Shown one piece after another: positions 1 to 64,000 of a stretch of DNA of 64,000 bases (the first letter of the stretch is position 1; each line of letters begins with the position of its first letter). Below the pieces are notes generated by a model that saw only the letters and a list, made by a program, of their open reading frames with translations, did not search any database and had not been told where the DNA came from. The position numbers and the translations under genes are program-made. The stretch comes from Hyperoplus lanceolatus (Eukaryota > Chordata > Actinopteri > Uranoscopiformes > Ammodytidae). The DNA is taken from positions 14,546,001 to 14,610,000 of the forward strand of contig CM049416.1 of the NCBI GenBank assembly GCA_026929865.2, written 5' to 3'.

Positions 1-11
1 AAAAAATGTAT

Positions 12-190
12 GGGGCGCCCTTAGCTCAGTTGGTAGGGCGTCCCCCCCATGGGCCTCGGCCAGCAGCGGACCTGGGTTCGATTCAAGCCCGCGGTCGTTC
101 TCCGCATGTCACCCCCCTCTCTGCCCCATTTCAACTCTGTCTCTACACTGTCAATAAAGCATAAAAATGCCAAAAAATATCTTTGAAAAA
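12..190 (+). mobile_element. tRNA-derived SINE, copy 1
   Basis: The head resembles a tRNA gene, with a pol III A box (TTAGCTCAGTTGGTAG) and a B box (GGTTCGATTCA), followed by a unique body ending in CAATAAAGCATAAAAATG and an A-rich tail. An 11-bp direct repeat, AAAAAATGTAT, sits at 1-11 and again at 191-201, as expected for a target-site duplication made by LINE-driven insertion. A second copy lies at 27093-27274 on the minus strand. It is not a working tRNA gene because the sequence runs on into a SINE body. Confidence 0.85.
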
Positions 191-201
191 AAAAAATGTA
201 T

Positions 202-1610
202 AGTGTGTAATAACACAAGAAAAATAATGAATCCAGTGAAAAGTGATATAGACAGAGGCAGTATGCTCTCTGCAGACTCAAGACCACCATTTGAACCCTG
301 TCACTGGGTTCTCACTGTTGCCTAGCAACGCACTCCCTTCTGGGCGACAGCGTGCTTGATTGGTGAAGAAGAGGAACGTCCCTGAAACCCTGAAAGTCTT
401 TCGCTGCGAGAAATCAAACAGTGTCGGCAAGGTAATGTAAACACAGAACAGGCAGAAGGGAGTGCATTATGACAGACTGATGGAATACGGCAAGGATCGT
501 AATAAAGTTCTCAGAAAAATTCAAAACAGCCCTGAAAGAAAGCCTTGATGAGGAGTAGGCTACAAACGCTGAGAGTGGAGGCGAAACTAGACTGATTTTT
601 TTGACCTATTCTATTCAACAGACAAGGAAACAGTACAGTAAGAAATTCCATCACCATCAAATGAACTGTCTTATCTATGAGCCATAATTTGTAAAATGTC
701 TAATGTATTAATAATCCCTATGGTGGAAAACACTATTGAACCGTAACAGGCATTTTTAAATGGGAAATTTAGAATAACAAATTATTTTCAAAGTTTGTCA
801 TTTTCGTTTTAATCATGAACACTTAAGTTAAAATGCATGTCTCATTTATAGCCTCATCAGGTTTGTGCATTGCTCATTATGATAGTTTAAGTGCATCATC
901 CCGGTTGTTAAGCGTGTGGTTGGTAACAGGCATAGATAAAGTATCTGGATTTTACCTCCTCTTGGCTCTTTTTTCTCTTAAAATTACAAGCACCCACTCA
1001 TCCGTCAATGTGACAGGTTTTCATCTTTTATTCCATTTAAAATAAATCTCATTCATACCTCCATTCACCTGTGAATATACCCAAAATTTAGACAGTGAGG
1101 AATTGTGATGGACATACTCGTCTTAACTGATCCCCATCCCATGTCTTTGGCTTTGAGCAGATGACGGGTGGGTCTAATAAAAATATGTCTGATGTCTTAA
1201 AGCTGCCATTTGCCCTGCAACACCACTAAATGTCAGAGAGCAGGGAGAGCAAGGCGGTAGACAGGGAAAAAAAGAAAGAGAGAGAGGGAGGTAGAGAGAG
1301 AAAGAGGAAGGTGCGGGAGTGAGTGGTGGCAACATGACATGTTTGGCCCTGAGGAAGTGAAGCAAAGAAGGAGTGAGGCAGAGAGTGGGAGAAAAGAGAT
1401 GGAGGGAGATGGAGAGAGACCAGCCATGTCCAGTCTCACAGTCCACTGGTCTGCACACGTCAGCACACTCCATCCATCATCTGGCTCCAACTCACACACA
1501 CACAGATACACACAGTGAACCTCCTAATGGCCTTTTACAGTCACCATTTCCCTACAGTCCACACCTGCCTGCACCGCTAATGCACCTAAGCTACCTGTAC
1601 TCAAGAAGCT
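202..1610. other. chchd3 intron, no gene seen
   Basis: No exon, RNA gene or clear repeat recognised. A purine-rich GAGA-type stretch (about 1264-1420) and a short CA run near 1493-1503 create small spurious reading frames on both strands. Confidence 0.6.
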
Positions 1611-1612
1611 TA

Positions 1613-2593
1613 AGGTTGCGTTCCGAATTGCATACTCTTTCTATTTTCTATTCTACATACTGCAGGCCTTCCAAAAAAATCTATCAGACAGCTTCAGCTA
1701 ATTCAGAACGCTGCTGCTCGAGTCCTCACTAGGACCAAAAAAGTGGATCACATTACCCCAGTTCTGAGGTCTTTACACTGGCTTCCAGTCACTCAAAGAA
1801 TTGATTTCAAAATACTGATGTTGGTTTATAAAGCACTAAATGGTTTAGCGCCAAAATACATTACTGATCTGCTGATACGTTATGAACCATCCAGAGCCCT
1901 TAGGTCATCTGGGACAGGTTTACTTACAGTCCCAAGAGTTAGGACTAAACGAGGAGAAGCAGCTTTTAGTTTTTATGCACCAAATATCTGGAACAAACTC
2001 CCAGAAAACTTTAGGTCTGCTGCAACCCTCAGTTCTTTTAAATCGAGTCTGAAGACTTTTCTGTTTCCATTTTAACCTGTACTTTTTATTTTATTTAAAT
2101 GTTTTACTTCTTTTCATTCGCTTTTAAATGTCTTCTAATGTGTTTTATGTATTTTAATCTTGCCCCTGTAAAGTACTTTGTGTTTGAATTGTGCTATATA
2201 AATAAACTTGCCTTGCCTTGCCTTGCCTTACTACATTTGACGATAAAAAGAATCTAGTTACGATACAGTAGGCATACTATTGGGACATACTTTACTCCCT
2301 TATTTCATCATAACATTGTGCCTTGATCTTGCCTCTTGCTTTTATATCCGTCGCATCCCTGTTTGTTTTCATATGGAGGCTTCGTCAATGTGACGTCACT
2401 TCACGTGCGCAATGGATTGTGGGTCAGAATCGCCCAAATAGGATGCAGTTTTCAACGCTAACAATCTTGGCCGCATGAAGTAGGACATCCGGGTACTTCT
2501 AACCATCCTAAATCTGGCCACAAGAATCGGGACATCCTAAATCTTTTTTCTACATACTATAAAGTAGAAAGTATGCGATTCGGAACGCAACCT
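1613..2593. mobile_element. TA-flanked MITE with a LINE fragment inside
   Basis: The ends are inverted repeats: AGGTTGCGTTCCGAAT at 1613 and its complement ATTCGGAACGCAACCT ending at 2593. The inversion continues inward for about 45 bases (CTACATACT on the left, TACATACTAT on the right). Each end is flanked by TA (1611-1612 and 2594-2595), the duplication typical of the Tc1/mariner superfamily. A three-base TWA duplication of the Harbinger type cannot be excluded. The middle is interrupted by a LINE 3' end (about 1668-2230). No transposase is encoded. Confidence 0.7.
1668..2230 (+). mobile_element. LINE 3' fragment (CR1/L2-like), ORF2 C terminus
   Basis: The open frame from about 1689 to 2075 encodes the C-terminal part of a non-LTR retrotransposon ORF2: QLQLIQNAAARVLTRTKK, then LRSLHWLPV, VYKALNGLAPKYI and FYAPNIWNKLPENFR. 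This is the region downstream of the reverse transcriptase in CR1/L2-type elements. A short 3' UTR follows and ends in tandem TTGCC pentamers (about 2207-2230), the short-repeat tail usual for this clade. Endonuclease and reverse transcriptase are missing, so it is a 5'-truncated dead copy nested in the MITE. Confidence 0.8.
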
Positions 2594-2595
2594 TA

Positions 2596-5500
2596 GTTGC
2601 TACTACTATGACAGAAGGTACAGTGAAGAGGGATTTTAGAAAGTGATAGCCAAAGGACGTCGGCAATGCTCATGTTGACTAGCATTAGCAATCAGATCTT
2701 TTGTAGCATGGAATCTGGAACCTTGCTTTTTGGGGCAAACCTACAATATATTTAATCATCACATAAACAATTGTTATAAAACACTTAAGTAATGAATTAC
2801 TGTGGCTAAATAAGCAATTTGCCAAATTAAGAAATGTTGAGTTCATAAGATTTGGATAAATAATTTAAAGTATCTCTGTATTTTGTTAAGGAAGAAATGA
2901 ACCAATGAGATTTTATTTTTGCCTAAACCAAACCATGTCAAATGTCATGAGGATCAAAAGGAAAAACTGGGACAGGTGAAAGAAAGGGGATCAGGAAAAT
3001 AAGACAGACTTGCAAAAAAAAAAAGTCCTTTTACTGACTTCTTCACAACTGCTAACCCAAGCAAAGACTGCTATCACTAGCTGGATGCCATCTATCTGCT
3101 TCACCTCTATTGCTTTCCAGTCATTATTGCCCTGTCCCTTGGACATTGGACACATTTTTCATTCCACTGTAGAAGATTGGCACTGGGTAGGAGAGGGCAG
3201 CTTTGAGGTGGAGAATGGTTGAGTCAGACACAGATAGAAAAAAGACCTATGAAAGGGGGGAAAAGATATAAGTGGATGATGTTTGGAACCGCACTGGATA
3301 GAAAGAGAGGAGAATCTTGGCCCAGTAACCTGCGTTTTTATGGATCAGTGGATCGAGCCTTGAAAACAGAAAGATGGATAGACAGAAGCGGTGAGGTATC
3401 ATTAATTTTAAAAAGGAGTGGGGTGCAAGGGGGTCAGACTGTGTCAGTCTTTCCAGAAAGTAACTATTTACAAGTCATGACCTTGAACGCTGTACATCGG
3501 AATACTTCAGTACTCTTGAAAGTGACGGTGATTAGATCTGTGGCAGTTTACATGAAAAATTCAAAAGGGTGAGTAGCTGATAGGCTGACATTTTGGGTTA
3601 AGCAACTATAGTCAGTGGCAAGCTTATTATGTATGTGCATATGCAGGCTGTCCAATAACAATGATGTGGATGAACGGTCATTACTCAACAGCCAACTCAA
3701 ATCCATTAGATCGTCACATAATGATATACATTTAAACAAAAGATGGCATAGATTTAAAGTTACAAAAGACAATTGTGTCTGACCTGACTGTGGGTACTAT
3801 GAATTCCTCAAAAAGTTAAAATTAAGTGCATAAGAAAGGACAGTGCAGTGAAAAAAATCATTTAGAATGGCCCCCACTCTGCAGACGACACAGAAAAGCT
3901 ATTTTGTACTCCCTTGTCTCCTTTGCCCAAAACTATGTAGAGATAAACTGCAATGTTTCCAGAGCCTACAACCATGCACGTTCACCTCTGTTGTTGTCTT
4001 TTCAAATATCATACCAAGCGAATAAAGCTCCCCAACATACAGCTATTTCATAAACTAAAATATGCTGAGCACATTTTCGATTAACCGAGCAGTAGAAAAT
4101 AAGTACGGAGGGCCAAATGCTGCATGGCTACCATGGTGCTTTAAACACACATATTAGAAAATAATTCACCTTTTGTGCAGAACTCCCTCCAATTGATTCT
4201 ATCTGTTCAGTGTAAGACCAGCATGAGTAATAGACAAACCACGGACAGCAGATTTGCTAGGTGACTGGACAGAGTCAATAACCATTACTGTTCTACTGAA
4301 AAGGTCAGCAGCAGGCTACAGTACTGCAAAACATTTTGATTTTCTCTCTCTCCAAACAGTTTATGTAGTTTGAATATTCTCCCACTTAAAATGGAATTCA
4401 CCGGATATGGGAGCACTTTAAAAAAACAAAATTGACCAGGTGTTACCAAATACATTACATCTGTTTGCGCAAGTAGTGAAACTTTGAGACGATTACATCA
4501 CACGCAAACACAGATAATCAAAGAGGTACGCAGTGTGAAATCTTCACACCACTGTAGCCTCAGGGCTCAACTGTTAGACTGAGGGGGTCTTGCTGATTAG
4601 CTGCTACATAGCTCCTAGCTCCTGCAGTAAAAATGTATTGAATTTCATAGTTGTAAATAGTAAATTCAAGTGCAGTGAGAGAGTCTGAAAAAGGGTCTCC
4701 ATGTCGATGATTCAGACATATTTTTTAAGGATTTTTAAAGAATCATAACTCCCCAAGCACAGTCCTGGTTGAATTCAAGATCTTTTGGTATTTTAATAAC
4801 CTCACAACTATTCTTACTCTTTAAAACTGAGATGGATGTCTTGTGTTTCTGTTCGTGTATGCAAGAGTGACCAAAAAGATAAAAGAAAATAAACAAAATA
4901 GTTTAATATTTTTTTGTAATAATAAAAAAAAATAACTATAACTATATATCTATATATATATATATAATATATACATAAATACAGGCTCAAGTCTATGTCT
5001 GTGTCTGACTTGGGAGCAATGAAGAATTTAACAGGCAGCCTGGTTAGCGGGGAGAGAAGACAGAAGGTCAGTGTTCTCACTCAAAAGTCTGACATGCAAT
5101 TATAGTTGCACAAGCCAACACAAGCTGCTTGACTATATACGCTGAAATAATGGGCAAAAGTTTCACAACAACGACTAACCTTTAAAGCGTCGGACACTCA
5201 AACACTTGAATTTCGTGTAGAGGGAGATTGAAAGAGAGGAAGGTAAAATGTGGACGTGAAAAACACGGGGAGAAAAATCGAATGAGATATAGAGGAAGAA
5301 CATTGAGATACAGACATAAGAGACGGCTATACAAGGAATGTGGAGAAAGAGAAAGGAAGGGGGCAGATGAGGGGAACACCTGAGAGAGTAAGCGAGAGAG
5401 AAATAGCTGGTTTGAATGGTGATGCAGGAAGAGTAAGGTCGAAGGAGAAGAGGAAGGATGGTGTGAGAGTTTATTTTCCCCTCATCCCTCCTTCTCTTTC

Positions 5501-8084
5501 TCCGAGTCTTTCTCTTAGTGGTTCTGCTCGGATGCCTCACAGAGAGGCGGGAAGGGGCAAATCTGCTCCCTGCAGCCGCTCCTTGCTACAAATGAGTTTA
5601 GGCTGCACCAAATGAGTTCCTCATAGAGCCTTCCTTCATTTCTACCAAATGCTAAACATACAAAGCCAGATCTCAGGGGTTCAAGCATGGCCCCTCAAGC
5701 CAAACCGAATAAAGACTACCTCGGACTAAACCACGCTACTTCTAGAAAATTCCGTAGATCTGTGTGCCTATGTAGCACTACTAGATAGTATGATACTTCC
5801 ATTCTATCCTAAGTTTGGAAATAATGAGAGACACATTTTAAAACAGGCAAACTGCAGGGGCAATTTTTGTTGAGGTTGAACATGACCTTGAGATGTTGGC
5901 CTCATGTATCTCATGTGTGTGTCTACATGTATGCGTGTTCATTCGCAATGACCTGAGGGCTTCACATATTCTTCCTATTCTCTGTGTTCAAGCTGTGCAG
6001 CTGTATCACTGCAGGGTTCTAGAACTAGTGAGGCACTGTGCAGTCCTTGTTAGCTGAGCTTTGATATACACACACACACACACACATATCTGACCTCTTA
6101 GTTATTTTGCTGAAATAGCTATCCAGTGTCCTTGCTTAAAATGTTCAACACAGCTATGGCCACAATCACTGTCTGTGCCTCATTTGCCTTCAACAACCAA
6201 ACACTCCATGTAATTATTGCCTGCACTGTGAAAAGGTGAACTAGCCTATACCATTACAATGGTTTGACAGGCTCATTTATTCCAATTGAAATAAATCATT
6301 GGTCACCTTTACCTGCCATAACATCAAATGAATAGAAAAGCTAAACTGTGGTGATACAAAAGCAGAGTATGGCCTGCTTTCCCCCCCAGGCCAAGTTACT
6401 TTATTACAAACTAAATGGAACAAAATAAAGAGTCTGGTCATTCTGTTCTGCTGAAAAAGATGAATGTACTGTATAGAGCTGTTCCTGACTCAGCAAATAT
6501 CGACAGGGATTTAGAAAAATGAACGAGGTGATAAAGTGCCTAAGCCAATAACTTGTGAAACTGTCGATATATCTCACGTCAATGAATATGAAAATAATAT
6601 AGTACTGATGGAGCCGGTGCAACAGCAGTTTTTCAGTCATCCATCTCACGCCTATCAGACGGAACAGATATGCTGCTCCTGCTCTGATAACGCCCTACGT
6701 TTGCTACGCGGGCTGTGGTTGAACTCTAATGTTTGTTCCTACACTGATTTTATTGTTGTCGATTCTGTATAACAAGCAGAAGGGTATATATAGCCTATTG
6801 TCATGCAATCTACATTATTCAACATTCTCAAAAGAAACACATTGCTAGAACTTTCAAAGTGAGGGCGAGCATATAGTCACAGATGACACTATAAAAGGTG
6901 ATAAGACGTTATAATAAACGAATGGCAAGAAGGGCTAGTTAAAATGAATTCCAAACATTGTGATGTGGTGAAAAGTCTTGCTTTGGGTCTGTTCTGCAGA
7001 AACATGCCAAGACAAGAAAAAAAAAAAAAAACACAATTTGAATAATGTGCAAAACCAAAAAACAAACGGCACACAAGGCAACATTAAACATTTGTATCTG
7101 CAGTCTATCTAACGGTAATGGTTTATTTACCATTTCATGTTTAGTTAAGTCTCATGTGTAAACACAGCCCATGCCAAGCACCGAGAAAAATTGAGGGATG
7201 AAAGCCATTATTTGCAAGGAGGGCATCATTTCTGAAGTACTTACTCCTCTGAAAAGAAATCAATAAGTGATCCTCAGTAAGCAGTTACATCAAAAAAATC
7301 TATAAACAAATGATTTTGAAGAACCCACTTGTTTTTCTCTCTCCTTGAATGAGCCTCAAAAACCATGGTTAATATTTGGCTAAGACTACCTCCTACTGGT
7401 TATGTGAATGTGTCCCCCCCATGCAGTACAATTGTGTGTTGTTTAGTGGCTAATAATACTTTTTCACATTCAGCAGGGTCTGCTGGAGATCATCCAGGCC
7501 TATTAAGGGGGGGTGGGGGGGGGCTGATTATTGGACATTATGGCATGTGCACCTGCTTCTTTAGGGTCAGAAAGGAGGAGAAGAGAAGAGAAATGTACTC
7601 CTAACATGAAGAGTATATTTTCTTCATCAGGCAGGGCTAATGTATCACCCACTCAACACCCAGGAAATTACCTTAGCATGGCGCCCTCCTTTCTCCGGCA
7701 TGATTAATTGATCCAGTGAGAACAAGAGAAGGAGAGGAGAAGAATAGATAGAGGAGGAAAAAAAGTGCTGATGTGCTTTCGGAGGAGAGGTGGATTGGAA
7801 GCACAGTGGGGATCGGAAAGACTGGTGCTGACCTTTTTGACTATTAATGAAAGAGGGAAACGGTCACATCCGAAAATGTCTTGGGTCTCTAATGAAATCC
7901 CAGAACAGGAATTGACACTAGCGCGGCAAACCCCGGTTCAATCTATCATGATGCAAAGGAGGGAGGAAGGTAGGGGGGGGGGAGCTAAAGGGAAGGAGAT
8001 TCTGGAATTTTTGACTTTCAGAAAAAACAAGAACAGAAATTTCAACTCCAAAAGCTCTGTCTGTGTTTGGGTGTGCGTCCTAAC
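2596..8084. other. chchd3 intron 3, no exon recognised
   Basis: AT-rich sequence without recognised coding exons or well-bounded transposons. It includes an AT-rich tract (about 4906-4975), a short CA run (6067-6087), and poly-G/purine stretches near 7507-7523 and 7972-7981. I searched the minus strand for later chchd3 exons and saw none. Confidence 0.55.
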
Positions 8085-8178
8085 CAGTTTTGCAAGTCTT
8101 GCTCTGCCTTGGCCCGGTCCTGCTCCATGTCTTTATACAGTTCGTCTGTGATCTTCTTCCTCAGGGCATCTTCATCAA
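8085..8178 (-). CDS. chchd3: chchd3 exon 3
   Basis: Minus-strand exon after an acceptor ending ttttcag (8179-8185) and before a donor gttagg (8079-8084). The single base left over from exon 2 completes GTT (Val355), and the frame reads VDEDALRKKITDELYKDMEQ and then DRAKAEQDLQN, ending two bases into codon 386. It aligns with the segment of human MIC19 starting VSDEELKRRVAEELALEQ, the start of the charged helical part. The exon choice rests on splice sites, phase and position in the protein. The donor is less canonical than the others, so the 3' edge is the weakest point. Confidence 0.75.
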
Positions 8179-8439
8179 CTGAAAAGGGAGAGAGACAGTT
8201 AGAGAGCGATGCTCGTAACTACGCAGCTGTTGTTTGCTGTCAGACATATTGTGCCTTTGTTCGGACACTGAATAGAGTCAGAGTGTCTAAAGGAGAAAAG
8301 AAGGGAAAGATGGAATGAGACCTGCCAGGTGTTTGAAAATCTGCATTAAATAAAAAGAAATGAATAGTTCATAATGAACCTTCCAACAACAACAACGGTA
8401 CAATGAAAACAATACTACTATGATCTGGGTTGTTACTAG

Positions 8440-8565
8440 AGATGAAACTATTGTCTCTTTAATCATGTAGACGATCAACAGAAAAATAACAGGCGGCTGT
8501 TTTGATCATCAATTAATCATTTAAATCGTTTTTTTATGCAAAAATGCTAAACATTCCTCTGTTTG
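8440..8565. mobile_element. decayed hAT-type MITE remnant
   Basis: The stretch with GATCATCAATTAATCATTTA followed by ATGCAAAAATGCTAAACATTC resembles the interior of the common teleost non-autonomous hAT repeat seen better preserved at 26583-26937. The ends and target duplication are not recognisable, so the limits are approximate. Confidence 0.4.
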
Positions 8566-9090
8566 TAGAGTTAAATGTTCTCTCTCTGTGCTCTCTGTGA
8601 GTGTAGCCATGTGAGACACAAATCTTAGCCCTCAGGCTGCCATGCTATATACTTTATTGTTTGAGCTTGTGTGGGTGTCAATAGAAGCAAGGCCCCAAGG
8701 TATTAAAGCATAATATCACACCGACACAACACACAAACAAACAAAAAAGCCTATACAGCTTAAACACACGGCCACAAAGAGACACACACATCCTACATCC
8801 TCCACACCACCCTGTCTACATATATATATTCATGTCAGGGACTTCTTACATGTATGATTCCATGTCTCTGCCGCTCTATCTTCGCAGGTAATTAAGCATG
8901 AAAGTAAAGATGCCAGCCCGCGACCGGTTGCCAAAACGTGCTCTGAAGACAGAAGTGCCATGCGGTGTGCTGCAGCGCTGCAGTGACAGGTCTGAGTGTG
9001 TCAGGATTACTCTCCCACTGCATTAGTTAGATGGGATAATCCCTATTGTCAGAGTCAATTATTACCTGGAAAAAGCAGGCCAGTGGATGT

Positions 9091-9264
<174 letters not shown>

Positions 9265-12200
9265 CTGATTTAAATGTTAGGCTAAATACTTTATTTTTGG
9301 ATTGGAACACAAACACACAACTGAAAAAGTGAACACACAAACCAAAGACAAAGTAAAATAAACAATTAATTAGGCGTACTCTACTTAACAGGTTTCTAAG
9401 GACATTGTTAAAATTAAAAAGGTAAAGAATACTGCAGAATCATTTCTTTATTGAAAACAATAATAGTAATTCTCATCCAGTTACATTAAGTTCATATTTA
9501 CCCCGGAAATTATATTTTTGTCATTACAGAAAGAGCTCAGTGCCTCCTATGTACTTTGCTCTATGAAGAATGAAATAGTTCCACTATTCCACACAAGTTC
9601 CACTTGTTATGTCACTCATTAAATACAGCAAATTCCAAATTATAAATATTTGCAGTTGTGAGAAAGTCCTGCTTAAAGCCACAAAACCAGAATGAAGTTA
9701 ACTTGATCCTTTCTCTGATTTCCAACACATTTTCTTCTCAAATCGCACATAACAAGAACTCCCAGAACTCACGACAACTATTTTCTACAGTAGAGAATGA
9801 ATAAACGTCAGGTAGAGGGAGGTTTAGCATGACAGGAGTTTCAGAAGAAACACCAGTGCAAACAGAGGTGGCGACTGACAGTTTGACAACTTTTCGTCAC
9901 ACAGTGCATTCTCAAAGACAGAGACCGTTTTCATATACTGTCCGGGGCGTGACGAAAGAATATTCATCTTGGCTGACAGCAATCACAAGCCCGATTGATC
10001 CACCTCAAAAAAGGAGAGCCTAATTACAAGTATGGAAAGAACTCCGACAGAAACCAGACCACCTATAGGGCTAACATCCCGACAGCTCTATAGAATTATT
10101 TTGTGTCTTTAAGCTAATTGTTTTGGTTTCATGGCCAGCTGATTTGTTCAGTCTTTGCACCAGATCTATACCTTAGGAGTAATAAAAGATAAATGATATC
10201 AATGAGAGTGAATATTGGACTTGCATTCACCAATGACTCCAAATACTGTAACTGTTGCTCAATGTGTGCTGCCTGCATGTGAAAATCGGCAACTCTAAAT
10301 CATTCTTCAAATACACATTTCAATCATTTTCTGAACTGACTACATAGTTCTAAGTGAAATATATAACCATTACCTGTACTTGCTATATCATCACATCCAC
10401 ATTTCTGTAACACCTTATCTTCTGAAGGCCATTCCCTAAGCAACGTGACATTAAGTTGAAAATTGTGATGTTTCATTTTTTTTCAATATTTCCAACACCT
10501 CAGGTAAAAAGCCCCTTTTTAGGCATTTCTTCCAACTCACAACAACAAAGCCGTAGTGAAACCCAAGCTAATGTTGCCCCTCTCCATGATGAAACTTGTG
10601 ATCATGAGTACAAACAGTACTTCAGCTTTCGACTGCTTTGAAACTAGCAGCAGTAGAACAGTGCAGAAATCCCTTTGATCGAAAGTCCTCAATTACTTAC
10701 TATTCCCTCCAAAGATCTTCAGTGACTACGCTGTTATTGACGACAAACTCTAGTGGCACTTTAAATCAGAGGTTGAGCCCTGTCGTTATGACATTTTTCC
10801 ATCGGGTAATTGGCATTTCTATATCAACTGCCCTTTAAAATATCTTACACTTGCATTGACAATATAGACCCTTTAGCACAATGAAAATGACATATTTTTC
10901 CCCCAACTTTAGGCAAGCCCATGCAAAGCAACCTCCTCATTTATCACCCACAATCCTCTCCAGGCCTGCAGAGTGAGGCTTCAGATAGCGAGGAGGCCTG
11001 AAGGCTCAGCCAGAGAACAGGTTCTGATATGATAAACACTTGAGGTCTTTGAGGGAGGGCTGGTTAGGGTCAGAGACAATTCCAGATTGACAGAGCCCGT
11101 GTCAATCCTGAGTAGGACATGTAAATGTTAAAAAGATTAAAAACTCATCATCTTTTTTTTTTTTTTTTTTTTTTTGTTTTTTTTTTAGACATGTCTCCCT
11201 CCTTTCCTCTCCCGCCAATCGCTAAACCCTCTAGAAGAAGAAGGAAACCCATAGAGGAGGAGATGCGGCTGAGCACGGGCTATTGGCGCTGGAGATAATA
11301 GACGAAGGCAAATTGCGTTTCTCATCAGAAGTTTCATTAACCCCGGGACCCGTGTGGAGGGCATAATCTGTAACATTACCACTTCCTCACGTTTCTAGCT
11401 GGCGCGTAGTCGAGATGGCACGCTACCTTCCGCTTGTATTATAAACAGAAAAAGGAGGGAAAAAAAAGAAAAAGCGCCGAGAGCAAGCTTCCAGCAGGTT
11501 CCATTTCTGATTTGCTTGTATTCACACGCTTTCTTTCCTGTTAATTCAATCACAAGTAGGATCTCACTGATAACAAGACAAAAAAATCTGTTTTAAAAAG
11601 GAAAGGGATATTCTCATTTACAAGTTTCACACTAGCATGTATGCACACACACACCAAGTCACTCACATTTCATCCATTGTTTTTTTTCTCGTCTATCTAC
11701 CGTTTTCTCCATACTCCGTGCTGCACCTGGGAGACATCTTTAAGCAGGCTATTAGTCCGGCGCAGTGTGTGGGCTATGGTGTATGAATATTTATGGCACA
11801 TTGGAGAAGGTGTAGGAGGTTCAACCTTGACTATGGTGTAATCAGCGCACATTCTGACTGGGGCCATGATTTAGAGACAGCTGACCTGCTGAGAGCCTCA
11901 CTCGATAGCCAACTTTCGTGGACACACATAATCAATGCCCGCCTCATTAAGGCCTTACCCTTTCAGGATTGGGCTGAACTTTGCAACTTTTTTTTAACGA
12001 GATTCACATTCACATTCATTGTGACATTTTTTTTGCTGTTCCTTAAAAAAAGCATACCTGATCCATCATCTTGGGTTGACTTTATTTTTTACCATCCATT
12101 ATACATGGTGAGCCTGGTACAAATTAAGCTGTGAGGTGACCTTGCAAGGAGAGTATATACAAAATACCTAAGTATATGCCAACAGATATTATTGTAAGTA

Positions 12201-14234
12201 CGGTAAACATAAGGGCCAATGCATGACATGAACAAAACTGGAAAATCGCGATAATATCATTCAAATACAGCCGTGTCAAACACACATTCACAATCAACAA
12301 CACTTCAGATGTACTATGCATATAAAGAGAAGAAGGAGAGAAAGAAAGTTCTCTTAGCGGTTTTTTCTCCCCTATTTCCTCCTGGAAGACCTCTGCCACT
12401 TCTCAAGCTTTCAATCAGTCTTTCTTTTTCAGCTATGGTCAAGGATGGACATTGAAAAGACATAGCAATGACAACCCAAATGTTCTCTGACAGAAAAATG
12501 TGGAACATACATTTATATTGGACCACTTACGGAGGAAAAAGTTCTGTACATTTTGTAATCCTTCACGGACACCGTGTGCCACGAAAAGTAGCCCCGTAAC
12601 TACACTCAAAAAATTCACATCTTGTTCCAAAATAAAGTGAGATATTGTTGTATTAATCATTATTAGCAAATTAGCATGCACTTTTATTAACTACTAATGT
12701 TCCCAGAAAGAAAAAGACAAGAGGGTCACACACACAAAACTCAGTGTCATATCGCCAAAAGCTCTAGGTCCAAATCAAAATGTAACACACATACAGACGC
12801 ACGCCCACCACCTCCTTCCCCTAAATGAGGCCTGGTGGTTTGTTGTGTGAAACTGCGGAGGTGTCGTTTTAATCACTGGAGTCAGTGCGGCGTGGCATAA
12901 GTTGGCCCTTTTTTAATTAGCATACTGATTGAGCACAGTCAAGGATGGGGAAGCCTGCCCACACCCTGGATGCCACCCTCTGAAGGGAAAAGCAGCCCCC
13001 GCGTCCTGCTCTGAACTGTGTAATGAACAGGTAACATTCAAATGTCCTCTGCCGGATATGTCAAGAGAAAAAAGGGGGTCGCCACACCGAAGTCACAATA
13101 AGGCTAAAACAAACTTTTCTATGTGTGAAAAAAAGTTTTTTTCTTTAGGAAAAAGTGGAAACTAAGTGAAAACACACAATATATTGACATATGAAGGTAA
13201 TTAAATATATAATATAATAGGTTATAAACCTTATAAACTTGTTATGACAAAACATTATAGTTGCATACAACTACATCCAAAAGACACAGAATAACTTTAC
13301 CATTTATTTCGAGTTGTGTATCTGGTCATCTGGTGTAGGAACGTTTCAGGGGGGAAAAAAAAAAATCTTCTTTTAGGTCTGTTTTTGGTCTCCAACCAAT
13401 CCAGATGGCCATCTGGATGCTATGTGGCTAAATGCTCTCTATGTTCAAAAGCTAGTTTTGACAAACATTGTGTGCCTGCTGTTTGTGACTGGACAAGTAG
13501 TGTGTGATGGGTTTTTAGACCTGGAAACCAACAAATATGAACAAATACATAAGTCCTCCTCATATAATCCATTGTCTAAATTAAAATATTTATTATAGCT
13601 GCTCTGATGAAGGAGGAGTAATAGAACATGGATACAATTATCCGAAATTAAGAAGACTGCTGAGTTTAGCCTCACTATTTGTGAAAGAGAAGGGTTGTGG
13701 TGACAGCTAGAGTTTCCACAGTAAAGGGCCACTAATTACAGCATCGATGTATTAACACCATTACAAAAAGAATTAATCATTTCATTAAAAGTTAGGGGAT
13801 GGCACTAAATCATAAAACGACGGAGGGTATTGTGAGGCCCATTTTTTAAAATGAAGACTAATTATGAATGGCAAGAGAACTTGGGAGACGAAAAGCTTAA
13901 GAAGGCTCCAAGTAAACACCCACAAAATAAACATCATTAAAATTCAATGCAGCTGACTTTAAATTAATCCACGGACAGGTCGCTCCCTCATTACCTTTTG
14001 ATTAAGCATTCTACTGAAGGAGCGCGCCAGGATGAAATGAGCCATTACAGAGGAGGACGACACATTTCTTCAGGTTTCATAAATGAAGGTCGCCCATGCC
14101 TCTTGTTGGAGGAAAGAGAAACGCAGTTTGTCCGGATGCGTCAAAGGTGAAAAATCACAACTTGACGAAAACCAGCAAAAATGAAGTGGACATTTCCAGA
14201 TTTAAAAATGTTTCTGGTCTTGAATTCAACTGTA

Positions 14235-14569
14235 TTAAAGATAGAGTGTGTAACTTTGGTTGCCCCCCATGAGGAATTCTGAGGAATTACAACAACACTG
14301 CTGGCACATTTACATGAGGTAAGCCTTCGTTGATCGCGCATGGATTCTTTTCCTTCTGCTGTTCATCAAGATTTTTGTGGGCGCTTCTTGAGCTCATGTG
14401 CCAGTCTCAGGGGGTGACACTAGTTCGAAAACTCTGCCATACTGAAAAATACAGAGAGACTTTTTTGTGCAGCTGAAATGCTTATTCAACTTTGTGTCAA
14501 CTCATCCGGAGATGGCTTTAATGTAACCTATACTCATTTATATGAAAAAGTCCCACACTATAGCTTTAA
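14235..14569. mobile_element. TTAA-flanked MITE
   Basis: The left end reads TTAAAGATAGAGTGTG (14235) and the right end CACACTATAGCTTTAA (to 14569). These are inverted repeats of about 16 bases with one or two mismatches, with TTAA at both outer edges. It has no coding capacity. TTAA flanks suggest mobilisation by a piggyBac-type transposase, but the ends lack the usual CCC, so the superfamily is uncertain. It lies about 240 bp from chchd3 exon 2, on its intron 2 side. Confidence 0.65.
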
Positions 14570-14806
14570 CTTTGAAAGGAAATTCTTCCTCAAACAAATA
14601 CTCCATCCTGCATACGAAGAGGGATCTCGCTAAGCTGGTTTAGGCCTCGTCACCATTGATCAACTTGACCACCGGAACATTGCACAGTCTCAATACCGTA
14701 TAACTGAACAACATATATCATAAAGCAAAATACTTTTACCGACTTTTTCCCAATCGCCATTTGTTTCTTAAAATGCATTACAAATACAGTGTTTTCATGA
14801 ACTCAC

Positions 14807-15791
14807 CAGCTGGTGCAGCAGGAGGTGGTGGTGAACTTGACTCTGGCACTACCACTGGCTCTACCACTGGCTCGGGGACAGGAGCGGGGATTACCGGTGG
14901 CGGCTCCACTTTGGGCTGAGGAGGAGGAGGAGGTGCAACTGGTTCACACGGAGCAGTAAACTCAGGCAGGGAGGGAGGCGTGGCAAGCGGCTCAGCAGCA
15001 GGCTGCGGGGACAACATGGCGTCCCCTGAGGGTATTGGTGGCAGGACGGTGACGGGTTCGAAAACGGGAGGGGAAGAGAGCTGAGGTTCTGGTTCGGTGA
15101 AACGGGGAGCAGTGATTGGCTCAATCTGGACAGAGGGAGGAGGAGGAGGAGGAATAGGAGCTGGCATGGGTTCAGCTAAACACGGGGGAGCAATGGGTTC
15201 AATTAAGGGAGGAGGAGATTGGTCGATTACAAGGGAAGGAGGAGGAGCAAGCGGAGCAATGGCCTCCACCACCGCCGGAGTCTGGCAGGGAGCAGGGATC
15301 AGGGGAGCAACTTCAGCGGGGGGAGGAGGAGAAGGAGAAGGAGGGAGGGATGTAGGCAAAATGACCGGCTCAAAAGCAGCGGAAGCAAGAGCAGTAGGAG
15401 GAGGAGGAGATGCCACCACAGGCTCAAAAGCAGGAGTAGCGACAGTGTTACCAGTGGCTGCGGGCATTGTCGGCAGCACCATGTCAATGATGTTGGGTGC
15501 TGCTACTACTACCTGTTCTGTGGGAGGTGGAGGTTGAGGAATAGGAGGTGGAGGTACAGCCACAGTCTCCAGGGCTGGTGGAGGTGCGACAGGTTCTACA
15601 ACAGGAGGAGGGGTGGGAGAAGGAGGCAGGCTGGTGATGGGGTCGGATGGGGGAGGAGGAGATACTGGCGTCAGGAGTGGAGGGGGGGCAGTGAAGAGAG
15701 GCGCCATGGCAGGATGAACAGTGGGAGGGGCATGTCGAAGTTTGGGGAGATCAATAGGTTCCTTCATGCGGTTGATGACATTCTCGGAAAG
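14807..15791 (-). CDS. chchd3: chchd3 exon 2 with long proline-rich insert
   Basis: A 985-nt minus-strand exon between an acceptor tttgaag (ag at 15792-15793) and a gtgagt donor (14801-14806). It enters in phase 0 directly after exon 1, encodes residues 27-354 and leaves one base over. Residues 27-37 (LSENVINRMKE) are the conserved MIC19 segment (human LSENVIDRMKE). The next roughly 300 residues are proline-rich: runs of 3-6 prolines separated by Val, Ala, Ile and Ser, with a recurring EPV/EPI/EPL unit and almost no charged residues except Glu. Human MIC19 has only a short Ser/Gly linker here. No stop interrupts the frame, and it joins a recognisable exon 3, so it is probably coding. The plus strand is correspondingly GGA-rich. 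Alternative splicing that skips or shortens it is possible but cannot be seen. Confidence 0.85.
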
Positions 15792-17111
15792 CTTCAAAAA
15801 GGAGGACAGAAGAAAAAGGGTTAAAGGGTTGCAGATAACATATTAAACACTTTGTAGCTTTCATTGTCAGTTTGCTTTGTTTACAGATTTAACAAACAAG
15901 ACACAGAATGTTATTGTAAGTAAGTGAACTGAATGTATTTGTAAATTTGGACAGAGCCAGGCCAAAGCTGTTGAGTCTTTATGCTAAACTAGTCATCTCT
16001 CAACTTTAGCTTCACACTTCACAGACAGAAGGAAGGACATTTCCAACATTGTTCTCCTGTTGAAAACTATCTTAACCTTGTGTTTATCTTGAGAAGACAA
16101 GGATTGCATCACTGGCACAAACAAGATTACACTTCACTGAAAGATAACATTAGCCTCGCTTTGTCGGCTAGCCAAACAAGTAATAATAGACAGAGCCAAG
16201 CCATCTAAAGCCTTTATCTGATCGACCAAAGCCTCTCTCAATCTTTATTTAACCTCAGCTGGCAGTGGCACAGACAGAAAGAAGAACTATGTGTGGCTAC
16301 CACCTGATGAAAGAAACCATTTTAAATAGCCACCCACTTCAACACAATGTAGATGCATTCACCATTTAAACAAAAAACTCCCAAAGGAAAACATTATGTC
16401 ATATCCAGGGTTCCTACAGCCTAATGCAAGTTAGATTTAAGACTTAAACTTTAGAGAGGAATGTCATCAATCACTTTGGGAAAGGGACGGTTTGCGTAAA
16501 ACCTGCCTTATTTGTTCCAGTGAAAAAAGTAAGTTGGTCTACCTCATAAGTTGAAAAATATCTTTCACAAGGTAAAAAATAGTAAGATTGTTTTCTGATC
16601 CCCCATGTTTTAGCATTTGGAATACTTTTGAAACATTGATTTCAAACATATTGATACCAATAAAGGGTTAAAATTTTTAAAGGATCTGTAGGAACCATGA
16701 TATCAAGAATGCAACAGCCTGTCAAATGACAGCCAGCTACATGCGCGCCTTGAGTGACAGGCAGCTGAGCACGAGGCTAATGACGTCAACGTCAACATTG
16801 CCACAAGGACATTAGAAACTTAACTGAGTCCAAACCTCATAATATTAACACTATATGTTGCTCCATAGTACACGAATGTAATATTCTATGTTCATCTACT
16901 AATGTGTTGCTGTGAGAAATGAATGAAAACCAGGCTGCGAAGATAGCAACTTAGCATAGCTGCTTTTTACAAACCATATAACGCTCTTGCTGGCATATTA
17001 TTTACGATACAGCCAGCTCAATACACAATTGTCATGACTGAAGGTGCTTTAAGGCATTCATAAAGCATATGTCTTGTTAACAAATAAGCAGGTTTGTATA
17101 CTGTCACTTAC
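15792..17111. other. chchd3 intron 1
   Basis: A 1.3-kb intron with gtaagt donor (17106-17111) and tttgaag acceptor. It contains an inverted-repeat element at 16406-16699; nothing else is recognised. Confidence 0.75.
16406..16699. mobile_element. small hAT-like MITE
   Basis: The ends are inverted repeats, CAGGGTTCCTACAG (16406-16419) and CTGTAGGAACCATG (16686-16699), with two mismatches. An exact 5-bp direct repeat ATATC flanks the element (16401-16405 and 16700-16704). CAGGGTTCC-type ends with 5-8-bp duplications are common in fish hAT-derived repeats. No coding capacity. Confidence 0.6.
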
Positions 17112-17189
17112 CCGTATGCCCTTCACCACTGTTATGTTCTCGTTCTCGTCTGACTCGAACGACACGCGGCGGGTGTTGTTTGCTCCCAT
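17112..17189 (-). CDS. chchd3: chchd3 exon 1, N terminus of MIC19
   Basis: Reads MGANNTRRVSFESDEN and continues ENITVVKGIR (26 codons), ending at a strong gtaagt donor. The DENENITVVKGIR segment is essentially the human MIC19 sequence. Gly2 with Thr6 fits the N-myristoylation signal known for MIC19, which is important for its targeting to mitochondria. The ATG is the only one giving the myristoylation context. The length matches the human first coding exon almost exactly. Confidence 0.92.
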
Positions 17190-17410
17190 AGTGAGACCGC
17201 AAGCTGTCACTTGTATTTCAATTATCTATCTGTAATGTGGAAGACCAGCATCCGTTTTTGTTTGTTTTTGTGTGTACTTTCTTTAGAGCTAACCGGGGCC
17301 CACACGCCACTGATTTTTCGAACTTCCCTAGCATGACGTACGTACAAGAACGTGCGAGTTCATTGGACAGAAGCTTCACTGTCAATGCAACAGCAATTTT
17401 CATTGGTTGA
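17190..17410 (-). promoter_or_regulatory. putative chchd3 promoter
   Basis: Just upstream of the chchd3 start. On the minus strand there are two CCAAT boxes (plus-strand ATTGG at 17362-17366 and 17402-17406), 40 bp apart, and a CRE-like TGACGT (17334-17339). NF-Y-type CCAAT pairs are common in TATA-less housekeeping promoters. The transcription start itself cannot be placed. Confidence 0.45.
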
Positions 17411-17484
17411 TTGTTCGCAAGAGGCAGAGCGTGTGTGTGACAGCCATAATAGGTCCATGGTGACAGCTCTGTCTGACTTATTAC

Positions 17485-17485
17485 A

Positions 17486-17545
<60 letters not shown>

Positions 17546-17547
17546 AA
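17485..17547. repeat. (AAAG)n microsatellite
   Basis: About 16 tandem copies of a GAAA tetranucleotide, about 300 bp upstream of the chchd3 start. An AT-rich tract (17556-17650) with repeated AATAATATTTATA follows. Confidence 0.97.
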
Positions 17548-20500
17548 TGAAAATAATATAGCTATTTATAAATAATATTTATATGTATATACATATATAT
17601 TTATTTAAATAATATTTATACATAAATAATATTTATACATATTTATTTTAACTTTCCAATTTCTTTCCGGTGTGTTTCCAGTGTATTGGTCTCATCAGTA
17701 GGACTGTGTTCACTGTATGTGCACCTTGTGAAAAAGCTGTACAGACAAAAAGTGGTTTAATATTTTTGTTTATCCCAATTGAGCATTTTGTGGTAGGCTT
17801 ATTTGAACTTTATTTGAGCATTTCCATTCTCCTACTATTGCACTACACTTCAGAGGTAAAAATAGTGTACTGTTCGCTCCACTACATTTATTTCTTACTT
17901 GAGTTATAGGCATAATAATCTACATTTTTAATCAAAAAAAATAAAAATGAGGAAGGTGATTAAAGGATATAGTGAAATAAAGTGAATGACACATTAATGC
18001 ATGACTATGCCTAGTGATAATCCTGTTTTACAATAAGCATATGATTCTGAGTATATATTGATTATTTTATTTTTGCTTGACACAAAACATAGAAATTGAA
18101 TGTACATATTTGTGTGACCTTGCAATATAACAAAATATTAATGCTTTTTATTTTTTCATAGTAAAATATCTTTCATGAGAAGTCGCGCACAGAGGTTATG
18201 CTGTTAACCGTTAAACCAGTGCAATTTGTTCTTTGGTAGAAATCCCAGACAGTGATTTCTGATCTGATTGGTGATAAGTAGGTTTTCAGCTGGCTTATTA
18301 TAAACCCCATTTTTTAATTCAGAAATTATGTTAAACATTTCAAAATACATGACCATTACAAAAAAAAAAACAGCTACGTAAACAATTTGACCTGAACACA
18401 AAAGTATTGTTGTTCCGCTACAAACCTGACCACACACTCTAGAATCACTTGCTTCAAACAGCATGGCTTCTTAAAAACAGTATATCTTTATAATGGTATT
18501 CAGTGTGTAATATATTGTTCAATCAAATTATAGATTTTCAATTGTTGCATGTTGACAATACCACAATAGGTTTGAGCTATCAAACTTTCAGATGTAATAA
18601 TTTAATAAGTTAGTTTTTTAACTCAACCAACTCACCATTTAACTCACCATTTCGATTTTTGCCATATGGAGCTGACAAAAAGAGAGAAAAGTAAAGAGCA
18701 AAACTATCAAGAATATGAGAGATGGAGAGACTGAGAGAAGAGGAGATTGGTTGGGAAGGGTAAAATATGCAGCCTGATTGATGAAACAATGGTGTTTAAA
18801 AATGCAAAATGGCAGAATGAGTTGCCAAACCCATCAGGGAAGCAACTGACAGCTCCTGAAATCGAAGTAGAACTGCAACGAGAATAGGAGGAGAAGGAAT
18901 AGATATGGAAATAGAGACTCATTAGATTTACAAATGCATAATATTCCCCACTGAGAACCTTTGCTACAGAACTGGTCCATCATCACCAAGACTTACATTC
19001 ATGTTAAAAAATAGGTAGGCATGCAGCAGTCTAGTTATTTTTGTGTCCTGCTGCTTTTTTTATGTTATGTAATCAGTGATCATTTCACTGAAAAATGAAA
19101 AACCTGTGGAACTTTGCATTACTTGACTCGTCCAAATCAGTGCAGCCACCCAGCCACAGAAGTTCATCTACAATTTGCCTTGTCCTGCTGTCTCACTCTC
19201 GTTCTCGCCAGTATTTTCCATTCAGCTTGCTGACATCATGTTTGGAAGGGGGTATCTTCCTTTTCCTCATCAACATATTCTTTAAGATATCTCTCAAACA
19301 GTCAACATTTGTATAGCAGATTATCTAATATTGGGAATGAATGTGTAAACAGCATATGTTGATTTTCATTTTCTATTAATAGCATATGAGTGTTTCAGTT
19401 ATTTTTTTTTAACTTGTATGCCTTCCGATCCCAGTAGAGGACATAGGGGAAAATAAAAGAAATCCATTCAGCACCACCGATGTGGACAGTTCTTTGACAA
19501 AAAAAGGACCCATGAGGCAGAGCTTATACAATATAAGACGGTTTGACTTGGTAGTGAGGGGGCTTACCTTTAGGAACAGGCAGCCAGTCATGGACACATA
19601 TAGACTACCTCACCATATCTCAGAAGACTTGTAATCAGCAGGGTTTTTTCTTCAAGTTGTCAATATTTATTTAAATAAGCAATCTTTAAAAGATGTATTT
19701 AGATGTTCTTAGTTTTCTGGAAAATCATACCATTGCAGATATAAATTTCCCTTGAGCTGAGAGGATGTTATTAGGAATGACTGTTCATAAGAATCCCCTT
19801 CTAAACCTGATATATTGTACACACAAAAATAACCTAATATGTGGTCTCTGCATTACGCATGTTTGTAATGCTGAACAAACAAAAATAAATCAAAGCCTTT
19901 ATAACAGTTCCTTGTACACACACACACACACACACACACACTGGGGACTTCCATTCAAATCTTCAACACAGTATACACCTAGATTGAATTACATGTTTCC
20001 AATATAAAACTATGTACCAGAATGGCTGACAGTGCTTTATGTGCAAACAGAAACATCAATTTAATATGAAAGGAATAGAAAGCTTGTGGGACAAGTAGAA
20101 AAAAGGTATAAGAGTGAGTTAGAGGATGTCAATAACTGGAAAACAATTCAGATCACAGCAGATGACATGAAGTGGTTATTGCATATATGCATTTGTGTAT
20201 CCTTTCCTAATATAGAAGGGAGCTATTGTACTGTAGATTGTAAACCCTTGAACACAATTCCATAACATATATGCAGATCCTGAGGTTCATTTTCTGTTGT
20301 GTTCTGAGATAACAGGCATTGTAGTGTTTTACACGTTGTCATATTGTCACAAACAGATTTCCCCAAGGGGAATCCCTCCAATTTACAACAAGTCTATCAT
20401 AAACAGCTTACGTAATAAAGAATAACAATGTGCAGCAATGTCCCATGGGCACGCTTTGAAATGCCTCAGGCTGTATTGAATTTGACCCTCATAGAAGACA

Positions 20501-22140
20501 AGGACATGATTTAATGGTAGAGTGTGCAAGTGAGCGTTGCGTGTTTTTTTTTAAATGACATAATTAATATCGTAAACTATTAAAGTAAACTCAATCTGAT
20601 TCTGGGCAATCATGCTGCTTGGAGACCTGGTTAATCTATTGGTATACTGTATATTGGAAATATTTCATTCAAGGACTATGTGCAGAGGAGAGAAAACTCA
20701 GGTTGTCCGTGCATGTTCAGTGTTGTAACATTTTCATCAAAGCCTTCATGTCTGATGATGCTCATATAATATGCATCATTACTCATCATCTTAAAACATT
20801 AACAGTGACTCATCAGTTGATTAAAACCCAACATTCAACTAAGTAGATTACTAACAACAAGGAAATTCATTATTTCATGATCACCAGAATCATATCTAAA
20901 TGCTTAAAACCTTAAATGAGCTCCTCTCACATCAACCCATATCATCTGCTGTTATTGCCACATTCTGTGATTATGTATCGATACTTAAACTAATTGAGTT
21001 GTTGTGGTAAAGTGCTTGCGCCATTATTCAAAGTGCTATAAAAGTTTCTGTCGACAGCAGTTACATTTTCTTTTAATGAATATCAGATGAGGGGCACAGA
21101 GTGATTGAGATGCGTTGTTTGCATTTATATCTATCCATTACCAGACAATATAGGCATGTCCTACAAAGACCTTATTGCTCTTGTGCATCATCCACACATA
21201 GGTCAGTCAGTCAAAGCAATCACTTAGTGTCCAAACACACACCAAGCTGACAGAAATAACCTTGGTGCTCCTTTATTGGAGAAACGAAGCCCTGTAGATT
21301 AGTTGGACTGATGGGACATGGGCTGCTGGGAAAGGTGATAAGAACTTCAAAATTAAACTTGGACCGGGGAAGCTGGGCGCCTTCAAAAGAAAAACAGTGG
21401 CTCCTGTATGACATACTGATTGTTCCTTTTTTTTTTGGAAGAGACACAAAGTTCTCCCACAATGTTATCTCCTAAGGCCACCAGCGCATCAATCAGGGCA
21501 CAGGCTGCTGGGAATCGACCCTCTTTGCTCCAGAATCAATGCCCTCTCCCATTCTCATTGGTACAGCAGAGATTGTCAGAGATACAGAGCAGGACAGCCC
21601 TGCCAAAACCAGCACTATATGTTCTAAATGGGGAAGGCTATTAACTCACTGACACACACTGTCTCTCTCTCTCCTTTGTTCTCTATACCCAGCCTTTCCT
21701 TTTTCAGTCTCAAGAGGACTGGATGGAAAATATTACAATTAAACAGTTTGTTTAGATTGTGGTACGCAAAATGAATTACTTAAAATCTCGATATTGCATT
21801 GAATTATATTATCCACCACACAGTAAGTAGAATCATTATAATACGTTGTACTTTTGTGAACAAAAACACTTTATGCATGGATGCCATAACATTCGGATTA
21901 TTCTGAGATCCCTGTTGATGGGAATTAAAAATATAAAATACTTGTAGGCCTATTACAACATTTTATTGTGATTTTTTGAATGGCTTAGCCTTATTAAATA
22001 TATAACTAAAATATAATATATAAACACTACTGAAATATAGAGAAACCACATAGAGAATATTAAGACAATTTACAAACAGTTATTTATTTTATTATTACCT
22101 ACATTTCGACCATTTTTCTATATCACTGATGATATAACTA
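17548..22140. other. intergenic spacer between chchd3 and exoc4
   Basis: No gene, RNA or bounded transposon recognised. It is AT-rich and contains a short CA repeat (19916-19941). The small open frames here lack homology I can recognise. Confidence 0.6.
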
Positions 22141-22149
22141 CTTACCACG

Positions 22150-22226
22150 TTCGACCTACAACTCCCAGAATTCCTTTGGGCACCCTCGCGCTTCTGTCTT
22201 CCTGTTTGGTTGCCGCAGCTGGAAAA
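22150..22226 (+). promoter_or_regulatory. putative exoc4 core promoter with ZNF143-type site
   Basis: CCTACAACTCCCAGAATTCC (22155-22174) closely matches the ZNF143/Staf motif (ACTACAATTCCCAGAATGC), a hallmark of CpG-type vertebrate promoters. An ETS-like CTTCCTG (22198-22204) follows, and AAAATGGCAGC overlapping the start codon (22224-22234) resembles a YY1 site. There is no TATA box. The spacing, all within 75 bp upstream of the ATG, fits a short 5' UTR. Confidence 0.6.
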
Positions 22227-22306
22227 ATGGCAGCTGATACAGGGCGATACAGGAGTGCAGTTAGCAAAAACAAAGACCCCTCTGGTCTTCTTATCTCTGT
22301 CATAAG
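22227..22306 (+). CDS. exoc4: exoc4 exon 1
   Basis: Reads MAADTGRYRSAV and then [15 protein letters not shown], matching the human Sec8 N terminus ([20 protein letters not shown]) apart from a shorter Ala/Gly stretch. It ends two bases into the Arg codon at a gtaagg donor. The start is supported by homology and by the promoter motifs just upstream. This short N-terminal tail precedes the first helix. Confidence 0.95.
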
Positions 22307-23339
22307 GTAAGGGTTAACACATGTTTTACGTTATTAAGTTAACGTTACTGGTGAGACGTTTGGCAGCTCTTAAACTATGGTATCAATAGCTGAGGGGCAC
22401 GGATTGACAGCTAGCTCCTGTGCTAAAGCTACATGATAGCAACATCCTTCCTGTATTGTTTATTATGCTATTTCAATTAAGGGTCACGCATTTGCTGTTT
22501 ATTATTAACGGTTGTAAGTCTCAGTTTATATTAACACCAACTAGCTTTATTGAATTCCTTAAGTATAAGACAAGGTTGGACACAGACTGTGTCTAAAGAA
22601 TCTCATCCATTAATCGTTTCTACTTAAACTATAACGGTTTTCTTATTAAACGTAACACCTGTACGGAAAACTGTTTCCCCAATGTCGGCCTACAGTTATC
22701 ATTCCTTTTATTTATTCCGGTTGGCTCAACGAATTGCAACCAACCTTTGATTTCGGAAATGTCTTTTGGAACAGACCAGAATTTTTGCTTTGTCTCGGTT
22801 CGTCTAAAGTTTATTTAGTTGGAGAACAGCCACTTATGTCTGGATTTTGGTTATTATCATCACCATCTTTATATACTAATAGTCCTACTATAAAATAGAT
22901 GAATAATATCAGAGGTACAAACTGCAACCACACTCTGTGACCCCTATTATAAGTGTGTCATGTGTCATAATTGTTTCAAAGCCTAACATCCGAAAATGGA
23001 CAGGAACATCTGTAAAAGAAAAAAAAATAGTGTAAAAGAAAAAATGTTAATTACATAATGTAAATAAAGTATTACTTTAAAAAAATGTTTTTACTACCAT
23101 GATAAAATGAGCATCTTCTGCTAAATATATGAAAATATGCTATATCTGACAACACCACTATAAAACTGTTCATTTTGCTATGCAGCCTATAATGTGGGGG
23201 TATGTTGGCATGCAAAGTCTTGCACTGTAACTATCATACCCTTGACACTATATGATCTTCTCCACTCCAACATTGCTTGATGCTTAGTTCAGTCACTGAG
23301 TTGAAACGTAACTTTTCTTTCCACCTTCTCCGTTTGCAG
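22307..23339. other. exoc4 intron 1
   Basis: gtaagg donor and a tttgcag acceptor. No repeat or other feature recognised. Confidence 0.85.
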
Positions 23340-23529
23340 GACTCTGTCCAGCAGTGACGATGTGGAGGACAGGGAGACGGAGAAGGGTCGTCTGGAAGAG
23401 GCCTTTGAGACATGTGACACTGATCTAGACGGGCTGATTGTTCAGCATTATGCCGAGCTCACCACCGCTATCCGGACCTACCAGAGCATCACTGAGCGCA
23501 TCACCAGCTCCCGCAACAAGATCAAACAG
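23340..23529 (+). CDS. exoc4: exoc4 exon 2
   Basis: Completes Arg27 and encodes residues to 90, including [20 protein letters not shown] and [20 protein letters not shown], ending KIKQ at a codon boundary. It is nearly identical to human Sec8 and lies in the N-terminal helical Sec8 domain, which forms the long coiled-coil bundle (CorEx region) packing the exocyst subunits together. Acceptor tttgcag, donor gtaggat. Confidence 0.97.
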
Positions 23530-25315
23530 GTAGGATGGAGAGACTTTAGTACAGAAAATGGTCAATCTGCAGAGTGGTCAAAACTATGACTAGAATTCAT
23601 GCTCACATTGTTGCCTGACATCATTTAAGGCAGTGACCTAAAGCTGTGTTATTTAAAAAAACAACATCTGGTTTTCATTCATTTGAAGTTGTCTCTTGAC
23701 ACATTAAAGGTGCTACAAGGAACTTTTAAACTGTTCTGAAACAGTCTCATATTCCCCCTGATGATCAGAAATGACATGTGACAACAAACTAGACCATCAG
23801 TGCAAAGAATTATATTTTTATATAGTTCTTCTTAATACCTTTGCCATGGGTACGCACGCTCACCCTGGAACTACAGCTGGCGTAGTAAAAACACTACCGC
23901 TTTTGTCCAAATGGGGTGCAAGAATGAACAAAAACTGAAAGTTCATCGGAGCACCTTTTAAAATAGTTTCCTATCTCAATTTTTAGACTATAAGACTGCA
24001 AGATTGACTTATCTAAACTAAATCCTTTTCACCCAAGAAGGAAACTGCCTGATTAATGATTGTCCCTTGGCGTTAAATTACGCCCAGGGGGCTGAGGATT
24101 CTTTCTTTAAGGTCAGCCCCTCAGTCCCTTCCATGGAAGATTGTGCAAATTCAACATCTAGTGTCTCTGGGCTTTTTCTTGGTACAGTTTTATCCTTTTT
24201 AAATAATGACTCAAGAAGTGGCATATATAATTAACATTACCTCTGAACTATTTTATCACCAATATCCTGAAAGGGAAGCATCTAAGTAATAATAAATAAC
24301 AATACAATTAATTTTTACAGCACTTTCCAAAACAAAGTTATTGTTTGACGTGGTTGAACACGTGGTTGAACATGAATTCTAACATTTCTCATCAGCAAGA
24401 ACGGAAAACAGCTGTGTAGGTGTGCAGGGTCTGCAAATCTCATTTCTAATTGTCTGATCATTACACAGTTAGCAGAAAAATAACAAAACCACCCACACCA
24501 GTAAACCAAGTGTTTTTTAAAAGTTGTGAGATAAATTAACTATTTTTTTAATTCTTATTTTCAATTTTTTCATCTACGTTTCAGAGATCCAGTGATACTG
24601 TAATACACTTATTACATTGTGTATTCAGGTTTATATTATTGATAATATATAGTATATGTTTATTACTTTCACCCATTGTTTTATGTCACTGGACATGCAA
24701 TTTCCTTGATGGAAGTAAAAGGAATTTTTAGCAGTCCTTAATCTTCCCTGAAGGCTTTTAGGCTTTTTTCAGTTGTGTGTCTACGGCACCCCTCTGTTTC
24801 CACATCCCCTGCTGGCACACACTGAGCTCATACGATTCCACATTTCACATTCTTGACATTGCTGACAACTCAGCATGACACTCACATGAAATGCAATATT
24901 ATTTAGACAGTAGTTTAGGAGAAGCCATGCTTCAATAGTATTTCTGAAAAAAATTAGAAAGATAATGTTGGGTAAGTTACTTGGCTAACTGTAAATCAGT
25001 GTTTTATGTTAACGGATTGTAGTTGAGTGAAAATCTCCTTTTCAAAGCCTATTGCTTTATGGGGATGTTATACTTTAGGAAGATTCAAGTAGGCTCACTC
25101 AGTAATACTGTATCAGCCTGTACAGGTTTCTGCCCCACCCACACATATACTTATATCCTTTAGCAGTATGTGTTTTTATATTGTTTGTATGTGAAATAAA
25201 CTAATCTAAACTAAAACGTTTGTAGTCTTTACAGGGTACTACTTTAGCTCAAATGTGCCTGGAGGTTAAGTATGGTGTCCTGTTAGTTTGGATTTCAACT
25301 CACTCTCTCCTACAG
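23530..25315. other. exoc4 intron 2
   Basis: A 1.8-kb intron with one MITE (23706-23959). The rest shows nothing recognisable. Confidence 0.8.
23706..23959 (-). mobile_element. AAAGGTGCT MITE, copy 1
   Basis: A roughly 255-bp element with inverted ends AAAGGTGCTAC and GGAGCACCTTTT. It is the reverse complement of the copy at 35276-35531 over its whole length; shared internal blocks include the complement of GACAAAAGCTGTAGTGTTTT and CGCCAGC. It encodes nothing. Confidence 0.75.
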
Positions 25316-25510
25316 GTGAAGGAGAACCTCCTGTCTTGTAAGATGCTGCTCCACTGCAAACGAGACGAGCTGAGGAAGCTGTGGATAGAGGGCATCGAGC
25401 ACAAGCACGTCCTCCAGCTCCTGGATGAGATAGAGAGCATCAAGCAGGTGCCTCAGCGGCTGGAGGCCTATATGGCCAGCAAGCACTACCTGCATGCAAC
25501 AGATATGCTG
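25316..25510 (+). CDS. exoc4: exoc4 exon 3
   Basis: A 65-codon exon, phase 0 at both ends, encoding residues 91-155: [20 protein letters not shown], then [20 protein letters not shown] and the tail [12 protein letters not shown]. It is almost identical to human Sec8 and continues the conserved N-terminal helical domain. Acceptor ctacag, donor gtgagt. Confidence 0.97.
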
Positions 25511-26582
25511 GTGAGTAGACCAATACGTTATGTTATATCTATTAGTCAATTTACACAAGGCACATTGAAATTCATCTTTTCGCATATCCCCTCTCAAGTT
25601 ACCACACTTCGGAGGGGGTCAGATGTGGTTGTGTGCGGGTATCTTTGTGATTCTAAGTATGTGTATACTGTATTTTAAAAAATACATTACATTACATTAC
25701 ATTATTGATTTGGTCTTCAAATTAGCTTTATGTTTGGTTGGATGGTAAGTGAAGTAAAAAAAAAAAGAAGTGAGAAATGGGAAAAGGCACAGATTGCTGT
25801 CTTGTTTTTGAATGTGCGGGAATTGGAAATCCAATCCAGTGCAGATTCATAAATACCCGTGTCTCTTCCTGGTGCCTATCAGCCCCTTTTTAAAGAATCC
25901 TTCTTAAGCCTTGAACAGTCCAGTGGATGCAACCGCCTTTTACTTCAAGCGAACAACATCTTAAGTGCAGTCCAGCCAAGGCGCTGCTGGTGTGTACGTA
26001 CGGGTGTACTCTTGTTCTTTTGATGTGTGTTTTGCGGTATGCTCGGGAGGGGAGCCAGGGATGGCATGGAGGACTAAACAACCTGGCTGTGTGATCTCTC
26101 TGCCTCAGTTCTCTTTTCCCTTCCCTTCCCCTGTCACTCCCACACATCTTTCTTGAGACTTTGTTAATAATTAGTTTGCTAGTATGGGGTTATCTGAGGA
26201 GAATAAGGCAGAGGGGAAAAAAAGAGGGATGATGATGGTACGCCCAAAGGACCATGAAAAGTCCTCTGTGTGGGCGAGTAAAAGAAGTGGGACTTAATTC
26301 AACCTGAGCACAGTCAGTACGGCGTGTTTTGTAAGGTTGTGAAAAATGTCAAAGACGGTTATACCTTTCCCCTCTGTCCTGCAATCTTCAAATGGGCCTC
26401 ACTAAATCAGAATGGCGCACTTTCACTGGTATGCACACTTTAAAGAGCATTTTATTTGCCTCCAAAGACCCATCTTCTGTTAGATGTACGCCTGCTACCT
26501 TTTTCTATGGCTACACATTCATGCAACTCATGAATAAATAAGGTCCACTATCAATAAACCACACTTTGATTATACGTAGGGC

Positions 26583-26937
26583 TAGGGCTGCAACTAACGA
26601 TTATTTTGATAATCGATTAATCTGTCGATTATTTTCTCGATTAATCGATTAGTGTTTTGGTCCGTAAAATGTCAGAAAATGGTGAAAAATGTTGATCAAT
26701 TTTCCAAAGCCCATTTTGAAGTCCTCAAATGTATTGTTATGTCCAATACACACAGATATTTCAGTTTACTGTCATAAGAGGATTAAAGAAACCAGAAAAT
26801 ATTCACATTTGAGAAGCTGAAATCAGAGAATTTGGAAATTTTTGGTTAAAAAATTACTCAAACGATTAATCGATTATCAAAATAGTTGGCGATTATTTTA
26901 GTAATCGATTAATAATCGATTAATCGTTGCAGCTCTA
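26583..26937. mobile_element. hAT-type MITE
   Basis: Inverted ends TAGGGCTGCAAC (left) and GTTGCAGCTCTA (right), with AT-rich sub-terminal ATCGATTAAT motifs. It is flanked by an 8-bp duplication with one mismatch (CGTAGGGC at 26575-26582, CATAGGGC at 26938-26945), which is the hAT hallmark. The GGGCTGCAACTAACGATTA end is typical of a repeat abundant in teleosts. No coding capacity. Confidence 0.8.
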
Positions 26938-27330
26938 CATAGGGCTGTCAAGCGATTAAAAACATTTATCTAATTAATTACAGGCTCTGTGATTAATTCA
27001 TCTAAATTAATCGCATACTTATACATACCGTACATGCTTGCTTGATACCCAGTGTTTGAGCAATGCATGTGAAAACTCTCAACACAAACTTTTTTTTTAA
27101 TATCTTTTTTTTTGTATTTTTATGCTTTATTGATAGTGTAGAGACAGAGTTGAAATGGGGCAGAGAGGGGAGTGACATGCAGAGAACGACCGTGGGCTGG
27201 AATCGAACCCGGGTCCGCTGCTGGCCGAGGCCCATGGGGGGGGACGCCCTACCAACTGAGCTAAGGGCGCCCCCCTCAACACAAACTTTAATTGCACTTA
27301 AAAATGTCTTAAAGATATAATGTCACCCTT
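26938..27330. mobile_element. second hAT-like repeat, split by a SINE
   Basis: AGGGCTGTCAAGCGATTAAA (26941) followed by TAATTAATTACAGGCTCTGT resembles another teleost hAT-derived repeat. The SINE at 27093-27274 lies within it. The right end is not clear, so the extent is approximate. Confidence 0.45.
27093..27274 (-). mobile_element. tRNA-derived SINE, copy 2
   Basis: Reverse-complement copy of the SINE at 12-190, including the tRNA-like A and B boxes and the CAATAAAGCATAAAAAT tail. It is flanked by an exact 15-bp target-site duplication, CTCAACACAAACTTT, at 27078-27092 and 27275-27289. The perfect duplication suggests a fairly recent insertion. Confidence 0.92.
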
Positions 27331-28232
27331 CGCCAAGAGCAATTCTTCTCACAAAATAATATAATGTAAAAAAAATTATCAGACAGAAAGTGACAGTAAC
27401 ATACTTACATTTTTTGATATACTGTGAAGTGCACTCACTTAGACGCACTCACTCAGTGTTCCCCTGCTGTATCATCATACTGCCTGTGTCACTCCTCGGA
27501 GACTCTCTGATGTGTTTATTCTCATCAAGCTGTCACTCATTACACCAATCATCTGTCAGATGAGTGTCTCCCAGGTTTTCACTTGCACCGTCTGTTGCTT
27601 ATTCCCTCCATACACTCTATTTGTCCCCCTCTTTTTTCTTATTTTTTTCCCACTATTCTTTTCCTGTGTAGTGTGGCAGGAGTGGACTAGCATGCTAGCT
27701 CCTTAGCCTTTCTCTTTCCCCTTCCCTGTCTTTCGGTCTTGAAAACTCTTTGTGTGTCTGTCTGTGTCCATGTGAGGCTTATCTCTAAGGGTTGACAATT
27801 ACAATTCAGACTGTGCTCTCCCGTCTCCTATTGAATGACAGTCTTGGACTCCATGGAGTTGGTTAAAAAACGAGACTTGCTTTGGTTCCAGAAAAAAGTT
27901 CTCTCCACTGCCTCCCTCCGCTCATCTATATCTTCTCTCATCCCCTTGTTCCTGTGTATTCTTGGTCCAGGTGCACACACACATACAACTGCTGAAACCC
28001 CCCTTGGAGCCCATATACTACTGACTAGCTCTCTTGTTTCCAAGCAAAGATTCCAAGCAAAAATCACTAGAGGCTTCATATCCCTTATTTTGCCAACAGG
28101 CCCGGCTACCTAATGATATTAACCGTCCTTACGCTGTCAGCCAAGCCTAATGGTAATGAGACCCCCCCCCCCAAAAAAAAAAAAAAAAAAAACTTATACA
28201 GACATATAAGCTCTAAATGATTTACAGTACAA

Positions 28233-28361
<129 letters not shown>

Positions 28362-28841
28362 GCCTGGCGGGCATGCCAAGCTATTCTATTAACCCATTGA
28401 TGACTATGGCAATCTAGGATGCATGTCCTTAATGCCTGAGGGTTTTCTGAAAAAATTGTACGAATTGTCAAGTCTACCAAAACCTTAATATCTAAGCCTG
28501 TGTAGCATTAAATACAAACATTAAATAAAATACATTTAAAAGTTAAGGTTCACAGGTTTTATTTAAACATGCTCCCTTAGCAGCCCCGCATATATTCGTC
28601 CACGTCCATTGACGCTGCTGATTTTTTTCTACTCTTTGTTGATATACGGCAGCTTTCCCTGTCATTTCATCCCTCATACTGAGTAAGACTGATTATTTAA
28701 GTAAAGAGGATTTTTCCTTTTATTTAGTTTGTTTTTTTAGAAGGCTGGTGCTCCAGAATCTATTGCTAATCCCCGCTCGCTAATGCTAACTCCGCTAGCT
28801 AGCGTTAGCTCTATAGTGTTCTGTCTTTTTTTCACCACATC

Positions 28842-30005
28842 ATGTCACCGGCACTCATCCAGACAGATCCAGAGCTTCTCCTCCTGAGATCCGAGCTCAA
28901 GTCAGTGGAGAGTCTCATTCACGATCTCCTCCAGGGGCAGTCCTTCCTGGTCTCGAAATTAGCTGTGCTTGAAAAAGCTCCTCTTTCAAGTTCTCAGGCA
29001 CCGGTTAGCGGCGTTTCTACTGCTTCTGCTACTCAACCTCCCGACGCTACATGGACGTCTGTTGTCAGGAAGGGCAGACGATCTTCTACACGATCTTCTC
29101 ATCCTCATCCTCCTCCTCTACTCTCCTCTCCATCTCCTCCTCTGCTCTCGCTAGATCCTATATTGACGCGCAATCCATTTGCTCCGCTGGAAGTGCTATA
29201 TGGGGCTGCTGAACCTGCGGCTCGTGTTGCCGGCTCTCCACCTGCTTCGCCGGTCCAAACCTGCTCCAAGGTAACACGGGGACGTCAAGGTTTCACTTCC
29301 CAGTTTAAATCTCGAGATCGCCACCGTTTACCAGCTCCATCCGGAAATGTGTTTTCCTGTGTGCGTCCCTCCGTGCCTCCTCAAATTAATGCCCCCGGTG
29401 ATGACATCCGCTGTACAGGTGAGGCTCTCTCTCGCAGCAATGCCCCGCCCTCACCTCCTCCCCTCTCATCGAAGCTGTCTCTCTACTATGGGAGCTGCTT
29501 GAATCACCAACCTGAGATCCTCATCATCGGTGACTGTATTGTCAGATTTCTTTGTCTCCCTGGTGCTTTCACCTACTGCCTCTCTGGAGGAAAATCATCT
29601 GACATTATGGAGCCAACACCTGCCCTCGTTGCCCTCCACCCTACTGCCCACATAGTCATCCTGCATGTTGGAACTAATGATGTAATGGATAAACGGTCAT
29701 ACCAACTGTTGGACAATCTACAGAGCCTGGCCATCACCCTGGAGAGCCTGGGGAAATTCTGTATATTTTCCGGCCCCATTCCCACGTCATCCAAAAGCCC
29801 TGAGCGCTACAGCCGTCTTCTGGATTTCCATGAACGGCTGGAGTCCTGGTGCTCGATCAACTCTCTGGGCTATATTAACAACTTTGACTCATTCTCTAGA
29901 CACACTCTACTTAAATCTGACGGCCTCCATCCCAATGCCAAAGGTATTAAAGAACTTACTAATCACTACATTCATCACATCGCATCTTGGCATAATTCGG
30001 ACTGA
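28842..30005 (+). CDS. LINE ORF1 protein with SGNH esterase domain
   Basis: A 387-residue intact frame. Residues about 10-45 (LLLLRSELKSVESLIHDLLQ) look like a short coiled coil, residues 60-220 are Pro/Ser-rich, and 225-385 form an SGNH/GDSL-type hydrolase domain as in CR1/L2 ORF1 proteins. The block III motif HVGTNDV (Asn279) and block V SDGLHPN (Asp360, His363) are present. The block I motif reads IIGDCIV, so the catalytic Ser of GDS is Cys232. ORF1 proteins of this type bind nucleic acid and probably form ribonucleoprotein; the role of the esterase is unclear. The frame is open, but activity is doubtful because of the Cys and the broken ORF2. Confidence 0.8.
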   Translation: MSPALIQTDPELLLLRSELKSVESLIHDLLQGQSFLVSKLAVLEKAPLSSSQAPVSGVSTASATQPPDATWTSVVRKGRRSSTRSSHPHPPPLLSSPSPPLLSLDPILTRNPFAPLEVLYGAAEPAARVAGSPPASPVQTCSKVTRGRQGFTSQFKSRDRHRLPAPSGNVFSCVRPSVPPQINAPGDDIRCTGEALSRSNAPPSPPPLSSKLSLYYGSCLNHQPEILIIGDCIVRFLCLPGAFTYCLSGGKSSDIMEPTPALVALHPTAHIVILHVGTNDVMDKRSYQLLDNLQSLAITLESLGKFCIFSGPIPTSSKSPERYSRLLDFHERLESWCSINSLGYINNFDSFSRHTLLKSDGLHPNAKGIKELTNHYIHHIASWHNSD

Positions 30006-30239
30006 TATTTACCACAGCACGACCCTACCAAAGCATCCCCCATTAAAAAAGATCTCCCCAGGGGTCCTGCTGAAGTATCCCCCAATTTAACTCATATCAA
30101 CACCTCAAATTGTCCTTCCATCTGTGCTGCAAACCTTCCTCCAGCTCTGGACATCACAGCTGACTGTCCTCCCTCACCTCCAACGGCCCATCCACCTGCT
30201 GCTTCTAACGCTGGCTCCCTCTACAGGCACAAACCTGTT

Positions 30240-33140
30240 TTGTATGACCCTGAAAAACAAGCAATGCTTCCTAGCTGTAAGCTAAATTCACCACAAATTC
30301 TTAAATCAAGAAAGGGCTTGGGTTTTCTACATTTAAATATTAGAAGTTTATTGCAGCATGATAAATTAGACCACGTAAAGATTTTAGTGTCCCAGGCAGA
30401 CCCAGATGTTTTGATTCTGACTGAATCCTGGTTAAAGAAGAGTACAGATGACTCTATTGTGGCAATAAATGATTATAACTTATTCAGAATAGACAGAAAC
30501 ACTAGGGGTGGGGGAGTAGCTGTATATGTTAAATCCTGTTATTCTGTAACACTTTTACATGCCGTCTCTGTTCCAAATTGCTTTGAATCGCGCTAGAATT
30601 ATCTTTATCGTCAAATGATTGTTTTGTTGTAATTGGTGTGTACAGGCCCCCTTCAGCTGTAACTAGCTCCTTAAACGATCTAGCACATATGCTCTCCAGT
30701 TATGTAAATAGAGAGGTAATTGTGATGGGTGATTTTAACGTTGACTGGCTTTCTGGTGCCTCTGAATCTTTCAAAGAAATCTGTAGCAACATTAATCTTA
30801 CACAATTAATAACTGAGCCCACAAGACCTAATCTAAAAAACCCAGCAAAATCAACTTTAATAGATTTAATCTTATCAAATAAAATAAATAAAATAGCCTT
30901 AGCTGGTGTCTTTGAGCTTGGGATTAGTGATCACTGCCCAGTGGCCTGTATCAGAAGTATTCATTTAAAAAGATCTCAACCTAAAATCATAATTAAGCGT
31001 AATTTTAAAGGTTTTAATGAGCATGCCTTTTTAAGTGATCTCCATCATAGTGACATTCAACTGACTACGCAAATTTCGGATGTTGAGTTAGCCTTAGACC
31101 ATTTCATCAATACTTTCACCTCAATTATAAACAAGCATGCGCCCCTAAAAAAGCATAGAGTAAAAAATAGATCAAACCCCTGGTTTACAAGTGAACTATC
31201 TGATTTATTTTCCGAGAGAAATAAAGCATGGTCTGTAGCTAGACGCTCTGGAGATAATACCAATTGGACAATTTTTAGACACCTTAGGAATAAATGCACA
31301 GCCATGGTCAGGAAAGCCAAATCTGAAAACTACCTTGAATTAATCTCAAACTGCTACTCTAACCCTGCACTATTTTGGAAAGCTGTGAACTATAATAAAA
31401 ACAATTCTAGCACAGTTCCCACTCAGATCAAATTAAATGGTCACACTCTCAATGATCAAAAAGAGATTGGCTTAGCTTTTAATAAACATTTTGTAGCTGC
31501 TGGTCAACTCTTTCAGAATGGAGGTTATAGGCCTTCTACCACCAGTAGTAACGTACCGCCTGTCTCTCAAACTCCTCTTTTCAGCCTTGATCTTCTTCCC
31601 ACAAGTGTTGTTGTAGATGCACTCCTCGCCATCAACCCCAAGAAGTACATGGGAGAGGACAATTTGGACCCCTTTTCAATCAAGCTCTCTACACATATAA
31701 TATCAAAACAAATTACCCATATTTTTAATCTTTCCATCTCCTCTGGAATAGTTCCTAAAATTTGGAAAAAAGCTCATGTAATTCCTTTACATAAAGGTGG
31801 TGACAAGAATAATCTTAATAACTACAGGCCAATTTCCAAACTCCCATGCCTCGCAAAAATTCAAGAATCACTTATTAATAATCAGTTAAAAACATTTCTA
31901 ACTAGTGCTTCCATTTTGAGCCCATTCCAATCTGGTTTTAGGGCAGGCCACAGTACTGTCTCTGACTTTGGTTGTAGACAACATTGTTACAGCATTAGAC
32001 AAGAAAAAGCACTGTGCAGCACTTTTTATTGATCTTTCAAAGGCCTTTGATACTGTTGACCACCATTTGCTTTTACAGAGGCTGCATGACATTGGCTTTG
32101 ATCAGTCTGCATGTAGCTGGTTTAGGGACTATCTCTCTGATAGACAGCAGTCAGTTAAACTGGGAAGATACCAGTCTGAGTTTTTAACTGTTACAAATGG
32201 TGTCCCACAGGGCTCAATTTTAGGTCCAGTTCTTTTCACAATTTATATAAATAACATTGTTTCATTGCTAAAAAACTGTCACGCCCATCTATACGCTGAC
32301 GACACAGTACTGTATTGCATTTCCGATTCGGTGCACTAATCTATTCAGAACCTACAAAGCTCTTTTAACACCCTGCAGGACTGTCTAGTGGACCTCAGGC
32401 TTGTTCTTAATACAGACAAAACCAAATATATGTGTTTCTCCAGAGCAAAAACTACACATTTTAATGATTTTAATATGTTTACAAAGAATGGATTTTTAAT
32501 TGAAAGAGTCACAGAGTATAAATATCTCGGCATCTGGTTAGATGATAAACTCACTTTTCATTTTCATATAAATAATCTTGTTTGTCGACTACGACAAAAA
32601 ATTGGCTATTTTTATAGGAATAAAACCACCTTCCCTTTATTTAGTAGGAAAAGGATTATTGAGGCAGTTTTCATGTCTGTCCTTGATTACGGTGATGTGG
32701 TCTACCGGCATGCATCTCATTCATGTCTTAAACTCCTAGACTCTGTTTTTCACTCTGCTTTAAGATTCATCACAGGAGATGCTTATGATACACACCATTG
32801 TCTCTTATATGAAAAGGTTGGGTGGTCCTCCCTTAAAGAGAGACGTGACGCACATTGGCACATTTTTATTTACAAAGCCTTGACCGGGAAGCTTCCTCGT
32901 TATTTAACTGAAATGCTGCACATTTCAGATGGGCTTTATCAAACCCGCTCCACTGACATGCTTATGCTTTATGTCCCACAAGCCCGGTCTGAGCTGGGAA
33001 AGACAGCTTTTAGCTTCAGTGCCCCCGACTCCTGCAACAACTTACAGCAACAAATTAAACTAAATACATTCGTATCCTTTGGCCAATTTAAACAGATTAT
33101 CTTGGATCTGCCAAACTCTACTTGTAACTGTTTTAATTAG
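30240..33140 (+). pseudogene. LINE ORF2 (endonuclease + reverse transcriptase), broken
   Basis: The endonuclease part shows HLNIRSL, ILTESWL, VYRPPSA, VMGDFNVDW and SDHCPV, the usual catalytic blocks of the apurinic-type nuclease. The reverse transcriptase shows NNYRPIS, FQSGFRAGHST, LFIDLSKAFDTVDH (motif A), NGVPQGSILGPVLF (motif B) and LYADDTVLY (motif C), followed by the thumb and C-terminal region. The frame is broken three times: a shift near 30590, a shift near 31960 and an in-frame stop at about 32337. It cannot make a full-length protein, although all catalytic motifs are still readable. Confidence 0.88.
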
Positions 33141-35051
33141 GCTATATTGTACTTTATTCCTTTTAATTGCTGCCACTCTTTACCACTTTGTAAATGTTTC
33201 AATTGTTTTTTTGTTTTTTTCTCTTCTCTTCACTTGTTGTGTATTTGATGTATTTGCATTGAATATTGAATTGAATTGCATTGAATATGTATTGTTGTTT
33301 TGAATTTGTTTTGACTCGACATCATTGAAAATGAGGGTCACCCCTCAATTGGTCTCTCGAGGATAAATAAAAGTTAAATGAAAAAAAAATGAAATTAGCG
33401 CTTACACACCAACAAATTTTTCTAAAAATCGTCAAAATTAGATGGGGGAGAAAAAAAAGAATAAATAATATAAAATACTTAGTGCGATTTTCGTTAGTAG
33501 CCTATAGTGGACCTTGATTCTGCGCACCAAACGCCACTAACTGTTCTGTAATACACTATCGCTGACACAGCCGGCTTATTTTTTTTAATTTTTAATTTTT
33601 AATTTTTTTGATTGATGTGATTTTCGCCAAACCACACAACTTTTGGGTGATCACGTGGTCTTAAAAAATCAACAAAACCCACCTCATGTGTATTTGAACC
33701 AATGACAGTGCATTCTATGCTGCGCATGCCATGAAAATTAGATAAAGTAACAATGCTGCACGATGCAGCATCAGGCAGGAGAGGCAATGTGGCATCGCGC
33801 AGCAGCCGTCTTCAATGGGTTAAGCCAGAGGGGGCTGATCATGCAGCGCATTAGCTCATCTTGTCACTAGTGGCTCTCATTTGCATCAACACACACTTGA
33901 CCCATGGCCCATGCTCCCCACCCTCCCCTGCTACCTATTCCTTTTTCTGTTCCGCCCTGGGCATGCAAATATTTTTTCAAAGCGCTATCATCCGGCCATT
34001 AGTGCCCTTAAATTGCACACAGAAATACACATACATATACATAAGTACACATGTAGAGACGGGGACTTTCGATTTAATGGCATGAGGATTTATTAATTGC
34101 AAAGATGCCACAACCGCTGCTGCTCCTGCTCATAAAAAACTGAAGGGAGAGGGAGAGTGGGTGAATCTGGTGAAATAAATAATGTGACTCAGGAGGGCAT
34201 GAGGAGACTTTAGATTAGTTTTTTAGAGGGTAATATATTGTTCATATATTGAACATGACACTATATTTGTACAACTGCAAATATTATATAAAAAAGTACT
34301 TATATATTCAGAAATTAATTAAAAAAAAAGTTTTTCATTGAAATGTTAAATATGGGGACAAATAAGGCTTTGACTGAACAAGTTTTGTAATTTTTGAAGA
34401 AAGGTTTCTTGGCCACTGGGTTCTTGATTTACACCGAATTTATAAGGTGTCATTTCAAAGGAAGTGATCTAAAGCTGGCTGGCCAAGGCAGCTCTCATTA
34501 CAATCACACCTCCATTAGACACCATGTAAGATGTTTCACCAGCAGAGAAACACTAACCACAGCCTAGTGGAGTGCTACATTTAATTTCCTGTCCTTGTAT
34601 AGCCCTTATGCAGTTACTGGTGGGCAATATTTCAATATGACCATATCTTCTATTTGTACAGGCTGAATTTTGCCAAGGAAAATGTGCCAACCTCCCACCT
34701 CCATACTACAATGTTGGTTGTTTGATGATTATTTATTTTTTCACTGGCTTTGAAAGATTTATGAAAATTGGATACAAAATGTGATTTCAGCGACTATCTT
34801 GTGTCAGGCGGCTGTGGCTCAGGAGTTGGAAGGGGTTGTCTGCTGATCACAGGGTTATTGTTTCATCACTTTTTACTGTTAATGTAGCCAGCATTAACTG
34901 TTATTTCTTCTGTTGTCTTACTGGATCGATAGTGGGAACAGTCAGCAGGTAGTCTGGCTGCATATCGGCTGTTAATATGAGACACCTAAGACACTTAAAA
35001 AGGCACAGCTAAGTTTAACCAGCAGTCTGGCTACTATGTTGTCCATTGCAG

Positions 35052-35245
35052 GTGACAGCTGTGGAGTCCTTGGAAGGTCCCCTGCTGCAGGTGGAAGGGC
35101 TAGGAGATCTACGCCTGGAGCTACACAGCAAGAAACTCAACATCCACCTGGTCCTAATTGACGAGCTGCACCGACACCTCTACATCAAGTCCACCAGTCG
35201 CCTCGGACACAAGAACAAGGACAAAAATGCTGCCCGCCTCCAAGG
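35052..35245 (+). CDS. exoc4: exoc4 exon 4
   Basis: Encodes residues 156-219 plus two bases: [20 protein letters not shown], then [20 protein letters not shown] and [10 protein letters not shown]. It is nearly identical to human Sec8 up to the charged, less conserved stretch ([15 protein letters not shown]) at the exon end. Acceptor ttgcag; donor gtaacg, a somewhat weak GT site. A MITE starts only 31 bp downstream of this donor. Confidence 0.96.
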
Positions 35246-37170
35246 GTAACGGGCTTTTTCTAATATTTTTACTTTAAAAGGTGCTCCGAGAAACTTTCAG
35301 TTTTTGTTCATTCTTGCACCCCCCTTTGGACAAAAGCTGTAGTGTTTTTACTACGCCAGCGGCTGTAGTTCCTGGGTGAGCGTACCCATGACAAAGGCAT
35401 TAAGAAAAACTATATAAAAATTGCATTCTTTTCACTGATGGTCTCGTTTGCTGTTACATGTCATTTGTGATCATCCGAGAAAAAATCAAGACTGTTTCAG
35501 AAATATTTAAAAGTTTTTCGTAGCACCTTTTTAAGCTGTCCTCATAATAATAGAAATATTAGATAGTACGCCTGTCATCGGGTGATGCTTGGACATATAC
35601 TTGACTGTGCATGCTGTTTTTAAAATGTACAGTGTTTTGCACAAGGGTAGTTGCACTTGCAGTCAAAAACTTAACTGGAATTGAGTTTATTAATAAGTCC
35701 TTTATTGACATCCCTATTTGCTTCAGCAAAGCCGGGTTTATTCTTAAATGGGGTCTTACAACACACCTTTAAAAACTTTTCATATTATTATATCATTGTG
35801 CTATCACTATTCGATAAAAGGCTGAGAGAGACAGAGGGAGTGAAGTCCACAATAGTCTTGGGCTGTTATGAAATACATCTTTGAGACAGTTTCTTTGGTC
35901 TGGGCTACTAGATGCCTATTATGCAGTAAACAGGAATGCCGCCTTTAAAAGTGATTTCTTCTTTTAAACTAAAAGTTTAGACTGTATAGATGTGCCTTTA
36001 TTATAAGTTATGTCATTGCTCGGGACAACTTGCCAATTATTTACTGTATGGGTCAACCAAGCCAATTACTGCCAAAAAAACAATTAGACCTCATACAGCA
36101 TGTTGCTCTATTTCTTTAGCTTTGTACTGTGTGCTTTGAAGTTAAAAGTAAACAGAAGAAAACACCCCATATAATTTTTTGTAAACGAGTCAAACTAAAC
36201 ATTTATCTAAGAGTAAACATTACTAATTCACTCATAGCGATTTGGAATATATGCAGTTAGAGTCATGATGGATATACATACACAAATATATTGTGTTGTT
36301 TAGTTTCCAGGGAGGGAGCAAACCTTTCTTGTTTTTTAACCTAGGTGGTAATATCAGTTGCCAATTACTTGCAGTAAATAAATGAGATGATGGAATTCAA
36401 CATCCACAGTTTCTGTTAGACACCAGTGGCGCTTCAGATGATGAAGTAGTTTGTTACAGCCACTAGTAGAATAACCTAAGCATTGCCTCTGTGACCCAAG
36501 GACCGGTCTCTTCAGTTTCATGATGTGGCCGCATAACTTATTAGGGAGAATGCAGCACGGTGGCTTGGAACACACTGTTGATGCTGTTGTGCGTTTTCGT
36601 GGATGGCTTTCAGGTTCTTTGTTTGTTTTTTTGTTTTGCTCTTTCACACACAATGCTCTTCCACATGTGTGTGCGGCGCCGTAATTATGCTGGCGGTGGG
36701 TTGGTGAGCTACTGTGATTTATTACTGAGGGTCAGCCAGTGACAGGTCCTGGCCTTCCTGTATTGGGTCGCCTCTAACAACAAGCCGGCCTCCATACACC
36801 CCAGTCACTTAGCAGGCACACTGTGTTTATACCGCCCCAACTTAAAGGACCTGTATTGCTTCCACCTCCGGCTTAAAGCTTGATAAATGGCTCATTGGAA
36901 AGCAGCAGCGATTCCCCCCCAGAGATGAAGGCCTTTTTTTGGTTCGACAGTAGATTGTGTTTGTTAGAGAAGGGGCAGGTTTTCGTGCGTGCATTTCTTT
37001 TCGGTGCATACTGAACTTTTAAATGTGTAAGAGAAACTTTTGAGCCTATTCAATCTCATGCAAGTTTTGAACGAGACATAAAACATCATTTTCAATTAGG
37101 TGGTGACTAATTTCGCCTTGAGAATCACTGTCCTTTTTACTTGTCTTTTCCTGTGTTTTACTTTGAACAG
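35246..37170. other. exoc4 intron 4
   Basis: A 1.9-kb intron beginning with a MITE (35276-35531); the rest shows nothing recognisable. Confidence 0.8.
35276..35531 (+). mobile_element. AAAGGTGCT MITE, copy 2
   Basis: Inverted ends AAAAGGTGCTCCGAG and CGTAGCACCTTTT. Internal blocks (CATTCTTGCACCC, GGACAAAAGCTGTAGTGTTT, GACTGTTTCAGAAATATTT) are shared with copies at 23706-23959 (inverted) and 56950-57172. The duplicated target is not certain. Confidence 0.78.
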
Positions 37171-37280
37171 CTCCACGGCCAAAGACACATCTCCAATGCC
37201 CGGGTTGGATGCTGGCAGCCTCTCCACTCCGCGAAAGCTTTTGGATTCATCACAGTTCAGCACACCTGGATCCGGCAGTG
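37171..37280 (+). CDS. exoc4: exoc4 exon 5
   Basis: Completes Gly220 and encodes STAKDTSPMPGLDAGSLSTP and then RKLLDSSQFSTPGSGS, ending one base into codon 257. This is the variable Ser/Thr/Pro-rich linker after the N-terminal domain; the human counterpart has TNLPTPRKFLDTSHYSTAGS. The motif (S/P)TPRK(L/F)LD(S/T)S and the phases anchor the exon. Such linkers in Sec8 are exposed and often phosphorylated, but no site can be claimed here. Acceptor gaacag, donor gtactg. Confidence 0.9.
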
Positions 37281-39513
<2,233 letters not shown>

Positions 39514-39614
39514 TGCGTGAACTGCAGCAGGATGGGCAGGAGTTGAACCAAGCCGACCTCTCTGAGGTGGATCCAGAGGAGAACAGTGCTGAGTTCATGG
39601 GAATCCTCATCAAG
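39514..39614 (+). CDS. exoc4: exoc4 exon 6
   Basis: Residues 257-290: VRELQQDGQELNQADLSE then VDPEENSAEFMGILIK. The first half diverges from human, while DPEENS..FMGILIK is conserved. It ends on a codon boundary with donor gtacac; the acceptor is tctttag. Confidence 0.93.
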
Positions 39615-39821
39615 GTACACACATGAGCACTGCTGAACACTTAGATTGAGATTTTTCACATCTTGTACTTAAGTTACATCCACCCTTGTGCTCTGTACAG
39701 TTATTTCACTGTCCCTGTGTTCATGCTTCAATCAACATGTATTATAATTTTTTAAAGAGTGTGTTCCTAATGACTTGCCTGTTAAAATAAAGGTGAATTA
39801 ATCACAAAAACTATTCTTCAG
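39615..39821. other. exoc4 intron 6
   Basis: The shortest intron here (207 bp), with gtacac donor and ttcttcag acceptor. No internal feature. Confidence 0.9.
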
Positions 39822-39976
39822 GCTCTGGCCAAGTTAAAAAAAATCCCAGAGGCCATCAAAGCCATAATGGAGCGCCTGGAACCGGAACTGAAACAGATCG
39901 TCAAGAGGTCCACCACTCAGATTGCAGACCACGCGTACCAGAGAGGAGAAAACCTGGCCCAGGAGAGCCAGCCAAG
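39822..39976 (+). CDS. exoc4: exoc4 exon 7
   Basis: Residues 291-341 plus two bases: [20 protein letters not shown], then [20 protein letters not shown] and [12 protein letters not shown]. Strongly conserved with human Sec8 ([20 protein letters not shown]). It belongs to the helical-rod part of the protein. Donor gtacag. Confidence 0.96.
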
Positions 39977-42900
39977 GTACAGCAATGCACAGGGAGGAGG
40001 AGGAAGGCCCGCTAAAGGGGAAAAAAATACAGTTTCCTGAGAGTGGAGAACATATTCCCAGTGGAAAAATATTTAAATAAAAAAAAAATAGAATACTGGC
40101 AGTTAATAATAAACGGTAAATGAAAAGGGAAAGAAAAATATACTCAGTAGGAAACTCATGAATAGGAAACACTTATGTGGAAAGATGAAAGTCATCTCTT
40201 TGTTATTGCCTGATAGAAAACAACTGGTAGCATTAGTAATGTTTCCAAACAGTGTAAACAGCATGCAGCTACTGTTACCACTATAAGAAGACCTTAATAA
40301 AGCTGTCACTTGTGATCCCCTGTATTCTATCAATGCAAGTGTTCAGCAGTCTGCTTGGTTATTCTTCTGTAATCATATTCAACCCATTAGAATCAATTTC
40401 CCGTTTAAGGCGATCAGTCTCACTGTTGGTAAAGGTTAGGAATTGTATTATATCTACCCTCCCTGAAGGTTCTTACTCATAGTCCAGCTGTTTATACATA
40501 TGATTTGGATAAGTCATGTCTCATGTTAACAGACAGTCTTTAAGGTAAATTTAGAGCTGACAGTAAAAGCAGCAGACAACATGTCTTGAATGCAGTCCCA
40601 GGGTGTTCATAGTCAGACAGTCAACCAGGTATGAAACACAGTGAAGGCACACCTGCCTCAGACCATGAAAACAGACACTCTGCTGCTTAAAACCCAGACA
40701 AGTCATGGAACGCACACGCACACACATACTCCCCACCTTCCTTAGAGGACTGCTTCATCTGAGAAAGCAGTCGTATCACATCGGCACGCACACGCACACA
40801 CACGCACAGAGAGAGAGTGAGCAGACTTGGGGAAACACAGGTCTCAGTCCACTGATCCTGAACCATTTAAGAGGAACGTCTTGTTTTCTGTCAGGGATGT
40901 TCTCACCGGCCTGGTCTGCCTTCCTTCTCCTGATGCCTGCTGAATCTCATCTGACCCCGGTGTAATAGGCTACAGTGTAGCTCATTCCCAGCTCGGCTCG
41001 GCTCCTTACAGATTGTTTTAAGTTTGCCTATGTGTGCGTGCGTGTGTGTGTGTGTGAGAGAGGACTTAACATTGCATTAGTGTCAGAGCATTCGAATTTA
41101 GTCGAACGCTTAAGGGTTTGTGTGTGTGTGTGTGTGCGCGCTTGTATGTGTGTGTGTGTTTGTATTGTTGATGCATACACACCTAGTTCTGCTTATGTTC
41201 ACTTCAATTTAAAGTCAAGGCTTGTTGCTATGGAAACCCCCGACCAATGTACCACTTGTAGGGAACAATGGTCTTGCATATTGCACACAGTATATTTTAT
41301 AGCACTGCAGACTAGCAGACTAAGCTTAAGCACTTTACAGCCCATATGAGCGGCGTGCGCCTGGCTCCAGGAGTTTTTTTTTTGTCCTTCACATCCTGTG
41401 CGATCAGCCACATTTGAAGCGTATTATCATTTCCAACTCCTATCGCTAGATTCCAGCTTTTGTGTTAGATATATTTGATAGAAAAAGGTTCACACTCATA
41501 CATACATGCTTGAGTGACCAAATAACATTCAAATAAAAGGCCTTGTATTTTAAATCCAATTTTAAAACAAGAAAAGCACATTGATCATGTGATTGATTGC
41601 TTTCCTTTTTAGTCCAGTTTTTTCCTTCCTGTTCAGTAGCGTGGCCAAACGTCTGAGGGACAAATTAATTTGTTTCAACTACTACAGTGCCCATATTTGT
41701 GTGTGTGTGTGTGTGTGTAGACACACACACACACACACACTGTACGTCCAGGTGGTTTGTGCCCTTCTCTCCCTCATCAGCCATGTGTGTGTCAGCTTCG
41801 ATCCTGAGGGGGAAATGAGAAGTGAGGCCTCAAAGAGGAGATGGTATGGATTAGGATGGCCTCCGCTGGGAGATAATGAGGAAGACTGGGGCTGTCTACT
41901 CATAGTCTGCCTGTCTCTCTTTGTGTGTATGGTTGTGTGTTTGGTTGTATAGGGAGTATAATGTGGAGGGTACGGTTGAAGTGCCCTTAGAAATCGAACA
42001 AAAATAATCGGCGACGAGGTCAGAGCAATACATTTTATAAGTGTCTACCTGTATGGATGCACACACAATCATACCTTGTTTGTCCATTTCTGAAAGCTGC
42101 TGTTCACTTTGTATCCCTTTTTTCTTGTCGGTTCTTCATGTTTTATGCATGAGAGGAGGGGAGAGAGAGAGAGAGAGAGAATTCCTTGACTCTTTGGCAT
42201 TTCACAGCTACTCTCTGTCTCAGGACACATCTTCCATTCACTGAGTTATAGCTCATAGTGATTTGTGCCTGCTTTCCTCACCATTAATAACATTTACCCG
42301 CTGCTACTGCCAGTGTAGTGACAGACAGCCAACCAAAGGCCCCCCCTAGTGAAGCATCCATCTTGCCACTGATCTACATTATCCTCACCTTCCCAGGAAA
42401 CCTTGGCCACGTCCCAACACCTTTAGCATGCTATTTTTCTAAATCTGTGGTAATTCGTATTGAACCTTGCATTAATGAGGTATTGTGTCACATGCTTATG
42501 AGTATACCTGATAGAAGATAGAACCTCTAAGTGTATCCTGGTTGCTATATTTCAGGCTAATACAAACGTTATAGTTAGGTACCCAAGCAACTTTTTTTTC
42601 TTTGATAAATCTGAATACCTGTGGTTATATGCAGGAATTTAGATCTAGCGGTAAGCAGGCAATATATGTATGTATCATGAGTATAGAAGGGTTTGGCAGA
42701 ATCTCTGTGCATCATAAGTTCAATGTAAGTTTATTGAAAACTGTATCAGAACATGGTTAATCTGCCTGGTAAGTAAATATGTACAGTATATAAATCCAGC
42801 TCCATCCGGGTCTTCAAATTGGTGATGTTATGATTTTTAAGCTTTATAGTTGCTTAAAAAGGCCTTTTTAAAAAAAAATGGTCTGACTTACTACCAATTA

Positions 42901-43867
42901 AAATAAACCCTAATTTAAAAAAACCAGAGGAGAGCACTAAAACACCTGTGTTAGACCAACAGTGTGTATTTATATTAACTGCAATATCTCCACTAAAATG
43001 AAAGTGTGCACTCAACAACTGGCACTGGTGGGCAGTCATTCCGTCTCAACTAATGTAACCTGTGTTCTCTCTTCGCTTTTGGAAGCTTTGTCCTTGTGCA
43101 GAAAGCAGGGTAAAGTATAAAAGTCCATATGAAAGCATTTAGTGCAGATGAAGCACCTGTGTGTCTCTGATCCACAGCATAGCACTCTCAGATCAAGTGC
43201 AAGGTCTGTTCACTTTCTTCTTCAGCCAGAGCCCATTTAGAACTAATGAGAGTAGCTGTTCATTTCAGTCCAGGCTCGGGCCACTAAACATCACTACTTT
43301 TTCGATTGGCCAGGCTCAGGTGCTGGGTTATTGCTGTAGGAAATGTGTATGAAAGCAGGGGACTGCACTGCCCAGTTGGTATACTTGGATCAATTATGTG
43401 TCGCTATCTGTTATATCTGTCAGTTTCTTCAAGACAGTCATAGTTATGCTTTTCCCTACATCAAGTCAGACTTGTATAGAGCATATAGAGCTGTTTGATA
43501 ATTATTAGGTTATTTACCTTTATCATGAAGGTAAATGCCGGCCAGTTTCAAGCAGGCACACCAAACTCTAGGTTTCATTTTCCGCTCTTTCTATTATTAA
43601 AAGAGAAGTTAAATTCCTCTGTGGCTTTCCTACATAAAGAAACCCAAGGCAAATTGATTTACTGTAGGAGTAGTTTATTTTCCTAACCAATACACTGTGA
43701 AGTGAATGTTGTGCTGGCTGTCTCGTAAAATAAATGTAGAGCTTTATTTTCATCACACCTATTTTTTATTTATTTATTAAGTGTACCTTCTCATTCGTTA
43801 TCTTGATTCCTTCTTCTCTCTCCCAACTCTCCCTCCCTTTTTCCACTCTCTATGGCTCCCTCCACAG
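39977..43867. other. exoc4 intron 7
   Basis: A 3.9-kb intron with several short GT/CA runs (about 41034-41056, 41119-41160) and a perfect GT/AC hairpin (41699-41740). No exon or bounded transposon recognised. Confidence 0.75.
41699..41740. repeat. (GT)10-AG-(AC)10 perfect inverted repeat
   Basis: Twenty bases of GT are followed after two bases by twenty bases of AC, so the two arms are exact reverse complements with almost no loop. Confidence 0.95.
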
Positions 43868-44039
43868 GTTGCTGTTGGAACTGCTGGAGCTTTTGTTCGA
43901 CAAGTTCAAGGCAGTGGCGGGGGCTCACAGTGTGGTGTTGGCCCACATGCAGCTGAAGGCGGTGCAGTGCCCGGGAGAAGAAGGCATCAAGCTGTACGAG
44001 CAGGCAGACGTCTCAGCCAAGATCCAGGCTGTGCTCCAG
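43868..44039 (+). CDS. exoc4: exoc4 exon 8
   Basis: Residues 342-399: [20 protein letters not shown], then [20 protein letters not shown] and [18 protein letters not shown]. The [13 protein letters not shown] core and the IKLY..ADV.AKIQ.VLQ end match human Sec8; the middle loop is divergent. It ends on a codon boundary at gtcaga. The acceptor is a pyrimidine-rich ccacag. Confidence 0.95.
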
Positions 44040-47000
44040 GTCAGATATAGAGGATATGTACACAGAACCAAGGATTTATTTGCTCAGTATGGCTGAAAGG
44101 ACCACCATGTAACTTTGGGTGTGTCAGAGAAGTGAACACCCTCAAAGGTATATTCTCATAAACTGAATAAACAAACATTTCCTTGAAAAATGTGATCCCT
44201 GGAACACTGTTTGAAGTTAGAAAGCTTCCTGAAAAGTAACTGTTTCACTGTTGTCGTTTACATCAGCAGGGCCCACAAACATATTACTAGTCTTACATTT
44301 GGTTCCAGATGCCTCAAAATATATATATATTTGAAATTTATGATGATAGAATTATTCAATGCTAAGAATTACATGTAGAGAAAATATGTTTTGTGAACTA
44401 CCTGCAGGCTCTGGGGAGGGTTGACATATGAAAACAAATCAACCCTCCTCAGAAACTGCGTAGCGCACCTTTAAAGTATAAGACGTTTCATTGTGTCCGA
44501 CAGTCACATGACAAATAGAGGACTCTGAAAAATAAATATTCTAACACAAGAGTCAAGTTTTAAACATTAACAATTATAAATAAGTCCATTTTGATTAAAT
44601 ATGAATACTCTCCAAATCAAGCCTAGTTTGACGTTTGGCATTGATGCTCTTGTTAGGTTGCCATTGCTACTTTAAGTGTTGTGCTTTATTATAGCACAAC
44701 AAGATTCCTATATGGTAAACTCTGTTGTTTGTTTAGCTTTTTTCTTGCCGGCGTAACCCCCAGGCTTTTATTTCTCATCCACTGCCATGGAGATGTTTTC
44801 ATCCTTGGTTAATTTATCCACTCAGCCCTTTTCTTAAAACATTGATTGCATGGGCCTTCTTCTTACAGTAAATTACTCAGCATGTAGAAACTGGCAGTGA
44901 TGTGATGGATGACATTCAATCTGTCAGCAAGAAGTAGCAGCGAGAGAAGAAAACAAGAAAGACAACAGAGGCTTGATTACTTGCATTAATCCTCGCTTCT
45001 TTTTAATTGGCGTGTATTTATGTTGGGTCCTCGCTCCCTGCTCCTGTTTGGTTGGCTCAGGGGATGAGCAGCTGTCTAACTGACCTATAGCGATTCTCGG
45101 AGGAAAAATCAGTGGCAGGCATTTGCTCTAAAAGGCGTGTGTGTGTGTGCGTGTGTGTGCGTGTGTGTGTGTGTGTCTGTGTGTGTTCATAGACTGATGC
45201 TCCTTCACTGGGAATTGTGTTACTTTTAATTTATGACACTTTTCTGAAGCATTTCTCATGTGTTTAATTGCATTTTAATTGCCTGCATTTGTTGGAGAAG
45301 GTGAGATGCTTCTTTCTTTATTTCAACAGGCTTTTCTCACCTCACCATTACATAGATCTACTGCTGCATATACATACACAGGATAAGAACTTGTATCTTT
45401 TGTAAGGGAAGGAATTTCAATGTTCTCAGAGGGCTGACCTGAATGCTTTGATTGGCAATCGTCTGTTTTAATTCTAGTCTGAGTTTTTTTTTCTCCAGCT
45501 CGCACGGAAACAGGGGTGTTAAAGCGTATGCATGCATGTGTGTTGGGGAGGGTGTGTGCTTGTTGCATAGGCATGTACTGTAATAGCTCTGCTGTGCCAA
45601 GCAGAGTTATGGAAGGCATTAAGCCATTCCCTCAGCGTGCGATAGCTGCCAACACCCAGTGGCCAGGGGGCTCCACTCTTCCCCCTGTCTCTGCGATGTG
45701 AGATAATGTAATCTCTTGATTAGAATACTCATTACGTGAAATGAGGTTTTCTTATTCACTCACTCGTGTTATTATTTCCTGACCGATTGTATCAACGTGA
45801 AAAGCCCTTCGACCATTCCCCACCCTCCCACTTGCCGTCTCTCTCTCATCTCCTGGCCCTCCGTTCGTTCGTCACTCTTTCCCACTCTCTCCATTTCCAT
45901 TTCCCCTTGCTCCTTCTTTCGTCGGCATCATTCCTGCCACTGCTAATGTATTACAGTCTCTCACTTTCCCCAATACCTTGTGCATACCCCTCTGGCTCCT
46001 TGTAATTTCCTTCTTAATCTCATTATCTTGCTTTTCTCTCTCTTTCTCTCTCTCTCTCTCCCTCACAGCTCCCGCACTCCCCCCTCATCCCCCCTTCATT
46101 TAGCCCGCTCTGTCCTAGAGAGTCACATATCAGCAATGAGAGAAATTAAATTCCTAGTGCTCCCACAGTGGCTCTGTTAACTTTTATTGGATACCGAGCC
46201 AGCTCTTATCTCCCGTCTTAAGACCCTCAAAGGGGGCCGGGAACCCGCACGGCATTGGTCAAAATGTGGTTAGGATCTTTGTTGCTCCGTCGTAATGTGT
46301 CTCTTTTGAGTTTGTTTATCCTCAGTGCTCTACAATAACTACTGTAACTCTATTTTACATTTAGGTACTTCACAATTGCCTTCAAAATATGCAATTTAAA
46401 AAGGGATAACTGGTATGAAGGCTGTGTTTTAGTATCTTCCCCCCCCTCACTTAACAGTTCAATTATTGAATCCCTGACTGTCTTGCACCTCCTACTTATT
46501 GCAGTTCACAACTCTGACATGCAGAGGAACCTTCCTGGTTGGTGTTTTATTTTTTACCCTTTTTGAGAGGTGGAAAAACCATGTTGACCTTTCCACATGA
46601 CATATGAGCAGACAGATGAGAAAGCCGACAGAGACACAGGGTGCATACAGTTACACGGTCCTCGGCAGACCAACACCGTTCATCAATGTATGACTGAGGC
46701 CTTTTGAAAAGTCAAGATTAATGTAATGGTGCTGATCCCTGTTCAAATGTCGGAGATGCTTTTGCCGTTTTGGTCATTTCAGTGTGTTGAAGTATCGATT
46801 TAAAGCATAGACGGCTGGATGCTGTAAGGAGTGTCACTTCACAGTTGTTCAAGTGGTATGCTGTAGACTGTGTGTGAGTATATTGATTGATTACTCACAC
46901 CATTATTGAATTTTCATTTTAAAGTGTACACCACTGTATGCCTTCGCCACTCTCCATCTCTATCTATGATTGCCTTTTACCCCTTTTTCCTTCAAAAGCT

Positions 47001-47483
47001 GCCATGTTCTTCAAAGCAGTCTGCTGTATCAAAGAAATCACAGTGTGTATCCTTTAATGTTTAATATGCTTTTCTGTCCCCTTCAAAGAATGCAGTATGG
47101 TAGCATCATGCAATTAAGACCGGCAAGTTTTGGCAAGAGGTAAAATGTTAGTCAAAACAAGATTAGATGCCAAGCAAGTTTCATATGAATCGTTAATGAG
47201 ATGGAAGTCACTTTACAATATCAGGTAATTGGGTAACACAGTTCATGAAAGATGCCCACAGTTCATCAACTCCACGCATTCTCCTTTAAGATCACCCAGG
47301 TGGGCTGTTATTTACTGTATATTGGGCAAAGAGTGTCCCTGGCTACTGACGTTAATCACCCTTTGACCTTGTCGGCCCATTCGGTTTTGAAGTGTGCAAG
47401 TTTGGTAATTAGCTCGCCATTTGCGAATTCTGCCAGGATTTGTGGCTGGGTGACTGCTTGCCATGTCTGCTGTCTGCTCGCGA

Positions 47484-47487
<4 letters not shown>

Positions 47488-47548
<61 letters not shown>
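47488..47548. repeat. (GT)30 microsatellite
   Basis: About 61 bp of pure TG dinucleotides in exoc4 intron 8. Confidence 0.95.
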
Positions 47549-47549
<1 letters not shown>

Positions 47550-50500
47550 TCATACTTTTAATGAGTGGCTTCCTCTCTGACGACACAGAATTGCATTACT
47601 GCATTCAAAAATATGGAAAGATATTGACTATTTTCCCGTCTCAAAGAACTGATTTGTAGATCAAATAAACTTCACCGGAGAGCTCAAACTTCTGCATATT
47701 AACATTTTCCACTGTAGCAATGGAGCATGCAACATGGGGCTGAGGTGTTTTTGATGTGAGTAAAATATTAAGGAGCAAAATTCAAATGACTGTTGAGGTA
47801 CCTGTCCTTGCTTTAGATTAAACTTTGTGGCACACAACAGTAAAGTCCTCCCTCTCTTCAGTACTGGGATTGTACATGGGCTTTGGGACTATCTTTCAAC
47901 ACATTGACTCCATCTATTTCTAAATTAACCTTCAAATAATTTTTTTTCTTACTTGCTGTCTTTTTATTTGTATTCATATGAGAGCCTTCATCCGAGTCTG
48001 AACTTGCATACTACTTCAATCATTTCGTTGCTGTAGATGAACCGAAGCAATGGAGGGAGGTGATGTTTGTACTAGAAATATATGAATATGAAAGTATCTT
48101 AAATATGCAGTGCCAACTACACAAATTGAACTGCCTGAGAGCAGCCAGAAGACAATGATGTCTTTTAATTAGATATGAAGCGCAGACGTCGCTACCTTGT
48201 TCTCTCCCCAACATTTTAATCAACGTGTCACATTTATTCTGCCCTCCAAAAGCGCTGTCATATTTACATATCGCTGGAGTGCAGTGAAGTCTACCATCTC
48301 CATGGAGTTGCAAATTCTCTTCTTCTGCTTCTTCTCTTACTGTGTTGCTTAAGGACACACACTATTATATACTGTACAATAAATGCTATTTTGGTTTCAA
48401 CTTTAAATCAAAAGTAGCCTACCTCAGATGACATTTGTACAATAGCCTATCCCCTTGAAAATCATCAACATGTATCCTTTTAAGAACAGATGTTATACTG
48501 CCATTGAACTAGGGCGTGGGCACCATCATTACTCTTAGTAAGTGCTGCTTTGGTGGTGAATTAGTAAACCCTAAGTGCTCATATGTCGCCTAAAAATATG
48601 CAGCAAAAAATTGACCTTTACTTTTAAGATACAATAATGGTAAAGTTCACCCATAATTTTAACTAATTATGGTGTATAGTAATGTCAGTGGTCTATATAG
48701 GTATGTTTAATCAGCTTTGTCTTCTCTTTTTGCTGTTTGGTTAAAACATAGACTAATCCTTGCCCTTTCAACATATTCACACAGCTCATTTGACTATTTT
48801 GTAGAGCTAAAAACATGGAAGCACACATATTCTAAAAGGATAATAGCCATAGAAAGATCATTCTACACAACAAACTATGATTGACAATGACTATGATTGA
48901 CATATGACAATGAATATACAGTATATATACATAGAAAATCTGTAGAGGACACACCAAGGCCAGAGTGAGGAATGAAATGGGTTTCAGAGAACACATAGGC
49001 ACATCTCCCTTTAATCCCTCCACAAGATAGCCTTCAAAAGATCGACTAGATATAGTACACTCCATGTGGGAACCCCACTGGTTAGCGCTGGTGCAGTGCT
49101 GTGGGAGTAGTCTTGGCCGAAGACGTGTCAGAACTTGTGAAGGTTATTGAAGTTTCCGGAACACAATCGATACAGTGTGTGTATAAAGAAACACTTTCTT
49201 TGTCTGCCAAGGACACTTTGGACTTTTAACTTCAAGCTAGCAGCAAGGGATATCAGTCAATATGTTTTTGTGACAAGACAGCAGCCAAGGGACTTAGTGA
49301 AGAAAACAGCCGATTTCAATAAAGCCCGGAGAATGGAACAAAATTGTGGAGATTGTTCTCTCCGCCGGGCCTTTTGAGAGGACTTAATAAGAAGGAGCGG
49401 ATGAAAACAACTGGGTAGAGAAAATGAAGCGATATTTCTTTCTTTTTCATTTGAAGCCAATCTACTGTGAGGTTCAAGTGTTCACCTGCAAGGCATTTGA
49501 CAGAAGCTCTCATAATTGTGCTGATTGGTTGAGTGTTAGGGCCCTAATGGACAGGATGGAGGATGAGTGTACACTTTTCTCCAAGGACAAAAGAGTGACA
49601 TCAGGACATTTTGGTATAGAAGAAATCCATGGGGAGTGCTGGTAATGAATGACAAAGGCTGACTTGGATGGAGCCTTTCTCCTTTTCTAATAGAACTTAG
49701 CACTCAGCCCAGTGCACTGATTTGAGTTTGGGATGAGACCCAAGTCACTCAAGTGCAGAACGAGGTTGTTTGGATGATAGAATTACATTGGTGGAAATGA
49801 TTGTCTTTGTCAGCTGAGCCCTTGAGAGACACGCAGGTTTCGCATGTGTGTGCCCACTCACATAAGCTGCCAAACACGCACGGCGAACTTTAGTTGATGT
49901 GAACTTTTGAGCTTAGTCTTGGTATCTGGTGTGAAGAGCCATTTGCCACCATGTCTCTCTTCTTTATCCATCATCCATTTCACAGACTATTTTAAGGAAT
50001 TTAGGCAGCTCACTTCCTCCTCTACTGTTTCTTTATTGACTCTTTTGTAACCTTTTAGTGAAAGTTACTGCACTTATGTATCTTTGAGGTAGGTAATTGT
50101 TTTGGGCTACCATCCATCTATACGGAGGGAGCTGCTCAGTCCCTGCTTTGGTGGTCATATGACTGATTATCAGCCTGAACTGTTCAAACATGGTGGATGA
50201 AAATGTGGAAACAGACATGAGTTTGGTCCCATCTGGTACCAGCGGTTGCCAGTATTACAGGTGCTGAGAAGGAGAGAGAATGTGTTAACACAAACTATAT
50301 TTGTGCCATTTCCATGAATTTTTCCATTTCCCATCCTCGGATAGCAGAGCCAAGTGTGTACACTAACGCTGTCAATGCTTCAGGTTTTTACTAATTATAA
50401 CTGGCTCCCATTTGGAACCACACTCTGGGAGCCATAGTCCATTCAAATCGTAGACCATTGAATATGTTTACTTCCCTCACTTGTGGATCCAAGCAGTTTT

Positions 50501-51170
50501 GCATTGATGGGATTCCCCGGGATGCAGTCACTGAGGGAGCTCTTCGTTTTGGAAACTGTTACCCCTCTTTCCCACCTAAGGTAGCGTGAGCTGCTTCATA
50601 AAGTGTTCACAGGATTCAAGAGATCTCAATTGTAAAGGGATGGCATTCCTAGGATCGGGAGCAACAGCTTGAAAAGCACAGTCACCTCTGGTTTTAAACT
50701 GGACTGGGTTTGCAGGACAGCCCGTAGTAGCTGGTCAGATGTAGCTTTGCAACAAATAAAACTTTTTCGGACTAATGTGGCACTCATTATCACGGCAGAC
50801 TTGTATATTTAACAGTTGTAAGCTCTGTACCAGGGCTTGTGGTTGATTTGGAAATGGATTGGTATAGTAGAGGCTTGTGCCCTTGCCAAATAAATTGTTT
50901 CCTTCTTGTGAAACCAACCCCCTTTTTTCTCTTCACTTGGAGATGTAAAATCCATAACAACTGGTTATTTAACTTGGTCTCTCTTTGTCTTTCTTTCTTT
51001 TCATCCTATCTTTCCACACCCATTTTCTTGCATCCTGTTAATTGTCCACTTCTCCACCTTAAGCCTTTACTCTTTCTATTATCCCCATCTCTTTTTTCCC
51101 CCTCTCTTTTTTATCTCTCCTTGCTCCTCTCACTCCCGCTGGTCTACCTTCTGTCCATCCCACCCCATCT

Positions 51171-51238
51171 CTTCTTCTTCTTCTTCTTCTTCTTCTTCTT
51201 CTTCTTCTTCTTCTTCTTCTTCTTCTTCTTCTTCTTCT

Positions 51239-51270
<32 letters not shown>

Positions 51271-51404
51271 CTCTTCTTCCTCTTCTTCCTCTTCTTCCTC
51301 TTCTTCCTCTTCTTCCTCTTCTTCCTCTTCTTCTTCCTCTTCCTCTTCCTCTTCTTCTTCCTCTTCTTCTTCCTCTTCCTCTTCCTCTTCCTCTTCCTCC
51401 TCCA
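51171..51404. repeat. long pyrimidine tract, (CTT)30 then TCTTCC-type repeats
   Basis: About 90 bp of pure CTT triplets (51171-51260) pass into about 145 bp of TTCTTCCTC and TCTTCC variants, then a short ATTC run (51405-51420). The whole is a pyrimidine strand against purines, prone to triplex structure. It produces false poly-Phe and poly-Glu frames. Confidence 0.97.
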
Positions 51405-52503
51405 TTCATTCATTCATTCAGGGCTAATGCAATTTAAGTAGGGTCGGAGTCCCTTCATATGCCCCGATGCTGGCATTTCATTAAGTCGACTTGGGCATTA
51501 GCTCACAAGCAAGTGGAGGTTTCGCTCCATCAGCTCATCATTAGTAATTAATACACTGATAGGATTAGCTGCAGCATGAGGCTATATTGGCGAGTGAGTG
51601 GAAGCCCTGGTGTTGTCAGTTGTAGAGGGCGTGTGTGGCCTACAGCCCTGCCTGTGATGTGGGGAAAGTGAGTCGGGATAATTATTACATTTGTGGAGCA
51701 AGACTTGTGAATTTACTTGCAACTTTTTAGACACAAGACTAATTTAATATTACATCAGAATCATTTTATGTTACAAAGTGTTCATTTTTGTTGTTGTTGT
51801 ATTAATCATTTCCTTTATAGTTATTCATCGAAACCTCAGAATGTACTAATATTTTACTTTTTTAAAACAAAACTAAATTGTTTTTCTAAATGGATGTACC
51901 TGCAATCAAATGAAAAGCCTACGCTAGCTATGTGAAGGCTTTCCCATGCGTGACGGGGGGTTCGCTCTGCTCAGCGTTAATTACATCATTATGCCCAGGA
52001 TTGGATCTCCATCTGCTTGGCCATTACTCCTGTCCCATTCCGGGCTGACCGCACTGCGCTTCAAGAATTAGACACACACAGGCTAAGTGGCCCTGCTAAA
52101 TTATGAAGCTATTAGATATGGGAGGCTATTTTAGAACATATGTATTCACACAGGGAGAGAAAAAATAGAATTGTGAGAAATGAGAGATGAAGCGCTAAGA
52201 GATTTTGAGAAATGAGAGCCAATGAAAGCAAGAGAGGGAAAGCAGCGCAGATAGAATGATAGAGTGGAGGAAGTTAACTTTTTCGGTCTGGCTGGAGTCT
52301 TTAATGCGCTCGTGCTCAGCTATTGTTAGAAGTTGATAAGATTTTCATGAAGCACGATAAGACGTTGATGGATTTCACCATGGATCATGCAGACAGATGA
52401 GGGAAATGGGGGAACAAGATTTATTTTTCAAATTTATTTTCACGGTGGTCATCAAAGCACAGAGTCAAGTCAGCAGCTTATTGTCGACCAGAGTTTGGAT
52501 TTA

Positions 52504-54124
52504 CACTCAACAAAAATATAAACGCAACACTTTTGTTTTTGCTCCCATTTTTCATGAGATGGACTTAAAGATCTAAAATTCATTCCAGATACACAATATT
52601 ACCATTTCTCTCAAACATTGTTCACAAATCTGTCTAAATGTGTGATAGTGAGCACTTCTGCTTTGCTGAGATAATCCATCCCACCTCACAGGTGTGCCAC
52701 ATCAAGATGCTGATCTGACATCGTGATTAGTGCACAGGTGTGCCTTAGACTGTCCACAATAAAAGGCCACTCTGAAATGTGCATTTTTTTGCTTTATTGG
52801 GGGTCTGGGGACTCAGAACTAGTCAGTATCTGGTGTGACCACCATTTGCCTCATGCAGTGCAACACATCTTCTTCGCATAGAGTTTATCAGATTGTCAAT
52901 TGTGGCCTGTGGAATGTTGGTCCACTCCTCTTCAATGGCTGAGCGAAGTTGCTGGATATTAGTGGGAAGTGGTGCACGCTGTCGTATACGCTGGTCAAGC
53001 ACATCCCAAACATGCTCAATGGGTGACATGTCCGGTAAGTATACTGACCATGCAAGAACTGGGACATTTTCAGCTTCCAAGAATTGTGTACAGATCCTTG
53101 CAACATGGGGCCGTGCATTATCTTGCTGAAACGTGAGGTGATGTTCATGGATGTATGGCACAACAATGGGCCTCAGGATCTCATCACGGTATCTCTGTGC
53201 ATTCAAAATGCCATCAATAAAATGCACCTGTGTTCTTCGTCCATAACAGATGCCTGCCCATACCATAACCCCACCACCACCATGGGCCACTCGATCCACA
53301 ACATTGACATCAGCAAAGCGCTCACCCACATGACGCCACACACGCTGTCTGCCATCTGCCCTGAACAATGTAAACTGAGATTCATCCGTGAAGAGAACAC
53401 CTCTCCAACGTGCAGACGCCATCAAATGTGAGCATTTGCCCACTCAAGTCTGTTACGGCGATGAGCTGGAGTCAGGTCAAGACCCCGATGAGGACGACGA
53501 GCATGCAGTTGAGCTTCCCTGAGACGGTTTCTGACAGTTTGTGCAGAAATTGTTTGGTTATGCAAACCAATTGTTTCAGCAGCTGTCTCAGTGGCTGGTC
53601 TCAGACGATCTTGGAGGTGAACCTGCTGGATGTGGAGGTCCTGGGCTGGTGTGGTTACACGTGGTCTGCGGTTGTGAGGCCGGTTGGATGTACTGCCATA
53701 TTCTCTGAAACGCCTTTGGAGACGGTGGAGAAATGAACATTCAATGCACGAGCAACAGATCTGGTTGACATTCCTGCTGTCAGCATGCCAATTGCACGCT
53801 CCCTCAATGCTTGTGGCATCTGTGGCATTTTGCTGTGAGACAAAACTGCACATTTCAGGGTGGCCTTTTGTTGTGGACAGTCTAAGCCACACCTGTGCAC
53901 TAATCATGATGTCAGATCAGCATCTTGATGTGGCACACATGTGAGGTGGGATGGATTATCTCAGCAAAGCAGAAGTGCTCACTATCACACATTTAGATAG
54001 ATTTGTGAACAATGTTTGAGAAATGGTAATATTGTGTATCTGGAATGAATTTTAGATCTTTAAGTCCATCTCATGAAAAATGGGAGCAAAAACAAAAGTG
54101 TTGCGTTTATATTTTTGTTGAGTG
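52504..54124 (-). mobile_element. Tc1-like transposon with 280-bp inverted repeats
   Basis: A 1621-bp element flanked by TA on both sides (52502-52503, 54125-54126). The terminal inverted repeats are about 280 bp each (52504-52783 and 53847-54124) and begin CACTCAACAAAAATATAAAC. They enclose a minus-strand transposase gene. The arms remain highly similar, so the insertion is not very old, but the gene is frameshifted. Confidence 0.93.
52823..53828 (-). pseudogene. Tc1-like DD34E transposase, frameshifted
   Basis: The start MPQMPQALRERAIG lies 19 bp inside the right repeat. A helix-turn-helix DNA-binding part follows (GMSTRSVARALNVHFSTVS), then RPRVTTPAQD and a second helical part. The catalytic domain has FTDESQF (first Asp), FQQDNARPH (second Asp) and SPIEHVWD (Glu), with exactly 34 residues between the second Asp and the Glu. 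The frame is broken near 53725 (between HFSTVS and RLQRRFREYG) and near 53430 (before RWRGVLF). It cannot make an active enzyme as it stands, though the ends could be moved by a transposase supplied elsewhere. Confidence 0.9.
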
Positions 54125-55029
54125 TAGTTTCTTCTTTTGTTTTTTTCCAAAATTGGCTTCATGGACAGTGTATCGCCATAAATGGTCAGTCATCTAATAA
54201 TGATAATAATAATGCTACAAGCCAAGCTAAATATGCAACACTTACCGCTGAGGATGTCCATAGCTTATCTGCTACTGCTAGATATGTATCTCCGCTAAAT
54301 AAGCCATTTTTTCAATTACAATTTCACATTAGAAAATATTCTTGGAACAATTCAACAAATTTGAATGGCAATATACAGGCATTTATTCTCAACATTGGCA
54401 GTGTGGAAGAAGTGTGAGAAAAACAAAATGTAAACGGTGTAAAAGCGATTTACAACAATATGCAAGTGAGCGGGACAGAGATGTTGTAAAAAATACTCTA
54501 TATTCAATTCAATGGGGCTGAACAATATAACATCATGTTTAGTGGACTTATTGCTAGTTGTGACAATCTGGAAACTGATCGATGTTTCTCTCCGTTAGTT
54601 CTTCTTTGTGTAAAATGGACTGATTTAGTGATTTAGTGTCTTACATACAGACGATGTGTTTGCACTCACAAACGTGGTGGTAGTGTTGAGTCCATTAGAG
54701 CTGCTGATGTGTTCAACTTGTGTCACTAGATATGAATTTGTAATACAATTATTGTAATTAAACAGATATTTATTTTTGTCACTGCAAATGTTTTCTCTTG
54801 TTCCCCTTCAAATGGTGGGCGGAATACAACAGCCGTAGATAATTAGTGTCTTACACAAGCGCTCTTAGGATGCACTTAGTGTGTGCATGAGGAGACAGAG
54901 ACTGAACCCATGTCACCTGTGCACTGAAAACAATCTCCAATTAAAAAGAGCATTGGTGTACTTCTTATATCTTGATTGTTTAGCTCTTGACATGGCCTGA
55001 CTCTGTGTGTGTGTATGTGTGTTGTTCAG

Positions 55030-55175
55030 GTTCTTCTAATGGAGTACCTGGATGTGAAGAACAGCCGCAGTGCCACAGAGCCTTCTGCTCAACTCTCCTA
55101 CGCCAGCACCGGCAGTGAGTTCGCTGCCTTTTTCGCCAAGAAAAAACCACAGCGTGCTAAGCAGTCGCTCTTCAA
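55030..55175 (+). CDS. exoc4: exoc4 exon 9
   Basis: Residues 400-447 plus two bases: [20 protein letters not shown], then [20 protein letters not shown] and QRAKQSLF. Almost identical to human ([20 protein letters not shown]). Acceptor gttcag, donor gtaagg. The conserved basic patch KKKPQR is exposed in the sequence, but no function is assigned to it here. Confidence 0.97.
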
Positions 55176-55576
55176 GTAAGGATCCCACACCCTTTTGCTC
55201 TCTGCTTTCTTTGAGCTAGTCCAAACACAAGAGAAGTCACTTAATCAATTATTATATAAGAGAAGTCTCAAATTCAAATATATTAAGGTAACTCAGGAAG
55301 TTTTGCTATATCTAAAACTAACCTCAAGTCTTTGCTGAAGTCTGAACAAACATGCCAACACCAATGATTTCCGGAGCTCATGTACTATCTATAGTCGTGT
55401 TTTATTGACATGCATTGATTTATATTATGTAGGTTTTTATTGTGATTGTGAAATAGTGATGTAATGTATTTACTTCTGCATTGTTATATATGCTGGCCAG
55501 GGACTGCATATGCAAATTAGCTTCTAAAACAACAAGGTATGTTTAACTACTCGGATCAATGTTGCCTGTGTCGTAG
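55176..55576. other. exoc4 intron 9
   Basis: A 401-bp intron with gtaagg donor and gtcgtag acceptor. Nothing else recognised. Confidence 0.9.
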
Positions 55577-55665
55577 ATTTGAGTCATCTTCGCATGCCAT
55601 CAGCATGAGTGCCTACTTGAGAGAGCAGCGGCGAGAACTCTACAGCAAGAGTGGAGAATTGCAAG
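55577..55665 (+). CDS. exoc4: exoc4 exon 10
   Basis: Completes Lys448 and encodes [20 protein letters not shown] then LYSKSGELQ, ending one base into codon 478, where human has the Gly of LQGGPDD. Essentially identical to human Sec8. Donor gtgagt. This is the last exoc4 exon in the window. Confidence 0.97.
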
Positions 55666-56376
55666 GTGAGTGTCAGAGATGCAGGGATGAATTCAAGGGG
55701 AGAAGGAGAGCAGGAAAAGAGAGCTGGGGGTGTGGCAAGATTCTCGAAAAACGGCTGGATCAGAGAAGTGCAGTGAAGATGGGGGGGAGGAGTGGGAGAT
55801 GACGGCCCATAAGGTGTGAAAAGTATTGATAATGACGGTTAAAAAAGTATGACTGCAAAAAGGGAAGGAAAAATGTGCTGGGGTTGGCAGTATGTGGGAG
55901 AGAAAAGAACAGCATGAAAACAATGAATGTCGTGGTTGGGTAGAACGATATAAAGAAGGGAGGAAAGGAGGTTAGAGGTGTTCAAGTTGAGTAAGAAAAA
56001 AAAAACATAGGCACCTACAAGCTTATCTAATACAGACAGACATAATGAGATACTGTAAGTGCAAATTGATACATGAGTGGAGAGATTGTAGAGAGATTGC
56101 TTACAGGTCGAGTGGGAAAACAATAGAGAAGTTTGAGGGTGAGGATGATGCGGTCTTGGTTAGGCTATGATGCAGGCCAGCCACAGACTGATGGAGGGAT
56201 GTTGGGTCGAAGGGAGAAAAGGGTTGCTGCAGAGATGAGGGAAGTAACACTCAGGAGGAGAATAGACGGACAACTGGAGTGTTGAGTGGGAAAACTGAGA
56301 TAGAGGAGGAGATTGACGGGAGGCAGAGAGCAGGGTGACTTGGCAGAAAAACGCCTACAGGGAGAGGCCTTGAAAA

Positions 56377-56531
<155 letters not shown>

Positions 56532-56949
56532 CACATACACACATACACACATATGAATAGTACGGTGAGTGTACTGCACAGTCAGGCCCTGGAGAGTCAA
56601 AGCTGTTGTTCTTATTTCTTCAGTTTATCTCTCTCTCTCTGGCTCTCTGTGTTCTCTGCCTGTGACCTTGAGGTTTCAATCAGCAGCGCCTGACAGCGCT
56701 GTTTGTCTGCTACCGTTCCTTTCTTTTTTTTACCCACACTAAGCTCCTCGTTGACATTGTGTGGATAAATTGGAAACGGTAAGAGATGCAGCGAGACAAT
56801 GGGCCTTAAGTGCTTTTTACCCAAAACAAATGTGAGAAGAAAAAGGAAAAATATTCTTTGACAATATCCATATAACTAATTATGACTGAGTGTTAAATAT
56901 TCGAAAAATGCAGGATTAATTAGGCTTCTCTATATTGCTTAAACTGGCG

Positions 56950-57172
56950 AGAAGGAACTTTCTGTATGTGTTCATTCTTGCTGCCCCTTTGGACAAAAGC
57001 GGTAGTGTTTTTGCGACGCCAGCTGTTGATCCTGAGTGAGCGGACCTTGACAAATACACTAAGAAAAAGGGTATGAAAACAACACTGTTGATCTTGTTTG
57101 CTTTTACACGTAATGTATGATTAAAAGAGGGAAAATGAGACTGTTTCAGAAATATTTAAAAAAAAAAAAATA
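56950..57172 (+). mobile_element. AAAGGTGCT MITE, copy 3 (degraded)
   Basis: Shares GTTCATTCTTGC, CCCTTTGGACAAAAGC, GTAGTGTTTTTGCGACGCCAG and GAGACTGTTTCAGAAATATT with the copies in introns 2 and 4, but the terminal repeats are eroded. Confidence 0.65.
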
Positions 57173-57234
57173 GCAAAATGGACTGATTTGACGTACTCTG
57201 GAAGACATTTCAATGTAGACTGTAGCCCTTTGTA

Positions 57235-57310
57235 ATAATAATAATAATAATACATTTCATTTATTGGCGCCTTTCAGGACACCCAAGGTCACCTTACAAA
57301 GCATAAAAGA
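57235..57310. mobile_element. fragment of a dispersed teleost repeat
   Basis: An ATA trinucleotide run followed by CATTTCATTTATTGGCGCC and TTTCAGGACACCCAAGGTCACC. This GGCGCCTTTCA...ACCCAAGG block recurs in many fish repeats. The family and borders cannot be fixed here. Confidence 0.4.
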
Positions 57311-59004
57311 AAATCATCATAAAATCATTAAAAACAAGACATTGTGGGAAAAACAAGTGTGTTTTCTTTAGACAAAAAAATGCCACTCATGCTGTAGTTA
57401 GTCTTTAGAATCTATTCTAAATGTACTGTCAGCCTGCCACAAAAAAAAGTAATAGAAAAATGAAACACATTGATTAACTGTGGATAAAGGGAAAACCCCA
57501 CATCGTCTTTAAATAACAGCTCACTTTTTTTTCTTTTTTCTTTCATCCGTCGGCACCACCAGAAAGAAAGGGGGGGGGGGAATATTTCTTTTTTTTGACT
57601 GGCTGAATGCCTCCGAGCGTTTACAAGAAGATGAGATTTCTCTGGGCTTTCATTTCACCTGTCACAATGCACAGCCCAGGCCCACAAGCAAGCTGCAAAA
57701 AAAGAGATTGAAGGAGTAAGAAATCATTTAGAAAGTGAAATAAGTCCACACTGTGATGGAGGTGGAGAGAGGGATGTAGGGAAGGAAGGGGAGGTAGAGG
57801 AAGGTTATAAGTCATTGTTTTCATCAGGGTCCAGCGAAGAAGCCATTAAGAGATTTCTGAAGGAAGAAATTAGAAAAAATACGTATTGAGACGGTGTGGA
57901 AAAAGGGGACCATTTTCTCTCCCTGCAAATTAAACTTGCTGGTATAGGCACGCAGAGGGAAAGAGTCAGAAATGAAAGATTGAGTTGATGAGTACTTCTC
58001 CGGGAAGGCTGTAGGATTACCCAACACTTAAAGCTTAGTCATGTGTGTCTCTTAGTCTCTCTCTACTTGGAGTTTCCGCAACTCTTTTTTTTCCCCCAAC
58101 GATCTGCTTCAAGTCAATATAGTTATTAACGCCAGTGCTCTGGCAACACAGCCTTAGAAATAAGACTTTGATTGTTCATTTTAAATCCAGCTATGCACCG
58201 TTGACACAGGAAAAAAAAATAGACTTGCACTAAATAGAGTGCAAAGTCAGGACTAAAAATATGTTTCTGTAGTTTTCTGCTTTGATGTATTTGATGCATT
58301 TGGTTCACTTTTATACGCACCGATAAGGTTGAGGTATGTTGCGTATCTTTAAGTTAGTAAGACGCATACAGTATCAGCAGTGTTTGTATAGAAAGTGTAA
58401 TGATGTTGTAGCCTATCTGGAGTCACATGTCTCTTAATGGATTTAAAAGGAATCTGTAATATCTGTAATTCATGTCTCCCGAGTGTTGTCAGGACCTGCC
58501 ATATATCATTACACACATGCACGGCGCTTCGTAGGCATGCACATATATTCACATGTCTCGCATACCCTTGCAAACACACAGGGAGACTTAATTGCTTGCC
58601 GTCTCCGCTGGAACACGTCTCATATGCTTCAATTAATCCAATGCCTCATCTAAAGACTTTATTACGGCTCCATATGTAGCCACATCTGTGATACGTGCTT
58701 TTCAAATGTATGTCGCGAGAACGCCAGCGAGAGAGCACATATATACTAGTAATCCTTAGCTGTCTGTCTGAATGCGCTTATAGTGTCTGTGGCTCTGTTT
58801 GTGTCCTCGCTAAACCTCTACTCGAGGAATCACAGAAGCTCGTCCAGATTCAATCACATTCCCTATGAATAAATTATGAAAATAACAATTTTTCAACTAT
58901 AGATGTGTTACCACTCCCTCATGCTTCTCTGGCTGTCTCCCAACCACTCGACTTTTACAACCCTCGCCCTCTGCTTTTTGTTTTTATCGCCTCTCTATCA
59001 CGCT

Positions 59005-59149
<145 letters not shown>

Positions 59150-61787
59150 AAAGGGGGGACTCAGAGTGCCCCAGTGGTCATCTGGGAGGTGAAGTGTGAA
59201 TATATCTCAATAACTACTGCGTTCTTGCACCATGCTGAGTCAGTAATGCATTTACAGCCCTTTTAAAAAAAAACATTTTTATTTGTCTTTGCGTCACGGC
59301 TGTTCATTGTGTTTTGTGCGATATTGCCTTGCCCCGGGGCATGTTTGAAGTGCCCTCCCCCCCTCCCCACCACCACCACCCACCCCTGTCTATGTGAGAG
59401 ACGAACATAAAGCCTGCCTATCAGCACACGCTTGCCTCGGATACGCATGTAAACAAACATACTCACTCCAGACTTTCCCCCTCCCTCCTTACCCCTCGGG
59501 CACGTACATATACATACTTTCCCTTTTCCATCTCTCGCCCACCTCTGATCGGCCTCCACTCTTAAGATGTATTCATAATCAACTCGGTTCCAAATGTATT
59601 TCACACATCCTTCTTTTCCTTTTGATATTCAAATCGACTTGATTACAGGGTGTCGTCCGGCAAACAAAAAGAACCCTCAGTCCGGCTGAGCCCCCCCCCC
59701 TCTGGCCCCCACACACGCAATCTAGTTACAACCAGCTCTCTTTCATGTCAACCTCTTTACACCTAATGCTAGGTCTGAGGTGGAGAAAAAAGAAGAAGAA
59801 AAAAACACCATGCAGTATTAAGAGCTTCGTGTTTATGTATAATAGCTTCATGTTCCCATGAGAGAGGGAGGAGGAAGAGGCAGAGAGAGAGTGACTGCTG
59901 GAGAACCAGAAGTGGTGTTCCTTGTCAAGCTGCTTTGTACACACCGACAGGGAGGGGAAGGGAGAAGAGGTGCAAATGGAAAAATGTCTAGCGAGAGACA
60001 CACGGGTGGAGGCGATGGTTGAGTGGGATATCAGGGGAGGGGCTAGCAGATGTTCATCGCCACCCGTTCACAGCAGCGCGTATGGTGTGTGTGTGTGTGT
60101 GAGTGTTTGTAACGTGAAGTAGCGAATAGCAGCATGTTCCTGCTAAGTGAAGTGTGATGTCGCACACTTTGGCCAAACGGGGATTGTGATTTGCTAGCCG
60201 CGGAATGTTTTTTTAAAATGAAAAAAGTTTGGATAATACAGTACGGTGGTGGGGTCATTAGAGCAGGCCTTGAAGAGACACCCTTATCGACTGCCTCCCC
60301 CCCCCCCAAACAAAAACATGCGTGTGTATCTACAGTAGGTCTACCCTTTTTATTTACAGTAGCTAGCTCCCCGAGAAAGCTAGCACATGTTTTCCAGTTC
60401 TTACCCTATTCTACAACAATCTACCACTCTGAGATGAATTTATCACTTTTATATTTTTTATTGTAAAATCACTGACTTTTCCCCCAATCATTCAGTCTAT
60501 TCATTTGTTGTCTGAATTCAAGGATAACGGTTGGTCCTTCATGTTGTGGAGTGATCGATACTTGACTTGAGCTGACCTTGCATCAATGACCTATAGTATT
60601 CATGAACCCAACCTTACATGGAGGTGAAATGGAAGTTGGTGGAAAAAGACAGTGAATACTACAGGATAATGGATTATTGGAAAACACACACTTTGCTGCG
60701 ATTGATCCCACTCATCATTTTCTCTTGATGCCTCTTGTTTTTATTTATTTTCTCTTGCTTGTGCACTGAAGCTTTGTCAGGATTTGTTGTTTAATGCTTA
60801 TCATTCTTATCTTTATGTTAACTGTTGCTTTGCTTATTGGGTGTTTTTATATATATATTTTACAGTTTCGTAGATTTGCGTGTGCATTTACTTCTCAGCT
60901 TTAAAATTAGTTGTGAGCAAAATAAATTATTTCGGAGTAAGCACTTTTTTTGGACATTTCAATCAAATTATTTCAATCTAATATTTATAATTTGATCAAA
61001 ACTGATCGATACACTGTTAGTCCTCGGGCCAATTATAAACTCAAATTAAATCAAATGTGCTGTCATCCCCATGCAGAGTTAAGGCTATTCAGGAAAATTG
61101 TGTTGTGTTGACTTATCCTACAGCGAGGACCAAGAAAAAGATGGGTTAACATGTTAATAGTGTTTTCTATACAGAATATCATCAGGTTTAAAATAACTGT
61201 TCCCTAAAAGTGTCCTTTAAATTGTAATGTTTCCTAATAAAACATTAGCCATGAAGTTAAGTGATGTAGAAAAGGTGCACGTCACATCAGCGACTGATGA
61301 ACGCTTACATACCAGCCAGACATGGGCGGGCGTGTGTGTGTACACTGCATAATGTGTGCATGCCAAGTTATGTCATATACAGTCCCCTCCATAAGTATCG
61401 GAACACTGAGGCCAATTCCTTTATTTTTGCTGTAGACTGGAAACATTTGGGTTTCACACCAAAAGATAAATATGAGACAATAGCTCAACATTTCAGCTTT
61501 CATTTCCAGGTATTCACATCTGGATCTGATACACAACTGAGAAGATATCATTATTTGTAAAGGACCACCACATTTTTAGGCGAGCAGAAGTATTGGAACA
61601 GATAGACTTTAAATAAATTAAAGTGAATAAAACATACTATTTTGTCGCAAATCCTTTGCTTGCAATAACCGCATCAAGCCTGTGACCCATTGACATCACA
61701 AAACTTTTGCATTCTTCTTTTGTGATGCTTTTCCAGGCTTTCAACGCAGCCTCATTCAGTTGTTGTTTGTGTTAGGGGGTTACTCTC

Positions 61788-62168
61788 TTAAGTCTCCTCT
61801 TTAGCAGGTAAAATGCATGCTCTATAGCGTTTAAGTCTGGAGATTGACTTAGCCAGTCTAAAACCTTCCACTTCTTGCCCCTGATTAACTCCTTCATTGT
61901 GTTTTGGGTCATTATCTTGCTGCATGATGGAGGATCTTCCAATCAGTTTGGATGCATCTTTCCTTAAATTGTCAGACAAAATGTTTCTGTAAACTTCTGA
62001 GTTCATTTTGCTGTTGCCATCATGGGTTACATCATCAATGAAGAATAATGAGCCTGTCCCAGATGAGCCTGTATGTTTGGGCTCATGAGTAAATCCTTTC
62101 TTTCTCCAAACTTTAGCCTGTCCATCACTTTGGTAAAGGTTCATCTTGACAACAACACAGTAACACAT
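61788..62168 (-). pseudogene. Tc1 transposase fragment, left arm plus spacer
   Basis: Encodes VWRKKGFTHEPKHTG, SLFFIDDVTHDGNSKMN and IMQQDNDPKHN, then loses frame before the Glu motif. It corresponds to the middle and C-terminal part of a DD34E transposase; the DNA-binding domain is missing. Confidence 0.8.
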
Positions 62169-62590
62169 GATGGCAACAGCAAAATTAACTTAGAAGTCTA
62201 CAGAAACATTCGCTCTGCCAATTTAAAGAAAGATGCAACCAAACTGATTGGAAGATCCCTCATCATGCAGCAAGATAATGATCCAAAAAAACTGCAAAAA
62301 CAACAAAGGAGTTCATCAGGGGCAAGAAGTGGAAGGTTTTAGACTGGGCAAGTCAATCTCCAGACTTAAACGCTATAGAGCATGCATTTTACCTGCTAAA
62401 AAGGAGACCGAAAGGAGAAACCCCCCAAAACAAACAGCAACTGAATGAGGCTGCGGTGAAAGCCTGGAAAAGCATCACAAAAGAAGAATGCAAACGTTTT
62501 GTGATGTCAATGGGTCACAGGCTTGATGCAGTTATTGCAAGCAAAGTATTTGCGACAAAATATTACGGTTTATTCACTTTAATTTATTTA
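62161..62590 (+). pseudogene. Tc1 transposase fragment, right arm
   Basis: Inverted duplicate of the left-arm fragment: THDGNSKINLEVYRNIRS, LIGRSLIMQQDNDPK, then a frame break, DLNAIEHAFYLLK and the C-terminal KSITKEECKRFVMSMGHRLD. It differs from the left arm by scattered substitutions and small indels. Confidence 0.78.
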
Positions 62591-62825
62591 AAGTCTATCT
62601 GTTCCAATACTTCTGCTTGCCTAAAAATGTGGTGTTCCTTTTCAAATAATGATATCTTCTCAGTTGTGTATCAGATCCAGATGTGAATACCTGGAAATGA
62701 AAGCTGAAATGTTGAGCTATTGTCTCATATTCATCTTTTGGTGTCAAACCCAAATGTTTCCAGTCTACAGCAAAACTAAAGGAATTGGCGTCACTGTTCC
62801 GATACTTATGGAGGGGACTGTATAT

Positions 62826-64000
<1,175 letters not shown>

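Follow-up and report, generated by a model that had tools for sequence, protein, structure and literature searches.

The window is a stretch of 64,000 nucleotides of the Hyperoplus lanceolatus genome (C22:14546001-14610000), the genome searched with it amounting to 807 Mb in 527 contigs. It holds, on the minus strand, the beginning of a gene for MIC19 (CHCHD3), a protein of the MICOS complex, and, on the plus strand, the first exons of EXOC4. The remaining MIC19 exons lie outside the window on the same contig. The features are listed below, in window positions unless the contig is named.

17112 to 17189, minus strand: MIC19 exon 1, 78 nt, encoding MGANNTRRVSFESDENENITVVKGIR, with the start codon and the donor CGG/GTAAGT
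14807 to 15791, minus strand: MIC19 giant exon 2, 985 nt, phase 0 in and phase 1 out
15759 to 15791, minus strand: conserved exon 2 start LSENVINRMKE, from the translation and the alignment with human MIC19
14807 to 15758, minus strand: proline-rich insert, 317 residues, 35.6% Pro, net charge -21, with EP(V/I/L) units
8085 to 8178, minus strand: MIC19 exon 3, 94 nt, VDEDALRKKITDELYKDMEQDRAKAEQDLQN, DEDALRKKITDELYKDMEQDRAKAEQDLQN
C22:14545413-14545233, minus strand: MIC19 exon 4, outside the window
C22:14522321-14522238, minus strand: MIC19 exon 5, outside the window
C22:14513808-14513738, minus strand: MIC19 exon 6, outside the window
C22:14500225-14500090, minus strand: MIC19 exon 7, the twin-CX9C (CHCH) exon, with CADLQGQILAC and CSNIAARYLQC
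22227-22307, 23329-23532, 25295-25516 and 35028-35225, plus strand: first exons of EXOC4 (tblastn extents, human EXOC4 as query)

Exons 1 to 6 of MIC19 form a single frame when translated jointly. For exon 7, whose final codons and stop are not included here, a manual phase match at the acceptor shows that the frame continues. Several mobile or repetitive elements accompany the two genes. Between the EXOC4 exons, successive plus-strand frames of 398, 196, 481, 139 and 266 amino acids (28809-33140) are labelled as a non-LTR retrotransposon from the endonuclease-like and reverse-transcriptase-like residues in their translations. Tc1/mariner-like transposase fragments, also judged from translations, are found at 52823-53916 (minus strand) and 61788-62686 (both strands), and a long GGA/GAA-type simple repeat with open frames in several phases at 51059-51441.

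The assignment of the gene as MIC19, already made in the original prediction, is firm. It exhibits an MG start with myristoylation-type residues, the exon junction KGIR/LSENVINRMKE, the MIC19_MIC25 helices, the twin CX9C motif and EXOC4 as a neighbour. Exon 1 displays 70% identity to human MIC19 over 30 aligned positions of which the final 5 are read-through beyond the donor. We take its MGANNT to be a myristoylation-type motif, and the N terminus to be the SAM50 side of the protein. The Pfam model PF05300 (MIC19_MIC25) matches exons 3-7 with an E value of 1e-42 (146.9 bits, cut-off 33). It finds no match up to E 1 in exons 1-3 with the insert included, and reaches 23.9 bits, under the cut-off, once most of the insert is removed. 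The Pfam CHCH model scores 14.5 bits, under its own cut-off of 27.2, though the twin CX9C motif is present; a PDB sequence search with exons 3-7 returned no match at E up to 0.001. In an IQ-TREE tree built from three short conserved blocks of 6 sequences only, a split at 98% puts the C22 and C6 genes with human MIC19, and the C2 and C10 genes with human MIC25. EXOC4 is divergent from MIC19 at a distance of ~5 kb and serves as a synteny marker only. Plexin-family matches are located on the same contig at 14.23-14.26 Mb, and in the human gene order EXOC4 and PLXNA4 are the neighbours of CHCHD3.

Exon 2 runs from 15791 to 14807 between the acceptor TTTTTGAAG/ and the donor CTG/GTGAGT. With a weight matrix, the acceptor scores 7.6, a moderate value with an A at -3, and the donor 10.3; the exon 1 donor reaches 10.3, the exon 3 acceptor 10.2 and the exon 3 donor 5.5. 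The exon is uninterrupted and in phase with exons 1 and 3, as originally claimed, and the ~300 residues then announced amount to 317 after LSENVINRMKE. They are composed of 35.6% Pro, 12.3% Ala, 10.1% Val and 6.3% Glu, with 2 Lys, 2 Arg and a net charge of -21. The recurrence of EP(V/I/L) also stood: this unit occurs 11 times in the 328 codons of the exon, one copy overlapping the conserved MKEP start, against a mean of 1.7 and a maximum of 9 in 2000 shuffles. Such an arm, with 36% Pro, an acidic character and no Pfam family for either insert at E up to 0.1 (the second insert is described below), is probably disordered and extended. The stiffness that the original prediction attributed to it stays conjectural. 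That prediction also considered SH3, WW or profilin binding. The scan of exon 2 found no PPxY, [FWYL]PxPP, [RK]xxPxxP or PxxPx[RK], which leaves the SH3 and WW part unsupported, and we reject binding to SH3, WW or EVH1 domains as the principal function of the arm; the two Pro runs of five or more leave profilin possible. The predicted trypsin pieces of the exon product are of 8, 2, 7, 2, 211, 64 and 34 residues, LSENVINR and EPIDLPK being the only ones 7 to 30 residues long. Trypsin-based proteomics would largely miss the arm because so few predicted pieces have a usable length, and this fragmentation pattern is a possible reason for its having gone unnoticed.

Searched with PF05300 at E up to 10, the genome yields 11 matches belonging to four genes: C22 (4 matches), C2 (3), C10 (2) and C6 (2), and flanking sequence was read around each gene. 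Exon 3 of the window gene, with an E value of 3.95, and a match at 5.8 are the weakest of the 11. The C6 gene is a second MIC19. Its exons 1-3 were joined, while its exons 4-7 are separate matches. Its exon 1 is 78 nt long and encodes MGGNSSSHLSRDDGEGGGVTFVKGIR. Its exon 2, of 2032 nt (C6:25921086-25919055), likewise enters in phase 0 and leaves in phase 1; its acceptor scores 10.9 and its donor 10.8. It encodes LSDKVINRMRE followed by a 666-residue arm, in which Pro makes up 27.2%, Val 14.6% and Glu 12.9%, with a net charge of -81 and 18 EP(V/I/L) units against 6.7 in shuffles. Its tryptic pieces include three of 9 to 18 residues within the 7-30 range and one of 468. To note, upstream of C6:25918512 a long TG repeat replaces the pyrimidine tract of the exon 4 acceptor of this gene, and the splicing of that exon may be unusual given this repeat.

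The other two genes are of the MIC25 (CHCHD6) type. They belong to the same family as MIC19, but their exon 2 is short, 97 nt on C2 and 94 nt on C10. The giant exon is thus found in two of the four family genes, both of the MIC19 type, and is not general to the family in this genome. Its presence on C6 makes a one-off freak of the C22 gene unlikely. Separately, an 84-nt MIC25-type exon match on C2 (C2:30857366-30857449) sits inside a stop-to-stop frame of 1792 amino acids, which is perhaps a stop-free intronic simple repeat.

Could such open frames be an artefact of C-rich simple sequence, another exon 2 being used or the gene decaying? C-rich DNA has few stops, simple runs do occur inside the exon, and simulations with the order-0, order-1 and order-2 composition of exon 2 (5000 runs each) lack an in-frame stop in fractions of 0.0014 (that is, 0.14%), 0.0004 and 0.0004. 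The coding frame of exon 2, however, holds no stop against 13 and 12 in the two other sense frames, and that of the C6 exon none against 51 and 31; none of 2000 simulations of the latter was open at any of the three orders. On these counts and simulations we reject a chance open frame. Among the window and 23 stretches of 10 kb, 294 kb in total, only two stop-to-stop frames of at least 150 residues have at least 20% Pro, namely exon 2 and its C6 counterpart. As the splice phases match, the later exons are in phase and two genes agree, an untranslated exon is highly improbable, and it is very likely, judging from the sequence, that exon 2 is translated.

Which form of the exon enters the mature transcript is a separate matter. 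Skipping the whole exon would break the frame, 985 and 2032 not being multiples of three, and would also remove the LSENVINRMKE-type start. A search of introns 1 and 2 of both MIC19 genes for a replacement exon (21 to 299 nt, phase 0 to 1, each splice site scoring above 7) found none; the cut would miss real weak-site exons, since the genuine exon 3 donor scores 5.5. Within exon 2 of the window, eight internal acceptor-like sites score above 4 and four of them, at 15595, 15517, 15125 and 14915 (7.7 to 9.3), exceed the real acceptor. Splicing exon 1 to either of two of these, 15125 (8.9) or 14915 (9.3), would preserve the reading frame but lose LSENVINRMKE, so that shorter in-frame forms are possible. 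The best in-phase internal donor, at 15451, is weak (5.06) and would yield a 340-nt exon; the C6 exon has no internal donor above 4 besides the true one.

A giant proline-rich exon in an otherwise ordinary small protein is known from skNAC, the muscle form of NACA, which, by the title of a 1996 paper, is reportedly produced by splicing in such an exon. By this precedent, the giant part of MIC19 would be confined to some tissues, such as muscle, a shorter form arising elsewhere through internal or missed sites. The in-frame acceptor-like sites that outscore the real one and the phase-1 donor at 15451 are in keeping with such an isoform. In its introns, the window gene carries the motif TGCATG, which we take to be of Rbfox type, on the minus strand at 12680, 10925, 7425, 6807, 5098 and 3978. 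In the zebrafish heart, mic19a and mic19b undergo Rbfox-dependent alternative splicing, but the event concerns exon 5, which could not be equated with exon 2 here (PMC9534849, as far as its available part goes). Pyrimidine-rich Pro codons, moreover, mimic acceptors by nature and the sites they create lose the conserved start, the C6 exon offers no internal donor, and the replacement-exon search was negative. Removal of the whole giant exon leaves the frame intact in the skNAC type, but not in MIC19. skNAC is, besides, a different protein in a different compartment. A tissue-restricted arm therefore appears unlikely, and inclusion of the full exon 2 is the simplest reading.

In the MIC19/CHCHD3 papers listed, neither titles nor abstract openings mention an insert of this kind. 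In the parts of the papers that were available, the word "proline" is absent from PMC9534849, and the words "proline", "isoform", "splice" and "linker" from PMC13293838; likewise, the available part of a study of schizothoracins names mic19 among positive-selection candidates and mentions no insert (PMC5397779). Human MIC19 has 227 residues in all, and human and zebrafish MIC19 are ~73% identical, according to the available part of PMC13293838. From this identity, the zebrafish form in question may well be a short one, devoid of the arm. The linker from LSENVINRMKE to exon 3, of 317 residues on C22 and 666 on C6, compares with ~18 in the human protein. We regard the long-armed protein as a MIC19 variant, the family not being defined by how long this linker is.

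What the arm may do is suggested by its position. MIC19 carries a lipid on its N terminus, which contacts SAM50 and can be cleaved by OMA1 under stress, while MIC60 is bound through the CHCH domain (PMC13293838, available part). The two reported binding regions, for SAM50 and for MIC60, thus flank the insert, in agreement with the original prediction, which placed it after the N terminus and before the helical/CHCH part. Because it occupies this place and should be extended, a tether is proposed. The 317-residue arm would link the lipid-anchored N terminus, at SAM50 in the outer membrane, to the helical/CHCH part, at MIC60 in the inner membrane; a single MIC19 could then reach from MIC60 to SAM50 across a longer and more variable gap of the intermembrane space, and the length and negative charge of the arm might affect the membrane spacing at crista junctions. 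With a random-coil formula, the end-to-end distance is estimated at ~15 nm for the C22 insert and ~23 nm for the C6 insert, the polyproline II contours being 98 nm and 206 nm, and we infer a relation of the coil lengths to the intermembrane gap. Taken as a whole, the explanation of exon 2 as a translated exon of a working MIC19 gene, its arm serving as a disordered acidic intermembrane-space tether, is the one to which we lean, with moderate confidence.

The main rival is a neutral one: the arm would be translated but without function, a loose hinge downstream of LSENVINRMKE having grown by slippage and repeat duplication under little selection. A merely tolerated long linker would look identical to a tether. 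The way in which the inserts are built bears on this point. The C6 insert harbors a 186-bp unit in 3.5 copies, still recognisable as repeats, and to this extent repeat expansion, as invoked in the original prediction, was borne out; the window insert, for which it had been invoked, has no long tandem array, with repeat units of 3 to 12 bases only (TRF). Its exon contains pure GGA runs of up to 6 units on the plus strand. Its Pro codons are mixed (57 CCT, 26 CCC, 20 CCA and 10 CCG), so it is not one pure DNA repeat. A TPPPPP stretch occupies the hinge of the C2 MIC25-type gene, and in human MIC25, too, this hinge is Pro-rich over a short distance. Six C6 repeat units, aligned at the protein level and compared in 15 pairs, give a pN/pS of 0.56 for the true frame, 0.60 for the frame shifted by one and 1.64 for that shifted by two; constraint on the residues is not supported by this ratio, since the shift-one frame gives a nearly equal value. 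The inserts also differ in length and in residue order. The C6 repeats, the GGA runs, the C2 Pro stretch, the pN/pS values and these differences speak for a tolerated expansion. Despite the divergence of the two proteins, however, both exons have kept an open frame, a like composition and an excess of EP(V/I/L). We consider the neutral reading clearly less probable than the tether, though a serious contender.

The kinship of the two inserts was approached by alignment and genome searches. Three conserved blocks of the C22 and C6 proteins, 97 positions in total, are 52.6% identical, and the inserts, alike in motif and composition, have little residue order in common. Whole-genome searches with the inserts, which score few candidates and skip simple repeats, matched neither to the other. 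The window insert with its LSENVINRMKE start found only itself at E up to 0.001, a search whose limited sensitivity is apparent from its missing C6; a further insert search, at E up to 10, found the query itself and matches on C3 and C12 (E 0.6 and 1.8). In a direct alignment of the two inserts, none of 300 composition shuffles attained the local score, nor the global one; order-1 simulations of the window insert attained them in 6 and 4 cases of 300, respectively. A single old insert whose repeats turned over fast and two expansions in parallel are both compatible with these results.

As to the gene pair, caldesmon-family matches occur on C22 (10.42-10.44 Mb), C6 (26.10 and 35.30 Mb) and C1 (31.58 Mb), and the MIC19 genes, at 14.5 Mb on C22 and 25.9 Mb on C6, are thus on chromosomes that also bear such matches. 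Zebrafish likewise possesses mic19a and mic19b (PMC9534849, available part). A single EXOC4 exon, used as query at E up to 1, matched its own locus and nothing else in the genome, C6 included, and the plexin match nearest to C6 MIC19 among the matches listed is 1.2 Mb away. The fit of the pair to the teleost genome duplication is therefore thin. If the pair does date to that event, the giant exon may be as old as the pair itself.

The closest functional parallel to the proposed tether is provided by TonB. Its disordered linker crosses the periplasm from an inner-membrane anchor to an outer-membrane partner and includes a proline-rich region of ~70 residues that opens with Glu-Pro repeats, contains Glu-Pro and Lys-Pro units and adopts polyproline II (PMC10771500, available part). 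The MIC19 arm has its EP(V/I/L) excess, and would span the membranes if judged solely by the partners of MIC19. TonB would work like the putative tether but is not a relative, and the MIC19 arm has neither the Lys-Pro half nor a motor. A bolder proposal, which we hold to be doubtful, is that the Pro-rich arm predates the teleost genome duplication and was retained in both daughters as a ruler, comparable to TonB, for the distance separating the outer and inner mitochondrial membranes, its lengths having been tuned separately. Were this true, the fish would possess two crista-junction bridges of unlike reach (317 versus 666 residues), MIC25 remaining short.

How the spacing of mitochondrial membranes is determined at crista junctions is, to our knowledge, an open question, and MIC19 reportedly connects MIC60 with SAM50. 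Predicted linkers of ~18 and ~37 times the human length (~18 residues) occur here as two lengths in one animal. A natural MIC19 of two lengths would be a ready experiment on tether length, and some fish may join both mitochondrial membranes by a long tether.
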